64,000 nucleotides of DNA from Bacteroidota bacterium (GCA_020048915.1 JAIFLU010000088.1:1-64000); one strand, 5' to 3'; counted from the first letter of the stretch, positions 1-64,000 are shown. Numbers and translations: made by a program. Notes: generated from the sequence alone by a model not told the origin.

Positions 1-223
1 AAAAATGGCTATCCCCTGCAATTTCACCAATTATTGGATTTACAATTAAAAAAGCTGTTTGAGCTCTTTCAAGGAAAACTTTATGTGCTAGAATTAAATT
101 GTTATGGGTTTCCTTAACTGGCTCCAAAATTGGAATAATAACTCCTTGAGTTGCTTCTTCAGTGACTAACTCTCTTAAAGCTATCAGTTCAAATTGCCTT
201 GCTCTCAAAAAAGGATAGTACAT
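1..223 (-). CDS. sce7725-family (T4 beta-protein-like) protein, N-terminal part
   Basis: Partial gene cut by the window edge; only the first 74 codons are visible. Reading the minus strand from the ATG at 221-223 gives an open frame starting MYYPFLRARQFELIALRELV and containing PILEPVK and then LIVNPIIGE. These match the conserved N-terminus of the sce7725 family (start with a short YxPxLRxRQFELxALREL block, then IEPVK and NP..GE), related to the beta protein family of phage T4. The function is not known. It sits 5 bases downstream of the stop of a sce7726-like gene on the same strand, and the two families are regular neighbours, so the pair is probably one transcript. Family assignment is by remembered motif; the C-terminal part cannot be judged. 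Confidence 0.72.
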   Translation of the reverse strand, partial: MYYPFLRARQFELIALRELVTEEATQGVIIPILEPVKETHNNLILAHKVFLERAQTAFLIVNPIIGEIAGDSHF

Positions 224-228
224 AATTT

Positions 229-1098
229 TTAATGTTGAAGTGGTGTCTTTAATAAATTAATCATCTTGTTTTTTTTAGTTGGATTCATTTTGAGGGCTAA
301 AAATAATTGGTTAAACTCTCTGTAACACTTAGAAGATAATGCTTCATTAATACCTCTTTTTTTAATTTCAGCAATGAAAAGTTTATTCAATTCGCTTTGG
401 GGTATTTCAAAAATCAGCTCACTACAAGTTCTGAATTGGCTGAAACTTGTCATCTGTGGAAGATAACCAAAATATTTTTTCACAATTGATTTATATTCGT
501 TTGTATGTAAAACGCTCATTATGGTAAAAGGGTCAATTTCAAAATTAATTGAAGCATTACGATTAAGAGTAAAGGAATTATCGCTCTTAGAATTAAAAGT
601 GATTAAACCGACTGTTTCATCATACTTTTCGTAGATGCTTAATTTAGTTTCAGGTATTATGAGGTAAATCTGATTGAATGCTTTTTTGTAGCTTTCAAGT
701 TGTAGGGGTAATCGAATATCCGAATCAAATTCTGTTTTTATCTCAAAAATTTTCGAATAGCCATTAAACATTGCTAGGTCAGCAACAGAATTACCAACCC
801 TGAATTCGCTGAATATTTTGGAATTATCCTCGCCTAATTCAGAAATAAGCCATTCATTTAAAAATTCATTTTTAAAAATGTATTCGTTTTGATAGTTTAT
901 AGCTAAAACCGAATACACATATTTAAGGTAGTCTAAGTAGGTTGCTTTCTTTGATTTAAGCCAATTTTCATCGTACCGTTCTATCTTGCGATTGAGAGAA
1001 GTAAAGTCCAATTTAAACCAAGACAGCGCCTCGTTCCTTGAAAATAAAGATGAATAGTCGCGTAATTGGTTATTATGATATTTCACTTCAATTTTCAT
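229..1098 (-). CDS. sce7726-family protein with PD-(D/E)XK nuclease-like core
   Basis: 289-residue cytoplasmic protein without signal peptide or membrane segment. Residues about 98-141 carry a PD-(D/E)XK-type arrangement: Asp107 in SVADLA, then Glu119-x-Lys121 in FEIKTE, followed by D-S-D-x-R-L-P-x-Q-L-E-S-Y-x-K-x-F, which is the signature block of the sce7726 family. Such a core usually binds and cleaves DNA, but no activity has been shown that I know of for this family. The gene is followed after 5 bases by a sce7725-type gene, its usual partner. Low GC compared with the glycosidase genes to the right suggests accessory DNA. The start ATG at 1096-1098 is the only good one. A two-gene conflict or defence system is an inference only. 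Confidence 0.72.
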   Translation of the reverse strand: MKIEVKYHNNQLRDYSSLFSRNEALSWFKLDFTSLNRKIERYDENWLKSKKATYLDYLKYVYSVLAINYQNEYIFKNEFLNEWLISELGEDNSKIFSEFRVGNSVADLAMFNGYSKIFEIKTEFDSDIRLPLQLESYKKAFNQIYLIIPETKLSIYEKYDETVGLITFNSKSDNSFTLNRNASINFEIDPFTIMSVLHTNEYKSIVKKYFGYLPQMTSFSQFRTCSELIFEIPQSELNKLFIAEIKKRGINEALSSKCYREFNQLFLALKMNPTKKNKMINLLKTPLQH

Positions 1099-1839
1099 TA
1101 TTTAATTCAGTTCAAATTTACGATTTTCTAATTGTAATCGAATCAGTTTGATGAGTCTAATTTTCTTTATAGCATTAGCGGTAAACATCTCTATATACTC
1201 CAAAATGGTTTAAATGGCCATTATATCTATTTGCGTTTATACCCCTGCATGTGCCGAAATAACTCAGAAATCTAAATTCTTAATATTTTTGGTTACCCGT
1301 TTACAAACGGATACGATCCTCCCAAAAGTTGGCCTGCTCACTTCAAGACGGGTGTGTCTTCTTCCAGAAATAAAAGTAAATGGTTTTGCATTCATTTCCA
1401 AAGGATTATTTTGCCCTTTTTAATGTTGCACAATGAGGGGTTACCCCACGAAAAAATCGGATTATCCCAGACGAAAGGACTCAAAACCAAGTTTCAGGGA
1501 AATGGATTCTTTAGCATTTATTTGGTTGGCGGCAAATCAATTTTAATATCAACCCTTTGCAGGGCTGCAAAACCGATCTTTCCCGTCCCCCTTGTCCCGA
1601 TGGCTATCGGCATCACTCTGGGGTATTCTCATTCAACCACTTCGTAGTTTATTTTTCAAAAAGGGAATTTTGTCGACACCCATGCTTCACGAATGCTGGT
1701 ATGGTAAAATAAATAGTGTAACTTACGAAAATTTTTTAAAGGTGATATCCTTTAATAAGGAATCACCACCGATCTGGAATAGAGTTGCTGGTTCGGCGAA
1801 AATGATAATTAGTATTAACAACCAAAAATAAACGATTCA
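1099..1839. other. Gene-poor 741-bp gap before the glycosidase run
   Basis: Separates the sce7726-type gene from the first glycosidase. Open frames on both strands are short, overlap one another and resemble no family I know. A 30-codon minus-strand frame near 1530-1620 contains GTRGTGK, which looks like a nucleotide-binding loop, but nothing around it supports a real domain. The region must hold the promoter of the glycosidase gene at 1840; I could not place it with confidence. Decayed coding DNA is possible. Confidence 0.4.
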
Positions 1840-3885
1840 ATGAAGCGAATCTTCAACTCCTTGTTGTTCTCAATTGGGCTAATTTTACTTTCGAATCTCG
1901 TTGGAAACTCCCAGCAACTTTACGTTGGCGCCAATTACCATCCGCACGACGATAAAAACCCTGAAAAAATCAGCAACGATATTCAGTTGATGAAAGCTGC
2001 CGGCTTAAATGTTCTGCGGCTGGGCCATTTGGCTTGGGACAGCTACGAACCATCCGACGGGGTTTTCGATTTTGAGTGGTTCGACAAAGTAATGGACGAG
2101 TTGAACAAGGCGGGCATTAAGGCTATCCTCGATATTGCCATTCGTCCCGCACCAATTTGGCTGCACCAAAAATATCCATCAATTGATGTTGTAGATGCCA
2201 ACGGAAGTGTGCTTTATCCAAATCACCGTTATATGGACGATGTGGGTGACCCAAATTATCAGAAGTATGCGTTGCGGTTTACCGATGCCATTTCGAAACG
2301 GTATGCCAACCACCCAGCCTTGCTCGCTTTTGGCATCGACAACGAATCGGGCGATGGACCCATTTCGTACTCCGAAACTGTTCGCCAACGGTTTACCATC
2401 TGGCTAAAAAACAAATATTCCAACCTCGACAATTTAAACAAAGCATGGGCAACCCACCGTTGGTCCAGAAGGATTAACGATTTTAACGAAATAGGATTGC
2501 CTTCTGCCGGCCAAAAAAATGGGGCGCCCGAAAAAATTCTCGATTTCAGGCTCTTTATTTCCAATGAAGTAAATCAACTTCTGTTTAACGTATTGGATCA
2601 GGTGAAAGCCAACGCTCCCAACGCCTTGACCAATACAAATGCCTGGTATTATAGCTGGATGAAATACTTCGATTATTCCCAAATTGCTTATTCAGGCAAA
2701 ATGACACGTCATGGTTGTGGGTTCTATCCGGGCAATTCGCTAATAACCAATTGGGGAGTAATGAATGCCTCGTTTGGGATAGCCAGGATCCAGTTCGAAA
2801 GCCAAAATCCCTTTTGGTGCAACGAATTCAATACCATGACATCGGTGCCAAATTCCATCCGAAAATCGGCTTATGCAACCTTAATGTATGGCAACCAAAT
2901 GGTTTGCGGTTGGACCTGGCAAAGTATGTGGGCGGGCGAAGAACAATACCTCGAAGGGATGCTCGACTGGGACGGTATCCCCAACCGTAAATACGATGAA
3001 TACAAGAAAATAGCTACCGAATTTAAAAAGATTGAAAAATTCTTCCCGTATAAACTTCAGGCCGAAGTTGGGTTGGCATTTTCTTTCCCAAGCCAGATTG
3101 CAAGCGCAGCATTTCCCGAACAGCACGACAATCAAATTCAAGCTTGTTGGGATATGTTTTACTACCGCAACATGGATTCGCGCATGCTCGATATTAGCAA
3201 GAGCACCCTGGATTACAAGTTGTTGATTGTTCCGGGAGTTGCCGTTATGGACAAAGCAACAGCCACCAAAATCCGCGACTTTGTAAAGAACGGCGGTACC
3301 GTTATTATGACCTCCAATTCGGCCATTGTTGACACCACCGGGCAGGTTTTTGCCACCACCCATCCGGGTATGTTGAGCGATGTATTTGGCATTCGGGTAG
3401 GCAGTTTCGAAGAAACCGAACCCATGAATGAAATATCGCGAAAATCGTACAAAGGCAAAAAACTTGAGTTTACCTATAAGGGCAAAGCAATTGATACCGA
3501 ATCGGCAAGGTTCGACATTCTAGAACCGAAAGGAGCCACAGTTATTGGCACGCTTACCAGCCTCGACAAGGACTACCCCATAATGACCGTGAACAAATAC
3601 GGCAAAGGAAGGGCAATTTACCTTGGTTTGCCCGCTAAAGGAGAAGTACTGGGCGGCCTGATCGATGAACTGATTACCGAACTAGGTATGAAAAAAGGCC
3701 CAAATGTCCCAGCGGGTGTAATGGCAAGGCAAATTGACGGAAAGCACTTTCTGTATTTGAATATAAGCGGCGAACCAAAAGAAATAAAAATGGAGGGAAA
3801 ATCGCGCAGCATCCTTCTCGATAGGGACTATACAGGTAATTTTACCATTGCACCATACGAACCTGAATTTATAGAAATCAAGTAA
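1840..3885 (+). CDS. Exported beta-galactosidase, glycoside hydrolase family 42
   Basis: 681-residue GH42-type enzyme predicted to release terminal beta-linked galactose in the periplasm or at the outer membrane. A signal peptide covers about residues 1-24 (hydrophobic core, ending SQQ). The TIM barrel follows to about 400: it begins VGANYHPHD, carries the acid/base pair Asn168-Glu169 in FGIDNESGDG and a probable nucleophile Glu329 in CNEF. Residues about 410-560 form the trimerisation domain with the glutamine-amidotransferase-like fold (LLIVPGVAVMD, FVKNGGTVIMTS), then a small beta-domain at the end. Length is normal for the family. It opens a same-strand run of exo-glycosidases; the next gene starts 16 bp downstream, so they are likely co-transcribed. 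Substrate (galactosylated xyloglucan or pectin side chains) is inferred from neighbours. Confidence 0.85.
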   Translation: MKRIFNSLLFSIGLILLSNLVGNSQQLYVGANYHPHDDKNPEKISNDIQLMKAAGLNVLRLGHLAWDSYEPSDGVFDFEWFDKVMDELNKAGIKAILDIAIRPAPIWLHQKYPSIDVVDANGSVLYPNHRYMDDVGDPNYQKYALRFTDAISKRYANHPALLAFGIDNESGDGPISYSETVRQRFTIWLKNKYSNLDNLNKAWATHRWSRRINDFNEIGLPSAGQKNGAPEKILDFRLFISNEVNQLLFNVLDQVKANAPNALTNTNAWYYSWMKYFDYSQIAYSGKMTRHGCGFYPGNSLITNWGVMNASFGIARIQFESQNPFWCNEFNTMTSVPNSIRKSAYATLMYGNQMVCGWTWQSMWAGEEQYLEGMLDWDGIPNRKYDEYKKIATEFKKIEKFFPYKLQAEVGLAFSFPSQIASAAFPEQHDNQIQACWDMFYYRNMDSRMLDISKSTLDYKLLIVPGVAVMDKATATKIRDFVKNGGTVIMTSNSAIVDTTGQVFATTHPGMLSDVFGIRVGSFEETEPMNEISRKSYKGKKLEFTYKGKAIDTESARFDILEPKGATVIGTLTSLDKDYPIMTVNKYGKGRAIYLGLPAKGEVLGGLIDELITELGMKKGPNVPAGVMARQIDGKHFLYLNISGEPKEIKMEGKSRSILLDRDYTGNFTIAPYEPEFIEIK

Positions 3886-3901
3886 ATCAAAGAAAACGCA
3901 A

Positions 3902-6370
3902 ATGACGAACTTTAGATTGAAACGGAATTTTATATTTGGTAGTCTCGCGATTGTTCTGTTGTTTTTTTCCTCAATCAATGGAAACACCCAGAGCCAACAA
4001 TCAATAAGGTCAAGTCATAGATCTAAAGACAATTTTGACTTCAACTGGCAATTTCACAAAGGCGATATTGCTATAAAGAAAGTGCTTAAATCCGGTGGAC
4101 AGGGTGGGATAAGCGATATAAATGTCGAAGTTGTTACGAAGGACACTGTTATTGATTATGCAAATTCAAGCAGTTACATGGTTTTTTACCCGATAGACTG
4201 GAAAGAAGTTAACCTCCCGCACGACTGGGTGGTAGAAGGTACTTTTATAAACGACAATAACTTGGGCAACCAGCCTGCGGCCAATGATTACTTGCCAACG
4301 GGCATTGGGTTTTACCGTAAAGAATTTGAAATTCCTGAAACCGATAAAGGACGAAAAATATCCATCGAGTTCGATGGGATTTTCCGTAACAGTACAGTTT
4401 GGGTAAACGGCCATTATTTAGGTAACCACAAAAGTGGATACACCCCATCAAATTACGATTTAACTGATGTTCTTCGTTATGGCAGCGAAGGGAAAAATGT
4501 CATATTAGTGAAAGTCGACGCCAGCGAATTTGAAGGTTGGTGGTACGAAGGCGGCGGAATTTACAGGCATGTATGGCTTGTTAAAACCGACAGGCTCCAT
4601 ATTGCCCGGTTCGGTACGTTTGTTACAACGCCCACCATATCTGACGCCCAAGCTACAGTAAGCATTACAACCTCACTAAAAAACGAATACAAAACAGACA
4701 AAAATATTACTCTTATTTCAAAGATAGTAGATAAAAAAGGGCTTGTGCTTGATACCAAAACGACGAGTCAATCTATTGATTCTTATGATGAGACGGAAAT
4801 CGCACAAACCGGCACAATTAATAAACCATTGCTTTGGTCACCCGAAACGCCTTATCTTTACAAAGTATTGACCGAAGTCCTTGAAAACGGCAATATAATT
4901 GACACTTACTAGACAACCTTTGGTGTTCGCAAGGTGGAAGTAAATAAAAACGGGGTATTTCTGAATGGTAAACTTTATCCGATTGAAGGGACTTGTAACC
5001 ATCAGGATTTTGCCGGAATTGGTGTTGCCCTTCCCGATAAAATCAATTGGTATAAGCTTAAACTGTTGAAAGAAATGGGAAGCAACGGATACCGTTGTTC
5101 GCACCACCCGCCTACACCCGAATTGCTCGATATGTGCGACAGCTTGGGTTTTATGGTTGTTGATGAAAATCGCTTTTTGTCGGGCAGCGATGAAGGGTTG
5201 AATGATTTAAAAGCAATGCTTTACCGCGACCGTAACCATCCTTCGATATTTATGTGGTGCTTGGAGAACGAAGAATGGATTCAAGGAACTGTAACAGGTA
5301 CAAGAATTCTGGAAACACTGGTAGCAACCACCCATAAAATTGACCCAACACGCCCCACTACTGCTGCCATGAATCATGCTCGTAATAATGGCGGTTACGC
5401 AGATGTGCTGGATGTTGTAGGGTATAATTATGGCGACAAGCAACTGGCTTATGTAAAAGATAAAGAAGCACATCCCGACCGGGTTATTTTTTGTACCGAA
5501 GGAACAAGCTTCGTTTCCACCCGCGGTGAGTATGAAACCAATTGGGAAAAAGGTTATACATCTAACTCCATAATAGTGAAACCCGATTGGGGGCCATACC
5601 CGGGAGAAGACTGGGCCGATATTGTAAAATACCCTTACCTTGGAGGCTTGTATGTATGGACAGGATTCGATTACCGGAGCGAACCAACACCATTTGCTTG
5701 GCCTTGTGTATCCTCTCATTTTGGAATAATGGATATTTGCGGTTTCCCTAAAGATGGATATTATGCCTACAAATCTGCCTGGACAAATGAGCCTGTAGTC
5801 CACATTTTCCCTCATTGGAACTGGCCAGGCAAAGAAGGGGATTCCATCAAAGTTCATTGTTACACCAATTGCGATGAGGTTGAGTTATTCCTGAACGGTA
5901 AAAGTCAGGGAAAGAAAAAAGCCGAGCCATATAAGAAACTTATATGGCCGGTTATTTATAAGCCCGGAAAGCTGGAAGCAAAAGGGTATAAGGCTGGAAA
6001 GCTTGTAACCAAAGATGTAGTTGAAACCACTTCAACTCCTGCACAAGTAGCTTTAAATAGCGATGTTAATGTTTTAAAAGCCGATGGTTGTGATGTGGCT
6101 GTAATCAGAGTAGCCATTAAAGATGAAAAAGGTAGGGTGGTACCCACCGCCAGTAACCTGGTAAAGTTTTCTATTGAAGGGCCAGGAAAAATTATCGGCA
6201 CTGGCAATGGTAACCCAACCAGTCACGAGCCTGATAAGGCTAATCAACGTATGGCATTTAACGGATATTGCATGGTATTGGTCCAATCGGAAAAGAAACA
6301 GGGAGAAATACGGTTAAAAGCTGTTTCGGATGCCATTAAAGTAGATGAGGTAATTATTAAAGTGGAGTAG
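3902..6370 (+). pseudogene. GH2 beta-galactosidase interrupted by an in-frame TAG
   Basis: Two frames, 3902-4909 and 4913-6370, lie in exactly the same phase and together encode one GH2 protein of about 822 codons. A signal peptide is at residues 1-30, then the sugar-binding jelly-roll (NLPHDWVVEGTF, GIGFYRKEF), the immunoglobulin-like domain, the TIM barrel (CNHQDFAGIG, acid/base Glu in CLENEEW, probable nucleophile in FCTEGTSF) and DUF4982/Ig-like C-terminal domains. The TAG at 4910-4912 stands where GH2 proteins normally have Glu in a YETTFGxR motif (here Tyr-stop-Thr-Thr-Phe-Gly-Val-Arg), so one G-to-T change of GAG explains it. Nothing else is damaged, so the lesion is recent or is a sequencing error. 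No good start codon or ribosome site follows the stop; a separate second gene is unlikely. Confidence 0.85.
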
Positions 6371-6386
6371 ATATAAAGCATAAGAA

Positions 6387-8765
6387 ATGAACATATTCTT
6401 AAAAACAATAGGTAACAGTTTGCTTTTAATGTTTTTAATAGGTTTCAGTACCCAGACAAAAGCTACTGAACCTTCAAAAACTATTTCGGCCGAAAAGGCG
6501 ATAAGAGAGGCTGAAAAAGCTGAGATTACTGGCGGTGCTTTAAAAATAGCCGATAAATCTGCTACAGGGGGATTTGTAGTCAGTCTTGCCAATACTGGTG
6601 AGGCACTAAAATTTGTAAACCTGCCTCAAACAGCTAAATTGGCTATTCGCTATGCTTCGGTAAATGTCGGTACAATCAGTGTTGCAGTTAATAACCAGCC
6701 TGCTGTTAAGGTGAATGTTCATTCATCGGGGGCAGTCAGCGGTTCATTTCTGTTTGCAACCATTGACATCACCATTCCTGATAAAGCAAGCTTATTAATT
6801 CGCATAGATTCTGCTGATGTGGGGCTTAATATAGATCAAATCATCGTAGGTAACGGAGATTTGGGATTGCATCCTGACATTTGGAATCTCCCCCCATTAC
6901 CGTTAGCTGATGGCCCTTATAAAGCCAATTGGAAAGAACTTAGTCGTATATACACCGTTCCGGCATGGTGGCGCGAGGCGAAATTCGGGGCCTGGTCACA
7001 CTGGGATCCGCAATCCATGCCCGAAAGTGGCGATTGGTATGCGCGTGGCATGTATATGGAAGGCAACTGGCAATATAATTACCACCTCAGTCATTTTGGT
7101 CACCCTTCGGATTATGGCTATAAGGACATTTGCCACAACTGGGTAATCGACCGTTGGAATCCGGAAGCTTTGATGAATCTATATGTAGAAATGGGTGCCC
7201 GTTACTTCATGGCTATGGGCGTTCATCACGATAACTTCGATTGCTGGAACTCTGCCTATCAGCCCTGGAACTCCGTCAATGTTGGCCCTAAAAAGGATAT
7301 TGTCGGAACCTGGGAAAAGATTACCAGGCAACATGGTTTGCGTTTTGGTATTGGTTTTCATAACACTCCGGCACGTACCTGGGGGCAGTTTATGACTGTT
7401 CGTTACACCAGCGACAAAAAAGGCCCAAAGCAAGGTGTCTTCTACGATGCGCTTCAAACAATAGCTGACGGTAAAGGAAAATGGTGGGAAGGAATGGATC
7501 CGGTTGATCTCTATGGCCCTGTTCACGATATAAATAACCCTTTACAGTCACCCTTTGCCAACCAGTTTATGTGGCGCATTGACGATGCCATTACAAAGTA
7601 CCAACCTGATATGATATATTTCGACGAACATGCCGGTGATTCGCAGATAGATCTTGGCGTACACATGGGGTTAGGCTTTCTGGCTCCTACGCTGATTGCG
7701 AATTATTACAACAAATCCTTAAAGTGGAACCAGGGAAAAATGGAGGCCGTAATCAATCTTAAAGGCGTTGGCGGTCGTTACAACAGCTTTGGCAACACTC
7801 CAGAACTTTTGCCGTTGGTTGACCGTGCTTTGGTTAAAAGCAACGAATTTTATATTGAGCCCGAAATCATGGCATACCCCTTCCAAACCGAAGCCAGTGT
7901 TACAGATTGGCACTATAGAACCGGTTTGGAATATATGGACGCGCCAAAAGTTGTTAAATTTCTGATGGAGAATATTTCCCGCAACGGAACCTTGTTGCTC
8001 AACCTTACCCAGCACGGGCGTGGCGATCTCGACCCTGAAATAGTGCGTACCTGCAAGGATGTAGGCGCCTGGTTGAAAACAAATGGTGAAGCTGTTTACG
8101 GATCGCGACCGTTTGAAATCTGTGGCGATAGTACAGTTAACTATACCCGCAATAACGGGTTTGTTTATGCGTCTGTTTATGATTGGAAAGATAGTGCAAT
8201 TGCACTCAATGCCCTCCATTCAGGCGGAAGTACGTTGGGTAAAGTTACCAAAGTAGAACTCCTTGGCTCAAACATTCCTATGACATTTGTTCAGAATGAA
8301 AAGGGATTGACGATAATGCCAGGCAAAAAGGTGCAACCTTTGCCTGAAATCACCAATCAGGTCTTATCCCAACGATACAGGGTTTTGCGCATCACACACG
8401 ACAAAACCTGGATTAACGATGATGATCCGGGAGTGGTATATCCAGGCTGGTTTCGCCAGAGCAACCGTGGAACAGGTGATTATAACAATGACATAACTTA
8501 CAGCGTAACGCCCGGAGATGTTTTGAGTTGTACATTTACAGGCAATAATATCGCTGTTATTGCTCCCAAAGAAGCAGGAGCCGGAAAGATTGAAGTTCAG
8601 ATTGATGGACAAACCCGCACCACCATAGATTTGTCAACCGTTGGCGACCGAAAACCCCAGCAGGTTGTTTTTGAAGAAACCGGGCTGACTGCAGGCAAAC
8701 ATATAATTAATATTGTGAACCGGGGATCGGGCAAAGTGGCGGTAGATGCGTTAATTTTAAAATAA
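6387..8765 (+). CDS. Exported alpha-L-fucosidase (GH29) with flanking carbohydrate-binding regions
   Basis: 792-residue secreted enzyme. After a signal peptide (about 1-27, ending TKA) comes a CBM6/35-like beta-sandwich (about 33-155: aromatic-poor, with ATGGFVVSL and a closing IDQIIVGNG), then a GH29 fucosidase barrel (about 185-580). Barrel landmarks are WWREAKFGAWSHWDPQS, YFMAMGVHHDNFDCWNS, FGIGFHNTPA and PDMIYFDEH with the probable nucleophile Asp413, and NISRNGTLLLNLTQHG. A C-terminal beta-rich module (about 655-792) resembles another sugar-binding domain. GH29 enzymes remove alpha-linked fucose by a retaining mechanism. Start ATG at 6387 lies 17 bp after the GH2 gene, consistent with one transcript. 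Its product should act on fucose caps before the galactosidases. The FDEH nucleophile context is less usual than the FDG/FDW of many relatives. Confidence 0.82.
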   Translation: MNIFLKTIGNSLLLMFLIGFSTQTKATEPSKTISAEKAIREAEKAEITGGALKIADKSATGGFVVSLANTGEALKFVNLPQTAKLAIRYASVNVGTISVAVNNQPAVKVNVHSSGAVSGSFLFATIDITIPDKASLLIRIDSADVGLNIDQIIVGNGDLGLHPDIWNLPPLPLADGPYKANWKELSRIYTVPAWWREAKFGAWSHWDPQSMPESGDWYARGMYMEGNWQYNYHLSHFGHPSDYGYKDICHNWVIDRWNPEALMNLYVEMGARYFMAMGVHHDNFDCWNSAYQPWNSVNVGPKKDIVGTWEKITRQHGLRFGIGFHNTPARTWGQFMTVRYTSDKKGPKQGVFYDALQTIADGKGKWWEGMDPVDLYGPVHDINNPLQSPFANQFMWRIDDAITKYQPDMIYFDEHAGDSQIDLGVHMGLGFLAPTLIANYYNKSLKWNQGKMEAVINLKGVGGRYNSFGNTPELLPLVDRALVKSNEFYIEPEIMAYPFQTEASVTDWHYRTGLEYMDAPKVVKFLMENISRNGTLLLNLTQHGRGDLDPEIVRTCKDVGAWLKTNGEAVYGSRPFEICGDSTVNYTRNNGFVYASVYDWKDSAIALNALHSGGSTLGKVTKVELLGSNIPMTFVQNEKGLTIMPGKKVQPLPEITNQVLSQRYRVLRITHDKTWINDDDPGVVYPGWFRQSNRGTGDYNNDITYSVTPGDVLSCTFTGNNIAVIAPKEAGAGKIEVQIDGQTRTTIDLSTVGDRKPQQVVFEETGLTAGKHIINIVNRGSGKVAVDALILK

Positions 8766-9142
8766 ATTTAATATTGATAAACGATTTGAAAATATACTTT
8801 ATTAAAATACAAAAGCCATTACTGAAATAGTAGTATTCTCAATTTTAACACGCATTTTAGGGTTATGCACAAAACAAATCGGCAATGACAAAATATCTTT
8901 TTGATTGCGATAAGCAATCCCTGTACCGAAAACAGTTAATTAACAGTAAGTTCCCCGGGATTGGATGAATTTATATTAGATATAAAAACCTTTGTGACTG
9001 CGTGCGTTTGTAACGCCTGCCAGCACTTAGGAACAAAATTTGGACTTATCTAAACGACATTAAAATATAAACATTAAAAAATATTGTAAATTGGTTCGCA
9101 GATAATATTACTTAACTATCCATTAAAAAAAACGAAAATTAA
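8766..9142. other. 377-bp AT-rich gap without a recognisable gene
   Basis: Between the first fucosidase and the esterase. No frame here matches a known family and no hairpin with a T-run stands out. It is long enough to hold a second promoter, so the glycosidase run may be two transcription units. I found no clear promoter hexamer. Confidence 0.4.
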
Positions 9143-10630
9143 ATGAAAACAATCTTGTCGCATTGCGCGATTTTTCTACTTGCTTGTGTTTCTACTTTCG
9201 GGCAAATCCCTGCCATTAGTCAGGTTAAAACTGATTCAATTCATCTAACCACGGGTATTTCATTTACCTTACATTCCAAAGCGCTCGGCGAGGACAGAAA
9301 CGTCATGATTGGGTTGCCCGATGGCTACGAAAAAAGTACAAAAAAGTACCCTGTTTTTTATCTGCTCGATGGGCAATGGAGTTTCAGCTTTACCAAGCAG
9401 ACTATTGATTGGGTTTCCAGAACGCGTTACGGCTTTATGCCTGAAATGATATTGGTTAGTTTGAATACGGGAGGCGACAACCGCACACGCGACCTCACAC
9501 CTACACAAGATAGAAATAATAAAACCGGAGGAGGCGCCGACAAATTGTATCAGTTTATACAAGAGGAGTTGATCCCGTTCGTTGATAAAAACTATAGAAC
9601 ATATAACTATCGCGTTCTTGGCGGTACATCGTTCGGGGGGGTGTTTGTAATGAATGCATTCCATCGCGACCCCCAATTTTTCAACGGTTATATTTCGCTT
9701 AGTCCGAGTATGTGGTGGGATAACAATATTTTGCTGGATAGAACCAAAGACCAATTAATAAAAAATCCAACTATCCATAACAGGCTTTATCTATCGATAG
9801 CGAACGAGGGAAAAGGGATGGGTGTGGATTCGCTCGCCAGTATTCTGGAAAAATATGCTCCCAACGAATTAAAATGGAAGTATGACAAGCTGCCCGAAGA
9901 AGTACATGAAACCGTGAGTTATAAAGGCTATTGGGATGGGTTAAAATTCATGTTTTCCGATTGGCAGTATCCGCTAGTTGATTTCGGAACGAAAGAACAT
10001 TTGCTTTCTTCAAATGATTCGGTTACTTATGGCAATGTTATGCATAAAACTATAAAACTGACTGACGATGTTCTCAAGAGTCGCAGCGGTCTGTATGTCG
10101 ATAGTTATGGAAGAACCCTAGCTTTGTTTAAAGCCGACAATACGTTGCAATTATTCAGCAATCGCCTGCCAATGCTAACCCTATTCCCCGAAACTCAAAA
10201 CACTTTCTTTTTAAATAAGGCTCAAATTCAGAAGGAGTTATACTTAAGGGGCTTTGACATACAGTTTGAATTTCCAAAGGACGACTCTTTGGTGGTGACC
10301 GCCAATGGGAAAATCGATTTTACGGCGAAAAAGGTTAAATGTCCGCCTCTTGTGAAATTATCGGGTGCTATTCTCGATAAATATGTCGGAACATATTCGC
10401 CTCCACCTCAAGGAAATACATTTCATATTATTAAAGAAGGCGATTTGTTGAAAATTACCGATGATCCTAATTCTACCTATTTGTATCCCATTGGTGAAAA
10501 CAGATTTTTCGCAATGGTAAGAGAAGCGGGATACGAATTGGAATTCGTTATCGGAGAATTAAACCAGGTAACTAAAATGAAGGTTATAATGAATGGGAAT
10601 ATGGTATTCGAGTCTAATAAATTGAATTAG
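9143..10630 (+). CDS. Exported esterase D-like alpha/beta hydrolase
   Basis: 495-residue secreted hydrolase of the putative esterase family (PF00756 type). Signal peptide about 1-20 (ends TFGQ). The hydrolase domain (about 40-280) shows NVMIGLPDGYE, YPVFYLLDGQWS and the nucleophile elbow GGTSFGGVF with Ser163. A second region (about 310-495) is beta-rich, with a YVGTYSP motif like the DUF3471-type domain that follows serine hydrolases in many Bacteroidota proteins. Members cleave acetyl, feruloyl or siderophore esters; the specific substrate is unknown. Its place inside a glycosidase run suggests removal of acetyl groups from plant polysaccharide, which is inference. It stands apart from its neighbours (377 bp before, 158 bp after), so it may be transcribed alone. 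Confidence 0.75.
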   Translation: MKTILSHCAIFLLACVSTFGQIPAISQVKTDSIHLTTGISFTLHSKALGEDRNVMIGLPDGYEKSTKKYPVFYLLDGQWSFSFTKQTIDWVSRTRYGFMPEMILVSLNTGGDNRTRDLTPTQDRNNKTGGGADKLYQFIQEELIPFVDKNYRTYNYRVLGGTSFGGVFVMNAFHRDPQFFNGYISLSPSMWWDNNILLDRTKDQLIKNPTIHNRLYLSIANEGKGMGVDSLASILEKYAPNELKWKYDKLPEEVHETVSYKGYWDGLKFMFSDWQYPLVDFGTKEHLLSSNDSVTYGNVMHKTIKLTDDVLKSRSGLYVDSYGRTLALFKADNTLQLFSNRLPMLTLFPETQNTFFLNKAQIQKELYLRGFDIQFEFPKDDSLVVTANGKIDFTAKKVKCPPLVKLSGAILDKYVGTYSPPPQGNTFHIIKEGDLLKITDDPNSTYLYPIGENRFFAMVREAGYELEFVIGELNQVTKMKVIMNGNMVFESNKLN

Positions 10631-10636
10631 CATAGC

Positions 10637-10756
10637 AATGTCGTTGACTTAAGGATTTATCTTTCCTATCCATTCTTCGACTCCGCTCAGAATGACTCTA
10701 CTTCGAAGTGTCACCCTGAGCGAAGTCGAAGGGTCTTTCTTAAGTCAAAGACTTTG
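10637..10756. repeat. Dispersed palindromic (MITE-like) repeat, copy 1
   Basis: A 120-bp element with nested inverted repeats. The ends are CAATGTCGTTGACTTAAG (10637-10654 approx.) and its near-complement CTTAAGTCAAAGACTTTG (10739-10756). The centre holds a long hairpin: CTTCGACTCCGCTCAGA near 10675-10691 faces TCACCCTGAGCGAAGTCGAAG near 10711-10731. It lies just after the stop of the esterase gene and before the second fucosidase, so it may fold into the 3' end of the transcript. A diverged copy with the same left end and the same core occurs at 60.9 kb. No reading frame inside. Confidence 0.75.
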
Positions 10757-10788
10757 ATTAGAACAGATATTAACAGAATTAATTTACG

Positions 10789-12876
10789 ATGTATATGAGC
10801 ATAAAAATTTCCTGCATATTAGCTTTTGTTTTATTAGCTACAAGCTTCTCAAATGCACAAACCAAAGCCCCGGCTCCGTTTGGCCCAGTTCCAACCGAAA
10901 ACCAATTACGGTGGCAGGAAATGGAGTATTATGCTTTTGTCCATTTCTCATTAAACACCTATACCGACCAGTCGTGGGGGTTTGGTAATGAAGATGTAAA
11001 GCTGTTTAATCCCGAAAAAGCTGATTGCCGCCAGTGGGCGCGTATTTGTAAAGAAGCGGGAATGAAAGGGATTATAATTACGGCAAAGCACCACTGTGGT
11101 TTTTGCCTCTGGCCATCGAAATACACCGAGTATTCCGTAAAAAATGCTCCCTGGAAAAATGGCCAGGGCGATATGGTCCGCGAAATGGCCGATGCCTGCA
11201 AAGAATATGGGTTGAAATTGGGTATTTATTTATCACCCTGGGACAGGAACCATCCTGACTATGGAAAACCAGAGTATATAACCTATTTTCGGAATCAGCT
11301 TACCGAACTTCTCACCAACTATGGAGAAATTTTTGAGGTTTGGTTCGATGGAGCTAACGGTGGAGATGGATACTATGACGGAGCCAACGAAACCCGTAAA
11401 ATTGATCGTACTACTTATTACGACTGGAAAAATACATATGCTATGATTCGTAAGTTGCAGCCCAACATTGTGATATGGAACGATGGCGGCGACCGTGGCG
11501 ACCTGCGCTGGGTTGGAACCGAAGATGGCTATGTAGGTGAAACCAACTGGAGCTTATTGAACAATACCGGCGAAGTGCCATGGGAAATGTTACATTACGG
11601 CGTGGAAGATGGCAATGCCTGGGTTCCCGCTGAGGTAAACACCTCAATCCGTCCCGAATGGTTTTACCATCCAAGTGAAGACGACAAAGTGAAATCGGTG
11701 CCCAAGCTTATGGAAACCTATTACAACTCTATAGGGCACAACGGAACATTGCTGCTTAATTTCCCGATCATGCCCAACGGTTTGATCCATGAAAAGGACG
11801 AAAAAGCAGCCCTCGGAATGGCCAAAGCTGTAAAAGAATCATTTGCAGTTAACCTTGCCGAAAAAGCAAAGGCCGAAGCATCGAATGTCCGGGGAAAAGC
11901 CGGAGAATATAATGCATCAAAGGCCATTGATGGTAATAAAGAATCCTACTGGGCAACCGACGATAACGTAACCAACGCCTCACTGACGATTGATTTGGGC
12001 AAACCAACCTTGTTCAACCGTTTCATGGCACAGGAGTACATTCGTTTAGGGCAGCGGGTAAAAGCATTTACCGTTGAAGCATTTGTCGATGGAAACTGGA
12101 AAGAAATAGCCAAAGCCACCACTATTGGTTACAAGCGCATTCTTAGGTTTCCGAGTATTTATGCATCGAAAGTCAGAATCCATATAACTGATTCAAAAAG
12201 TTGCCCGGTAATTTCTAACCTGGGTATTTATAACGCTCCTTTAATTCTTGATGCACCAGCCATTTTAAGAAATCAAACGGGTGAGATCGTCATTAATTCC
12301 GACGATATTGGCCCGCATTTTTATTACACCTTAGACGGTAGCGAGCCTACATCTAAATCGACAAAGTTTACAGGTCCGGTTAAAACCGAAGGCAAAATTG
12401 AAGTTAAGGCAATTGCCTACGACCCTGCTTCAGGTAAAAGCAGCCCGGTAAGTCTGGAGAAATTCGACATTAGCCGCAAAAACTGGAAAGTAGTTAATAA
12501 CACCGATGACAATGCAAAATATGTCCTGGACGGCAACCCGGCAACAGTTTGGCACCAACGCGACAAAAAAATGCCGGTCGATTTAATTATCGACTTAGGC
12601 AATCTGTATAACCTGAGCGGATTCAACTACCTGCCGGACCAGAACAGGTGGAGCTCCGGTATCATTACCAATTTCGAGTTTTATATATCAAACGACAATG
12701 CAGAATGGAAACAGGTTGATCAGGGCGAATTCTCAAACATCAAAAATAATCCGGTATTACAAACACGGAATTTTTCGACGGTGAAAGCACGGTATATTAA
12801 GTTACGGGCATTGAAAAACACCTCGGGCGATGATGTGGCTGGATATGCAGGAATAGACGTGATTACAACTAACTGA
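10789..12876 (+). CDS. Exported alpha-L-fucosidase (GH29) with two F5/8 type C domains
   Basis: 695-residue secreted enzyme; a second ATG two codons in (10795) is an equally good start. Signal peptide about 3-24 (ends SNAQ). The GH29 barrel (about 35-360) has EMEYYAFVHFSLNTYTDQSWG, ITAKHHCGFCLWPS, LGIYLSPWDRN and VWFDGANG with nucleophile Asp187, and ends IGHNGTLLLNFP. Then come an F5/8 type C (CBM32-like) domain (about 365-475: KAIDGNKESYWATDD, LTIDLGKPTLFNRF), a chitobiase-type C-terminal beta domain (about 480-560: YYTLDGSEPTSKST) and a second F5/8 type C domain (about 565-695: YVLDGNPATVWH). This is the common layout of Bacteroidota fucosidases. It starts a tight run of three genes (23 and 47 bp gaps) ending with the GH31 gene. 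Confidence 0.88.
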   Translation: MYMSIKISCILAFVLLATSFSNAQTKAPAPFGPVPTENQLRWQEMEYYAFVHFSLNTYTDQSWGFGNEDVKLFNPEKADCRQWARICKEAGMKGIIITAKHHCGFCLWPSKYTEYSVKNAPWKNGQGDMVREMADACKEYGLKLGIYLSPWDRNHPDYGKPEYITYFRNQLTELLTNYGEIFEVWFDGANGGDGYYDGANETRKIDRTTYYDWKNTYAMIRKLQPNIVIWNDGGDRGDLRWVGTEDGYVGETNWSLLNNTGEVPWEMLHYGVEDGNAWVPAEVNTSIRPEWFYHPSEDDKVKSVPKLMETYYNSIGHNGTLLLNFPIMPNGLIHEKDEKAALGMAKAVKESFAVNLAEKAKAEASNVRGKAGEYNASKAIDGNKESYWATDDNVTNASLTIDLGKPTLFNRFMAQEYIRLGQRVKAFTVEAFVDGNWKEIAKATTIGYKRILRFPSIYASKVRIHITDSKSCPVISNLGIYNAPLILDAPAILRNQTGEIVINSDDIGPHFYYTLDGSEPTSKSTKFTGPVKTEGKIEVKAIAYDPASGKSSPVSLEKFDISRKNWKVVNNTDDNAKYVLDGNPATVWHQRDKKMPVDLIIDLGNLYNLSGFNYLPDQNRWSSGIITNFEFYISNDNAEWKQVDQGEFSNIKNNPVLQTRNFSTVKARYIKLRALKNTSGDDVAGYAGIDVITTN

Positions 12877-12899
12877 TTCGGTAAACAACCTCCTTTAAC

Positions 12900-14990
12900 A
12901 TGAATAAAGTAATTCTCATACTTTCCGTTGCAATATTGATGATTTCGACATTTCCCTCGAAGTCGCAGGAAATCAATAAATTTTTTCCTGAAAAAGACCT
13001 GATTACAACCGGAATTTATTATTACCCGGAACATTGGAACGAAAACCAGTGGGAACGAGATATCAAGAAGATCTCCGAAATGGGTTTTGAGTTTGTTCAC
13101 CTTGCCGAATTTGCGTGGTACAAAATGGAACCCGACGAAGGAAAATTTGATTTCGCCTGGCTCGATAAAGTGGTAAACCTATGTGTAAAATACAATCTGA
13201 AGGTAGTAATGTGCACTCCTTCTGCAACCACACCTACCTGGATGAGGCTAAAATACCCGGAAACATTCATCATGGATGGTCATTACATCCGGGCCGAAAA
13301 TGGCACGCGTGGATTGGAATCTATTGTTAATTCCAAATACCGCATGTTTGTAGAACGAATTGTGACCGAAATGGCCAAGCGTTACGGGAAGAACGAGCAT
13401 GTGACCGGATGGCAAATCGACAACGAACCACCAGCTCTTCCCGATTACAGCCTTTCGTCGCAGGAAGCTTTCAGGCAATGGTTAAAAAACAAGTATAAAA
13501 CTGTCGATGCGCTTAATTCAGCCTGGGGAACAGCCTTTTGGAGCCAATGGTTCAATAGTTTCGATGAGGTTATCATTCCGAATACTAACCTTGTGGGTTG
13601 GTGGGGCAATAACCCTCATGCATTGCTCGATTTTAAGAGATATTCGGCCGATTCTCAAGCCGAGTTTCTTGACCTACAGGCAGGAATTCTGCGAAATTAC
13701 ATTCTCAAAAATCAGTATATTACCACCAATTATACTGCTGTATGCACAGGTTCTGATCCCAGGCGGACAAAGAAACTTGATTTTGCTACCTATACCGCTT
13801 ATCCCAACGGTGGTTCCGATAATTTTGGCGACTTAGGCTTCCGCTTAGGGAGTAGTAAACCTATCCTCTTTGCTTCGGAATATTATAAATCTGTGGGCGG
13901 AGCAACCGGAGTAATGGAAATGCAACCAGGCCCGGTTAATTGGGGAAGTTACAATCCGCTTCTCTTGCCCGGCACGGTGCGGTTGTGGCTGCACCATTCC
14001 TTTGCGGCAGGCGGAAAACTTGCCTGCTCATATCGGTTTCGTCAGATTCTATATAGCGCCGAGCAATACCATTCGGGTGTAATACAAACGGATGGCGTAA
14101 CTCCTTCCCCAGGTGGAGAAGAGTACATGCTGTTTATGAAAGAAATTAAAGAACTCCGTACACAATACAAATCGGGTACAAAAATGCCCGAAAAGCTAGC
14201 TGCACGGTCAACAGCGATACTCTGGAATCTCGAAAACTACTGGACTATCGACAGGCAAAAACAAACATGGCAATGGGATGCATGGAACTACCCTGTTAAA
14301 TACCTGGAACTTGCCAAATCGTTGGGTGCCCCGACGGATGTTATCCCGGAAACTACCGATCTGTCGAAATATAAATTCGTTATTGTTCCGGCATACGAAA
14401 TGGTCGATTCGGCCTTGGTAAAGAAATGGAATGATTATGTGTTAAATGGCGGAAATTTGGTAATTACATGCCGCACGGCAACCAAAGACCGCCGGGGTCA
14501 TTTCTGGGAAGCCGGATGGGCAGCCCCGATATCAGGCCTCATTGGCGCACAGGTGCAGGCAACGGATATGCTTTCGGGGAATGCCAAAGGCGAAATTCTG
14601 ATGAAGTCGAACCTTTATAATTGGAACAACTGGGCCGATTTGCTTTTGCCCGGAAAGAACAGTGAGGTTATTGCCACATTCAATAATCAGTTCTATAAGG
14701 GCAAAGCTGCCGTAGTAAAGCATAAGGTCGGGAAAGGCACTGTAACCTATATTGGCGTGGATACCGACGATTCCAAACTGGAAAAGGATATATTGCGCGG
14801 CATCTATACTGCTGCCGAAGCAACAACCGAAGATTATCCCCAGGGTATTTATGTTTATTGGCGCGATGGTTTTAACATTGCTGTGAATTATTCGTCTGGC
14901 GATTACCCCATGAATATACCTGCCAATGCGAAAATCCTTGTTGGCGAAAAAACATTAAAACCTGCAGGAGTGCTGATTTGGAGCGAATAG
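12900..14990 (+). CDS. Exported beta-galactosidase, glycoside hydrolase family 42
   Basis: 696-residue secreted GH42 enzyme, clearly a different branch from the one at the start of the cluster. Signal peptide about 1-23. The barrel begins GIYYYPEHWNENQWERDI, the classical GH42 opening. Acid/base is Glu176 in GWQIDNEPPA and the nucleophile is Glu340 in VMEMQPGPVNWG, both in textbook positions. The trimerisation domain follows (about 415-620: FVIVPAYEMVD, YVLNGGNLVIT, then RRGHFWE), with a short C-terminal beta domain. It should hydrolyse beta-galactosides, here probably galactose exposed after defucosylation. It sits 23 bp after the second fucosidase gene and 47 bp before the GH31 gene. Confidence 0.9.
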   Translation: MNKVILILSVAILMISTFPSKSQEINKFFPEKDLITTGIYYYPEHWNENQWERDIKKISEMGFEFVHLAEFAWYKMEPDEGKFDFAWLDKVVNLCVKYNLKVVMCTPSATTPTWMRLKYPETFIMDGHYIRAENGTRGLESIVNSKYRMFVERIVTEMAKRYGKNEHVTGWQIDNEPPALPDYSLSSQEAFRQWLKNKYKTVDALNSAWGTAFWSQWFNSFDEVIIPNTNLVGWWGNNPHALLDFKRYSADSQAEFLDLQAGILRNYILKNQYITTNYTAVCTGSDPRRTKKLDFATYTAYPNGGSDNFGDLGFRLGSSKPILFASEYYKSVGGATGVMEMQPGPVNWGSYNPLLLPGTVRLWLHHSFAAGGKLACSYRFRQILYSAEQYHSGVIQTDGVTPSPGGEEYMLFMKEIKELRTQYKSGTKMPEKLAARSTAILWNLENYWTIDRQKQTWQWDAWNYPVKYLELAKSLGAPTDVIPETTDLSKYKFVIVPAYEMVDSALVKKWNDYVLNGGNLVITCRTATKDRRGHFWEAGWAAPISGLIGAQVQATDMLSGNAKGEILMKSNLYNWNNWADLLLPGKNSEVIATFNNQFYKGKAAVVKHKVGKGTVTYIGVDTDDSKLEKDILRGIYTAAEATTEDYPQGIYVYWRDGFNIAVNYSSGDYPMNIPANAKILVGEKTLKPAGVLIWSE

Positions 14991-15037
14991 TATAATTAAA
15001 AATCATCTCAAATAAATTTTTCAAAGACCTTTAACAC

Positions 15038-17860
15038 ATGAAACGAATTACTCTTTTTACAATTCTTCTGTATATTGCAGGGAATCTGCTGGCTTCCGGC
15101 CCGGTTCAGACATTATTGAACGGCATGAGGGTTACCCCCAAAAATGGAGCAGCCAGGACAATTGAAATTAGTGTGGTAACCAACCGGATTATTCGTGTTC
15201 AGGCATCGCCCGAAACGGTAATCCCAACTATTCAAAGCCTGTGTGTTGTGCCATTTCCGACAATAAAAACACCTTTCAAAGTTATCAGCGACGCAAAATC
15301 TGCCCAACTGTCTACCGATGAACTTACCGTGAAGGTTTCCCTGCTTACAGGTGAAATTTCGTTTCTGGATAAATCCGGAAAAGCGCTGCTACAGGAAGTT
15401 AAGAACGGAAGAAGTTTCAAACCTTTTACTGTTGACAACGACAGCGGATTCACCATGCAGCAGGTATTCACAGGCACAGGGGGAGAAGCTATATACGGAC
15501 TCGGCCAACACCAATCGGACGATTTCAATTATAAAAATAAAAGCGAAGATCTCTTTCAATACAATACAAAAGTGTCGGTGCCGTTCATCATTTCGACCAA
15601 TAATTACGGAATTTTGTGGGATAATTATTCACAAAGCAAATACGGCGACCCGCGCGATTATAAAGACCTGAACCAGTTTACGCTCTACGATAAAGAGGGC
15701 AAGGAAGGTTTTCTTACCGCTACCTATGCCCAAAAAGGCGGGGATACTATCGTCCGTCAAGAGTCGGCGATCGATTACGAAAACCTGACAACTGTGAAGA
15801 AGTTTCCCTCTAACTTTAATTTCAATGATGCTGCAATTGTTTGGGAAGGGTCAATTGTTTCGGATCGGGCGGATATCTTCAAATTCAGCCTCTACTATGC
15901 CGGTTACACAAAAGTGTGGCTCAACGATTCGCTCATAGTGCCAGAGCGCTGGAGAACATCATGGAACCCGAATACCTATAGGTTCTCCTTTCCGATGGAA
16001 AAAGGGAAACGCAACAAATTAAGATTGGAATGGAAACCTGACGGCGGAGTTTCATACATCGGGTTGAAAGCCCTCTCTTCGAGTCCGCTGGAGAAAAACG
16101 GAAATATCTCTTTCTGGTCCGAAATGGGCGACAAAATGGATTACTATTTTATCGCCGGTAATAACATGGACGATGTAATCAGCGGTTATCGCACGCTAAC
16201 CGGTAAAGCCAGTATTATGCCAAAATGGGCAATGGGTTATTGGCAAAGCCGCGAGCGTTACAAAACGCAGGACGAATTGCTGAATGTGGTATCGGAATAC
16301 CGCAAGCGCAATATCCCGCTGGATAATATCGTGCTCGACTGGAACTATTGGCCCGAACCAGCATGGGGGAGCCATCAGTTCGACCTGAAACGTTTTCCGG
16401 ATGCCAAAGGCATGGTTGATTCGGTACACAAACAAAATGCAAATATCATGATCTCGGTATGGCCTAAATTCTACGTTTCGACTGACCATTTCAAACAATT
16501 TGATAAGAAAGGATGGATGTACAACCAGGCAGTGAAGGACAGCGTACGCGACTGGATTGCCCATGGATATGTAGGATCCTTCTACGATGCATACAGTGCC
16601 GGTGCCCGCCAGCTCTTCTGGAACCAGATGAAAGACAATCTTTATCTTAAGGGATTTGATGCCTGGTGGATGGATGCTTCGGAGCCAAATATCAGGGACT
16701 GTACCGATATGATATATCGTAAAAAATTGTGTGGCCCCACCGCTCTGGGTTCATCGTGGAAATACTTTAACACATACGCCCTTATGAATGCGGAAGCCAT
16801 TTACAATGGGCAACGTAAAGAAGATAACAATAAGCGCGTTTTTCTGCTTACCCGTTCGGGCTTTTCAGGTTTACAGCGTTATTCTACTGCCACCTGGAGT
16901 GGTGATATTGCAACCCGGTGGGAGGATATGAAAGCACAAATATCGGCCGGGCTCAACTTTGCAATGTCGGGCATTCCTTTCTGGACAATGGATATTGGTG
17001 GTTTTTGTGTGGAAAAACGGTACGAAGCCAGTCAGCGCATTTTTGACCAAACCGGCCAGGAAAATGCTGACCTGAACGAATGGCGTGAGCTCAACCTCCG
17101 CTGGTTTCAGTTTGGGGCATTCTGCCCACTCTTCCGGAGCCATGGACAATTCCCCTTCCGCGAAATTTACAACCTCGCCCCTGAAAATCATCCTGTTTAC
17201 AAAAGCCTCGTTTATTACGACGAGCTGCGCTATCGTTTGATGCCGTATATCTATTCACTGGCAGGTATGGCTTATCACAACGATTATACGCTGATGCGCT
17301 CCCTGGCAATGAGTTACACAGCCGACAAACAAACGTATGGCATTGGCGACCAGTTTCTGTTTGGCTCGGCATTAATGGTTTGTCCGGTTTACAGCTACAA
17401 AGCCCGGAACCGCGAAGTGTATTTCCCTGCCGGAAATAAATGGTACGATTTTTATACCGCCAAACAGATAGAAGGTGGCCAAAAAGTGATTGTGGAAGCG
17501 CCGCTTGAACAAATTCCTCTTTTTGTCCCCGCTGGTACAATTCTTCCGGTTGGGCCTGTAATGCAGTTTGCATCAGAAAAGAAGGCCGAGAACATTGAAA
17601 TTAATGTCTATCGGGGAAAAAACGGGAAGTTCAGCCTTTATGAAGACGAAGGGGTTAATTACAATTACGAAAAAGGAGCTTTTTCAACCATCAGTTTCGA
17701 ATATAACGATGCCGAAGGAACACTTACCATTGGTGACCGCCAGGGTAGCTTTGAGGGTATGTTGACCAGCCGTGTTTTCCATATTGTTTTTATCGGACAA
17801 ACAACTTCTCAGCCTAAAATAGTAAATTATAATGGGGCCAAAAAAGTGGTAGTATTATAA
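15038..17860 (+). CDS. Exported alpha-xylosidase-like GH31 enzyme with PA14 insert
   Basis: 940-residue secreted GH31 enzyme. Signal peptide about 1-19. The N-terminal beta-sandwich (about 25-215, GEAIYGLGQH) is interrupted or followed by a PA14 domain (about 218-350: YYAGYTKVWLNDSLI, KLRLEWKPDGG). The catalytic barrel runs from about 390 to 720 with YWQSRERY, DNIVLDWNYW, nucleophile Asp546 in DAWWMDASEPN and acid/base Asp623 in WSGDIATRW; two C-terminal beta domains finish it. The PA14 position and the WMDASEP motif are those of the alpha-xylosidases that take xylose from the non-reducing end of xyloglucan oligosaccharides (Xyl31A type), rather than of alpha-glucosidases. With fucosidases and galactosidases beside it, xyloglucan side-chain removal is the best reading; specificity is inferred. 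Confidence 0.88.
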   Translation: MKRITLFTILLYIAGNLLASGPVQTLLNGMRVTPKNGAARTIEISVVTNRIIRVQASPETVIPTIQSLCVVPFPTIKTPFKVISDAKSAQLSTDELTVKVSLLTGEISFLDKSGKALLQEVKNGRSFKPFTVDNDSGFTMQQVFTGTGGEAIYGLGQHQSDDFNYKNKSEDLFQYNTKVSVPFIISTNNYGILWDNYSQSKYGDPRDYKDLNQFTLYDKEGKEGFLTATYAQKGGDTIVRQESAIDYENLTTVKKFPSNFNFNDAAIVWEGSIVSDRADIFKFSLYYAGYTKVWLNDSLIVPERWRTSWNPNTYRFSFPMEKGKRNKLRLEWKPDGGVSYIGLKALSSSPLEKNGNISFWSEMGDKMDYYFIAGNNMDDVISGYRTLTGKASIMPKWAMGYWQSRERYKTQDELLNVVSEYRKRNIPLDNIVLDWNYWPEPAWGSHQFDLKRFPDAKGMVDSVHKQNANIMISVWPKFYVSTDHFKQFDKKGWMYNQAVKDSVRDWIAHGYVGSFYDAYSAGARQLFWNQMKDNLYLKGFDAWWMDASEPNIRDCTDMIYRKKLCGPTALGSSWKYFNTYALMNAEAIYNGQRKEDNNKRVFLLTRSGFSGLQRYSTATWSGDIATRWEDMKAQISAGLNFAMSGIPFWTMDIGGFCVEKRYEASQRIFDQTGQENADLNEWRELNLRWFQFGAFCPLFRSHGQFPFREIYNLAPENHPVYKSLVYYDELRYRLMPYIYSLAGMAYHNDYTLMRSLAMSYTADKQTYGIGDQFLFGSALMVCPVYSYKARNREVYFPAGNKWYDFYTAKQIEGGQKVIVEAPLEQIPLFVPAGTILPVGPVMQFASEKKAENIEINVYRGKNGKFSLYEDEGVNYNYEKGAFSTISFEYNDAEGTLTIGDRQGSFEGMLTSRVFHIVFIGQTTSQPKIVNYNGAKKVVVL

Positions 17861-17940
17861 AAACTAGAGGTTTGGTTAAAAATCCTTTGTAATACCTGTG
17901 AATAAATTTACAGAAATCACACCAGGATTTCGAAACAAAA

Positions 17941-17993
17941 AAAGAATGCCGTTGAGAGCTTAACAACAAGTTTCCCTCTCAACGGCATTCTTT
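17941..17993 (-). terminator. 18-bp perfect hairpin terminator between convergent genes
   Basis: AAAGAATGCCGTTGAGAG (17941-17958) and its exact complement CTCTCAACGGCATTCTTT (17976-17993) enclose a 17-base loop. Read on the minus strand the hairpin is followed by a T-run (complement of the A-run just before 17941), so it ends the cupin transcript; it can also stop read-through from the GH31 gene. Confidence 0.85.
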
Positions 17994-18076
17994 GGATTCA
18001 CTGATATTCCTGTAAAAAACTTTTTTAACTATTGATTCGATAAATGGTCCAATTATTTGCGAAAATCAAACTTATT

Positions 18077-18562
18077 TTACTTTGTTGCAATGCCGTATTC
18101 GTCCTCCGAAACTGCTGTTAACCAAACCACATTCCCTTTTTGCAGGTTTGTGCTTATCGCAATATGGGTTAGCCCGGAATCGGGAGCTGCACCTTGCCAG
18201 TGCTCTGTATCTGGAGGAATCTTTACAATATCGCCTTTGTGCAACACCTGGGCAGGTTTTCCTTTTTCCTGATAATACCCCTTGCCGTCTGTAACAAGGA
18301 GTATTTGCCCTCCCGGATGTTTGTGCCATTTGGTTCTTGCCCTGGGTTCAAAAGTTACATTGCCAATGGAAGTATTATAGGTGCTGTCGTTGTTTACAAA
18401 CATTTGAAGCCATGCCGTACCCGTAAAGTTGTTGTTGGTAATTTTATCTCCTTTTGGAAAAACTGGTTCTGTTTTCTGTCCCTTAGTCACATGTTGAATA
18501 TTATTACAACCAACAATTAAAATAGTTAGAAACAGTATGCTGAATTTTAAAATGCATTTCAT
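18077..18562 (-). CDS. Cupin-domain lipoprotein
   Basis: 161-residue protein with a lipoprotein signal: hydrophobic core then LTILIVGC, Cys19 being the probable lipidated residue. Residues about 60-150 form a single cupin barrel; metal-ligand histidines lie in TKWHKHPGGQILLVTDGKG and in the second motif PPDTEHWQGAAP. The usual Glu of cupin motif 1 is replaced by Gln (GGQILL), as in the small cupins often found next to carboxymuconolactone decarboxylase-like genes. That partner is indeed immediately upstream (22-bp gap). Role unknown; a metal-dependent enzyme or binding protein in the same small-molecule pathway is likely. The terminator at 17941-17993 ends the transcript. Confidence 0.8.
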   Translation of the reverse strand: MKCILKFSILFLTILIVGCNNIQHVTKGQKTEPVFPKGDKITNNNFTGTAWLQMFVNNDSTYNTSIGNVTFEPRARTKWHKHPGGQILLVTDGKGYYQEKGKPAQVLHKGDIVKIPPDTEHWQGAAPDSGLTHIAISTNLQKGNVVWLTAVSEDEYGIATK

Positions 18563-18584
18563 TTTGATACTTTTTTGAGTTCAG

Positions 18585-19322
18585 TTATTTTATGTTTTTC
18601 AAGACTTCATTCAAAACCGTCTGTGCATCTTTAGCTTCTTTTTCTCCTATTGTTGATTTTATGATCCCCACAAATTCTTGCAACTTTTCGGGGGTAATGC
18701 CAACATTCAAACAAATATTCAGATGCGAACGCAACATGGGTTCTGCACCACCAATGCTACTAATCACGGATATGGTTACCAGCTCTCTTTCGGTGTAGGT
18801 TAATATATCGCGTTCAAAAATATCAGCAAACAGATGTTCTTTGAGAAATATGTCCATTTGGGGTGCAAATGCGGAATACCCTGTTTTCGGACCATCCTGA
18901 GGCGTTCCAAGCAGTTTTTCTAAAATCTCTTTTCCCCGCTCGTATTTGCTTCGTTCGTCCTGAATGGGAGATGCTTCGGCTCCCAAAACATCCTTGAAGC
19001 CTTTGGCTTTGCGCTCATCCAATACCTCCATAAAGGTTTGCAGCCCCCGAATACTTCTTGGAAATCCGCAATAGGCATACAAGTGAACGATTACTTCTTT
19101 GATTTGGTTAATGGTAAGACCAGATTCAAGGCCTGCATTTAGCTCCGTCTTTAATTTTGACAGATCTCCCTTTGCCGTTAAGGCGGCAATGGCAATAATG
19201 CTTTGTTCCCCATGACTTAATGCTACTTTCTTATTCATATTGCTTTGTGCATTTATGACATAGGAAAAACAGCATATGGCCATTAATAACACCATGAGCG
19301 TTTTGATTTTATTCCTTTTCAT
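18585..19322 (-). CDS. Exported carboxymuconolactone decarboxylase-family protein (two CMD domains)
   Basis: 245 residues from the ATG at 19320-19322; an upstream in-frame TTG at 19337 is less likely because the ATG directly starts a signal peptide (MKRNKIKTLMVLLMAI, cleavage after INA). Two CMD-type helical domains follow: about 35-105 (SIIAIAALTAKGDLSKL, then IKEVIVHLYAYCGFP) and about 150-240 (DILTYTERELVTISVI, LRSHLNICLNVGIT). The classical AhpD-type CxxC redox pair is absent: only one Cys appears in the first domain and one in the second. Members with this double domain and signal sequence are frequent next to cupins and short-chain or alpha/beta hydrolases; the reaction is not known. 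Same transcript as the cupin gene. Confidence 0.82.
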   Translation of the reverse strand: MKRNKIKTLMVLLMAICCFSYVINAQSNMNKKVALSHGEQSIIAIAALTAKGDLSKLKTELNAGLESGLTINQIKEVIVHLYAYCGFPRSIRGLQTFMEVLDERKAKGFKDVLGAEASPIQDERSKYERGKEILEKLLGTPQDGPKTGYSAFAPQMDIFLKEHLFADIFERDILTYTERELVTISVISSIGGAEPMLRSHLNICLNVGITPEKLQEFVGIIKSTIGEKEAKDAQTVLNEVLKNIK

Positions 19323-19382
19323 AGTTCTGTTTTTCAATTATAAGCTCTGCTGCGAATAGAAGTATTGTAACTGAATACCTCT

Positions 19383-19616
19383 TCAATTCAATTGCTTTTT
19401 CAGAAAATTCATGACTTTGGTTCTCACTTCATCCGAATCGAACATGACTCCAAAATGGGGTGCGTCCTTTACAATCACAAGTTCATTGGGAACACCCTTT
19501 TGAGGTGAAGTACTGTTTCTTTCAGGCCCAAGAAATTGTGGCCAGTCTTGTGCAAAAAGCTGGGTCGCAAAAGCCACCAGTAAAAAAGTAGTTGTAAAAA
19601 TTAGTTTGTTTTTCAT
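19383..19616 (-). pseudogene. Chimeric stub: start of a PQQ-repeat protein joined to the end of an alpha/beta hydrolase
   Basis: 77 codons. The first 40 give a signal peptide (LLVAFATQLFA) followed by QDWPQFLGPERNSTSPQKG, the hallmark N-terminus of exported PQQ-binding-like beta-propeller proteins. The remaining residues (VKDAPHFGVMFDSDEVRTKV, then a short FLKKQLN tail) are the C-terminal helix region of an alpha/beta hydrolase, with the catalytic-His context APHFG. Neither half can fold alone, so this is the scar of a deletion that removed the rest of two neighbouring genes while keeping a frame open. The upstream ATG 14 codons earlier (19658) is not needed. It may still be expressed as an exported peptide, but function is unlikely. 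Confidence 0.7.
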
Positions 19617-19673
19617 TTTGGTAGTTATATATGAATGTTTATTGTGGTTTTGGAACAAAAAGCAGGCTTAAAA

Positions 19674-20159
19674 CTAATGCGAGTCAGGAGTTTGGCCCGG
19701 ACTTGGAGGAGTCATCAACCGTGTGAATGATAGTGAGCCTAATTTCCAGGTGCCATTTTGTTTCACATAGACTTCTGTCACCATAAATGGATTTGTCACT
19801 TCGTTTCCACCAACAACAGCCAACAAATCAATTCTATTTAAAAGAATGGCAGTATTGTCAATGATATTTACTGAAACTTCATGAATATCTGCTTTCTTGT
19901 ACCAAATGCCTCCACTTTTAATGATATTGACCTCCTGTTCTGTTCCCCAGGCTCCTCCCATGTGGATAAACATCGCTTTTTCGTGAAAGAGTTTACTCAG
20001 TACATCAGCATTTTTGTCGGCCATCCATTGCCACTTGTCTTTTGAAAGGGTAACGATTTCCTGTTCTGCCGGGGTGAAACTCTTTGTTGCAGGATTTTGG
20101 GCAAACGATCCTTGTACACTCACGATCACTAATAATAAACCTAGAATTGTTGTTTTCAT
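19674..20159 (-). CDS. Exported NTF2-like (DUF4440-type) protein
   Basis: 161 residues with a signal peptide (about 1-20, ending SFAQ). Residues about 30-145 follow the SnoaL/NTF2-like pattern: a long first helix (PAEQEIVTLSKDKWQWMADKN), ADVLSKLFHEKAMFIHMGG, and a closing sheet with VTEVYVKQNGTWKLGSLSFTRL. These cone-shaped folds bind small hydrophobic ligands or act as isomerases or lyases; no catalytic residues can be assigned. It lies 41 bp downstream of the alpha/beta hydrolase gene at 20201-21313 and probably shares its transcript, so both products would act outside the inner membrane on the same kind of compound. Confidence 0.75.
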   Translation of the reverse strand: MKTTILGLLLVIVSVQGSFAQNPATKSFTPAEQEIVTLSKDKWQWMADKNADVLSKLFHEKAMFIHMGGAWGTEQEVNIIKSGGIWYKKADIHEVSVNIIDNTAILLNRIDLLAVVGGNEVTNPFMVTEVYVKQNGTWKLGSLSFTRLMTPPSPGQTPDSH

Positions 20160-20200
20160 ACGCTAATTTTAATGTTTATAATGGGTATTAATTTCTATAC

Positions 20201-21313
20201 TTAATCCAATCCTTTTTCTTTTAGCCATTTCGACATCAGGTCGGCTATCTCTAAATTATTTAAATCCGAAAACGGGAAATGCGTATTGCCTTTAATTCCT
20301 ATTTCAGGCAAATGAACCACTGTGACATCGCCGCCGAGCTTGTTCACGGCATCTCTCCACTTCCTGGCCATTTCCAGTCGTGCACGCCAGCCATCCTGGC
20401 CGGGGTTATCCATGGGTTTGTCGGGAATATTATCTCCGTAGTAAATAATGATCGGGATTTTGGTAAGCTTCATAAAATCGGATAACGGCACCCCAAAAGC
20501 GGTGAGTGTACCCCCGGCCATTGGAATAGGGGCCGGTACTTCTCCTTCGGGAAACAGAAAACCGCTTCCCGGTTCGTAAGAAACAATGGCTTTTATGTTT
20601 TGATTTTTGATAGCGGTTGCCCAGCCCATGCCACCGGAATGTGAATGCGTGACAAGGACTCCGGTACCAATTTTATTAAACAGCGCCGAAATAGCATCGG
20701 TATTCACAGTCATATCAATTGGCCCAACATTTGGCGTCATGGCACGGAAATACTGGTTTAGTGTGGCTGAATCGCGTGCAAACTGCACTCCTTCAAAATA
20801 GTTAGGCCATATGCCTACCCGAAAAGTGCCAAACCACCCCTGTTCGTCGGGAGTGGGATTAATGGTTCCGGCAGCAGTGCTTCGGCCGGCATTGCCTCTT
20901 CTGGGTTGATCGATGAGGTAAACCCCAAAACGTTTGCGCAGGAAAATGTTTTGATAGCCTTCGCGTCCGTCGGGTGTGGTTTCCCAGGTTTTGGAAAATT
21001 GTCCGATTCCATGCCACATCACTAAAGGATATTTACGGGCATCCACTGGAATCTGGTAAAACACATAGGCATGATCGCCATGAAAGGTTTGTCCTGTCGG
21101 TGTTTGATTGTACGGATCGAATGTGCCGGGATTGGTAATCACGGTTCCTCCCACGGCAAAGCTGCCTTGTTCCTGAATCAGGATAGGTTTTTGTTTTTCT
21201 GCTTTTTGGGCAAAAGTAGGTAAACCTGCCGAAAGTACAGTAAGTATAAATAGTAGACTACAGGCACTGGATTTTTGTAAGGCCTTTGTTAATAAAGATA
21301 TTTTTTTAGCCAT
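20201..21313 (-). CDS. Exported alpha/beta hydrolase
   Basis: 370-residue secreted hydrolase. N-terminal signal about 1-36 (long, ends TFAQ). The core contains VMWHGIGQFSKTWE (oxyanion-hole loop), GVYLIDQPRRGNAGRS, the nucleophile elbow VTHSHSGGMG with Ser226, and a C-terminal His context GIKGNTHFPFSDLNN. This is the family of alpha/beta hydrolases with a THSxSG elbow that is common in Bacteroidota and Proteobacteria; substrate unknown. Its 293-bp upstream region contains a 40-bp site that is repeated almost exactly in front of the hydrolase gene at 24435-25484 and the AraC-type regulator, so it is probably controlled by that regulator. Likely first gene of a transcript running left. Confidence 0.82.
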   Translation of the reverse strand: MAKKISLLTKALQKSSACSLLFILTVLSAGLPTFAQKAEKQKPILIQEQGSFAVGGTVITNPGTFDPYNQTPTGQTFHGDHAYVFYQIPVDARKYPLVMWHGIGQFSKTWETTPDGREGYQNIFLRKRFGVYLIDQPRRGNAGRSTAAGTINPTPDEQGWFGTFRVGIWPNYFEGVQFARDSATLNQYFRAMTPNVGPIDMTVNTDAISALFNKIGTGVLVTHSHSGGMGWATAIKNQNIKAIVSYEPGSGFLFPEGEVPAPIPMAGGTLTAFGVPLSDFMKLTKIPIIIYYGDNIPDKPMDNPGQDGWRARLEMARKWRDAVNKLGGDVTVVHLPEIGIKGNTHFPFSDLNNLEIADLMSKWLKEKGLD

Positions 21314-21483
21314 ATTAGTTGATTTATTATTTTATTTCAGATACAGTTTGCTATATATAGAACAGCCATTTCAAAGCTTTTTAAATACGGTTGCTTAAAG
21401 TTGAATGCTGTTCTAAACAGTTATCCCAGTTATGGATGGAAATAACTCCACATTACAAAGTTGAGATGAAAAAACCAATAAAG

Positions 21484-21523
21484 TTGTATACAGATTACTT
21501 ATTCTTATACCTGAATTACTGAA
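21484..21523. promoter_or_regulatory. Putative AraC-type operator, copy A (direct repeat, 21-bp phase)
   Basis: Starts TTGTATACAGATTACT and ends ATTACTGA. About 36 of 40 bases equal the site at 25530-25570. Inside are two half-sites about 21 bp apart (GATTACTTATT at 21493-21503 and AATTACTGAAA at 21514-21524), the phasing typical of AraC-family activators. It lies about 170 bp upstream of the hydrolase gene that starts at 21313. Direct observation is the repeat; binding by the AraC-type protein is inference. Confidence 0.65.
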
Positions 21524-21606
21524 ATTATTGCAGGTTCGTTTAGATATGTTTACGTATCGAATAGCCTTGTTTACAGCGGTATTGAGGTAGGGGCTTCCTT
21601 TCCAAA

Positions 21607-22392
21607 CTACAGCTTTTCCTGGTATTCTTTATGGAAAGTATAAACGAGGCTTACATTCCAAAGTAAATCAGCTCCGGATGTAATAGTTGATTTCAGTTTT
21701 TTATTAATTAATGCCGAGACGCTAAGCGGAAATTTCTTCTTACTTATTGACAAGATTGCATTTAAATATGTACCCTGTTTTTGATCCATTTTCAGATAAT
21801 AGATTTGTGGACTAAGTCGGACAACTATCTGTTTCGTGATTGGGATGCCGGATATGCTACCTCTGAACGAAATCATGTTGGTATTTTGGGTGACATACTT
21901 TTCCAGCCCCCGGGTGTAAAAATAATAGACTCCTGCATTGATATTTTTTGTGATCATGTAGTTTGGGAAAATTTCACCTGCAACATACCTGTCGGCCCGA
22001 GTGGTTGAAGTTCCGGAAGATGGATCTGTAACTGACTTAAATGATAACGAAGGATTAGCTCCAATATTCAACCTGAACCGGTTATTGGTGAAAGCTTTAT
22101 ATCTCCACCAGAAAACAATAGCCCAGGGTTTACCTTCCAGAGAAAAGCGAAACTGCGGTTCGAAGGTCAGTTTTCTGCCCATTACCATATCAAAAACAAT
22201 GGCTGGTTTTCCTAAAGTAAGGTTTGGAATGGTCGAGATACCTTTGCTTGTAATGGTTACAGCACTTGTGAAATTAGTTGTTTTCAAAACGATGCTGTCT
22301 TTATTTTGTGCAGTTAAGGTATTTGAAAGACCTGCAAGAAGTAAAAACACTATCAGTTTTATAGAGGTAGGATGGTTTTTGTAGTTTGACAT
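21607..22392 (-). CDS. Exported beta-rich protein, probable outer-membrane barrel, family unknown
   Basis: 261 residues. A signal peptide is clear (about 10-29, ending LTAQ). The rest alternates short hydrophobic and polar stretches with many aromatic residues at strand ends (WAIVFWWRYKAF, NINAGVYYFYTRGLEKY, PQIYYLKMDQKQGTYLNAIL), and the protein ends near NVSLVYTFHKEYQEKL, as expected of a small outer-membrane beta-barrel. I do not recognise a named family. It stands alone between two minus-strand hydrolase genes, with about 290-bp gaps on both sides, and has no copy of the AraC-type site directly in front of it. Confidence 0.6.
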   Translation of the reverse strand: MSNYKNHPTSIKLIVFLLLAGLSNTLTAQNKDSIVLKTTNFTSAVTITSKGISTIPNLTLGKPAIVFDMVMGRKLTFEPQFRFSLEGKPWAIVFWWRYKAFTNNRFRLNIGANPSLSFKSVTDPSSGTSTTRADRYVAGEIFPNYMITKNINAGVYYFYTRGLEKYVTQNTNMISFRGSISGIPITKQIVVRLSPQIYYLKMDQKQGTYLNAILSISKKKFPLSVSALINKKLKSTITSGADLLWNVSLVYTFHKEYQEKL

Positions 22393-22525
22393 TTTTTTAT
22401 TGATCTGATATTAGAGATTAACATTTAGATTATTTGCTACGCCAACATTGACAGATACACTCATTGCGGCGATATCAATCAAATCCTCTCACACAATTGG
22501 TTTCGCGCGCCGCTAAATACAGGGG

Positions 22526-22581
22526 ATATTTGTATACCCGGGGCTTCACCCCGGGCTACAAATATGCCGCTCCTTTGGAGC
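22526..22581. repeat. GC-rich double hairpin downstream of the carboxylesterase gene
   Basis: ATATTTGTA..CCCGGGG..CCCCGGG..TACAAATAT (22526-22565) forms a long stem, followed at once by GCTCCTTTGGAGC (22569-22581). Its GC-rich 'cccggggc...ccccggg' style contrasts with the surroundings and resembles dispersed hairpin repeats seen in many Bacteroidota genomes. It sits about 100 bp past the stop of the carboxylesterase gene and may stabilise or end that transcript. Confidence 0.6.
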
Positions 22582-22684
22582 TTAAAACCATTTTCTGTCA
22601 TCGTAGCATAGCCCCAATTTGAGGACAGGAATCTAATTGACAGATCTTTTTATTTTGAAAATTGAAGTGTGCTTACATTACCGC

Positions 22685-24334
22685 TTAAATGCCATTGGGT
22701 TGAAGCTTATCCCCCTTGTTCACTGCTTTTTCAATCACATCCAGTCTCGCTTTCCTTGGATCAAATTTACCGACCAGTTTACCATCCGGTTGGATATCGA
22801 GGATCTCGTTCGTTTTGGGATTGTATACAGGCCATTTCGGCAAATCTTTACCATTGGGGTTACCGGTTTTGGCAAAATTAACCCAATAGGCATTCATTAT
22901 CCTGGCGACCTCTTTGTCCTCGGAAGTCGGAGGGGGAGGAGGCGGTCCGAAGCCTCCTATTCCCAGATTGTCGAACGCAAAAGAAATATCGGTTCCATGT
23001 CCGGGGCCATACTTCATCCGCTCCTTCATGGCAGCCGGTACATACGAGAAAAGAAAAATGTAGGACGGATCACCAACGGCTGCAAAAGAACTGGCGGCGA
23101 ACCGTGCTGGCTCTGCCCATGCTTTATCTGTGTTAAATCGTGTGAGTACTTCAGCGAATTCTTTGTTACCATCAGGATCGTAGGCAGATTTTGCCTCCTC
23201 TTTCAGTTCCCCGAACAGCGAAAACAGTTCTTCCTTTGTACTGCTGGCATTCACAAAGGGGCCACCAATTTCAGCACTATTATTCCCAATGAGAAGCGGA
23301 ACGCGTGCCTGCCTTCCCGCCTTGTAAGCACTCTCTGCAGTTTCTGTTACCAGTTTGCCATCGAGGATAGGGCCAGAATAGATACGAGGGCCACCTTGTC
23401 CATCATTTTCCTGTCCACCGTCCACAATCTCTTCAACTTTCAGGGCACGTAATTTGGCCAGGGCTGACGCATCTGTTCCCTCGATTTTATGTTTACGGGC
23501 AAAGTTTATTCCGATTGTCTCCGCTGAAACAGGGTAGTACGAACTTGCATTTTCTTTGTTTATAGGTCTGCCGGTTAAAACGCCATCCCGACCGCCGCCT
23601 GAATGACTGATTGCCTTTTGAAAAAGTCCCTTTGCAGCCGGGATCGTCAAAAGTGAATGTACCGAAACCCCACCGGCTGAGAAACCGAAAATGGTCACAT
23701 TTTTAGGATTGCCTCCAAAGGCAGCAATATTCTGTTGTACCCATTTGAGTGCGGCAATCTGGTCCATAAAGGCGTAACTACCCTTGGGTTCATCGGGATG
23801 CTCCTTGCTCAGCGCAGGGAATGCAAAATGGCCAAGGCGCCCCAGACGGTAATTGATAGTAATCAGGATGACTCCTTTTTTGGCAAACTGACCTTCAACT
23901 CCTGCTCCGGAGCCGCTACCCCCTACGAAGGCGCCGCCATGGATCCATACCATTACCGGCAGCTTTGCATTCTTTGCAGCCCCGGCAGGTCTCCAGACAT
24001 TGAGAAACAAGCAATCTTCGGACGAACCTGCCTGAATTGTTCCCGGAGCAGCGCCCCAACCTCCCGCTGCGCAATTTGCACCAAACTTGGTGGCATCGCG
24101 TTCCCCCTGCCATGGGGTCATGGGTTGCGGAGGTCGCCAGCGAAATTCACCCACTGGAGGAGCAGCATAGGGAATTCCCTTAAAACTTTCGACATTCCCT
24201 TCCGATACTCCGCGAACCTTTCCAGAGACGGTTTGAACAACTGGTGCCTCTTTCGAAGAACTATTCACAATTGTTTGCTGGGCATACAGGTTGAAACTCA
24301 ATATGCATGCTATTCCTGTTATTATTCTTTTCAT
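22685..24334 (-). CDS. Exported type-B carboxylesterase
   Basis: 549 residues, full length for the family. Signal peptide about 1-19 (ends YAQQ). Family landmarks in order: [19 protein letters not shown], the EDCLFLNVW signature (about 106-114), oxyanion loop [13 protein letters not shown], and the nucleophile elbow [13 protein letters not shown] with Ser219; the acid and His follow in ISAEIGGP-like and [13 protein letters not shown] (His) segments. A poly-proline stretch with eight prolines ([10 protein letters not shown]) precedes the C-terminal helices. These serine hydrolases split carboxylic esters of small or polyketide-like molecules. It stands 100 bp downstream of another hydrolase gene and may be co-transcribed with it from the promoter near 25.5 kb. 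Confidence 0.9.
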
Positions 24335-24434
24335 TTTAGGTAGTATTAAATTTTATCATGTGTGCAAAAGAAACTTGTTTAGATTTTGTATTTGCCGATT
24401 GCGGCCAAATAGTATGGAATCAAGACTATCAACG

Positions 24435-25484
24435 TTACAGGTATTTACCAAAAAAATCGTTAAGCTTGCTCATGGCCTTAGCCACATATTCGGGAACATA
24501 ATACGTTTGAATGTGGGTAGCCCCTTCAATAAGGAATAATTCCTTTTCTTTTGTTCCGGTAGCCAACTTGAATGCACTGTCCGTCATGTAATACGTGTCG
24601 GCTTTGCTTCCAGCCATCATCAACAGGGGCTGATTGATTAAATCCATACTAGTGGCTGCATCAAATTCCATCAGGTCGAGCAGACTGCTCATGGTGTACC
24701 TGAAGGTAGAATTTGGGTGCGCATGGGTTCTGTTGTAATAATAGTGGCCTTCACGATACAGATCAAAAGGCATTTTATCGGCCATTTCATCCGTTGTTTT
24801 TGTATTGGCCGCATAGCGCACTTCACCACCGGAAGCTTCAAGGGCGCGGGCATCTGAAGCATCTTTTAACCGTTGCTGAATGGTGGATATCTGGGAGTCC
24901 TTGAATCCGTTACGCCTCACCAGCCCGGAATTAAACATGCTCAGCGTGGCCACAGCTTTAAATCGTTTATCGGTCTGAGCTGCTTTTAAGGTATATCCTC
25001 CACCACCACATATGCCCAATACTCCCAAACGACTGGCATCAACTCCGGCATATTGGGTAATAAAGTCGGCCATGCCGCGAATATCTTCAATGCGATTAGC
25101 AGGCTTATCCACATTGCGGGGCTGACCACCACTGGCACCCTGGTAGGCTGCATCGGCAGTAATGGCTATGTAACCCGATTCGGCCAGTCGCTGCGCATAT
25201 AATCCGGTAGTCTGTTCCTTAACTCCTCCGTTGGGATGAGCCACCACTACCGCCGGATATTTTTTTGACGCGTCGTAATTGGCGGGTGTATAAATATTGG
25301 CAGCGATATCAATGCCATTTAGTTTATAGGTTACAGGATGTATATTCACCTTGCCTGGCACATTTTCAGTAATTGCCTCTTTATAAACAAGACCAAAAGG
25401 GTTATTCAGAGTTTGACCTGAAGCAATGGTACTTATCGTCATGAATATGTATGTCAAATATTTGCTTTTTATATCTCGATTCAT
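24435..25484 (-). CDS. Exported dienelactone hydrolase-like enzyme with a cysteine nucleophile elbow
   Basis: 349 residues with a signal peptide (about 8-23, ends ASGQ). Alpha/beta hydrolase core: PAVVVAHPNGGVKEQ (oxyanion loop), YIAITADAAYQGASGG, and the nucleophile elbow LGVLGICGGGGYTLKAA in which Cys159 replaces the usual Ser. A Cys at this place is typical of dienelactone hydrolases. LLMMAGSKADTYY supplies the acid and EGATHIQTYY the catalytic His. It is the gene closest to the 40-bp repeated operator (46 bp between start and site) and is divergent from the AraC-type regulator, so it is the most likely direct target. Substrate unknown; neighbours (CMD-like, cupin) hint at ring-cleavage or lactone-type compounds, which is inference. 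Confidence 0.82.
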   Translation of the reverse strand: MNRDIKSKYLTYIFMTISTIASGQTLNNPFGLVYKEAITENVPGKVNIHPVTYKLNGIDIAANIYTPANYDASKKYPAVVVAHPNGGVKEQTTGLYAQRLAESGYIAITADAAYQGASGGQPRNVDKPANRIEDIRGMADFITQYAGVDASRLGVLGICGGGGYTLKAAQTDKRFKAVATLSMFNSGLVRRNGFKDSQISTIQQRLKDASDARALEASGGEVRYAANTKTTDEMADKMPFDLYREGHYYYNRTHAHPNSTFRYTMSSLLDLMEFDAATSMDLINQPLLMMAGSKADTYYMTDSAFKLATGTKEKELFLIEGATHIQTYYVPEYVAKAMSKLNDFFGKYL

Positions 25485-25529
25485 ATTGCTTTTTATTCTT
25501 ACAAAGGTGAAGCGAAATAACAGGAGCGT

Positions 25530-25570
25530 TTGTATACAGATTACTGATTCTTGTACCCTGATTACTGATT
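25530..25570. promoter_or_regulatory. Putative AraC-type operator, copy B (direct repeat, 21-bp phase)
   Basis: Lies in the divergent region between the hydrolase gene (start 25484) and the AraC-type gene (start 25639). It holds two exact copies of GATTACTGATT, at 25539-25549 and 25560-25570, start-to-start distance 21 bp, separated by CTTGTACCCT. The whole segment is nearly identical to copy A at 21484-21523. This is the arrangement expected for a tandem AraC-family binding site that could control both divergent genes. Confidence 0.7.
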
Positions 25571-25607
25571 ATGTATTTTGGTGTTTATCTTATAGATAAA
25601 TATGTTT

Positions 25608-25615
25608 TACCTTTG
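25608..25615 (+). promoter_or_regulatory. Possible -7 element of the AraC-type gene
   Basis: TACCTTTG matches the Bacteroidota -7 consensus TAnnTTTG exactly and lies 24 bp before the ATG of the regulator, just downstream of operator copy B. No convincing -33 element at the usual spacing was found, so activation or repression through copy B is plausible but unproven. Confidence 0.4.
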
Positions 25616-25638
25616 GAAGAAAATTACAAATTTTGGTC

Positions 25639-26535
25639 ATGGACGAAATAATGAAGCTGGATAATATATCGCAATATAATGCCCTGAGGGGGATCGAAAC
25701 ACTGCATCCATTGGTAAGTGTATTTGATTTTGCAAATATGAAACTCATACCGCAAGCCATGGCAAACTATGGCTTTTATTGTGTTTTCCTGAAAGATGCT
25801 GTATGCGGCGATTTGAAATATGGCTGTAATTATTACGATTATCAGGAAGGTACACTTGTGTTTATTGCCCCCGGCCAGGTTGTTGGGATCGGCAGCAAGC
25901 CCGGGACTACCATGCCCAAAGGCTGGGGCCTGCTTTTTCATCCCGATTTAATCCGGGGAACTTCCTTAGGTCACAATATTAAGCAGTATACCTTTTTCAC
26001 TTACGAAGCCAGGGAAGCCCTTCACTTATCGGAAAAAGAACGGCAAGTTGTATTGGATTGCATGGATAAGATTGATTATGAACTTCGGCAGTCAATTGAC
26101 AAACATAGTAAAACACTGATTACAAATAATATCGAGCTGCTTCTAAATTACTGTATGCGGTTTTACGATCGCCAGTTTATTACCCGCAGCGAAGTAAACA
26201 GAGATATTCTAGCTAAATTCGAGAAATTGATCGACAATTATTTTCAGTCGGAAATAGCGCTTACTGCCGGGTTACCAACGGTTAAGTTTTGCGCTGAACA
26301 ATTGTTTCTGTCTCCCAACTATTTTGGCGATCTGATCAAGAAAGAAACCGGAAAGTCTGCCCAGGAAAACATCCAGTTAAAGGTAATGGGCATTGCGAAA
26401 GAAAGAATATTTGATAAGAGCAAAACCATGAGCGAGATAGCTTATGAATTAGGTTTTAAACACCCACAGCACTTCAGCAGGATGTTTAAAAACGAGACGG
26501 GATTCACACCGAATGAATACAGGTTGTTGAATTGA
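25639..26535 (+). CDS. AraC-family transcriptional regulator
   Basis: 298 residues from the ATG at 25639 (an in-frame TTG two codons upstream is possible). The N-terminal region (about 15-165) is a cupin-like sensing domain: GFYCVFLKDAVCGDLKYG, YYDYQEGTLVFIAPGQVVGIG, GWGLLFHPDLIRGT. The C-terminal AraC domain (about 200-298) has two helix-turn-helix units, KFCAEQLFLSPNYFGDLIKKE and MSEIAYELGFKHPQHFSRMF followed by KNETGFTPNEYR, the family signature. The layout matches the AraC regulators often placed beside oxidoreductases or hydrolases in Bacteroidota. It is transcribed away from the hydrolase genes, and the 21-bp-phased repeats at 25530-25570 and 21484-21523 are its probable sites. The inducer is not known. 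Confidence 0.9.
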   Translation: MDEIMKLDNISQYNALRGIETLHPLVSVFDFANMKLIPQAMANYGFYCVFLKDAVCGDLKYGCNYYDYQEGTLVFIAPGQVVGIGSKPGTTMPKGWGLLFHPDLIRGTSLGHNIKQYTFFTYEAREALHLSEKERQVVLDCMDKIDYELRQSIDKHSKTLITNNIELLLNYCMRFYDRQFITRSEVNRDILAKFEKLIDNYFQSEIALTAGLPTVKFCAEQLFLSPNYFGDLIKKETGKSAQENIQLKVMGIAKERIFDKSKTMSEIAYELGFKHPQHFSRMFKNETGFTPNEYRLLN

Positions 26536-26542
26536 CCTAATT

Positions 26543-26782
26543 TTAGGTAATCTCACTGAATCCTATTTTTTTTCTGGCGACCTGAAAAAGTATTAAACCT
26601 GCCAATACAATAATGGCATTTATAATTACCCATATTACCCGATCATTTTCTGCGAAAACTTTATTTCCAAAAAATCGAAGTTCAACATTTGGAAAAAAGA
26701 AACTTGCAATTCCACCGGCCATTAGTGTTAGGCCCACAGCTAACATAATTTGACTCAATACTTTTAAAAATCGATTATTCAT
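26543..26782 (-). CDS. Small two-helix membrane protein
   Basis: 79 residues from the ATG at 26780-26782 (MNNRFLKVL); the longer frame to 26809 overlaps the HxlR remnant and is not preferred. Two hydrophobic segments, about 9-30 (IMLAVGLTLMAGGIASFFF) and about 48-66 (VIWVIINAIIVLAGLILF), flank a short polar loop. No family recognised. It lies 8 bp from the stop of the AraC-type gene (convergent) and directly downstream of the HxlR remnant, whose transcript it may once have shared. Confidence 0.55.
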   Translation of the reverse strand: MNNRFLKVLSQIMLAVGLTLMAGGIASFFFPNVELRFFGNKVFAENDRVIWVIINAIIVLAGLILFQVARKKIGFSEIT

Positions 26783-26789
26783 ACTCGTA

Positions 26790-26933
26790 TTATTTTGTAA
26801 TTTCTTCAAAATGGACCTGAGCCCATTCTACCATCATTTGAACTACAGGCATAAGTTCCTTTCCCATTTCTGATAAAGTATATTCTACCCGAGGTGGCAC
26901 TTCTGCATATACTTTCCGGTTCAGCAAATGATT
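26790..26933 (-). pseudogene. C-terminal stub of an HxlR-family regulator
   Basis: 47 codons plus stop. The frame reads LLNRKVYAEVPPRVEYTLSE and continues MGKELMPVVQMMVEWA, which is the wing and last helix of HxlR winged-helix proteins (R-x-x-Y-x-E-V-P-P-R-V-E-Y-x-L-x-E-x-G). A stop codon lies immediately upstream in frame (26934-26936) and no start or recognition helix precedes it, so the N-terminal half of the gene has been lost. Confidence 0.75.
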
Positions 26934-27201
26934 TTAAAGCCCAATTTAGGAGTTAGTGGTAAAAGGACTTTTCGGAGGGGGCTCATAGCTTTATTTTAAA
27001 AAAGGTTCAATAAAGTGTAAAAGATAATAGGCTGATCTATTGATTAAATTGTATGATACTAAAATAGGGTTGAATGATTTTTGTATCTTATTATGAAATA
27101 ATAACAAGAAACAATCTCCTTTAAAATTGGAACTAATATTCCAGGACAATAAAAGGAGGTATTGACGTAAAATCGGTTTGTGCCAGGCTTTTTATAGTTG
27201 A
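26934..27201. other. Gap with no recognisable gene
   Basis: 268 bp, AT-rich, between the HxlR stub and the acyltransferase. It probably marks the deletion that removed the first half of the HxlR gene. No frame or hairpin stands out. Confidence 0.35.
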
Positions 27202-27921
27202 CTAACTAACAGTCAAAGGCCCTGCAATAATTCGTTGCAAGTCAATATTAAACGTTTCGAAATCGTCCAGACGATAATCGGAGCTATGTAAGACAGGATG
27301 ATAATAAAGTTCGACATGCTCGCTTTTGACATTGTGATGTAATTCCATGCATTTAAAGCTGCCACTTATGGTTATAGGCAACACATCTGCCCTCTCGTGA
27401 AACATCAATTTGAGACTTCCGGGTTTAAAAGGCCCCATTTGTGGCCCTTTGCTACGGGTACCTTCCGGAAAAATGAAAATCGGATTTTTATCTTTTTGGT
27501 GTATCCGCTTATTGATTTTGTTTGAAGATTCCCGCAATTTTTTCCGATTGATAAAAATGCAATCGAGCGAATTCATCCAGCCACTGAGGATTGGCATTTT
27601 TTTCAACTCATGCTTTGCAATAAACCCAACCGAAAAAGGGAGACAAGATATATAAATGGGAATATCGAAACTTCCCTGATGATTTGAAACTACTACCAGA
27701 CCAGATCGGGAATCCGGAATATTTTCTTTGCCATATGCTGTATAGCTTACCCCGTTTACAATCAATATAAAGCGGGCCCACGCGGAAGATACGAGATAAA
27801 CAAATCGCTTTTCAGCACTTTTCGTTCCTACCAGTTTTAAAACGTATAAGGGTATAAAGAGGAAGATACTAAAAATAAGGATCCCCCAAAAGGTGAGGTA
27901 GAAAAATGCTGTTTTTAACAT
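27202..27921 (-). CDS. plsC: 1-acyl-sn-glycerol-3-phosphate acyltransferase
   Basis: 239 residues from the ATG at 27919-27921, chosen because it directly precedes the membrane anchor (FFYLTFWGILIFSIFLFIPL); the frame stays open 35 codons further up but that part is polar and unlike the family. The PlsC domain shows the catalytic NHxxxxD motif as VVVSNHQGSFDIP, the KKMPILSGWMN helix, and the substrate-binding FIFPEGTRSKG motif, with LPITISGS near the end. The enzyme adds the second acyl chain to lysophosphatidate to make phosphatidate at the inner membrane. It stands alone, with no operon partner visible. Confidence 0.85.
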   Translation of the reverse strand: MLKTAFFYLTFWGILIFSIFLFIPLYVLKLVGTKSAEKRFVYLVSSAWARFILIVNGVSYTAYGKENIPDSRSGLVVVSNHQGSFDIPIYISCLPFSVGFIAKHELKKMPILSGWMNSLDCIFINRKKLRESSNKINKRIHQKDKNPIFIFPEGTRSKGPQMGPFKPGSLKLMFHERADVLPITISGSFKCMELHHNVKSEHVELYYHPVLHSSDYRLDDFETFNIDLQRIIAGPLTVS

Positions 27922-28286
27922 AAAAAAAGTTGTAATAGTTGTAATGCGTATATAAAGAGACCGGGTAAATAGAGGTACTGTCTTAATTTTATAACGATCA
28001 TCCCGTGTTTGTTTATTTTTTATCAATATAGTAAAAAATCATAATTGATTTAAAACATAAAGTTAATTTCCAAACGCTCCTTGTTAAAAAAAGAAGACAA
28101 CCTTAGCGGTTGGCGCGAAATAATACGAGCAGGTTAAAATGAGTCTCTTTTTTTAGAAAACTAAATAGCCCAAATTTTTTGAATTGAGATCTAAAAAACC
28201 ACTCCAATAAGGTGTAAAATTTAGAACTGAAAATGGTATCTAAGTTTCGACAGTTATAATCCTATAACAGATCGAATGTAATTGGA

Positions 28287-28469
28287 TTAAGCTTTTTGTT
28301 GAGATATTGTAAATTTAAACATGCATCCCTTGTTCAATGCACTTTCAATCCAAAAATTACCCTCTAGTTTTTCAGTAAAATCTTTGCATAATAATAACCC
28401 TAATCCTGAACCTTTTTCGTTTGCTGTTCCAGTAGTGGTATTATTGACTTCAATTTTGAAATTATTCTG
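28287..28469 (-). pseudogene. C-terminal fragment of a sensor histidine kinase
   Basis: 60 codons plus stop on the minus strand. The frame contains NEKGSGLGLLLCKDFTEKLE and then WIESALNKGCMFKFTI, the G2 box and last strands of an HATPase_c domain. A stop codon lies directly upstream in frame (28470-28472), and no N, G1 or F box precedes it, so this is a fossil. It faces, head to head, the kinase-less sensor gene at 28638-30368. The rest of the gap from 27922 to 28637 shows no other recognisable coding. Confidence 0.8.
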
Positions 28470-28637
28470 TTACCAAACTAAGAAATGTCCTAGTTCAAAA
28501 ATATCTATCACCTTTTAGCTGCAATAACTAAAGTATTCATCTTACTAATGTTATTAAATATCATTGAACTACCAAAGTTTGGATTAGAATTAGTAAATTT
28601 GAATTAATCAAGGTCCTTTCAAGTTCCACTCATATCG

Positions 28638-30368
28638 ATGCATATGAAATTTAAGAACATCTCAATTAAGTGGCAGTTCATTTTTATAATAACCTTAGTT
28701 GCCGCTCCTCTTATTCTACTTTCTATTTACACATCAGGCGAAGAGAAAAAAATAGCTACTGAACAAGCAAAAGATCTTACTTTAAGCATAGCCCGAAACA
28801 TAGCTATGCAACAAAAGAATACCGAAGCGTCGACCCGACAATTACTTTTTTTGATAAGCCAGTTACCGGAAATGCAGGATAATGAGCCAAACAGAGATGT
28901 TTTAAACCATCTGTTTAAAAAAATACTGGTCGAAAATCCAAGCTTTGCCGTAATATTAGCGGCCTTGCCAAATGGGGAGGTTTATGCTTCGGCAGTTCCT
29001 TTTAAGCCCTTCTCCATAGCCGATCGAAAATATTATAAAGACGTCACCCGTACCAAATCATTTGCCATTGGGGGATTTGCTAAAAGCCGTCTAACAAACA
29101 AGCCGGTGTTGCACTACGCTTCACCGGTACTAAATGAAAATGGCGACATTAAACTGATTCTTATTGCATCATTTGATTTACAGCAATATCATAATACATT
29201 GTCTGTATCTCCCCTACCGGCTAAAAGTGATTTTTCCTTCTACGATTATACCGGAAGGGAACTTTATCATTCGGAAAAACCACATAAGAACCTTGGTAAA
29301 AGGGGTTCACCTGAAATACAAGGAGCTTTAATAGCAAATTCTCCGGATGGATCCTATATAGCCGAAGGTTTTAATAATCAAAAGCGCCTGTTTGGGTTTG
29401 TGCGCATAAACATCGAAAAAGACAGCCCATACATGTATGTTGTTGTTGGAACTCCGTTAAATGAAGCCTTTAAACGTGCCAATACCATTTTTTATCGAAA
29501 CCTTTTTCTGATTCTTATTGCAGTAATTATTGGAATAGTAACTTCATGGTATTATAGTCAAAATATTATTTTTAAACGGATTGACAAATTAGTACTCACA
29601 GCTAATCGCCTTAAAGATGGGGATTTAAATACTCGTACTCAAATGGATTACACCATTGGCGAAACAGGGCTATTAGCTCAGGCATTTGATCAGATGGCGG
29701 CAGGACTGGCAAATAGGGAAAAGGAACGAGATACCGCCATTGAAAAGCTTAAGGAACTCAAAGAACGCTTTGAAATAGCGGTAAATTCGGCCAAAATTGG
29801 AATATGGGAATGGGATCTTGCCCTGCAACGGGTAATTTGGGACCAGCAAATGTATAATTTGTACGAATTAGAGCCTTCTGATTTTAAAGGAACCCTCCCC
29901 GATTGGATGAAACGGTTATACCCAGATGACGCCGCACGATTTGAAGAAGAACTACATCACTCGATACGATTTGGGAAGAACCATAAAACATCATTTAGTA
30001 TCAAAACGCCTAAAAAAGAGTACCGTAATATCCGTTGCTATTATAATGTAATTTCAGATAGCAATAGAAAAGCAATCAGGATTATTGGTGTTAATTGGGA
30101 TATCACTGAACGTATTTTACTGGAAAGTGAACTCACCAAGTCGAAGGAACTTACCGAAGAAAAAATGAAAGCTTGTAAATCTGAAATTGAACAGTTTTCA
30201 ATAACCTTGAATCAAAGCCTGGTGGATATTCTTAACGAGTCTCAAAATATTTCAGTCAACTGCGCTTCAGAGGAAGTGATCAGTTATCGGAACAAAATTA
30301 TTCAGTTTGGAAACGATCTCATGGAGCAACTCGAAGAAATACCGGTATTATCAGGTAAGAAAAAATAA
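28638..30368 (+). CDS. Cache-HAMP-PAS membrane sensor without a kinase domain
   Basis: 576 residues; a second ATG lies two codons in. First membrane segment about 12-30 (FIFIITLVAAPLILLSIY), periplasmic double-Cache-like domain about 35-275 (FAVILAALPNGEVYASAV, ADRKYYKDV, KPVLHYASPVLNENGDIKLI), second membrane segment about 283-303 (NLFLILIAVIIGIVTSWYY), HAMP about 305-358 (RLKDGDLNTRTQMDYTIGETG), coiled coil, then a PAS/PAC domain about 385-495 (GIWEWDLALQRVIWDQQMYN, VNWDITER). The last 80 residues are helical and contain no phospho-acceptor H box, no HATPase domain and no methyl-accepting or GGDEF module. It may be a truncated kinase or a sensor that works through another protein. The 3' end is followed by a strong terminator. 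Confidence 0.8.
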   Translation: MHMKFKNISIKWQFIFIITLVAAPLILLSIYTSGEEKKIATEQAKDLTLSIARNIAMQQKNTEASTRQLLFLISQLPEMQDNEPNRDVLNHLFKKILVENPSFAVILAALPNGEVYASAVPFKPFSIADRKYYKDVTRTKSFAIGGFAKSRLTNKPVLHYASPVLNENGDIKLILIASFDLQQYHNTLSVSPLPAKSDFSFYDYTGRELYHSEKPHKNLGKRGSPEIQGALIANSPDGSYIAEGFNNQKRLFGFVRINIEKDSPYMYVVVGTPLNEAFKRANTIFYRNLFLILIAVIIGIVTSWYYSQNIIFKRIDKLVLTANRLKDGDLNTRTQMDYTIGETGLLAQAFDQMAAGLANREKERDTAIEKLKELKERFEIAVNSAKIGIWEWDLALQRVIWDQQMYNLYELEPSDFKGTLPDWMKRLYPDDAARFEEELHHSIRFGKNHKTSFSIKTPKKEYRNIRCYYNVISDSNRKAIRIIGVNWDITERILLESELTKSKELTEEKMKACKSEIEQFSITLNQSLVDILNESQNISVNCASEEVISYRNKIIQFGNDLMEQLEEIPVLSGKKK

Positions 30369-30399
30369 ATGCCCTTTCCCGAAAAACGGAAAAGGGCAT
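30369..30399. terminator. Hairpin between convergent sensor and groEL genes
   Basis: ATGCCCTTTCC (30369-30379) pairs with GGAAAAGGGCAT (30388-30399), with a small bulge. It lies directly after the stop of the sensor gene and 28 bp past the groEL stop, so it can serve both transcripts. Confidence 0.65.
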
Positions 30400-30426
30400 A
30401 TTTATATGTAAGAATATAAGGTCGAT

Positions 30427-32076
<1,650 letters not shown>

Positions 32077-32099
32077 TTAATGATTAATTAATTACACCA

Positions 32100-32378
32100 T
32101 TAAATTACAGCGAGGATATCTGACTGACGCATCATCAAATAATCTTTTCCTTCGATGCTTAACTCGGATCCGGCGTATTTTCCATAAAGAACCACATCGC
32201 CAACTTTTACTTCCATTTTCTCATCTTTCGTACCAGGACCAGCAGCCACAACAGTACCCTTTTGTGGTTTTTCCTTTGCAGTATCCGGAATTATGATGCC
32301 GCTTTTGGTTTTTTCTTCAGCTTGCATAGGTTCTACCAGCACTCTGTCGGCTAATGGTTTAATTTTTACATCTGCCAT
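32100..32378 (-). CDS. groES: Co-chaperonin GroES
   Basis: 92 residues, the single-ring lid of the GroEL chamber. N-terminal strand [20 protein letters not shown], the mobile loop [16 protein letters not shown] (about 26-41) that contacts Gro[18 protein letters not shown] and [13 protein letters not shown] at the end are all typical. It lies 41 bp upstream of groEL. A 275-bp region separates it from secG and should carry the heat-shock promoter; I found no inverted repeat of the CIRCE type there. Confidence 0.97.
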
Positions 32379-32597
32379 ATCAATAGTTATTTTTATTGGT
32401 TAAACAATCATTTTTATTATGTGTCCTCTTTGTCATAATGTATGCCAAATCTGTTTTCAGCCATTTTTACAAGCTATAGATGGACATTTTAACAGTAATT
32501 AGCAGGAAATTCAAACAGATTTTCAGTTTTCACAAATTACATTCTATTATAATACAGTAATATAATGTTGAAAATGGTAGTTTTGCTTAGAAATAAA

Positions 32598-32632
32598 AAA
32601 AGTGTCAGTATTTATGACATACTGACACTTTT
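32598..32632 (-). terminator. Strong terminator of the secG transcript
   Basis: AAAAGTGTCAGTAT (32598-32611) and its exact complement ATACTGACACTTTT (32619-32632) with a 7-base loop. On the minus strand the stem is followed by a T-run (complement of the A-rich 32589-32600). It ends the lptE/secG transcript before groES. Confidence 0.88.
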
Positions 32633-32653
32633 GTGGAGTTAACCCGAATTATA

Positions 32654-33004
32654 TTACTTTTCCTCGGTAGTTTTCTGATCGGTACTGTTATTACTTGGCT
32701 GTGATTGTGAAGGAAATGCAGGAACTGCATTTTGATCCTGAGTATTAACATTTTCAATAGCCGACTTTCTTTCCTGTTTTGTAAGTTTTGGAATAGTGAC
32801 ACTGGCTGCTAAACATAAAAAAAGTAAAACACCCGCAAGTGTCCAGGTAGCTTTTTCAAGAAAATCGGCAGTACGGCGAACTCCCATCACTTGATTCGAG
32901 CCCGAAAATCCGGCAGCTAATCCACCACCTTTTGAGTTTTGTACTAATACTACCAATACTAACAAAACAGAAACCAAAAAGATTATTATTGCAAAAATGA
33001 CCAT
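32654..33004 (-). CDS. secG: Protein translocase subunit SecG
   Basis: 116 residues. First membrane helix about 2-22 (VIFAIIIFLVSVLLVLVVLVQ), the conserved cytoplasmic loop NSKGGGLAAGFSGSNQVMGVRRTADFLEK shown here in part, and second helix about 52-72 (WTLAGVLLFLCLAASVTI). The Q-rich, Ser-rich tail of about 40 residues is typical for Bacteroidota. SecG joins SecYE at the inner membrane and speeds protein export. It is 17 bp downstream of the gene for an acidic TPR-like protein, in a conserved run with lptE and a sigma-54 activator. Confidence 0.93.
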   Translation of the reverse strand: MVIFAIIIFLVSVLLVLVVLVQNSKGGGLAAGFSGSNQVMGVRRTADFLEKATWTLAGVLLFLCLAASVTIPKLTKQERKSAIENVNTQDQNAVPAFPSQSQPSNNSTDQKTTEEK

Positions 33005-33021
33005 AAAATATTGTTTTATAA

Positions 33022-33846
33022 TTATTTACTTCTATTATTCAATTCCTCAATTCGACTGGCAAAGTAAGTGCTTTTTTCCGGATATTTCAAAATTAATTTT
33101 TGATAAACATCTTTTGCCTTTTCGATTAAACCTTGCTGCTCAAAGATGCTGGCTAATGTTTCGGAAACAAACTCGCCCGTATCTTGTGTACTGGGCTCCG
33201 AAATGTCGCCTCGTTCATCTTCCAGGTCTAACTTTGGCTTAATACGGGGGTTTATTTTTAAAAATTGATCTATCGCATTTTCAGAAACATCTTCTTTCTC
33301 AACTTTGGCAGTAGATATATCAAAATCGAGCAATTCAGTGTTGTTCCCTGGTTTCTGAATTATGTCTTCTTCTTTGTTCTCCAAAATCTCTATTGGTTGA
33401 GAGTCTTCTAATAAAAACGAAAATTCTTCTTCATTCCTAAGTGTTTCAGCAAGTGTTTTCTCAACGTTAATTTCCTCGGCAATAGAAGGCACTGTTTCTT
33501 GAATATTGTTTTCGGCAGCAGGTGAGGCAATATTCGGGATTTCGAAAGATTGACCCGATTGCTCAATATTGATTTCTTCTTCAACAGAATTAAAAGTTAC
33601 AGGAGAAACCGGCCATTCGTGCAATACCGCTTTCAGAAGCACTTTCCTGGATTGCAAAAATAAAGCCGACTGCTGCAGTTGCTCTTCGTACTTATCCGAT
33701 CCGATCTTTTGCAAACCAAATAATAATAGTAAATGAGCATTCGAGAAATACGGATAGTCCTTAATAACTTGTTGAAGCTGATCTATATCCTTCACCCCTG
33801 TGGAGGCAGGATTATTCAGCAGTTCGTGGATTCTTTCCTTTTTCAC
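33022..33846 (-). CDS. Acidic TPR-like protein of the lptE-secG run
   Basis: 274 residues, no signal peptide, no membrane segment. The N-terminal quarter is helical (KDIDQLQQVIKDYPYFSNAH, LLLFGLQKIGSDKYEEQLQQ), resembling a TPR-type bundle. The middle (about 95-220) is very rich in Glu, Asp and Ser and probably unstructured. The C-terminus has one more TPR-like hairpin (SETLASIFEQQGLIEKAKDV, YQKLILKYPEKS). Proteins of this layout regularly lie between lptE and secG in Bacteroidota genomes, but no function is established to my knowledge. It ends 17 bp before secG and starts 34 bp after lptE, so it is co-transcribed. Confidence 0.7.
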   Translation of the reverse strand: MKKERIHELLNNPASTGVKDIDQLQQVIKDYPYFSNAHLLLLFGLQKIGSDKYEEQLQQSALFLQSRKVLLKAVLHEWPVSPVTFNSVEEEINIEQSGQSFEIPNIASPAAENNIQETVPSIAEEINVEKTLAETLRNEEEFSFLLEDSQPIEILENKEEDIIQKPGNNTELLDFDISTAKVEKEDVSENAIDQFLKINPRIKPKLDLEDERGDISEPSTQDTGEFVSETLASIFEQQGLIEKAKDVYQKLILKYPEKSTYFASRIEELNNRSK

Positions 33847-33880
33847 TATATAAGTATTGAGGGATTATTGCATTTAAAAA

Positions 33881-34384
33881 CTACCAATTTACAAAAGCTT
33901 TGTTAAAAATATCTTCTACTAACTGATCGGCAATTTTATCGATCAAATCGTTTTCAACAGCATCTAAAGACGAGTTACTGTCAAAATCTTCGAAACGCGA
34001 AAAGGTGGTGTCATAGTCAAATTCGTCATCTTTCGAGTTAGTATATTTAACATGAATGGTAACGGTAAGCCTGTTTTTCGCAGCAATATTATCTCCCTGG
34101 ATAGCAGCAGGCTGAACAGTATAACCGGTTATTTCCCCGTCGATTAATATATCGCCTGATTCATTAACAAGGGTTAAACTGGTTTGCGATTGAATTTTAT
34201 CTTTTAATTTCTCTGTCAAATTCCTGCTTAACATAGGCTGTTGTAACTGAGCCCTGTTTTGAAAATATGGAATCGTGGCAGTTTTCACAACATTCGGGTT
34301 AATGGAGGCTCCTGTAAGCGAATATATTTTACAGGCACTGTTAAGCATCAGGCAACATAAAGCAATAAATAGTAATCGAACCAT
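33881..34384 (-). CDS. lptE: LptE-like lipoprotein of LPS export
   Basis: 167 residues from the ATG at 34382-34384, one base after the stop of the sigma-54 activator; the longer upstream frame overlaps that gene. Lipoprotein signal LLFIALCCLMLNSAC places the lipidated Cys at about residue 18. The mature part starts KIYSLTGASINPNVVKTATI and contains LSRNLTEKLKDKIQSQTSLT and DILIDGEITGYTV, the features of the Bacteroidota LptE family, which plugs and assembles the outer-membrane LPS translocon LptD. The one-base spacing to the upstream gene shows tight coupling. LptD itself is not in the window. Confidence 0.85.
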   Translation of the reverse strand: MVRLLFIALCCLMLNSACKIYSLTGASINPNVVKTATIPYFQNRAQLQQPMLSRNLTEKLKDKIQSQTSLTLVNESGDILIDGEITGYTVQPAAIQGDNIAAKNRLTVTIHVKYTNSKDDEFDYDTTFSRFEDFDSNSSLDAVENDLIDKIADQLVEDIFNKAFVNW

Positions 34385-34385
34385 A

Positions 34386-35609
34386 TTATTCCAAATTATA
34401 TTCTTTAATTTTTCTATACAATGTCCGTTCCGAAATTCCCAACTCAGAAGCAGCAAGTTTTCGTTTTCCGCTATGCTTTTCGAGGGCTTTTTTAATCATC
34501 TCAATCTCCTTGTCCGAAAGGGAAAGCGATTCTTCTAAAACTTCCTCGGTATCTTCAATATTGTGTTCCTGTCTAACAATTTCAATTGTCTTGGAAGAAT
34601 TTGCCGGAGCAACCGGATCTACGCTCTGATACAACTTTTGTATCAACTGTGCATTGTTTTGATGGACGTCGGACGTAGAAGTATCTTTGTTAAGCATTTC
34701 GAGTACCAGCTTCTTCAGGTCGTTCATGTCGTTTTTCATATCGAAAAGGACCTTGTATAATATTTCCCTTTCGGATGCAAAACTTTTATGATCGTCGTGC
34801 GCTATTACTGCAGGAAGCCTTGCTCCGGTATAATTGGGCAGGTATTTTCGGAACGTTTCCATGGTAAGATTGCGATTGTGCTCAATTACCGAAATTTGTT
34901 CCGTAATATTTTTCAGTTGCCGTATATTTCCCGGCCAATCGTAAGCTTCGAGCATACGTTGTGCTTCATCGTCGAGGGCAATTGGGGGCATCCGGTATTT
35001 ATCAGCAAAATCGTTCGCGAATTTTCGGAACAACAAATGGATATCTTCGACCCTGTCGCGCAATGGCGGGATAAAAATCGGAACCGTATTGAGTCTGTAA
35101 TACAAATCCTCGCGGAACTTGCCATTCTGGATCGCCTTCATTACATCAACATTGGTAGCGGCAATTACCCTTACATTGGTTTTCATTACCTTAGACGAAC
35201 CAACTTTAATAAATTCGCCGGTTTCGAGTACGCGCAACAAACGAACCTGAGTAGACAAAGGCAAATCAGCAACTTCATCCAGAAATATCGTGCCGCCATT
35301 CGCTACTTCAAAATATCCTTTTCGATGATCTGTAGCCCCTGTGAATGAACCTTTTTCGTGTCCAAAAAGTTCCGAGTCAATTGTACCTTCAGGAATAGCA
35401 CCACAGTTAACAGCTATATAAGCTCCGTGTTTACGGGTGCTATGCTGATGTATAATTTGTGGAAAAACCTCCTTACCAACCCCGCTCTCGCCGGTAATAA
35501 GTACAGATAAATCAGTAGGGGCAACCTGCATGGCAATATCGATAGCACGGTTTAAACCTACCCCATTACCAATTATCCCAAACCGTTGCTTTATTTTCTG
35601 GACCTCCAT
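34386..35609 (-). CDS. Sigma-54-dependent transcriptional activator (no receiver domain)
   Basis: 407 residues from the ATG at 35607-35609; an ATG-like start six codons upstream is possible. The protein begins almost at once with the AAA+ domain: Walker A GESGVGKE, the sigma-54 contact loop written GSFTGA (the Ser variant of GAFTGA), Walker B GTIFLDEVADLP, REDLYYRLNTVPI and WPGNIRQLKN. A linker of about 110 residues leads to a Fis-type HTH (KRKLAASELGISERTLYRKI). With no response-receiver or ligand-binding domain at the N-terminus, control must come from level, partner or the linker. It precedes lptE by one base, so an envelope-linked regulator is plausible. Function beyond sigma-54 activation is inference. 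Confidence 0.9.
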   Translation of the reverse strand: MEVQKIKQRFGIIGNGVGLNRAIDIAMQVAPTDLSVLITGESGVGKEVFPQIIHQHSTRKHGAYIAVNCGAIPEGTIDSELFGHEKGSFTGATDHRKGYFEVANGGTIFLDEVADLPLSTQVRLLRVLETGEFIKVGSSKVMKTNVRVIAATNVDVMKAIQNGKFREDLYYRLNTVPIFIPPLRDRVEDIHLLFRKFANDFADKYRMPPIALDDEAQRMLEAYDWPGNIRQLKNITEQISVIEHNRNLTMETFRKYLPNYTGARLPAVIAHDDHKSFASEREILYKVLFDMKNDMNDLKKLVLEMLNKDTSTSDVHQNNAQLIQKLYQSVDPVAPANSSKTIEIVRQEHNIEDTEEVLEESLSLSDKEIEMIKKALEKHSGKRKLAASELGISERTLYRKIKEYNLE

Positions 35610-35738
35610 AACTGACAGAATTTTCAAAACCTGACAAAATTACAATTTTTTAAGTATAAATTGAATTCTTTCTTAATTCACCAAAACAAATCCAACTCCA
35701 TGATGTTAATTTCATACGAAATGTTGAGCTTCTAATCA

Positions 35739-36959
35739 TTGGTAATAAAAAAAGAAATTGGTAATTTGCAAAAAAAAACTTTGGCAAACTCGGGAATAGT
35801 AATTCAGGATTTGAAGGAATCTAACGAATTCCTGAATATATTATTTAACCAAATTACATCGGCCATTTTTATGGTCGATAAAGATGTCCGTATTCAAAGC
35901 TTTAACGATTCTTTTAAAACTCTTTTTGATGCAACCGACGAAATTACATTGGGAAAAATTTGTGGAAACGCCCTGGGATGCATTAATGTAGCTGAAAGTA
36001 ACGCTGACTGTGGAACAACAAAAAATTGTGAAGAATGCCAGTTGCGGCTTTCCATGCTAACCTCATTTCTTAAAAAAATACCAACAGACAAGTCTCTTCT
36101 TACCAGAGAATTTATTATAAATGAGATAAGGATATTGAAATACCTCCAGTTCTCGACCCGCTATATACACTTTAATAATCAGGAAATGGTTATTATAATT
36201 GTAGACGATGTTACTGACAATGAGATATTTAAAATTGAACTGGAGAATAAAAACAAAAAACTGCTTGAACTAAACCAACAGAAAAACGAATTATTAGGTG
36301 TTGCAGCGCACGATATAAGAAATCCATTGGGCGTAATCAGTTCCTTTTCCGAAATAATGGTTGAAGCGGTGGACGAACTTCAACCTGACAATTTAAAAGA
36401 GATGCTTGGTATCATTTATAAAACCAGCCGGTTTGCGCTTCATTTACTGGACGATATTTTAGACTATTCCAAAATTGAATCGGGGATTCTTGAATTAAAG
36501 ATTGAAAAAACTGATTATGTAGCTCTTGTACAGGAAAATGTAAGCCGAAACGAGTTCTTGTCTATTCAAAAAAGTATTCCTATCGAATTCACTTACTCAT
36601 CTGCAAATATCATTGCAGAAATTGATCCTAAAAAAATTGACCAGGTTTTAAATAATTTAATTGGTAATGCCATTAAATTTTCATTTCCCGGAAATAGTAT
36701 TAAGGTAAATATTATAGAAGAAAAAGATTATATCATTACCTCCATTGAAGACCAAGGACAAGGCATTCCCGAAAAAGATATTCCCCATTTGTTCGAACCG
36801 TTTCGTCAAACAAGCATTAAATCGACCAACCATGAGAAAGGATCGGGGCTGGGATTAGCAATTGTCAAGAAAATTATTGATGGCCATAATGGCCGATTGG
36901 TAGTTTCGAGTAAACAAGGTGAGGGATCGATATTCAGTTTTTACTTGCCTAAACATTAA
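35739..36959 (+). CDS. PAS-domain sensor histidine kinase with a cysteine cluster
   Basis: 406 residues, cytoplasmic, no membrane segment. The start is uncertain: no ATG fits and a TTG at 35739 gives the longest frame. PAS domain about 28-165, with five Cys (75, 81, 91, 97, 100) in ICGNALGCINV and DCGTTKNCEEC, an arrangement that could bind metal or sense redox state. A short coiled coil leads to the H box VAAHDIRNPLGVISS (phospho-acceptor His), then HATPase_c with N box DQVLNNLIGNAIKFS, G1 DQGQGIPEKD, F box and G2 KGSGLGLAIVKKI. It should phosphorylate a response regulator not encoded nearby. It is divergent from the sigma-54 activator and followed by kdsB after 50 bp. Confidence 0.88.
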   Translation: MVIKKEIGNLQKKTLANSGIVIQDLKESNEFLNILFNQITSAIFMVDKDVRIQSFNDSFKTLFDATDEITLGKICGNALGCINVAESNADCGTTKNCEECQLRLSMLTSFLKKIPTDKSLLTREFIINEIRILKYLQFSTRYIHFNNQEMVIIIVDDVTDNEIFKIELENKNKKLLELNQQKNELLGVAAHDIRNPLGVISSFSEIMVEAVDELQPDNLKEMLGIIYKTSRFALHLLDDILDYSKIESGILELKIEKTDYVALVQENVSRNEFLSIQKSIPIEFTYSSANIIAEIDPKKIDQVLNNLIGNAIKFSFPGNSIKVNIIEEKDYIITSIEDQGQGIPEKDIPHLFEPFRQTSIKSTNHEKGSGLGLAIVKKIIDGHNGRLVVSSKQGEGSIFSFYLPKH

Positions 36960-37009
36960 ATCCCGCCATCTTAAATCCATTTTTAGTTATTTTTGCCTAA
37001 AAAGTTACC

Positions 37010-37753
37010 ATGTTAAAGTTTATTGGAATAATTCCTGCACGTTATGCTTCGACACGCTTCCCCGGGAAACCTCTGGCCATAGTAAAAGGACTACCCATGG
37101 TTCAGCGGGTTTATCAGCAGGCAAGCATTGCTTTTGAACATGTTTATGTGGCTACTGACGACGAACGTATCTCCTCCGCTGTTAACGGTTTTGGCGGTAA
37201 GGTAATAATGACATCTCCTAATCATCCTTCCGGGACCGATCGTATTTGTGAGGCGCTTCAAAAAATTGAGCAACTTGAAAAAACCAATTTTGATGTGGTT
37301 TTTAATATTCAAGGCGATGAACCTTTTATACAAGCTGAAGCGCTCAACCAATTAAGGGCTTGTTTTAACGATCCTTCAACGGATATTGCTACATTGGGTA
37401 AACTTATGCTTAATGCGGAAGATATCCTAAACCCAAACCATGTGAAACTGGTGCGCGATTTTCGGGGGAAGGCATTGTACTTTAGTCGTTCACCCATTCC
37501 CTATATTCGAAATTACCCCCAAAATCAATGGCACGAAAAATATTCCTTTATAAAACATCTTGGAATATATGCCTACCGGGCAGAAGCCCTTCGTAAAATT
37601 ACGCAACTTGAACCATCGCCCTTAGAACTAGCTGAAAGTCTGGAACAAAACCGATGGCTCGAAAACGGGTTTACAATTATGGTTGAAACTACTGATTACG
37701 AAAGTATTTCGATTGATACACCGGAAGACCTTGAACGGGCGAATAGAATTTAG
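37010..37753 (+). CDS. kdsB: 3-deoxy-manno-octulosonate cytidylyltransferase
   Basis: 247 residues, standard length. The enzyme activates Kdo with CTP to CMP-Kdo, the sugar donor for the inner core of lipopolysaccharide, in the cytoplasm. Signature segments: IGIIPARYASTRFPGKPLA (nucleotide-binding N-terminus), VYVATDDERI, HPSGTDRICEA, DVVFNIQGDEPFI (metal/CTP site), YFSRSPIPYIR, and KHLGIYAYRAEALRK. The gene starts with ATG 50 bp after the histidine kinase gene. It fits the other lipid A and LPS genes on this stretch (lptE, lpxD, lpxC-fabZ, lpxA) though it is not adjacent to them. Confidence 0.97.
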   Translation: MLKFIGIIPARYASTRFPGKPLAIVKGLPMVQRVYQQASIAFEHVYVATDDERISSAVNGFGGKVIMTSPNHPSGTDRICEALQKIEQLEKTNFDVVFNIQGDEPFIQAEALNQLRACFNDPSTDIATLGKLMLNAEDILNPNHVKLVRDFRGKALYFSRSPIPYIRNYPQNQWHEKYSFIKHLGIYAYRAEALRKITQLEPSPLELAESLEQNRWLENGFTIMVETTDYESISIDTPEDLERANRI

Positions 37754-37813
37754 AAGTAAGTCGTAAGTATATAGTCGAAAGATTTTTATTCAATAGTGCG
37801 CGATAAAAATTGG

Positions 37814-37832
37814 CCTGGATTTAAAATCCAGG
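37814..37832. terminator. Possible bidirectional hairpin after kdsB
   Basis: CCTGGATTTAAAATCCAGG is a near-perfect palindrome in the gap between the convergent kdsB and lipoprotein genes, followed on the plus strand by TTCTAC and an A-run. The stem is strong but the T-run is missing on the plus strand, so function as a terminator is only likely for the minus strand. Confidence 0.45.
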
Positions 37833-37861
37833 TTCTACAAAAAAAACAATTCGAAATTATC

Positions 37862-38602
37862 TTACGGTACTTTCACTTTTATGCTTTTTGCAATATTCAA
37901 TGCTGTTGTAATGGTGGTTAAATCAGTAAAAAGCTCCCCGGTTTTTCCGGAATAATGACTATGCCCAATTGGTTTTAGCTCAAATTCCATTGCCCCCTTC
38001 GAAAAATCAACTTCTGCAGCATACACCAACGCAGGTTGGCAGGAGGTTTTGTATTCATCGTCATCGGGATATTTACTATTTGTCCAATATTCGTTCCAAT
38101 CCCAGGTTTGATTGATTTCAAAAAAGATCTTAATAGTATTAATCTCAGGCTCATCCAACCGGGTGTTGAGAACAAAATTACTCCCGGGTGTAGCCCCTGA
38201 ATACGCATCGGGCAAAGGATTATTCTGCGATGGAATATACAATCCATCTTCAACTGGTACGTTCCGTTTGTGTGCCCAGTAAGGTAATGCCGCGGGACGA
38301 CGAATGGGTCCTGCCAACCAGCGTCCGGTACTTTTATTTCCATACTCAAATACCCCTTTCGCAATAGAATTTGAAACATAAAAGGTTTGCAAATATTTCC
38401 CGCTTAAGTCTTCGCTCCAAATAGCCATTACCGGATGATTAAAACTTTTCCCTTTTTCAAATATTACCTGAAAAGCAGGCCCTTTACCTGAATTATTCGA
38501 TTCCATGGCAGTAACAAGCGTACTTTCGATTGGAGATTTTCGAATACCCTGACAGGAAATTAATACACTAATGATTATGAATGAGATTATAAAACGTATC
38601 AT
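37862..38602 (-). CDS. Lipoprotein partner of the TonB receptor (DUF2271-like)
   Basis: 246 residues with a lipoprotein signal: FIISFIIISVLISC gives the lipidated Cys at about 17. The mature part has FNHPVMAIWSEDLSGKYLQT, WLAGPIRRPAALPYWAHKRN and DAYSGATPGSNFVL, which remind me of the DUF2271-type periplasmic proteins that accompany iron or redox functions; this match is tentative. It starts 11 bp after the stop of the TonB-dependent receptor gene and is clearly in its operon, so it may help bind or process the receptor's ligand at the cell surface or in the periplasm. Confidence 0.65.
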   Translation of the reverse strand: MIRFIISFIIISVLISCQGIRKSPIESTLVTAMESNNSGKGPAFQVIFEKGKSFNHPVMAIWSEDLSGKYLQTFYVSNSIAKGVFEYGNKSTGRWLAGPIRRPAALPYWAHKRNVPVEDGLYIPSQNNPLPDAYSGATPGSNFVLNTRLDEPEINTIKIFFEINQTWDWNEYWTNSKYPDDDEYKTSCQPALVYAAEVDFSKGAMEFELKPIGHSHYSGKTGELFTDLTTITTALNIAKSIKVKVP

Positions 38603-38613
38603 AGCACGATAAA

Positions 38614-41001
38614 TTAAAATTCTACAATTATACCCACGGTTGGTAATACGGTGCCCGAACCCTCGCTTCTGATTGTTTCGAGCTGATACCTCGCCGGATC
38701 GCCCGTTGGGGGAAGAAATACGCCGTTGCTATCCTCAACAGGACTCACTCTATCTGGTTCATCCGATTTAAATCCATATAAATTCTGAATATCCAGATAA
38801 AACCGAAGCGACCATTTATTGAAGAAATACTGCTTATCTACCCGAATATCGAGCTGGTGAAAAGACCCTAACCTCAACTGGTTATAGCGGCCGTAATCCA
38901 GGTAAGCGCGGCCTTGAGAATTCCAGGCGTTTACCAGGCTAGAGCGGTCTAAATCGTATGGCGTGTAAGGAGATCCTCCAACATACCTCCATTTAAAGCC
39001 CAAGTCCCAATTCCGCTTAAATTCACGTGTTGCGGTTACATTCAGAATATGCTTATTATCCCAGGCAGTTGGGATATACGAACTTTTAATATCCTGAAAC
39101 TCGCTCCGAACTAGTGTGTATGATACGATCATATTAATTCCGGCAAGGTTTTTATTTTGATAAAGAAGCTCCATTCCATAAGCCCTTCCTTTTGCTGTTG
39201 AAACAATTTCTTCATCGCCAAAAGTGCCAAAGTCAGCACCTTTACTTGCCAGGGCAACTGAATCGGACACCGAAAAAGGATATTGGTTATACCACTTATA
39301 AAACCCTTCGAGCGATAATTTAGAGGAATTATCGGGAAGAAAATCAAAACCAGCAACCAAATGATCCGCTTGAATATACTTTACCTTATTTTGCTTATTT
39401 ACCAGAATCCCCAATTCGTCTCTATAACCCAAAGAGGTATAGGGCGGAGTTTGGTAGTAGCGACCTGCATTTGTGTTTAACGACCATTTACTGCTTAACG
39501 AATACGAGGCAGAAAATCGTGGCGATATTTGATCCAGCAAATTACGCATCTCTGGGGAATAATTGTTCGCATCGGCACGTACCCCTAAAGAAAGAGTAAG
39601 TTTTTCATTTAGAACATCCTTGCTTACCTGGCTAAACAGTCCCCACCGAAACATGTCGAAATTTGTTTCATACTCAAATGGAAAGCCGGTAAATAAAACC
39701 CGGTAGGTTGAATTGTAGTAACGAGCGTATTCAAAACTTGCCCCGGTATTAATTTTGAAGCCATTTTCGGTACGTGTGTTGTGTTCGTAACGGAATTTAT
39801 TTTCCGCTTCAAACGAATTATAATCTAAAACTTTTAGTGAATCAACTTCTATGTTATTCCGATATTTATATGCACGATTATTCAACATGTTACGACTAAC
39901 AATCCAGCTATCGGATCCGTTTTCGCGAAAATGCTTGTATACAAATCCAAGCGTATAATTCCACTGCTCGTTTACCGGAAGATAGTTCAGAATATAGCGC
40001 TGATCGGCAGTTTCGTTGGCACTTGTATTTAGAGTAGATTGATCGATGGCTCCCAAGCCGATAATTGTTATTTCATTTTTCTCGTTCAGCCGTGTACGCG
40101 ACTTAAACTGAAAATCGTTATAGGTAGGAAGGAAAGGCAATCCTAATCCCTTAAAAAGGAATTGAAGGTAAGAACGACGTACAGAAAAGATGAAGGTGGA
40201 TTTCTCTGACAATGGTCCATCGAGGGTAAGCGCCATATCGGATGCTCCAACGGAGGCGCGGAATTTCAATTTATCTTTATTCCCGTCCAATTGAGTAAAT
40301 TCCAGCACCGAACTCAATGCATTGCCACGGTTGGCAGGAAATGCACCGGAATAAAAATTTACTTCACGTATAAAATCAACATTTATAATACCTACCGGTC
40401 CACCCGAAGCCCCCTGGGTGGCAAAGTGATTCAGGTTAGGAATTTCAATCCCATCGAGATAAAACCTATTTTCACTTGTTCCCCCTCCGCGCACAATCAC
40501 ATCGTTTCGGTAAGCCGGTGTTGATGACACTCCGGGGAAAGACTGTATTACCCTCGAAATATCACGGTTTGAACCCGGGCTGCGTTCAATTTCGGCAATA
40601 CTTATCCGACGCAACGATAGCGGGCTTTCTTCTTTTTTTCGGAACGATGAAGCTTCCACTATAACCTCGGCGAGTTGCACCTGAGTTTCTTCCATGGCTA
40701 CATCGATGTAAGCCTTTTTTGCATTGGTAACCAAAATAGCTTGAGAAACAAAATTCTTAAAGCCTATTGAGGTTACTTTAATTTCCAAATAACCAGGCTT
40801 TAAGCCTGTAAAAATGAAGTTTCCATCGAGATCGCTTAAAGATCCAATAGTAGTTCCGTTTATTACAATACTGGCAAAAGGGATTGGTTCATTGTTTTTT
40901 GAATCAAACACCCTCCCCTCAAGTGTTCCCTTCTCCCCTTGCTGCGAAAATGCACTGCTAAATGAGGATATTATTAATAGGAGGATTATATTTTTGTTCA
41001 T
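38614..41001 (-). CDS. TonB-dependent outer-membrane receptor with N-terminal carboxypeptidase-like domain
   Basis: 795 residues. Signal peptide about 1-19 (ends AFSQ). A carboxypeptidase-regulatory-like beta-sandwich covers about 24-112 (LEGRVFDSKNNEPIPFASIV, SIGFKNFVSQAIL). The plug follows about 115-225 (SFPGVSSTPAYRNDVIVRGG, NRFYLDGIEIPNLNHF), then the 22-strand barrel, ending GSGTVLPTVGIIVEF with the terminal Phe needed for outer-membrane insertion. It lacks the long N-terminal extension of SusC, and no SusD is present. Import substrate unknown: no siderophore, cobalamin or glycan gene is next to it apart from the downstream lipoprotein, with which it forms a two-gene unit. Confidence 0.9.
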   Translation of the reverse strand: MNKNIILLLIISSFSSAFSQQGEKGTLEGRVFDSKNNEPIPFASIVINGTTIGSLSDLDGNFIFTGLKPGYLEIKVTSIGFKNFVSQAILVTNAKKAYIDVAMEETQVQLAEVIVEASSFRKKEESPLSLRRISIAEIERSPGSNRDISRVIQSFPGVSSTPAYRNDVIVRGGGTSENRFYLDGIEIPNLNHFATQGASGGPVGIINVDFIREVNFYSGAFPANRGNALSSVLEFTQLDGNKDKLKFRASVGASDMALTLDGPLSEKSTFIFSVRRSYLQFLFKGLGLPFLPTYNDFQFKSRTRLNEKNEITIIGLGAIDQSTLNTSANETADQRYILNYLPVNEQWNYTLGFVYKHFRENGSDSWIVSRNMLNNRAYKYRNNIEVDSLKVLDYNSFEAENKFRYEHNTRTENGFKINTGASFEYARYYNSTYRVLFTGFPFEYETNFDMFRWGLFSQVSKDVLNEKLTLSLGVRADANNYSPEMRNLLDQISPRFSASYSLSSKWSLNTNAGRYYQTPPYTSLGYRDELGILVNKQNKVKYIQADHLVAGFDFLPDNSSKLSLEGFYKWYNQYPFSVSDSVALASKGADFGTFGDEEIVSTAKGRAYGMELLYQNKNLAGINMIVSYTLVRSEFQDIKSSYIPTAWDNKHILNVTATREFKRNWDLGFKWRYVGGSPYTPYDLDRSSLVNAWNSQGRAYLDYGRYNQLRLGSFHQLDIRVDKQYFFNKWSLRFYLDIQNLYGFKSDEPDRVSPVEDSNGVFLPPTGDPARYQLETIRSEGSGTVLPTVGIIVEF

Positions 41002-41089
41002 GGTATTACTTATTATAGTTAAACATTATAATAAATCTAACAATAAAAAAAGCGAATAGTTCAATATAAAAAGTCTTAAATTATACTAA

Positions 41090-42082
41090 TTACTCTATAA
41101 AAGACTTAAAATACTTATTCTCAGAATCAAAGTTGAGATGAGGGTATTGGTCAGTAAGATGTTGAATTTTATTTAATTGCTGAATGGAAAACGTTCGATA
41201 TGCTTCACTTTGTGGATTATATGGCTTATGATCACAGGCCATTTGTATCTTTTCTACTTCGCTCATTATTTGCAATGTTGCTTCCGAAATAAAACAATTG
41301 CGAAACCTTTTCCAGATAAAATCAATTGCAGTGGAACTTGGATGCAACATATCTTCGTTATAAAATCTGTAATCGCGCAGCTCATCCAGCATAAGTTCGT
41401 AGGCAGGAAAGTAAAACAAGTAATTATAGATGTGGCATAATTCATCGATCGCTAATAACAAGATTGATTTGCTGAGCTGGTTTTCGTGCGCTCCGTCTTT
41501 CCAGTGGCGAATCGGACTAACAGTAAAAACAATTTGTAAGTTAGGATTAAGTACTCGTAGCGAGGTCATCATTTCAGTGAAATTCTCCACAATATCTGTT
41601 ACAGTAAGTCGTTCCCTTTCAAATTCTTTTTCCGGAAGCTTATGGCAATTGGAGACAAGCTGTTTTGTTATTTTAAGTTTATAATAGTAAGCGGTACCAA
41701 AGGTAATAAACAAAAATGAGGCTTTTTTGATTGCATCATTGGCATTAATCAATGCATCGTTTATTCCATTGAGGCAAACATCAGCATTAGGATCCGAAAA
41801 GCGGGAATGATGGTCGAAACTAAAATATAATCCATTGGAATACTGCAAACTATCGGAAGAATATGGGTTTCCGGCTATTATCCGCTCCAGGCTTAATTTT
41901 ACCGAGAGAGGATTATAAATGATCCCGAACGGGTTCTGGATTGCCGGAAATTTAAAACCAAGAAGCTTATTACCAATATTCTCGGTAAAACAAGAACCTA
42001 AAAAAATAGAACCAGTAGAATAGGAAAGTTTCCTATTGGAAGTTGGAATAGAAATAGTGGTTCGAAAAAGTTCAACTGACAT
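41090..42082 (-). CDS. GSCFA-domain protein
   Basis: 330 residues, no signal peptide. The defining motif appears as FLGSCFTENIGNKL (about 26-39), followed by NPFGIIYNPLSV, FLFITFGTAYYYK, IVFTVSPIRHWKDGAH and YRFYNEDMLHPSSTAIDFIW. The last pair places a catalytic-like Asp/His at the end, so the fold is probably SGNH/GDSL-hydrolase-like. The biological role is not known. The first bases overlap the last 11 of the upstream alpha/beta hydrolase gene, so the two are translationally coupled and their products may act on the same lipid or ester. Confidence 0.88.
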   Translation of the reverse strand: MSVELFRTTISIPTSNRKLSYSTGSIFLGSCFTENIGNKLLGFKFPAIQNPFGIIYNPLSVKLSLERIIAGNPYSSDSLQYSNGLYFSFDHHSRFSDPNADVCLNGINDALINANDAIKKASFLFITFGTAYYYKLKITKQLVSNCHKLPEKEFERERLTVTDIVENFTEMMTSLRVLNPNLQIVFTVSPIRHWKDGAHENQLSKSILLLAIDELCHIYNYLFYFPAYELMLDELRDYRFYNEDMLHPSSTAIDFIWKRFRNCFISEATLQIMSEVEKIQMACDHKPYNPQSEAYRTFSIQQLNKIQHLTDQYPHLNFDSENKYFKSFIE

Positions 42083-42926
42083 GTGTTTTCAAATTGTGTT
42101 TAGGCATAGTGCTTAACCAATTCGAAATATAACTGAAAACTTCTTCTTTGCAAAGCTCATTGTGCAATTCGTGGAAACAGTCGTCCCAGAGTTTTAAGTG
42201 CGTGTTCTCGCTTGTTTCGAACGCAAATTGCTGAGAACCTTTCCATGAGGTAATTTTATCGGCAGTGCCATGCATTAAAAGCAACGGCACATTTACTTTG
42301 TGTTTATTTTTGAGGATTATGGCCGCCCATTCCTGCATCTGCAGAAAAGTATTTGCCGAGATTTGATTATGAACCAGGGGGTCGTTCCTATAAGCTTCAC
42401 AAACAGCTTTATCCCGACTGAGATATTTTACATTCAGCCCATTTGCTACTCTGAAGGTGGGTAGTATTTTTACCATCATTTTTGATACAAGTTGTATCGG
42501 GTATGGAGGCGGACTAGCCAGTTTCAACCAGGGGGATGTAATAATTAACCGATGTATGGCAGGTTTTCGGGATATTTCATATCCTAATGCGAGATTTCCT
42601 CCCATCGAATGCCCGTAAAGAACTTTTGGAATATTGCCGAACAGTTCAAACGCAAACGTGAAAATGGTATCGATATCGTTCAGGTGCGAAAGATAATTCC
42701 CATTCCCCCTTCTGCCTTCCGAACGGCCATGCCCCCGGAGGTCGAAGCCCAAAACAGCCCATCCATCATTTGTAAGCCGCTTTGCCCAGGGATTGTAACG
42801 GTTAATATGCTCTCCTAACCCATGAACCAGTATTACAACCCCAACCGGAGCATCAACAGGTTTCCAGCACTTAACATAGAGTTTTAACCGGTCAAAACTT
42901 TTCAGGTCAAATTCTTCAGAATACAT
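42072..42926 (-). CDS. Lysophospholipase/monoacylglycerol lipase-like alpha/beta hydrolase
   Basis: 284 residues, cytoplasmic. Landmarks of the serine aminopeptidase S33/lysophospholipase group: VVILVHGLGEHINRYNPWAK (oxyanion loop HGLGEH), GFDLRGHGRSEGRRG, nucleophile elbow VLYGHSMGGNLAL, acid in LLMHGTADKITSW and His in DDCFHELHNE. Such enzymes cut monoacyl lipids; the exact substrate is open. The stop overlaps the start of the GSCFA gene by 11 bp. The gene begins the minus-strand run that continues with GSCFA and possibly the TonB receptor. Confidence 0.88.
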   Translation of the reverse strand: MYSEEFDLKSFDRLKLYVKCWKPVDAPVGVVILVHGLGEHINRYNPWAKRLTNDGWAVLGFDLRGHGRSEGRRGNGNYLSHLNDIDTIFTFAFELFGNIPKVLYGHSMGGNLALGYEISRKPAIHRLIITSPWLKLASPPPYPIQLVSKMMVKILPTFRVANGLNVKYLSRDKAVCEAYRNDPLVHNQISANTFLQMQEWAAIILKNKHKVNVPLLLMHGTADKITSWKGSQQFAFETSENTHLKLWDDCFHELHNELCKEEVFSYISNWLSTMPKHNLKTHVS

Positions 42927-43175
42927 TATTTGAATATTTCGCTAATTCCTTATTTACAATAGAGTATTTTTAGTCATACATATAATATGACCTTCTTAAA
43001 ATAAATTTAGGAAAAATAATTTAGATATTATCTATGCTTGAATCTTTTCAACAAATTTATCAAACAAAAAACTCAAATTGAATAAAGTTAACAGGAGATT
43101 TGTCTAAATCAAGGTCTCGAAAAATGTCAGTTTATAAATTATTGCAAGCTAACCATTCGATTTGAAAAATTTTCA

Positions 43176-44108
43176 TTATTCCCGGGAGGAACTGTTCCGA
43201 ACATTTCGGATTAATCCTTCATATCCAGGTCGGCTTATTGGAGATTGAGAAAACAATGTTGTAAAATCATTCTCCGTAAGATTTTCCCAACGTTCATCGG
43301 TTAATTCAACCAGGGAATCAGAGGGGGTAAACTGCGATTCAGAATGAGGCTGGCATTTTCGGTTCCAGGGACAAACATCCTGACATATATCGCAACCAAA
43401 AATCCAATTGTTGGTTTTTCCGGTAAATTCCTCCGGTATGACTTCTTTATTTTCGATAGTCAGATACGATATACACCGCCTGCTATCAATTACTTTTGGG
43501 GAAACAATTGCTCCCGTTGGACATTGCTCGATGCAGATAGTACACGATCCGCAATAATCATGCATCGTTGGCCGATCGTACTCCAATTCCAGGTCGATGA
43601 TGAGTTCGCCGATAAAAACAAACGACCCGTCATTACGCGTAAGCAAATTTGAGTTTTTCCCAATCCAGCCCAGTCCGGCCTTTACAGCCCAAGCCCGCTC
43701 CAAAACCGGAGCCGAATCGGTAAAACAACGCCCGGTTATTGGAGTGATTTCTGAATGGATAAAATTAAAAAGTGTAAAGAGCTTCTCTTTTAAAACCTGA
43801 TGATAGTCCTTACCATAGGCATATTTGGCGACTTTATACGAACTATTGAATTTTACTTTTTCGGGGAAATAATTATGCAGCACCACAATAACCGATTTGG
43901 CATTTTCGACCAATTGCTGCGGATCGGTTCGCTTTTCAAGGTTCCGTTCCATGTATTTCATATCGGCATGAAAACCCTTATCAAGCCATTGCAATAAATG
44001 CGGAGTTTCCTGAAAAAGAGGTTCAGCCCGTGCTATGCCGCAATTACTAAAACCAAGCCGAAGGGCTTCGGCTTTAATGGCTTCACTCCTGGCCTTCCGC
44101 TCGACCAT
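43176..44108 (-). CDS. queG: Epoxyqueuosine reductase
   Basis: 310 residues. The enzyme performs the last step of queuosine synthesis, reducing epoxyqueuosine in tRNA using a cobalamin cofactor and two 4Fe-4S clusters. N-terminal cobalamin-binding part: GFSNCGIARAEPL, MKYMERNLEKRTDP, WIGKNSNLLTRNDGSFVFIG. The two ferredoxin-type clusters follow: CGSCTICIEQCPTGAI and, after RRCISYLTIE, CDICQDVCPWNRKC. The last 50 residues replace the HEAT-like tail found in longer orthologs, so this is the short form usual in Bacteroidota. It is alone on the minus strand. Confidence 0.95.
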   Translation of the reverse strand: MVERKARSEAIKAEALRLGFSNCGIARAEPLFQETPHLLQWLDKGFHADMKYMERNLEKRTDPQQLVENAKSVIVVLHNYFPEKVKFNSSYKVAKYAYGKDYHQVLKEKLFTLFNFIHSEITPITGRCFTDSAPVLERAWAVKAGLGWIGKNSNLLTRNDGSFVFIGELIIDLELEYDRPTMHDYCGSCTICIEQCPTGAIVSPKVIDSRRCISYLTIENKEVIPEEFTGKTNNWIFGCDICQDVCPWNRKCQPHSESQFTPSDSLVELTDERWENLTENDFTTLFSQSPISRPGYEGLIRNVRNSSSRE

Positions 44109-44199
44109 TGTATTTTTGGTGATTTAATTAACTTGTAATTACAATTATGGGGCTGTTCCGAAAAGTCTTTTACCCCCTAATCCCCCAAATGGGGGACTT

Positions 44200-44267
44200 A
44201 AAAATTCAATGATTTTCAGATGGTTCCCTGGAGGGGTTAGGGAACAGATGAAAATCATTGAATTTTT
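44200..44267. repeat. Long perfect palindrome between Fe-S assembly genes and queG
   Basis: AAAAATTCAATGATTTTCA (44200-44218) and its exact complement (44249-44267) form a 19-bp stem; TTCCCT/AGGGAA extend it inside the loop. To the left lies CCCCCTAATCCCCCAAATGGGG (44173-44195 approx.), a C-rich/G-rich hairpin. The mixed pattern looks like a dispersed repeat or transposon scar rather than a plain terminator, although it lies just past the stop of the MIP18-like gene. Confidence 0.6.
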
Positions 44268-44309
44268 GACTTTTAGGAGTGGACACATTTATTATGATAT
44301 AAAGTGGTA

Positions 44310-44627
44310 TTATAGCAAACCAAGCTCCAGCATTGCCGCTTCGGTCATCATGTTTTTATCCCAGGGCGGATCAAAAACCAGATTGATAGCAACACCTTTA
44401 ACATCCGGAATTTCTTCGATCCTTTCTTTAATTTCGAGAAGCAGGTCGTCGGCAACCGGACAATTAGGTGCAGTAAGCGTCATAGTAACCTCCACCTGAT
44501 TATTATTATCCACATCAATTTTATAAATTAAACCCAAATCGTAAACATTTACCGGAATTTCCGGATCGTAGGTGTTTTTGAGAACATTCACCACCTCGGT
44601 TTCGAGTTGTAATAAGTTATCGGCCAT
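44310..44627 (-). CDS. MIP18/SufT-type Fe-S cluster assembly protein
   Basis: 105 residues. A compact MIP18 (DUF59) domain: LKNTYDPEIPVNVYDLGLIY, VTMTLTAPNCPVADDLLLEI with the single Cys56 that can hold or transfer a cluster, and VAINLVFDPPWDKNMMT. Members help load Fe-S clusters into target proteins. It lies 15 bp downstream of sufE on the same strand, so the two form a small Fe-S assembly unit. The sufBCDS genes are not in the window. Confidence 0.92.
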   Translation of the reverse strand: MADNLLQLETEVVNVLKNTYDPEIPVNVYDLGLIYKIDVDNNNQVEVTMTLTAPNCPVADDLLLEIKERIEEIPDVKGVAINLVFDPPWDKNMMTEAAMLELGLL

Positions 44628-44642
44628 TTGCTTTATTTCTTT

Positions 44643-45080
44643 CTATTGTTTACTGTTTATTTTCGTGTGATAAGCCAATGCATAATATTTCATTTGCTTT
44701 ATCATGGAGAGTAACCCGTTGCTCCTTGTAGGAGAGAGATTTTGACGCAGGCCGATCACCTCAATAAAATAAAGATCGGCATTCATCAATTCGCTTGGTT
44801 TCCGGTTCGACATCACCCGTATTAACAACGCAATGATACCTTTTGTTATAATGGCATCGCTATCGGCTTTAAATACAAGGTTTTCGCCCTCCATTTCGGC
44901 CATAAGCCAAACTTTCGACTGGCAACCGTTTATCAAATTGTCGTTTGTTTTATATTTTGCATCAATTACCGGAAGATCTTTACTTAATTCGATAAGGTAG
45001 TTATACCGGTCCATCCAATCGGTAAACATTTCGAATTCCTCAATAATTTCGTCTTGCACCTCTGTAAGCGTAGAAGCCAT
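44643..45080 (-). CDS. sufE: SufE, cysteine desulfuration protein
   Basis: 145 residues. SufE accepts sulfane sulfur from the cysteine desulfurase SufS and passes it to the SufBCD scaffold in the cytoplasm. The helical start EIIEEFEMFTDWMDRYNYLI and the loop NLINGCQSKVWL with acceptor Cys53 are diagnostic, as are GIIALLIRVMSNRKPSEL and LSPTRSNGLLSMI near the end. It is the first gene of the pair with the MIP18-like protein. Divergent from the HD-domain gene across a 152-bp gap. Confidence 0.95.
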   Translation of the reverse strand: MASTLTEVQDEIIEEFEMFTDWMDRYNYLIELSKDLPVIDAKYKTNDNLINGCQSKVWLMAEMEGENLVFKADSDAIITKGIIALLIRVMSNRKPSELMNADLYFIEVIGLRQNLSPTRSNGLLSMIKQMKYYALAYHTKINSKQ

Positions 45081-45232
45081 AATATTTTTTTCGGTAAAAT
45101 TAATAAATCCTGACCATGTTTGATGGTGTTTGGGTAGTTCAAAATTAATTAAGATTAAAAAAGAATTATTTCCACTACAAGTATTCGGCGGGAACTTCTT
45201 ATTTTTGGGATGATTTGATAATACCTAAACCA

Positions 45233-46465
45233 TTGAATAAACGAAAAATTGTAAACGACCCTGTTTATGGGTTTATAAATATCCCTTTCCCTATTCTGTT
45301 TGATTTGATTGAACACCCCTATTTTCAAAGGCTGCGTAGGATTCAACAATTAGGGTTGACCAACATGGTTTATCCGGGAGCCAACCATACACGCTTTCAG
45401 CATGCGCTTGGGGCAATGCACCTGATGGAAGAGGCAATTTCGGTACTGCGATCTAAAGGCCAGGAAATTACAGAAGAAGAAGCGGAAGCTGTTATGGTAG
45501 CCATATTATTGCACGATATTGGCCATGGTCCATTCTCGCATGCACTGGAATCGACCATTATCGAGAACACCTCCCACGAAGTATTATCGCTCCTTTTTAT
45601 GCAGGAGCTGAACGATATCTTTGACGGCAAACTTCAACTGGCAATTGATATTTTTCAGAATAGATACCCTAAAAAATTTCTTTACCAGCTAGTGTCAAGT
45701 CAATTGGACATGGACCGGTTGGATTATTTGCGCCGTGACAGCTTTTTTACCGGAGTAATTGAAGGAACTATCGGTTCCGACCGCATTATAAAAATGCTCG
45801 ATGTTGCCAACGACGAACTGGTGGTTGAAGAAAAAGGAATTTATTCGATCGAGAAATTTTTAATTGCCCGACGGGTGATGTACTGGCAGGTTTACTTTCA
45901 CAAAACCGTTATTTCGGCCGAAAATCTGTTGTTGAATATGCTCTACCGGGTAAAATACCTTGCGAAACAAGGTGAGGAAATATTTGCTACACCCTGTTTT
46001 AAGTTCTTTATCTCGAACCCCTTGCCCAATATCGACCCTGAAACTATTTCGCCCGAAACGCGAAAAATCCTTTTGGACAATTACTCGAAACTCGAGGATA
46101 ATGACCTGTTTTCGTCTGCAAAAGTATGGGCCGAAAGTCACGACAAGGTGCTTGCATTGCTAAGCTCAAACCTTATGAACCGGCGGCTTTACCGGACTGA
46201 ATTACAATACCAGCCATTTGAAGAGTCATATATTAAGGAGGTGACCGAAAGCATTATTGCAGCAACATCTATTAACCGCGACGATATTGGATTATTTGCT
46301 TTTACCGGTCACATCAGCAACCATGCCTATAGCATTAACGACGACAAAATAAAAATTCTGAAAAAGAACCGGGAAACCATTGATATTGCCGAAGCTTCGG
46401 ATATGCTGAACCTGACAGTTTTGTCAAAACAAGTGGTTAAGCATTATTTCTGTTATTTGAAATAA
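45233..46465 (+). CDS. HD-domain phosphohydrolase
   Basis: 410 residues from a TTG at 45233 (NKRKIVNDPVYGFI follows, the usual family start); a TTG six codons earlier is possible and no ATG fits. The protein begins INDPVYGFINIP-like, then LQQLGLTNMVYPGANHTRFQHALG with the first metal ligands, and the HD pair in VAILLHDIGHGPFSHALE. Asp in QLDMDRLDYLRRD completes the site. This is the dGTPase-related HD family found throughout Bacteroidota, often near lpxD. Its substrate is probably a nucleotide, not proven. A hairpin follows the stop. Confidence 0.88.
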   Translation: MNKRKIVNDPVYGFINIPFPILFDLIEHPYFQRLRRIQQLGLTNMVYPGANHTRFQHALGAMHLMEEAISVLRSKGQEITEEEAEAVMVAILLHDIGHGPFSHALESTIIENTSHEVLSLLFMQELNDIFDGKLQLAIDIFQNRYPKKFLYQLVSSQLDMDRLDYLRRDSFFTGVIEGTIGSDRIIKMLDVANDELVVEEKGIYSIEKFLIARRVMYWQVYFHKTVISAENLLLNMLYRVKYLAKQGEEIFATPCFKFFISNPLPNIDPETISPETRKILLDNYSKLEDNDLFSSAKVWAESHDKVLALLSSNLMNRRLYRTELQYQPFEESYIKEVTESIIAATSINRDDIGLFAFTGHISNHAYSINDDKIKILKKNRETIDIAEASDMLNLTVLSKQVVKHYFCYLK

Positions 46466-46495
46466 AAAAGCCCGGTTAGATTCCGGACCTTTTTA
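46465..46495 (+). terminator. Terminator after the HD-domain gene
   Basis: AAAAAAGCCCGG at about 46464-46475 and CCGGACCTTTTT at 46483-46494 form a slightly imperfect stem with a 7-base loop and a T-run, right at the stop codon. It separates the HD gene from the convergent DUF6249-like gene and can serve both directions. Confidence 0.65.
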
Positions 46496-46525
46496 TCATA
46501 TTTTACAATTTTTGAGTTATACATT

Positions 46526-46843
46526 TTATCTTTTTCCCAAAAGATGATTGATAACAAGAGCAAGTCCACCAAAGAGGAAGACCATTGAAAAGAACGCCAC
46601 TTCTTCATCTAAATTGGTTGTTACAGTTAAGATATTGGCAATTAATACCCCAGCACCTATTCCTATAAAGAATAGACCAAATTTTAAACTGGAGAATGCA
46701 AAAAAGTCGGTTTTTGTTTCAGGCGGATTAGTACCTTTTTCAATAAGAAGAAGTCTTTCTTTTCTGCGCACAAATAATTGGATAACTCCATAAATAGCAG
46801 TGAAAACGATCGCCGCCGTAAATATGTCTGATATTGAATTCAT
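46526..46843 (-). CDS. DUF6249-like small membrane protein
   Basis: 105 residues from the ATG at 46841-46843; the frame remains open 19 codons further but that part is unlike the family. Three hydrophobic stretches: about 4-22 (ISDIFTAAIVFTAIYGVIQLF), about 50-72 (LKFGLFFIGIGAGVLIANIL) and about 80-100 (VAFFSMVFLFGGLALVINHLL), separated by the basic RRKERLLLIEKG and NPPETKTD segment. This pattern belongs to the DUF6249 type common in Bacteroidota, frequently next to ECF sigma factor genes. Here it is divergent from such a gene, with 129 bp between starts. Role unknown; regulation of the sigma system is possible. Confidence 0.72.
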   Translation of the reverse strand: MNSISDIFTAAIVFTAIYGVIQLFVRRKERLLLIEKGTNPPETKTDFFAFSSLKFGLFFIGIGAGVLIANILTVTTNLDEEVAFFSMVFLFGGLALVINHLLGKR

Positions 46844-46972
46844 ATTGTTTAGTTTTAAAAATGAATAAATAATGTCTTCAAAATCTTTGACGCCATGCAA
46901 TAAAAAACGGTTACAAAAAAATATCTTAATTTTACTTGTAACGAACTTGTCTTATTAAGCGTCTAAACTTAT

Positions 46973-47545
46973 ATGCAATTTCAGGACGACACATATTATA
47001 TTGACAAGGTTATCCGGGGCGATGTGAACGCTTACTCCTTTCTGGTTGAAAAACATAAAAGGATGGCGTATACCTTTGCCTTAAAATTCGTAAAGATTCC
47101 GGAAGATGCGGAAGAAATTGCCCACGATGCTTTTGTAAAGGCTTTTCAGTCGATTAAAGAATTCAGGCAGCAATGCAAATTCACCACCTGGCTTTACAAA
47201 ATCGTATTTAATTTATCGGTTTCGAGGCTACGGAAAAAACAGTTGGATGTTAGCTCTATTCACGATAACAAATTTAGTAGTTTTGATGTGGCCGAATCGG
47301 AAAACTTATTCAATACCCTAACCGATAAGGAACAAAGTATAATAGTAAGAAAGGCTATTGATAAATTGCCCGATGATGAGCGGGCTGTTATTACCCTTTT
47401 CTACCTGAATGAATGTTCTGTTAAAGAAATTACCGATATTACAGGATATTCGGAGGCAAATGTGAAAATAAAACTTTTCCGGGCAAGGAAAAGATTATGG
47501 GAAATGCTTCGGTTTTTATATCAGGACCAAAATGTAAAAGTATGA
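46973..47545 (+). CDS. ECF-type RNA polymerase sigma factor
   Basis: 190 residues. Region 2 spans about 20-95 (FLVEKHKRMAYTFALKFVKI, EDAEEIAHDAFVKAFQSIKE, CKFTTWLYKIVFNLSVSRLR) and region 4 about 125-180 (LPDDERAVITLFYLNECSVK, EITDITGYSEANVKIKLFRA). It should direct polymerase to a small envelope-related regulon. The last codons overlap the start of the next gene by the ATGA arrangement at 47542-47545, so sigma factor and partner are translationally coupled, typical of a sigma/anti-sigma pair. Confidence 0.93.
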   Translation: MQFQDDTYYIDKVIRGDVNAYSFLVEKHKRMAYTFALKFVKIPEDAEEIAHDAFVKAFQSIKEFRQQCKFTTWLYKIVFNLSVSRLRKKQLDVSSIHDNKFSSFDVAESENLFNTLTDKEQSIIVRKAIDKLPDDERAVITLFYLNECSVKEITDITGYSEANVKIKLFRARKRLWEMLRFLYQDQNVKV

Positions 47546-47964
47546 TGAAAGATGATTTGAATATCGATAATATATCTGCAAAATGGATGGGGAAAGCAGG
47601 TCTGGATGAACCTTCGGTATTCTTTACCGATAATGTAATGCAGCATGTTTTGGAATTATCGCAAGCAAAACCTCCTATAAATAAATTTGTTTATTTGTGG
47701 TACTTACTATTTATTCCAGTCTTAATTGCAGGAGGCTGGTACCTGTCTACTATCCCCGAATTTATGCTAAAAATAAGTACCCTCTGGAAAGGTATTCAGG
47801 ACTATTATTTAACCTTAAATATTGGGTTGGCAAATACGGTTCACCACATAAAAAGCATTACGATTTCCCCAATAATAGTTCTGGGGTTTCTGGCAGTGCT
47901 TTCACTATTGATCATCGAAGATATTTTCAGTAAAACAAAAACATCGTCGAACAATAGTTTTTAA
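47542..47964 (+). CDS. Membrane protein coupled to the ECF sigma factor, probable anti-sigma factor
   Basis: 140 residues from ATG 47542 (a second ATG follows directly). The N-terminal 55 residues are polar and cytoplasmic (DDLNIDNISAKWMGKAGLDE, FTDNVMQHVLELSQAKPP). Two membrane segments follow, about 56-76 (FVYLWYLLFIPVLIAGGWYL) and about 110-130 (ISPIIVLGFLAVLSLLIIED). There is no zinc-binding HxxxCxxC motif, so it is not a ZAS-type anti-sigma factor. The call rests on its position, size and topology. The next gene is convergent and 8 bp away. Confidence 0.65.
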   Translation: MMKDDLNIDNISAKWMGKAGLDEPSVFFTDNVMQHVLELSQAKPPINKFVYLWYLLFIPVLIAGGWYLSTIPEFMLKISTLWKGIQDYYLTLNIGLANTVHHIKSITISPIIVLGFLAVLSLLIIEDIFSKTKTSSNNSF

Positions 47965-47971
47965 GAGTCAT

Positions 47972-49744
47972 CTATTTTTTAATCAACTCACTTACCGGAT
48001 TTGGAACAATGGGTTTTTCTTCCGATAAATTTTTAGGTGAACCTTCCATTTCCATTTCTTCAATTAATAAAGCATCGGGTGAGATAACAGAAACCGGCAA
48101 ACCCGATATTTCTGGTATAAAAGAACCGAATAACCCTCCGGCATTGCCTCCGACGCTCATTAACATGTTATAAGCTACCTTTCGGTTGGAGGTGCCAATA
48201 CATTTCCTTAACGTAGAAAGCGAAACGGAATTAAAACCAGCTGAACGAATTAATGTCTCTTTACCATCCGAAACCGACACCTTGTATATCTCCACAGGGA
48301 AAGTGGGCGTATTATGAATCACTTGTTTTACCAATATGGCAAAATCAAGGCCTTCTTCTTTGGCTTTTTCAATAAGCTTTTGCTTTAGCTCTGCTTCGGT
48401 GTTTTGCTTTTTCCCTGAAACTTCAATCACACCGGGACCGGTTAAATAACTTACGGCACCATTAAAAAGTGCAAACCTGCGATGTCCGTTAGATTGAGGT
48501 ACCATGCGGGTAGGAGTCCGGTCGCACAATAGCGATTTTAAAACGCCATTCTCCACCAGCAATACTTCCTGTGGAGGCACTACCCCATCGGCATCCACAT
48601 CGTAATGACCGATTAATTTCACTCCTTCAAAGGCTTTTAACTGCGGTAAAGCTTTTACGGTAAGATCATTCGAAATTACTTTTTTATTTAACTTAGTTTC
48701 GAGCGAATTTGGGTTATTCCCCGCGAAGATTTTCATGTTCCGGTCGGCATATAAAGGCTCCCGAATAGCAATAAGCGGATCTTCCTGCGAAAATAAACTG
48801 CCTGCTATCAACTCCGAAGCAGCTTGTCCGGTAAACATTACGGGGCCGGTGTAATTCCCATTAAAAGTCTCGGCGTTTTTTAAATTTATGAGATGTTTTG
48901 CCAGCTTGTCAACCTCCTGCTTAAACCATTCGTTTGCAGGAATATCATTAGGTGTTGGGACAACTACTTCAATTTTACTGCTCAACCGTGCTCCATCGCT
49001 GGCAGTAGAAAAAGCGGCAACGCTTATAATTGCAGCATCAACAGGGCTTTTTACCTCGGTTCCTTCGCTATTTACCAGATAGGTATTAACTTTAGCAAAA
49101 CGAAATGACACTCCGGAATCGTCAATATCAGGGTACTTTGAAAAATAGGCCGATATTTCCCGAACGCGGTTTTCCCATTCTTTTTTGTTATATAAATACC
49201 CGGAGCCTTCAAATTTCAATTTTGAAACCGGAGCTTTCCCAAAATCGGGAACCAGCGAATCCGTAGGAATGTTATTTCTTTTGAGGATATATATTTTGTT
49301 TTTATAAGTTTCCCCAGCTGCTTTATACACTTTGTCGGTCTGAATCCATAGAGTACGACGAATTCCATAGTAGTCATCGTCGATTGGCAAAAGAATATTT
49401 CCTCCGGTATACCGAACGCTGTTGTTTTCGTTTTCGAAATTTTCGTCGCAAATCTGGTAATTACCAACCATTACGCGAATCATTTCGCTTTTAATCTTAT
49501 TTTCGTTCGACATGACGATTGCCCCCAGGGAACCCAAAACAATAGCATTCTCGCTACTCCCTAATGCATATCCAATAAAGAATGGCTTTTGATAATCCAA
49601 ATACGAAAGATGGTTAATATTTCGGGAAAGCTCATCATTTAATGCTTTCCATATAACTGTGTCGGTTTTTTGGCCCTGAGCAAAGGGAATGATAGCGATA
49701 AGAATAACAAAAGTGATTGCTATTTTTTTTATAGTATATATCAT
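47972..49744 (-). CDS. Exported TldE/PmbA-like subunit of a TldD/TldE protease
   Basis: 590 residues from the ATG at 49742-49744 (a start nine codons upstream is less likely). The protein starts with a clear signal peptide (IYTIKKIAITFVILIAIIPF, cleavage after AQG). The body is PmbA/TldE-like: NEKGSELIA-type fold with GVVPPQEVLLVENGVLKSLL, LCDRTPTRMVPQSNGHRRFA and GFNSVSLSTLRKCIGTSNRK. The HExxxH motif of the catalytic partner is absent (ASELIAGSLFSQ stands in its place). It is 30 bp downstream of the TldD-like gene and surely its partner. TldD/TldE works in the cytoplasm in other bacteria; here both subunits carry export signals. Confidence 0.82.
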   Translation of the reverse strand: MIYTIKKIAITFVILIAIIPFAQGQKTDTVIWKALNDELSRNINHLSYLDYQKPFFIGYALGSSENAIVLGSLGAIVMSNENKIKSEMIRVMVGNYQICDENFENENNSVRYTGGNILLPIDDDYYGIRRTLWIQTDKVYKAAGETYKNKIYILKRNNIPTDSLVPDFGKAPVSKLKFEGSGYLYNKKEWENRVREISAYFSKYPDIDDSGVSFRFAKVNTYLVNSEGTEVKSPVDAAIISVAAFSTASDGARLSSKIEVVVPTPNDIPANEWFKQEVDKLAKHLINLKNAETFNGNYTGPVMFTGQAASELIAGSLFSQEDPLIAIREPLYADRNMKIFAGNNPNSLETKLNKKVISNDLTVKALPQLKAFEGVKLIGHYDVDADGVVPPQEVLLVENGVLKSLLCDRTPTRMVPQSNGHRRFALFNGAVSYLTGPGVIEVSGKKQNTEAELKQKLIEKAKEEGLDFAILVKQVIHNTPTFPVEIYKVSVSDGKETLIRSAGFNSVSLSTLRKCIGTSNRKVAYNMLMSVGGNAGGLFGSFIPEISGLPVSVISPDALLIEEMEMEGSPKNLSEEKPIVPNPVSELIKK

Positions 49745-49774
49745 AGCTTGGAATCTAAACAGCGTTAACAATGA

Positions 49775-51466
49775 TTAATTGAATTTTTCGGAATCGGGAC
49801 GGGCCAATACCGGAATTGTTTCGTTGGCATTCGGCTTCTTTTGTGTTTCTATCTTTTTTACATACAATGCCGGTGCAGTAGCAGTAACCGGAATATTCCC
49901 CGACTCGGCGCCGCAAATACCACTAAAAACTTCAGGATTATCGCCGGTAGCTTCAATCTCTGAGAACATAGCCAGTGGAGTTCCTATCAGGTTTACGCCT
50001 CTTACCAATTCATCGGGACGACCATCTACATAAATCCGGTAAACTTCGGTTGGGAAAATATTAAAAACATTTGGGGAATATACCTGAGTAATGGTAAACC
50101 CTCCCACTACATCCTGAAATAAATATCCGTAAGCCTTCCCCTCCTTTTTGCATTCGCTGATGAGTTTCTTCCGAAGCTCCTCCGGGGAGTTTGGCGAATT
50201 TGTATCGATTATAAGATTCGATTGCCGGGAAGTTGGCTGTAAACCAGTATTTGCCCGTCCATGACCATTCGATTTTGGAAAAGCTTCCAGGGGAGACCTC
50301 GACATAAGGAAATTTTTGAGAATTCCTTTTTCAACAACAACAACCCGTTGCGACTTTACTCCCTGGTCGTCGAATTTATAAGAACCAATTAATTTGGCAC
50401 CATTAAGATCGCTTAGTGTAGGATCGGAATAAACACTAATAAATTTAGGCAATACCTGGCTTCCAACTTTGCCCTTAAACGTTTGGGAATCGTTATTGCT
50501 GCGTAAGCGCTGACCTTCGATCCGGTGGCCAAATATTTCGTGAAAGAAAACTGCTGAAGCCGCAGGAGATAAGATCGCCGGTCCGGTATAGGGATCTGCA
50601 AGCGGGGCGTCCTTAATCTTTCGTAATTTTATTAAAAGTACCTGAATATCGGCCAGAATGCTTTCGTGCGAAGGTAGCCCTTCTATATCCTTGGCGGTAT
50701 ATATCTTAAACATTGGCAATACATCTCCCTCGGCAGTTTTTATACTTCCACTAACCTGAAGGCGGCAATATGATGAGTTTTGGGCGATTTCGCTCCCTTC
50801 GTTCGAAACAAAGTATTTACGATTGCTAACAATATTTAATTCTGCCTCTGCCGAAAAAATATTGGCATCTCCCAAAAATGGCCTGGTATATTCCCTGACA
50901 CGGTTTTCCCATAATTTTTTGTCAAAAGCAACAATTTTTAATGGAGGGTCTATGAAAACCGAAGGGTTCTCTTTTGAAAAATCGGGCAGATTGCTTTCAG
51001 AAGTTTTAGAATTGTTTTTTTTAGCCAGGTAAACGCTAACAGCTTCGCGAAAAGCAGCATCTGTAGATTTCCAAAGGGCTTGACGTATGGCCAGATCAAC
51101 ATCCTCAAAAGGCACCGGTAAACTATTGCCCAGTGCATCGCCCATGGCATTACTTTCGCCGGTAAACGTATGAGAATTATCGAATGAATAGTCGCCAATG
51201 CGAACAGTAGTAGACAACACTCTAAACCTGTTGGAATCTGAGTTAACCAAGCTCCCAAAAGAAGAAGAAACACCAGTATACTGGGTATCGAAAACCTGAT
51301 AACTTAAAAAATAGGGAGGTGTAGATTCCTTTTTTAAATACTTCAATTCACGCTCCATTTCACTCTTTAGGATAGTAATTAACGGATCCTGTGCAAACGA
51401 CTTCAATCCCAAACCCACTAATAAGACTAATATCAGAATGCCACCTCTCGAAATTTTGCTCTTCAT
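49775..51466 (-). CDS. Exported TldD-like metalloprotease
   Basis: 563 residues. Signal peptide about 6-25 (GGILILVLLVGLGLKSFAQ). The peptidase fold has the zinc motif in VFFHEIFGHRIEGQRLR (HExxxH, about 312-317), preceded by DPYTGPAILSPAASA, and followed by KLIGSYKFDDQGVKSQRVVV, LMSRSPLEAFPKSNGHGRAN and YGYLFQDVVGGFTITQVY. The enzyme should trim peptides with the TldE-like subunit encoded just downstream. Cytoplasmic TldD/TldE complexes mature peptide antibiotics or degrade unfolded peptides; a periplasmic version would meet other targets, which is the inference made here from the signal peptides. Confidence 0.88.
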   Translation of the reverse strand: MKSKISRGGILILVLLVGLGLKSFAQDPLITILKSEMERELKYLKKESTPPYFLSYQVFDTQYTGVSSSFGSLVNSDSNRFRVLSTTVRIGDYSFDNSHTFTGESNAMGDALGNSLPVPFEDVDLAIRQALWKSTDAAFREAVSVYLAKKNNSKTSESNLPDFSKENPSVFIDPPLKIVAFDKKLWENRVREYTRPFLGDANIFSAEAELNIVSNRKYFVSNEGSEIAQNSSYCRLQVSGSIKTAEGDVLPMFKIYTAKDIEGLPSHESILADIQVLLIKLRKIKDAPLADPYTGPAILSPAASAVFFHEIFGHRIEGQRLRSNNDSQTFKGKVGSQVLPKFISVYSDPTLSDLNGAKLIGSYKFDDQGVKSQRVVVVEKGILKNFLMSRSPLEAFPKSNGHGRANTGLQPTSRQSNLIIDTNSPNSPEELRKKLISECKKEGKAYGYLFQDVVGGFTITQVYSPNVFNIFPTEVYRIYVDGRPDELVRGVNLIGTPLAMFSEIEATGDNPEVFSGICGAESGNIPVTATAPALYVKKIETQKKPNANETIPVLARPDSEKFN

Positions 51467-51774
51467 GCTTCCAAAAAATTATTTGTGTAAATAATTATGA
51501 CCAAAAATAGTATTAACTTTAGTATTACTAAAAACATATAACAATAAATATGCCTTTTGTTTTTGGTAGGTCTTAACCCTTTCTCATGTTTTATAGTAAA
51601 GTTTCAAAGTTTCTTATGTAATGAATGCTGCGCTTCCATTGATTTCGAATGACTTTTAAATGCCAAATAAATTCTTTTCGATTTAATGATCAAATTATTA
51701 GAAGTACTATTACATTTGTGCCCAAAAAAATCAGGCTCCGCATTTTAAAAAGTATCTAGGAAATAACGATTATT
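51467..51774. other. Leader region before kup with a possible promoter
   Basis: 308 bp between the divergent tldD-like gene and the small ORF before kup. TACATTTG at 51711-51718 matches the Bacteroidota -7 consensus TAnnTTTG exactly, but no -33 partner is visible. Nothing else stands out. Confidence 0.4.
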
Positions 51775-51945
51775 ATGCCAATCCTTTTATCCCTTAAACC
51801 ATCTCCATTACAATTTTGTGCTGAATACAGCAGAATCCCGGAGAGTTTAAGGATGGAAAATAGTATGCCATTTGACCTTTACTTCATTGGTAGTAATTAC
51901 ATTAAATTTGAACCTTTTAATTCATTTCATATTATAAAATTGTGA
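51775..51945 (+). CDS. Candidate 56-residue leader ORF coupled to kup
   Basis: An ATG at 51775-51777 opens a 56-codon frame (MPILLSLKPSPLQFCAEYS at its start) ending at TGA 51943-51945. Its stop overlaps the GTG start of kup (51942-51944), giving the GTGA arrangement of translational coupling. No ribosome-binding site is visible in front of kup's GTG, which would fit a need for coupling. The peptide has no known motif, no signal and no membrane segment; it may simply be an open frame by chance. Treat it as a candidate only. Confidence 0.35.
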   Translation: MPILLSLKPSPLQFCAEYSRIPESLRMENSMPFDLYFIGSNYIKFEPFNSFHIIKL

Positions 51946-53903
51946 GCCACGAAAAGAAACACCATGGGGTAAGTCGTTTAACCCTTGCCGGATTGATTAT
52001 CACGTTGGGAATTGTGTATGGTGACATCGGGACATCGCCACTCTATGTTATTCAAGCAATTGTAAGCATTTTCAGCACCATTCAGGAAGACTATATCTTA
52101 GGAGCTGTTTCGTGTATTATCTGGACACTCACCATTCAAACCACCATAAAATATGTATTAATTACCCTCCAGGCGGACAATAATGGCGAGGGAGGAATTT
52201 TCGCCCTTTTTGCTTTAATCCGGAAAAAATCGAGTTGGGCATATATTTTCGCAATTATTGGTGGAAGTACTTTACTGGCCGATGGAATTATTACCCCTGC
52301 CATTACAGTTACCTCAGCAGCCGAAGGATTGAAATTACTTAACGCCGATATCCCGATAATACCTATTGTTATAATAATAATTTGCGCATTGTTTTTAGTT
52401 CAGCAATTTGGTACTAAATCCCTGGGGAAATCATTTGGCCCTATCATGTTTTTCTGGTTTCTAATGTTGGGGATTTTGGGGGGATTTCAGATTGTCAACA
52501 ACCCGGTTGTATTAAAAGCATTTAACCCCGAATATGCTATTAAACTTTTAACCGAATACCCACAGGGATTTTTGCTGCTAGGTGCAGTTTTTCTTGCTAC
52601 CACCGGAGCAGAAGCCCTATACTCCGACCTGGGGCATTGCGGGGCCAAGAATATTCGCATTTCATGGATTTTTGTTAAAACAACCCTTATAGCCAATTAT
52701 TTGGGACAAGCTGCCTGGGTATTAGCCAATCCTGCAGAAGCCAAAACTGGTATAAGTATTTTTTTCTCTATCATGCCACAATGGTTTATTATTCCGGGGA
52801 TTATTATAGCAATTGCTGCTGCTGTGGTTGCCAGTCAGGCTTTAATCAGCGGATCCTTTACCTTAATAAGTGAAGCAATTTCGCTTAATTTTTGGCCAAA
52901 ACTTAAGCTTCGCTATCCAACTGAAGTGAAAGGACAGATTTTTATCCCCAAAATAAATTGGTTTCTATGGATTGCCTGCATATTTGTTGTATTGAAATTT
53001 CAGGAATCGTCTGCCATGCAGGCTGCTTATGGGCTTTCCATATCCATCACCATGATGATGACAACTCTCCTCCTGAGTTTTTATATTTATAACAGTAGAA
53101 TCCCTGTTCCCTTTTTAATTTGGTTTCTTTTGGTTTTTCTATTGATTGAAGGTGCATTCCTTTATGCCAATCTTCAGAAATTCTGGAGTGGCGGGTGGTT
53201 CACTATTGCCACTGCTAGCATATTTATATTTATTATGTATAATTGGTATAATGGCCGCAAAATCAAAAATAAGTTTATGACGTTTGTGGAAATAGATAAA
53301 TATGTACCAATTATAAAAAAAATAAGTAAAGACCTAAGTATCCCTAAACGTGCAACCAATCTGGTTTATATTACCAAGGCCAATAGCTTTTACGAAATTG
53401 AATCGAAAATAATTTATTCTATCATAAACAAGCAACCGAAAAGGGCCGATATTTATTGGTTTTTGCATGTTGATATTACCGATGAGCCCGATACTTTTGA
53501 ATACCGCGTAGTACATTATGAACCGGGAAGTATCATTAAAGTCGATTTTAAGTTAGGTTTTAAAGTCGAACCCCGAATAAATTTGTACTTCAAGCAGGTA
53601 ATTGACGATTTGGTGGCAAACGAGGAAGTAGATATGCTTTCCAGATACGAATCGCTCCGGGAGTTCAATATATCCAGCGATTTCCAATATGTCCTGATTG
53701 ACCGTATTGCAAATAATGATGCAGAATTTACTCCCCACCAACAGGTTATCCTGGATTTTTATGAAGCTATCCGCATCATGGCAATCCCCGAAGGCCGAGC
53801 CCTGGGGTTAGATACCAGTAACTGTATTCTCGAAAAAGTGCCTCTTTTAGTAGACCCTCATTATAAAAAACATATTGTACGAAAAAACTTTCAAAACACT
53901 TAA
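51942..53903 (+). CDS. kup: Kup-type potassium uptake protein
   Basis: 653 residues from a GTG start (SHEKKHHGVSRLTLAGLIIT). Kup proteins are proton-coupled K+ importers in the inner membrane. The first helix carries GIVYGDIGTSPLYV (about 23-36), the family signature that contributes to the K+ path; further motifs are GEGGIFALFALIRK, LLADGIITPAITVTSAAEGL, GAVFLATTGAEALYSDLGHCG and AVVASQALISGSFTLISEA. About twelve membrane helices end near residue 430. The remaining 220 residues form the cytoplasmic domain (YITKANSFYEIESKIIYSII, YWFLHVDITDEPDTFEYRVV). No partner gene is close; the small frame in front may set its translation. Confidence 0.96.
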   Translation: MSHEKKHHGVSRLTLAGLIITLGIVYGDIGTSPLYVIQAIVSIFSTIQEDYILGAVSCIIWTLTIQTTIKYVLITLQADNNGEGGIFALFALIRKKSSWAYIFAIIGGSTLLADGIITPAITVTSAAEGLKLLNADIPIIPIVIIIICALFLVQQFGTKSLGKSFGPIMFFWFLMLGILGGFQIVNNPVVLKAFNPEYAIKLLTEYPQGFLLLGAVFLATTGAEALYSDLGHCGAKNIRISWIFVKTTLIANYLGQAAWVLANPAEAKTGISIFFSIMPQWFIIPGIIIAIAAAVVASQALISGSFTLISEAISLNFWPKLKLRYPTEVKGQIFIPKINWFLWIACIFVVLKFQESSAMQAAYGLSISITMMMTTLLLSFYIYNSRIPVPFLIWFLLVFLLIEGAFLYANLQKFWSGGWFTIATASIFIFIMYNWYNGRKIKNKFMTFVEIDKYVPIIKKISKDLSIPKRATNLVYITKANSFYEIESKIIYSIINKQPKRADIYWFLHVDITDEPDTFEYRVVHYEPGSIIKVDFKLGFKVEPRINLYFKQVIDDLVANEEVDMLSRYESLREFNISSDFQYVLIDRIANNDAEFTPHQQVILDFYEAIRIMAIPEGRALGLDTSNCILEKVPLLVDPHYKKHIVRKNFQNT

Positions 53904-53963
53904 CTGTTATTAGTCTCATTGTTTGCTGTGGGCTTCTCCTGAATTAGGTGTTTTAAGTTATTA

Positions 53964-55196
53964 TTGTTTGCCTTTCAGTACCTGTTGTTCATTGTTAGTG
54001 TAATTCTAATTATTGTATCACTTTATACCATGAATAAATTGAATTTCGTAATCTTTTTTACCATTTTTCTCTTAATTTTTTTTGGGGCAAATGCCTACAT
54101 TTATTTTCACGGACTGCATGCTTTACCTGCCATTCATTGGCTAAGAACAGTTTATCTTATTGCTTTTATTACCCTGTCGGTCTCATTCCCTTTAAGCAGA
54201 ATGATTGAGAAAACGGCTCTGATTAATGCCCATCATATTCTTTACTGGTTAGGGGCTTTTTGGTTAGCAGCAGTTTTATATCTTCTTATAATGGTTGTAT
54301 TGGTTGATCTGGTGAGAGTTGCCAATTTAGTACTGCACTTTTTACCCGACAAATCAAGCATTGCCTATCAAAACATAAAACTAACTTCATTCGTGCTGGT
54401 AGCTGCCAGTGTGCTTGGGTTTTTGATTTATGGGCATTGGATATCGCACCATCCTCATATTGTAAACAAAGAAATTACGATTCATAAACAAGCCGGTATT
54501 AGGAAAGAATTAAGTATCGCCATGGTTTCGGATATTCATCTCGGGGCACTTTTTAACAAACCTCAGGTGGATGAAATGGTTGAAAAAATTAACATTCTGA
54601 AACCCGATCTTATTTTACTTGCCGGAGATATTTTGGACGAGGTGCAAACCCCTATTTATAGAAATAACACAGGCGAAGCGCTTTCGCATCTTTCTGCTCC
54701 TCTTGGAGTTTACGGAATAACCGGTAACCACGAATATATCGGGGGTGCCAAGCGCTCTGTAAAATATCTCGAATCGTTGGGGATTAAAATGTTAATTGAT
54801 TCTGCGATTCTGGTTAACAATGAATTTTACCTTGTCGGCCGTAACGATAAAGATCAAAAGAACTTTGCAGGAAAAGACCGGATGCCTCTTAATGCGCTGG
54901 TAGCTTCGATAAACAAAAACCTTCCCGTAATACTGATGGATCATCAACCCTTCCATTTAAACGATGCCGTTAATAATGGTGTTGACCTTCAGCTTTCGGG
55001 ACATACCCACAACGGACAATTTTGGCCTTTCAATCTTATAGTAAAAAGAATGTTTGAGGTTAGTCATGGACATAAACAAAAAGGTACGACACATATTTAT
55101 GTATCATGTGGTTATGGATATTGGGGGCCGCCAATTCGGACCGGAAGCACCCCGGAGATTGTTCACCTGAAATTGGTATTTGCACCTAAAATTTAG
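53964..55196 (+). CDS. Membrane-anchored metallophosphoesterase
   Basis: 410 residues from a TTG at 53964. The N-terminal 170 residues are membrane-embedded, with about five hydrophobic segments (FQYLLFIVSVILIIVSLYTM, FVIFFTIFLLIFFGANAYIY, LYWLGAFWLAAVLYLLIMVV). The C-terminal calcineurin-like domain has every metal motif: IAMVSDIHLGALFN, LILLAGDILDE, GVYGITGNHEYIGG and LQLSGHTHNGQFWP. Similar proteins hydrolyse phosphodiesters of lipids or lipid intermediates facing the cytoplasm. The substrate is unknown. It lies 60 bp after kup and may share its transcript. Confidence 0.88.
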   Translation: MFAFQYLLFIVSVILIIVSLYTMNKLNFVIFFTIFLLIFFGANAYIYFHGLHALPAIHWLRTVYLIAFITLSVSFPLSRMIEKTALINAHHILYWLGAFWLAAVLYLLIMVVLVDLVRVANLVLHFLPDKSSIAYQNIKLTSFVLVAASVLGFLIYGHWISHHPHIVNKEITIHKQAGIRKELSIAMVSDIHLGALFNKPQVDEMVEKINILKPDLILLAGDILDEVQTPIYRNNTGEALSHLSAPLGVYGITGNHEYIGGAKRSVKYLESLGIKMLIDSAILVNNEFYLVGRNDKDQKNFAGKDRMPLNALVASINKNLPVILMDHQPFHLNDAVNNGVDLQLSGHTHNGQFWPFNLIVKRMFEVSHGHKQKGTTHIYVSCGYGYWGPPIRTGSTPEIVHLKLVFAPKI

Positions 55197-55329
55197 CGCC
55201 TCTGGAGGCAGAAGTTTTAAGGCAGGATATTTTTTGATTTTATCGAGGAATGCAGTTATTGAAAAATCACTGTGAAACGAAAACAATAAAACTCGTAAAG
55301 CAGAAATCGTAAGGCCCAATTTCCAAAAA

Positions 55330-55363
55330 AAAGCTGCGACTAATTTTAATTAATCGCAGCTTT
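55330..55363 (-). terminator. Terminator of the GIN-domain gene
   Basis: AAAGCTGCGA (55330-55339) and TCGCAGCTTT (55354-55363) form a perfect 10-bp stem. On the minus strand the stem is followed by the T-run complementary to the A-run at 55324-55330. It lies 41 bp past the stop of the GIN-domain gene. Confidence 0.8.
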
Positions 55364-55403
55364 CAAACGCTTTAAAATTTACCTCAATGGTATCGATTGT
55401 ATG

Positions 55404-56138
55404 TTAATTCGATTGCCGAACTTTTCCCGACCCGGTTACATTGGCATCAATTAACGCTTTTCCTTTATAATAAACACTCCCACTACCGGTAATCTGAACA
55501 TCCAGTTTTTCATTAGCCGCCACGTTGCAGTCTCCCGATCCGGTAATAGTCACTTTGGAATTATTCGTCATTAACCCGGCAGCATTAATATTCCCCGAAC
55601 CGGTTACCACCAGTTTGGATTCATTGGCAACACTGTTTCCCGAATAGGAAATATTCCCCGAGCCGGAAATTACCGAAGAAATCCGCTGAACTGATAACTC
55701 AGGAACATTGATATTACCACTTCCGCTAACAACCAGTTCGAGATTACCCGTTTTTACACCCGGCTCGGCTTTAATGCTCCCCGATCCTGAAATATTAATG
55801 CTTTCGATATCTTCCATGGTTATATATACCTTAATACGGTTTATATTCCAGGAGCCTGGACGGGTCCTTATCTTTAATTCCGAACCCGATACTTCAGTTA
55901 CTACTTTCTCCAAATCGTCGGCATCGCCTTCGAGAACTAATTTCTGGGGACTGCCTTGTTTCAACTCCACATTGGCCGAAATCATTAAGTCGATTTCGCT
56001 AAACTTGGTTACATTCCGGGTTTCGGAAATACTTCCTTTAGAACTTTTATTATTATCGGTTTGAACCTGACAACTTCCGTTAATGGTGAGCGACAATAGA
56101 AACATTAAGGAATATACTAAATATTTCGATTTTTGCAT
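55404..56138 (-). CDS. GIN-domain (DUF2807) lipoprotein
   Basis: 244 residues with a lipoprotein signal (LVYSLMFLLSLTINGSC, lipidated Cys about 23). The mature protein is a head-GIN beta-structure made of short repeats: ISGSGSIKAE, VSGSGNINVP, ISGSGNISYS, VTGSGNINAA, ITGSGDCNVA, ITGSGSVYYK and VTGSGKVRQ, about 16-20 residues apart, each giving one rung of a right-handed coil. Such proteins lie on the cell surface or in the periplasm; function is unknown, adhesion or cargo roles have been suggested by others. A clear terminator follows. It is alone, opposite lpxD. Confidence 0.9.
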   Translation of the reverse strand: MQKSKYLVYSLMFLLSLTINGSCQVQTDNNKSSKGSISETRNVTKFSEIDLMISANVELKQGSPQKLVLEGDADDLEKVVTEVSGSELKIRTRPGSWNINRIKVYITMEDIESINISGSGSIKAEPGVKTGNLELVVSGSGNINVPELSVQRISSVISGSGNISYSGNSVANESKLVVTGSGNINAAGLMTNNSKVTITGSGDCNVAANEKLDVQITGSGSVYYKGKALIDANVTGSGKVRQSN

Positions 56139-56410
56139 AGCTAAAAATTTAAATGGTTTATAGCGATATGACGTTGGTATTTTATTTTTGCTGCATCAAA
56201 TTTTACTAAAAATAAATTCTTTGCCGGGATCTGCGATGAGCCCCACTTCATTCACAGATTTTGTGAGTTACGCTTGACCTGATAAAGAAGAGATAAATTT
56301 AGCAATTTTCTATTTTAAGACCATAAAGTGGTTTCATCTTTTTACCGATTCATCATAAATCGTTTTGCGATTCGCAGAATTTGCCCTACGTTTGCAAAAA
56401 TTACACATCT

Positions 56411-57448
56411 ATGGAATTTACGGCCAAAACTATAGCAGAGCTTTTAAATGGGGAAGTGGAAGGTAACCCCAATACCGCAGTAAACGATGTTTCGAAAATT
56501 GAAGAAGGGAAACCCGGTACCCTCTGTTTTTTGGCAAACCCCAAATACGAAAAATACCTCTATACTACGGAAGCTTCGGTGGTTATTATAAATAAAAGCC
56601 TTGAACTCCAGGGAGAAGTTAAAAGTACACTGATCCGCGTTGCAGACGCTTATGAATCGTTTGCCGCCTTATTAGAAATTTACGATTCCTTTAAACCTTT
56701 AAAAACCGGTATAGAGAACCCTTGTTTCGTCGCTTCTACTGCCACTTTGGGTAACGATGTTTATGTGGGGGCCTTTGCCTATATTTCGGATAAAGTTAAA
56801 TTGGGCGAAAATGTAAAAATATATCCCCAGGTTTATGTAGGCGAAAATGTTACTATTGGCGACAATACAATCATCTTTCCGGGAACCAAAATTTATCACA
56901 ACTGCAATATTGGGGCGAATTGTATTATTCATGCCGGAGCTGTAATTGGTGCCGATGGCTTTGGGTTTGCCCCTCAATCGGAAGACAATAATTATAAAAA
57001 AATACCCCAGATAGGAAACGTAGTTATTGAGGATAATGTCGAAATTGGTGCAAATACCTGTATCGACCGGTCGACGATGGGATCTACAATCATCCGTAAA
57101 GGGGTGAAACTCGATAACCTCATTCAAATCGGGCACAATGTTGAAGTGGGTGAAAATACAGTTATTGCAGGACTAAGTGGCATTGCAGGGTCAAGCAAAA
57201 TTGGCCGCGACTGTATGATCGGCGGACATGTAGCTATTGCAGGACATCTTACCATTGCGAATGGTATCAAATTAGGTGGAAAATCGGGGGTTAATTCATC
57301 CCTCAAAAAGGAAAACGAGGTAATGATTGGTGCTCCGGTTCAAAACTATGCCGATTTTATGAAATGTTATGTTGTTTTCCGTAAGTTGCCCGAACTCAAA
57401 TCGAAACTGGATAAGCTCGAAAAAGATGTAGCTTCCATACATCCATAA
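56411..57448 (+). CDS. lpxD: UDP-3-O-acylglucosamine N-acyltransferase LpxD
   Basis: 345 residues from the ATG at 56411 (EFTAKTIAELLNGEVEG); the frame is open ten codons upstream but from a TTG only. The third lipid A step: transfer of a second 3-hydroxyacyl chain from ACP to UDP-3-acyl-glucosamine. N-terminal uridine-binding part (DVSKIEEGKPGTLCFLANPK), then a left-handed beta-helix with hexapeptide repeats (ATLGNDVYVGAFAYISDKVK, IGDNTIIFPGTKIYHNC), the catalytic-His context CIIHAGAVIGADGFGF, and KIGRDCMIGGHVAIAGHLTI. A short C-terminal helix closes it. lpxC-fabZ and lpxA follow on the same strand, 114 and 30 bp apart. Confidence 0.96.
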   Translation: MEFTAKTIAELLNGEVEGNPNTAVNDVSKIEEGKPGTLCFLANPKYEKYLYTTEASVVIINKSLELQGEVKSTLIRVADAYESFAALLEIYDSFKPLKTGIENPCFVASTATLGNDVYVGAFAYISDKVKLGENVKIYPQVYVGENVTIGDNTIIFPGTKIYHNCNIGANCIIHAGAVIGADGFGFAPQSEDNNYKKIPQIGNVVIEDNVEIGANTCIDRSTMGSTIIRKGVKLDNLIQIGHNVEVGENTVIAGLSGIAGSSKIGRDCMIGGHVAIAGHLTIANGIKLGGKSGVNSSLKKENEVMIGAPVQNYADFMKCYVVFRKLPELKSKLDKLEKDVASIHP

Positions 57449-57562
57449 CAATTCGCGCTGTATTATTTGTTCTAATTCTTTTAACAGGGAAATAATTGTT
57501 CCTCAATATCTCAGTTATTTTTTATAACTTGCGCCGAATTTTTTTATCATCAAACTGATTAT

Positions 57563-58963
57563 ATGATTGTTAAACAGCGCACTATAGAGCGTCCTGTTAC
57601 TGTTAAAGGAAAGGGACTTCATACCGGGCTCGAAACTGAGATTACGTTTTGTCCGGCACCCGAAAATTTTGGTTATAAATTCAAACGGATAGATCTCCCG
57701 GGCCAGCCAATTATTTCGGCAATTGCCGAAAATGTTGTTGATACATCCCGTGGAACAACAATTGAGGAAAAAGGAGTTCGTATCAGCACCATTGAGCATG
57801 TTATGGCGGCTTTGGTGGGATCGGGAATCGACAATGTCCTTCTTGAAATTACCGGCCCTGAATCTCCAATAGTTGACGGTAGCGCCGTAGAATTCATGAA
57901 CGCCCTTAAAACAGCCGGAATTGTTGAACAGGATGCCGAAAGAAAATATTATGAAGTAAAAGAAAAAATAACGTACAGCGACCCTGCCAAAGGTATTGAG
58001 ATATCTATTTACCCCGACGACCACCTGAGTTTACAGGTAATGGTAGATTATAACTCAAAAGTGTTGGGCAACCAATTTGCTGTACTCAATTCGATGGCCG
58101 ATTTCGACAAAGAAATCTCCATGTGCCGCACCTTTGTTTTCTTGCACGAGTTGGAATATTTGCTTCAGCACAATTTAATTAAAGGAGGCGATTTAAATAA
58201 TGCCCTCGTGATTATTGACCGACCGGTAACCCAAGAAGAACTCGACCGTTTGGCCGACCTTTTCCATAAACCTAAAGTTCAGGTAAAAGTCGGTGGTGTT
58301 CTCAATAACTTAGAGCCTCATTTTACAAACGAACCTGCCCGCCACAAACTGCTCGATGTAATTGGCGACTTAGCATTGATTGGCACTCCAATTAAAGGAC
58401 GCATAATTGCCCATCGCCCGGGACATGCTGCCAATAACGAAATGGCACGCTTGATGCGGAAAAAAATTAAAAAAGACCTGAGCAAACCTGTTCCTCCTCC
58501 ATACGATCCAAATGTTCCACCATTATTGGATGTAGTGGAAATTCAAAGACGCTTACCGCACCGGTCGCCATTTTTATTGGTCGATAAGATTACTTACCTC
58601 GATGAATGGGTAGTGAGCGGAGTGAAAGGGGTTACAATGAATGAATCGTTCTTTGCAGGACATTTCCCCGACGAACCTATTATGCCGGGGGTACTCCAGG
58701 TAGAGTGTATGGCTCAGGTGGGAGCTATTCTGCTATTAGCAACTATTCCCGATCCCCAAAATTACCTCGTCTATTTCCTGAAAATTGAAAGTGTAAAGTT
58801 TAAACAAAAGGTTGTTCCCGGTGACTTATTAAATGTCCGAATGATATTGAATGAGCCTATTAAAAGAGGAATTGCATTATGCTGCGGACAAGGGTTTGTG
58901 GGAGATAAACTGGTTATTGAAGCGGAGTTTATGGCTCAACTTTCTCGTAAACCTAACTTATAG
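57563..58963 (+). CDS. lpxC-fabZ: Bifunctional LpxC deacetylase / FabZ dehydratase
   Basis: 466 residues, a fusion typical of Bacteroidota. Residues 1-300 are LpxC, the zinc deacetylase that commits UDP-acyl-GlcNAc to lipid A: QRTIERPVTVKGKGLHTGLE, ISTIEHVMAALVGSGIDN (zinc His), SPIVDGSAVEFM, and HKLLDVIGDLALIGTPIKG (zinc His and Asp). Residues about 318-466 are FabZ, 3-hydroxyacyl-ACP dehydratase of fatty-acid synthesis: LPHRSPFLLVDKITYL and the active-site GHFPDEPIMPGVLQVECMAQ with catalytic His and Glu. Joining them couples lipid A and fatty acid output, since both use the same 3-hydroxyacyl-ACP pool. ATG start; 30 bp before lpxA. Confidence 0.97.
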   Translation: MIVKQRTIERPVTVKGKGLHTGLETEITFCPAPENFGYKFKRIDLPGQPIISAIAENVVDTSRGTTIEEKGVRISTIEHVMAALVGSGIDNVLLEITGPESPIVDGSAVEFMNALKTAGIVEQDAERKYYEVKEKITYSDPAKGIEISIYPDDHLSLQVMVDYNSKVLGNQFAVLNSMADFDKEISMCRTFVFLHELEYLLQHNLIKGGDLNNALVIIDRPVTQEELDRLADLFHKPKVQVKVGGVLNNLEPHFTNEPARHKLLDVIGDLALIGTPIKGRIIAHRPGHAANNEMARLMRKKIKKDLSKPVPPPYDPNVPPLLDVVEIQRRLPHRSPFLLVDKITYLDEWVVSGVKGVTMNESFFAGHFPDEPIMPGVLQVECMAQVGAILLLATIPDPQNYLVYFLKIESVKFKQKVVPGDLLNVRMILNEPIKRGIALCCGQGFVGDKLVIEAEFMAQLSRKPNL

Positions 58964-58993
58964 ATTATCATTCGTAACTATTAAAATTATAAT

Positions 58994-59788
58994 ATGATTC
59001 AACCACTTGCATCCATCCATCCCGATGCTAAAATAGGCCAGAATGTAAGCATTGGCCCTTTTACTACCATCTACGGGGATGTTGAAATTGGAGATGGTAC
59101 ATGGATTGGACCGAACGTGACCATCATGGATGGTGCCCGGATAGGTAAGAATTGCCGGATTTTCCCGGGAGCTGTAATTTCGGCCATTCCGCAGGATCTT
59201 AAATTTAAAGGGGAAACCACCACTGCCGAAATTGGCGATAATACTACCATCCGCGAGTGTGCTACCGTTAACCGGGGTACTGCTGCCAAAGGAAAATCGA
59301 CCGTAGGCACAAACTGCTTACTTATGGCATATACCCACATTGCACACGATTGTGTTGTGGGGAATTCAGTAATCATTGGCAATGGCACCCAATTAGCCGG
59401 TGAAGTTGAAATTGACGACCATGCGATTTTAAGCGCTCATGTGCTTATACATCAATTTACACGTATTGGCCAGCATGTAATTATTTCGGGAGGGTCGCAT
59501 GTGTTGAAAGATGTTCCTCCGTTTGTTAAGGCCGCCCGCGAACCTCTTTGTTATATGGGTTTAAATGTGGTTGGACTTCGCCGTAGGGCTTTTTCACCTG
59601 AAAAAATTGAAGAAATTCATACCATGTTCCGGTATTTATACCAAAGCGGACTGAATAATAAAGATGCCGTTGCCCGTATTGAAAGCACGATGCCGCAAAC
59701 ACCTGAAAGGGATCTGATTGTCGACTTTGTTAAAAACTCAAAACGCGGAGTAATAAAAGGCCCTTTATCGGAAGTGGAAGAAGAATAA
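58994..59788 (+). CDS. lpxA: UDP-N-acetylglucosamine acyltransferase LpxA
   Basis: 264 residues. First lipid A step: adds a 3-hydroxyacyl chain to UDP-GlcNAc. A left-handed beta-helix of hexapeptide repeats (HPDAKIGQNVSIGPFTTIYG, IGDGTWIGPNVTIMDGARIG) carries the catalytic-His context LLMAYTHIAHDCVVGNSVII. RECATVNRGTAAKGKSTVG and the C-terminal helical bundle (RRRAFSPEKIEEIHTMFRYL) complete the fold. It closes the lpxD / lpxC-fabZ / lpxA unit; a terminator follows 25 bp after the stop. Confidence 0.97.
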   Translation: MIQPLASIHPDAKIGQNVSIGPFTTIYGDVEIGDGTWIGPNVTIMDGARIGKNCRIFPGAVISAIPQDLKFKGETTTAEIGDNTTIRECATVNRGTAAKGKSTVGTNCLLMAYTHIAHDCVVGNSVIIGNGTQLAGEVEIDDHAILSAHVLIHQFTRIGQHVIISGGSHVLKDVPPFVKAAREPLCYMGLNVVGLRRRAFSPEKIEEIHTMFRYLYQSGLNNKDAVARIESTMPQTPERDLIVDFVKNSKRGVIKGPLSEVEEE

Positions 59789-59812
59789 ATTTTACCTGAC
59801 TTCATAATAATT

Positions 59813-59845
59813 AGACCGTTTCTTTACAGAACGGTCTTTTTTGTT
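59813..59845 (+). terminator. Terminator after lpxA
   Basis: AGACCGTT (59813-59820) and AACGGTCT (59830-59837), an exact 8-bp stem with 9-base loop, followed by TTTTTGTTTT. A standard rho-independent terminator for the lpx unit. Confidence 0.9.
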
Positions 59846-59865
59846 TTAGGCAGAAATCACCCCGT

Positions 59866-59894
59866 GTTGCAGAAAAAATCCCGGACGTTGCAGA
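59866..59894. promoter_or_regulatory. Direct repeat in LytTR-like phasing before the LytS/LytTR block
   Basis: GTTGCAGA occurs at 59866-59873 and again at 59887-59894, 21 bp start to start, in the 105-bp space between the lpxA terminator and the first gene of the block that ends with the LytS/LytTR pair. LytTR proteins bind two about 9-bp direct repeats at such spacing. A long T-run follows (59898-59907 approx.). The sequence does not fully match the published LytTR consensus, so this is a candidate site. Confidence 0.4.
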
Positions 59895-59950
59895 TATTTT
59901 TTTTTTTACCGCTCAGCAAGCGCAATATTTGAGAATAAAATTTTACAACC

Positions 59951-60346
59951 ATGAAAAATTATTCCCTCATTCTAAAAATTGCCGGAGTATTAAACCTGCT
60001 TTTTCTGCTTTTTCACCTGCCCTTCTATTGGATGTTCAACTGGAGCGAAACCTTATCGTGCTTAAATGATGACAACCGGAATATTCTCCTGACATTTAAT
60101 GTCATCGGCAATTTACTGTTACTCTATTTCACCATTAATCTCCTATTTTTTACCAAACAGCTTGTTGCTAATTCTATAGGTAAATTATTTCTGCTTTTGG
60201 TAGCCTCGTTTTATGGCATACGCATCTTTGCTGAATTTTATTTTTGGTCGTTCGACGGAACTAAATCGGTTGTTTTAATAGGTTTATGCGCAATACCGAT
60301 GGTATGCTGCCTTATCCCGGTAATTATGGGGGATCGCAAAAAATGA
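59951..60346 (+). CDS. Four-helix membrane protein
   Basis: 131 residues with four hydrophobic helices: about 5-27 (LILKIAGVLNLLFLLFHLPF), about 47-70 (ILLTFNVIGNLLLLYFTINL), about 79-98 and about 106-126 (VVLIGLCAIPMVCCLIPVIM). Loops are short. No family recognised with certainty; similar small proteins are frequent near DUF2867 proteins. Its stop overlaps the start of the next gene (ATGA at 60343-60346), so both are translated together. First gene after the GTTGCAGA direct repeat. Confidence 0.65.
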   Translation: MKNYSLILKIAGVLNLLFLLFHLPFYWMFNWSETLSCLNDDNRNILLTFNVIGNLLLLYFTINLLFFTKQLVANSIGKLFLLLVASFYGIRIFAEFYFWSFDGTKSVVLIGLCAIPMVCCLIPVIMGDRKK

Positions 60347-60873
60347 AGAAGAAAGTTACAAACAATGCAATCCCATCAAGTTCGATAATTGGAGAGTCTT
60401 TGGGGAAAATTGATTATTCGGATGCATACAAAATCGAAATTGATAACCAGAATAAGTTTTCCATTGACAGTATTGCTTCGCTATTGCCATCCTCCTCGCC
60501 AAAATGGGCTGATTTACTCATGAAACTCCGAAATTTTTTAGTGCAGTTTGTTGGACTCCGGGTTGAAAACTCCCCCCAAACCATCGCACCTAAAAACTGG
60601 AATTATAAGCCGGGAGATAGTGTTGGCTTTTTTAAGGTATTTAAAAGAAACACGCATGAGATTGTCTTTGCCGAAAACGATAAACACCTGAATTTTCAAA
60701 CCGCATTGTTATTGGAGCCAATTCCCGGTTCACAAAAGCAATATCTGTATTCCATTACACTCGTTCATTATAATAATATGTTGGGGAGATTATACTTCTT
60801 TCCGGTAAAACCATTTCATAAGCTGATTATTAAAGCGCTATTAAGGCGAATGGCAAGAGATATAAACTCATAA
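60343..60873 (+). CDS. DUF2867-like protein
   Basis: 176 residues from the ATG at 60343, which overlaps the previous stop codon; the frame extends upstream inside the previous gene and that part is not used. Cytoplasmic. Characteristic stretches of DUF2867: DYSDAYKIEIDNQNKFSIDS, KPGDSVGFFKVFKRNTHEIV, LNFQTALLLEPIPGSQKQYL, LYSITLVHYNNMLGRLYFFP and VKPFHKLIIKALLRRM. The family is related to SRPBCC-like lipid-binding folds, but no reaction is known. It is translationally coupled to the membrane protein in front. Confidence 0.75.
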   Translation: MKKKVTNNAIPSSSIIGESLGKIDYSDAYKIEIDNQNKFSIDSIASLLPSSSPKWADLLMKLRNFLVQFVGLRVENSPQTIAPKNWNYKPGDSVGFFKVFKRNTHEIVFAENDKHLNFQTALLLEPIPGSQKQYLYSITLVHYNNMLGRLYFFPVKPFHKLIIKALLRRMARDINS

Positions 60874-60879
60874 AATTCG

Positions 60880-61009
60880 ATTCAATGTCGTTTTTAGTTA
60901 AAAGGTAGGCTTCGACTCAGCTCAGCCTGACAAACTGGTATTAGTGTCACACTGAGCGGAGTCAAAGTGTGGATTAATTATTCAATTCCTAAACGTAACG
61001 ACATTGAAT
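60880..61009. repeat. Dispersed palindromic (MITE-like) repeat, copy 2
   Basis: ATTCAATGTCGTT (60880-60892) and its exact complement AACGACATTGAAT (60997-61009) bound a 130-bp element. The centre holds GGCTTCGACTCAGCTCAGCCTGAC and GTCACACTGAGCGGAGTCAAAG-type arms (about 60908-60967), the same core as copy 1 at 10637-10756, and the left end CAATGTCGTT is shared too. It lies between two plus-strand genes of the same block and adds a false coding extension to the next frame. Confidence 0.75.
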
Positions 61010-61041
61010 TAAGATTTAGAAATTCATTAATAAACCTTCCT

Positions 61042-61467
61042 ATGGAGTCTCCACACAAAATAAAAAAACTGGCAATCGTAATTAATGCCAAAGGCATTTT
61101 AAATGTATTGTTGGGAATTGTCCACATTGTTGTGGCATTCGCTTTCGAATATAATCGTATAAAAACTAATATGCCGGAAGAGCTGAGCACGGAATACTTT
61201 GGTTATTTTCTGGCACTTGGTGTATTTCTGCTATTTATTGGCTGCACCGATATTCTTTGTAGTAAAGGGTTAAAACAAAAACTTCCTTTTGCCTGGAACA
61301 TCGCTTTTTGCTGTTCAGTTTTTACCACTTTTCTTGGCAGTGTTGGCTTATTAATCTTTCATTGGAAACCAAGCCCTCCTTACCTGATTTTCCTAACCGG
61401 GATAATTGGAATTGTATTTCTGGCTACAAATAGAAAAGAGTTTCAAAAAGTTTCAACTGATAAATAG
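61042..61467 (+). CDS. Four-helix membrane protein
   Basis: 141 residues from the ATG at 61042 (ESPHKIKKLAIVINAKGILN follows). The frame is open further upstream, but that part is the palindromic repeat and is not coding. Four hydrophobic helices: about 16-36 (GILNVLLGIVHIVVAFAFEY), about 55-72 (YFGYFLALGVFLLFIGCTDI), about 85-103 (FAWNIAFCCSVFTTFLGSVG) and about 112-130 (YLIFLTGIIGIVFLATN). No family recognised; it resembles in size and layout the membrane protein at 59951, suggesting a related role in this block. Confidence 0.65.
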   Translation: MESPHKIKKLAIVINAKGILNVLLGIVHIVVAFAFEYNRIKTNMPEELSTEYFGYFLALGVFLLFIGCTDILCSKGLKQKLPFAWNIAFCCSVFTTFLGSVGLLIFHWKPSPPYLIFLTGIIGIVFLATNRKEFQKVSTDK

Positions 61468-61485
61468 CTATTCCCATTTTAAAGT

Positions 61486-61516
61486 AAAAAGCTATTTTTA
61501 CTGTCAGCTTTTTTTT
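61486..61516 (+). terminator. Possible terminator before lytS-like gene
   Basis: AAAAAGCT (61486-61493) and AGCTTTTT (61506-61513) with further T residues. The stem is AT-rich and only 8 bp, so it may attenuate rather than stop transcription into the two-component genes 20 bp downstream. Confidence 0.5.
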
Positions 61517-61533
61517 AATCAAAGGCACAAACC

Positions 61534-62538
61534 ATGCACCGGATATTAAAAACAATTCTCCACCTCTTCTTTTGGCTAACTTATGGATTATTCGCCGGAC
61601 TTATCAGTTTCCGGTTAAGCGAAGGATTTGGCTACATGCTGCAACATTGGTTGTTTTTCGGTATTAATGCCGGTTGGGCAGCCATAGCATTCTACCTGAA
61701 CTATTTTTTGCTGGTAAACTATATCCAACAAAAAAAATACCTGTTATACTTCATTACGGCCCTGGCCCTTTCGGTAGCGATTACCGTGCTTTTTTATCTG
61801 GTATATAATTTTCTGGTCTTCCCAACCGGCGTATCTATTCCCTTTATGGAGATTGTTCCATCTATGGTAGGAACGTTTATTATTTCGTGCTGTGGAAGCC
61901 TGCTGCGCGGATTTATTGCCTGGTTCGACGATTCGGGGCGAAAAGCTGAATTGGAAAAGCAAAACCTGAGAACAGAATTGGAATTGCTGCGCGCCCAACT
62001 AAATCACCATTTTTTGTTTAACACTTTAAATAACATAGACACGCTTATATTTAAAGATGCTCAGCGGGCATCGGATGCCCTCATAGCGCTTTCGTCCATT
62101 TTACGGTATATGCTCTACGATACTAAAACCGAAACCGTTCCCCTTAAAAACGAAATTGAACATATCCGCAATATTATTCATCTGGAACAATTGCGTATAC
62201 CCGTTGAAGGATATACGGAGGTTTCTGTTGCCGGCGACTCCAATGTCCTGATGGTTCCTCCGTTGCTTTTTGTCCCTTTTGTTGAGAATGCCTATAAGTA
62301 TGCTGTCTTTAAGGGGAAACTTCCGGCAATTCGCATCCAATTCGGGTGCGACGCACATAAATTGGTATTTTCGTGCATCAATACATTCAACCCCGATTCC
62401 CAATTAACCACCGCCACCGGAAACATGGGGATAGAAAACATCCAACGCAGGCTCCGGTTGATTTATAACCAGAATTATAAATTGGAAATTAACAAGAATG
62501 AGGATACTTTTACGGTTCTGTTAGAAATCCCCTGTTAA
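61534..62538 (+). CDS. LytS-family sensor histidine kinase
   Basis: 334 residues. Four membrane helices in the first 125 residues (LFFWLTYGLFAGLISF, WLFFGINAGWAAIAFYLNYF, YFITALALSVAITVLFYLVY, IVPSMVGTFIISCCGSLL), a short coiled coil, then the His_kinase domain: LRAQLNHHFLFNTLNNIDTL. The phospho-acceptor is probably His159; the residue before it is His instead of the usual Pro (PHFLFN). RASDALIALSSILRYMLYD follows, and the ATP-binding domain has LFVPFVENAYKYAVF and ATGNMGIENIQRRLRLIY. It senses through its membrane part; ligand unknown. The response regulator starts at the next base. Confidence 0.92.
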   Translation: MHRILKTILHLFFWLTYGLFAGLISFRLSEGFGYMLQHWLFFGINAGWAAIAFYLNYFLLVNYIQQKKYLLYFITALALSVAITVLFYLVYNFLVFPTGVSIPFMEIVPSMVGTFIISCCGSLLRGFIAWFDDSGRKAELEKQNLRTELELLRAQLNHHFLFNTLNNIDTLIFKDAQRASDALIALSSILRYMLYDTKTETVPLKNEIEHIRNIIHLEQLRIPVEGYTEVSVAGDSNVLMVPPLLFVPFVENAYKYAVFKGKLPAIRIQFGCDAHKLVFSCINTFNPDSQLTTATGNMGIENIQRRLRLIYNQNYKLEINKNEDTFTVLLEIPC

Positions 62539-63237
62539 ATGGTTCCACTAAGTTGTATTGCAATTGACGATGAACCGCTGGCACTCGAAAAAATATGCGG
62601 GTTTATTGGCCGCATGGAATCGTTAAAACTCGAAGCATCTTTTACCAGTTGCCTGGAAGCCGCTCCATTTTTGTTAACCCATCAATCGAGCCTGGTTTTT
62701 CTGGATATCCAAATGTCGAATATGACAGGCATTCAGATGTTGAAAACCTTGCCTTACCGGCCAAAGGTAATTCTTACCACCGCTTTTAGCGAATACGCCA
62801 TTCAGGGGTACGAGTTTGATGTAATTGACTATTTGCTAAAACCCTATTCGTTCGAACGGTTCTCCCAGGCAGTTTTCAAAGCTATTTCGCGACAGCCGCA
62901 ACCTGGGGAGGACAGCGATCTGGCAAATTACATTTTTATAAAAAGCGACTATAAAATTGTTAAAGTACTTGTAACCGACATCCTGTATATTGAGGGTATG
63001 CGCGATTACCGCTGCCTGGTGACCGGTAAAAGAAAAATACTGACCACGCTAACCTTCACCCAACTCTCAACGTTATTGGCGACCCATTTGTTTGCGCGAA
63101 TCCATAAATCGTTTATGGTGAATATTGCCCATATCGAATCCATTGAGCGGCACCGTATCCGTATACACGGGCAACTCCTTCCGGTAAGCGAAACGTATCG
63201 CGATGGTTTTTATGCGGCTATTAAATATTCGGGATAG
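62539..63237 (+). CDS. LytTR-family response regulator
   Basis: 232 residues; the ATG follows the kinase stop directly, so the two are translated from one message. Receiver domain 1-120: acidic pair in CIAIDDEPLALEK, phospho-acceptor Asp56 in LVFLDIQMSNMTG, Thr/Lys in LTTAFSEYAI and DYLLKPYSFE. The LytTR DNA-binding domain spans about 130-232 (YIFIKSDYKIVKVLVTDILY, YIEGMRDYRCLVTGKRKI, FARIHKSFMVNIAHIESIER). Its own block may carry its site: a GTTGCAGA direct repeat lies upstream of the first gene at 59866-59894. Confidence 0.94.
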   Translation: MVPLSCIAIDDEPLALEKICGFIGRMESLKLEASFTSCLEAAPFLLTHQSSLVFLDIQMSNMTGIQMLKTLPYRPKVILTTAFSEYAIQGYEFDVIDYLLKPYSFERFSQAVFKAISRQPQPGEDSDLANYIFIKSDYKIVKVLVTDILYIEGMRDYRCLVTGKRKILTTLTFTQLSTLLATHLFARIHKSFMVNIAHIESIERHRIRIHGQLLPVSETYRDGFYAAIKYSG

Positions 63238-63368
63238 TGGAAGGGATAAATTAAGGTAAAATAAAGAGCATTTAGTGAGCCTATTGACTATGTTCTTTTT
63301 ATAGCTTAATCTTGCATTATGAATTCGTTTTAAAAAAGTTTGATCCAGCAAAGTTTTCAAGTTCATTT

Positions 63369-63683
63369 ATGCTGATAGGCTGCGCATGTATTTCGATCAA
63401 AGATCAAAATTTCGGTTTTCAATTTGATGCTCTCCAAAAATCCGGATCTGAAAAAACATTCTGGGAGAAGCGGAATGCCGTTAAAGAAAATCCCGAATTA
63501 GACCAAACGATTAATCCCCATTATTCTGGAGATGTGCTTATTGGCTGGAAGCTTGATCGGCATGGGAGATTACTAATGCATCTGGTGGATTTAATCTTCT
63601 TACTTCGGGAATACTTCAAGCTGTTGGTAGATTGCTTCAATAGACTTAATTCCTCTAAATTTAACATGAAAATTAAAATATGA
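63369..63683 (+). pseudogene. Decayed serine resolvase (N-terminal catalytic domain only)
   Basis: From the ATG at 63369 the frame gives MLIGCACISIKDQNFGFQFD, then KSGSEKTFWEKRN, NPELDQ and GDVLIGWKLDRHGRLLMHL. This follows the resolvase/invertase catalytic domain closely (YARVSTxDQN, LDAL, GD-x-L-x-x-W-K-L-D-R-L-G-R). Ser10 and the KLDR and GR residues remain, but the catalytic Arg of YARVS is Cys, and the frame loses similarity after about residue 80 and stops near residue 105, without the E-helix or HTH. The gene is therefore broken. Its stop overlaps the ATG of the next gene. Confidence 0.8.
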
Positions 63684-64000
63684 GGACAAAATATCCAAGT
63701 AAATCCGTGACAACGCAAACAATTGGAAATATTGGGCTGTATTATGCTTGCTATATACTTTCATTATTTGGTTGGAATGTTTTACCTACATCGCGTAATA
63801 CCAAAGGAATTGACATTTTACTATATAGTCAAGATGCAACTCGCAGTCTAACAATTCAAGTAAAAACCTTGTCAAAAAAAGGTACTGTTCTTTTAGGTAA
63901 TATAAATGACATGATGGCTCAATATTATATTATAGTTGTCCGCAATCCCGTAAAACCATATTGTTATATTTTTACTCAAGAAAATATTAGACATTTTGCA
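63680..64000 (+). CDS. PD-(D/E)XK nuclease-like protein, N-terminal part
   Basis: 107 codons are visible before the window ends. From ATG 63680: an N-terminal helix TIGNIGLYYACYILSLFGW, then NTKGIDILLYS with the metal Asp and LTIQVKTLSKKG with the Q-x-K pair, spaced as in small restriction-like PD-(D/E)XK proteins (GE-x-A-x-x-Y ... GxD ... Q-V-K-T). No methylase or toxin domain is visible yet. Strong AT bias and the broken resolvase directly in front suggest recently acquired DNA. Function (defence nuclease, repair enzyme, part of a mobile element) cannot be told from this end. Confidence 0.72.
   Translation, partial: MRTKYPSKSVTTQTIGNIGLYYACYILSLFGWNVLPTSRNTKGIDILLYSQDATRSLTIQVKTLSKKGTVLLGNINDMMAQYYIIVVRNPVKPYCYIFTQENIRHFA

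Follow-up and report, generated by a model that had tools for sequence, protein, structure and literature searches.

The window, i.e., the whole stretch of 64,000 nucleotides analyzed here from a Bacteroidota bacterium (GCA_020048915.1 JAIFLU010000088.1:1-64000), contains a gene for an AraC-type regulator and, divergent from it, two groups of minus-strand genes which are predicted to form operons and are called unit A and unit B below. Each unit is preceded by a similar intergenic segment, the putative operators A and B. The features are as follows:

25639..26535, plus strand: AraC-type regulator, 298 aa, cupin-like N-domain and two-HTH C-domain
25531..25570, plus strand: operator B, tandem AraC boxes TGTATACAGATTACTGATT and TGTACCCTGATTACTGATT in 21-bp phase, profile score 36.7 bits
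24435..25484, minus strand: exported alpha/beta hydrolase, 349 aa, DLH/S15-like, weakly like UilS lactonase, first gene of unit B
22685..24334, minus strand: exported carboxylesterase (COesterase, 1.6e-111), unit B
21607..22392, minus strand: exported 261-aa protein with no family match, end of unit B
21485..21523, plus strand: operator A, boxes TGTATACAGATTACTTATT and TATACCTGAATTACTGAAA, oriented to its target as in B, profile score 32.0 bits
20201..21313, minus strand: exported alpha/beta hydrolase, 370 aa ('EQGSFAVGG' family), no Pfam match of its own, first gene of unit A
19674..20159, minus strand: exported NTF2-like protein (DUF4440/SnoaL_3), unit A
19383..19658, minus strand: 91-aa ORF, apparently a fused relic, unit A
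18585..19337, minus strand: exported CMD (carboxymuconolactone decarboxylase-family) protein (3.1e-21), unit A
18077..18562, minus strand: cupin, probable lipoprotein, (R)-mandelonitrile lyase-like (134.8 bits against the NCBI cut-off of 140), unit A

Most genes of the two units start with signal-peptide-like sequences, as read by eye. Operator B separates the AraC-type gene (25639-26535) from that of the 349-aa hydrolase (24435-25484), and operator A has the 370-aa hydrolase gene (20201-21313) on one side and the 261-aa gene (21607-22392) on the other. These are the positions at which an earlier note on this DNA had reported matching segments (25530-25570 and 21484-21523). The match is confirmed, but the identity of about 36 of 40 bases came out somewhat lower in our ungapped count over 40 bp (34/40). 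The note also described each copy as a direct repeat in 21-bp phase. This is exact for operator B, which consists of two 19-bp boxes 21 bp apart and carries GATTACTGATT exactly twice, starting at 25539 and 25560 (21 bp apart; 0 expected from shuffles). Operator A has the same two boxes, the first almost intact, but the second has diverged. A pair of direct-repeat boxes with a spacing of about 21 bp is the arrangement of an AraC-type tandem operator. When up to three mismatches are allowed, the one-box pattern has four matches in the window vs. 0.3 expected, and three of the four fall inside operators A and B.

The sequences flanking A and B are unlike (23/60 and 21/60 positions identical on the two sides), and therefore the two sites are not a recent segmental copy. 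A promoter box near each operator is the exception to this dissimilarity. A genome-wide motif search had been proposed as a check of the shared-regulator claim and was performed here both with a pattern and with a profile. Allowing three mismatches, the 39-bp pattern matches A and B alone in the whole genome (6.58 Mb), and the reversed 39-bp control pattern gave 0 matches in the same 6.58 Mb. The operator profile, for which 46 non-redundant operators from relatives were used and the window's own sites left out, identified exactly two strong sites across the genome (6.6 Mb), B at 36.7 bits and A at 32.0 bits, with the next best at 17.9 bits. Both searches thus find two sites alone, and both lie in this cluster. 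Two similar intergenic copies 4 kb apart might also suggest a segmental duplication, or a mobile element or repeat that has no part in regulation, but the unrelated flanks, the presence of only two copies in the genome and the conservation of the operator with the regulator across the phylum rule out duplication and leave such an element with next to no probability.

The regulator has the two-HTH C-terminal domain of the AraC/XylS family, with matches to Pfam HTH_18 (65.3 bits, cut-off 33.6, 6e-18) and HTH_AraC (54.1 bits, cut-off 26.6). The N-domain has no Pfam sequence match. In a structure model (pLDDT 83), it matches the regulatory domains of AraC and RhaR (E about 5e-5, TM 0.63-0.72 by target length), i.e., the predicted structure has a cupin-like N-terminal regulatory domain of the AraC type. 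ToxT and Rns are matched by the whole-chain model with poor overall superposition, which in the model is probably due to a differing domain arrangement. The regulator misses all NCBIfam equivalog cut-offs by far.

With the AraC-type protein as query, 232 relatives were obtained from GTDB genomes. The best 80 of them, with 57-81% identity, were taken; they come from Bacteroidales, Flavobacteriales, Sphingobacteriales, Cytophagales and Chitinophagales. Among these best 80 of 232, the same operator of about 38 bp is found upstream of the regulator in the same orientation in 78, mostly 100-107 bp before the ATG. The remaining two loci (L017 and L018) show no operator, which counts against a shared operator, and the start of the match is missing in both. 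The operator consensus, TATACARATTACNGATTNNTNTACCANTWTTACTGAT, comprises two boxes with two contact groups each. In the AraC family, one two-HTH monomer per box is expected to give two contact groups. The association was also followed in a phylum sample of 148 Bacteroidota genomes, with a site threshold of E<=3e-4 and a close regulator defined as at least 54% identical. The site was present in 11 of 12 genomes with a close regulator vs. 2 of 136 others, and the twelfth genome with a close regulator (G066) carries a weaker one at the expected position. A strong site in one genome (G178) with no regulator at E<=1e-60 argues against the association, and here the site is on a 5.3-kb contig of a fragmented assembly. 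In the order-level genome set, sites above 30 bits occur only where the regulator is at least 56% identical. The earlier note had proposed that one shared AraC-type regulator links both sites and their gene sets. The two sites genome-wide, the 78/80 relatives and the 11/12 vs. 2/136 genomes support this, and by sequence comparison A and B would be operators of the AraC-type gene beside B.

The Bacteroidota -7 box has the consensus TAnnTTTG (PMC9723704), and CAAANNT is the reverse complement of its AnnTTTG part. The following boxes are found next to the operators:

25502..25509, minus strand: -7-like box CACCTTTG of the 349-aa hydrolase unit (consensus TAnnTTTG), with CAAA at -31 from the operator TATAC
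21456..21463, minus strand: -7-like box CAACTTTG of the 370-aa hydrolase unit, at an offset from operator A identical to that at B
25608..25615, plus strand: -7 box TACCTTTG of the regulator's own promoter, at +75 from the operator TATAC
21562..21569, plus strand: TAGCCTTG, possible relic of a regulator promoter, 5/6 match to TAnnTTTG exactly +75 of operator A

CAAANNT begins exactly 31 bp before the operator TATAC in 58 of 77 relatives and at 30 bp in 7 more, whereas its background frequency in the window is 0.2%. CAAA at the -31 offset is also found for 7 of 9 second sites, including A, and for both window copies. The predicted minus-strand starts are at about 25497, which leaves a leader of about 13 nt, and at 21451, with one of about 140 nt, and the operators span about -34 to -73 relative to them. 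With these predicted starts, the operator lies over -33/-35 at a fixed -7/-10 spacing, as for a class II AraC activator. AraC-family proteins on tandem boxes at such a position are typically class II activators. The fixed distance of the -7 box from the operator, kept in 58/77 relatives and at A and B alike, makes it most likely that both copies activate the minus-strand genes.

We propose that the regulator would bind A and B with two subunits per operator, one per 21-bp box, and that it would overlap the -33 region and activate the minus-strand promoter in class II mode, with the -7 box fixed 20-odd bp away. Operator B would then switch on the hydrolase-carboxylesterase-261-aa unit, and operator A the second hydrolase-NTF2-ORF91-CMD-cupin unit. 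We regard this regulator-operator-target explanation as a whole as highly probable. The opposite effect, i.e., repression of the divergent genes, could be imagined because the operator's edge comes close to the -33 region, and polymerase could also be blocked by protein bound there. However, the tandem boxes found here are typical of class II AraC activators, and the exact -7 spacing is kept phylum-wide, beyond what repression needs, which makes repression quite improbable.

Operator B adjoins the regulator's own promoter, and autoregulation from this operator is therefore likely. In relatives, the -7 box of the own promoter (TRnnTTTG) lies at +63/64 or at +73-76 from TATAC, two classes about one helical turn apart. 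The position of TAGCCTTG is suggestive of a remnant of the regulator promoter beside operator A, and nothing stronger, as 5/6 matches to TAnnTTTG occur at a frequency of about 1% in the window. No clear own-promoter relics were found after second operators at other loci, and the one at the window's A is the only candidate.

The set of REQ-hydrolase, COesterase, DLH, NTF2, CMD and cupin genes recurs with the regulator in other genomes (e.g., loci L004, L005, L008, L035, L044, L048, L065 and L080), in line with the earlier view that the hydrolases, carboxylesterase, CMD, cupin and NTF2-like protein make up one system. Relatives of the 261-aa protein also lie beside the same regulator (L003, L007, L016, G003 and G189), and the homologue of the 370-aa hydrolase at L003 matches Abhydrolase_6. 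The gene set is sometimes divided by two or three operators. Further operators with the same facing were found at L022, L025, L031, L044, L045, G003, G181 (three in a row) and G189 (two). The second operator of G189 is placed between a 261-aa-type gene and a CMD-cupin-hydrolase-NTF2 unit, much like in the window, and G181 has an extra unlinked site with a CAAA box upstream of an aldo-keto reductase gene.

Among 61 operator-adjacent partners, the most frequent were aldo-keto reductases (17), mandelonitrile-lyase-like cupins (12) and Ahr-type aldehyde reductases (6), followed by carboxylesterases (3), DUF4440 proteins (3) and others; no sugar genes were among these 61. A genome of the same genus (G004) combines an aldo-keto reductase, flavodoxin, FMN reductase, CMD and YqhD homologue, and G024 has a YqhD homologue with 57% identity to the E. 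coli protein. In 75 of 85 loci, one or more members of this enzyme toolbox lie nearby, a count which is purely descriptive of these loci.

The operator-adjacent partner requires 18 changes on the 48-sequence tree, compared to a minimum of 7 and a shuffled mean of 27. In the window's nearest relatives, a 370-aa-type hydrolase is found directly behind the operator. The window regulator is nested within this well supported group, whose operator directly faces the 370-aa hydrolase, and thus A is probably the ancestral target site. Site A would then be the older one, and the B unit probably came in between A and the regulator.

With respect to the inducer, our conclusions are weaker than for the operator, regulator and targets. 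We favour a reactive carbonyl or related electrophile over ester/lactone catabolism and oxidants, because operators of relatives precede aldo-keto reductases, Ahr-type dehydrogenases and YqhD-homologue clusters, and from these gene neighborhoods we would give it about an even chance. Aldehyde and ketone reductases are predicted targets in many relatives but not in the window itself, where the hydrolases and the carboxylesterase are not carbonyl-reducing enzymes.

The earlier note had instead suggested lactones or aromatic esters, i.e., a regulator which binds both sites and controls a catabolic system with the hydrolases, CMD and cupin as pathway enzymes. The cluster does have three hydrolases/esterases, the 349-aa protein weakly resembles the UilS lactonase (72 bits, cut-off 400), and the CMD protein is similar to PcaC, below the PcaC cut-off. 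However, every specific family cut-off is missed and the cluster has no visible ring-cleavage or transport genes. Additionally, the genes behind the same operator phylum-wide include those for aldo-keto reductases, flavodoxin, FMN reductase and aldehyde reductases, and most of the partner enzymes elsewhere belong to the aldo-keto reductases, aldehyde reductases, cupins, CMD or flavin proteins. The suggestion is thus not supported, and such catabolism is a tentative possibility at best.

A further candidate for the inducer, unlikely as well, is an oxidant, e.g., hypochlorous acid, to which the AraC-type RclR of E. coli responds. CMD/AhpD-like, cupin and flavin proteins among the gene sets would fit an oxidant, as would Cys56, which is invariant in the 48-sequence alignment of close relatives. 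However, identity to RclR is only 21%, in the C-terminal half, and the cysteine is not conserved in more distant family members. Cys56 is thus not upheld as a proven sensor, and a sensory role is only a guess.

Considering again a carbonyl or electrophile as inducer, the window might represent a phylum-wide, undescribed stress regulon: an AraC subfamily with an operator of about 38 bp and nearly fixed promoter spacing, in which enzymes are exchanged from a carbonyl/electrophile toolbox and clusters grow by units with their own operator copy. This reading, which spans Bacteroidales, Flavobacteria, Sphingobacteria, Cytophagales and Chitinophagales, is in our judgment evenly balanced between right and wrong. 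To our knowledge, Bacteroidota operators are poorly charted, and we found no description of a Bacteroidota AraC regulon of this kind in the open-access literature. While the predicted mechanism is ordinary and known (AraC class II activation), the regulon is strikingly conserved and apparently undescribed. The regulator-operator pair is unusually well supported for Bacteroidota, and its rigid geometry would make targets easy to predict in any Bacteroidota genome, including gut Bacteroides. The system also offers a test of the inducer and of cluster growth by units with their own operator.

Among known systems, RclR of E. coli, which responds to HOCl, is similar in belonging to the AraC family and in having redox-type targets. 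However, the identity of 21% covers 154 C-terminal residues alone and the targets are others, and the lack of full-length homology rules out orthology. The likeness to sugar regulators of the AraC/RhaR/MelR type includes the cupin-like N-domain fold (TM about 0.7 by target length) and the two-HTH C-domain, while the missed NCBIfam equivalog cut-offs and the lack of sugar genes among the tallied partners set the window regulator apart from them. The AraC operator consists of tandem direct repeats at 21-bp phase abutting -35/-33, and this arrangement is shared by the operators described here.

The YqhC-yqhD-dkgA system of E. coli responds to glyoxal and furfural (PMC5297802, PMC8249747). The window regulator is not a YqhC orthologue, as identity is 23% over 105 HTH residues (E 2e-4, HTH part alone) and the yqhC-yqhD spacer has no such operator, with a best profile score no higher than in shuffles. 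The window cluster also differs in having hydrolases, NTF2, CMD and cupin genes in place of YqhD and DkgA. Still, both systems have an AraC-family regulator (a predicted activator in the window) divergent from very few targets, and relatives of the window regulator adjoin a YqhD homologue (57%) and DkgA-type aldo-keto reductases. The regulator-operator pair of the window suggests that Bacteroidota have a counterpart to the YqhC aldehyde response.

The AraC-type regulator apparently acts in trans as well, as a putative unlinked operator in one sampled genome (G181), together with its CAAA promoter box, lies before a gene for a twin-arginine-type aldo-keto reductase. The positions of two operators and one reading frame are as follows:

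G181:C86, record position about 10369 (L154:5370): unlinked operator, CAAA box at correct spacing
G178:C119 (L153:2937): strong operator beside a cupin gene and a Crp-like gene
Window 19383-19658 (-): 91-aa ORF of unit A

In G178, the regulator is absent from the operator's short contig, and none was found in the genome at E<=1e-60. In loci L003-L082, the distance from the operator to the regulator's own -7 box comes in two classes, +63/64 and +73-76, separated by about one helical turn.

Matches to the 91-aa ORF adjoin the same regulator in L003, L007, L011, L016 and L035. Judged by eye, the ORF begins like a PQQ-type exported enzyme (DWPQFLGPERNSTS) and finishes like the C-terminus of an alpha/beta-hydrolase, so that it looks like a fusion relic. 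Read in the direction of the cluster, two large exported proteins (window 12900-17860, +) look like glycoside hydrolases, one beta-galactosidase-like and the other alpha-glucosidase-like.

In the phylum sample, G071 and G154 each carry seven regulator paralogues at E<=1e-60 (39-59% identical), and these sets lend themselves to work on the divergence of operator specificity.
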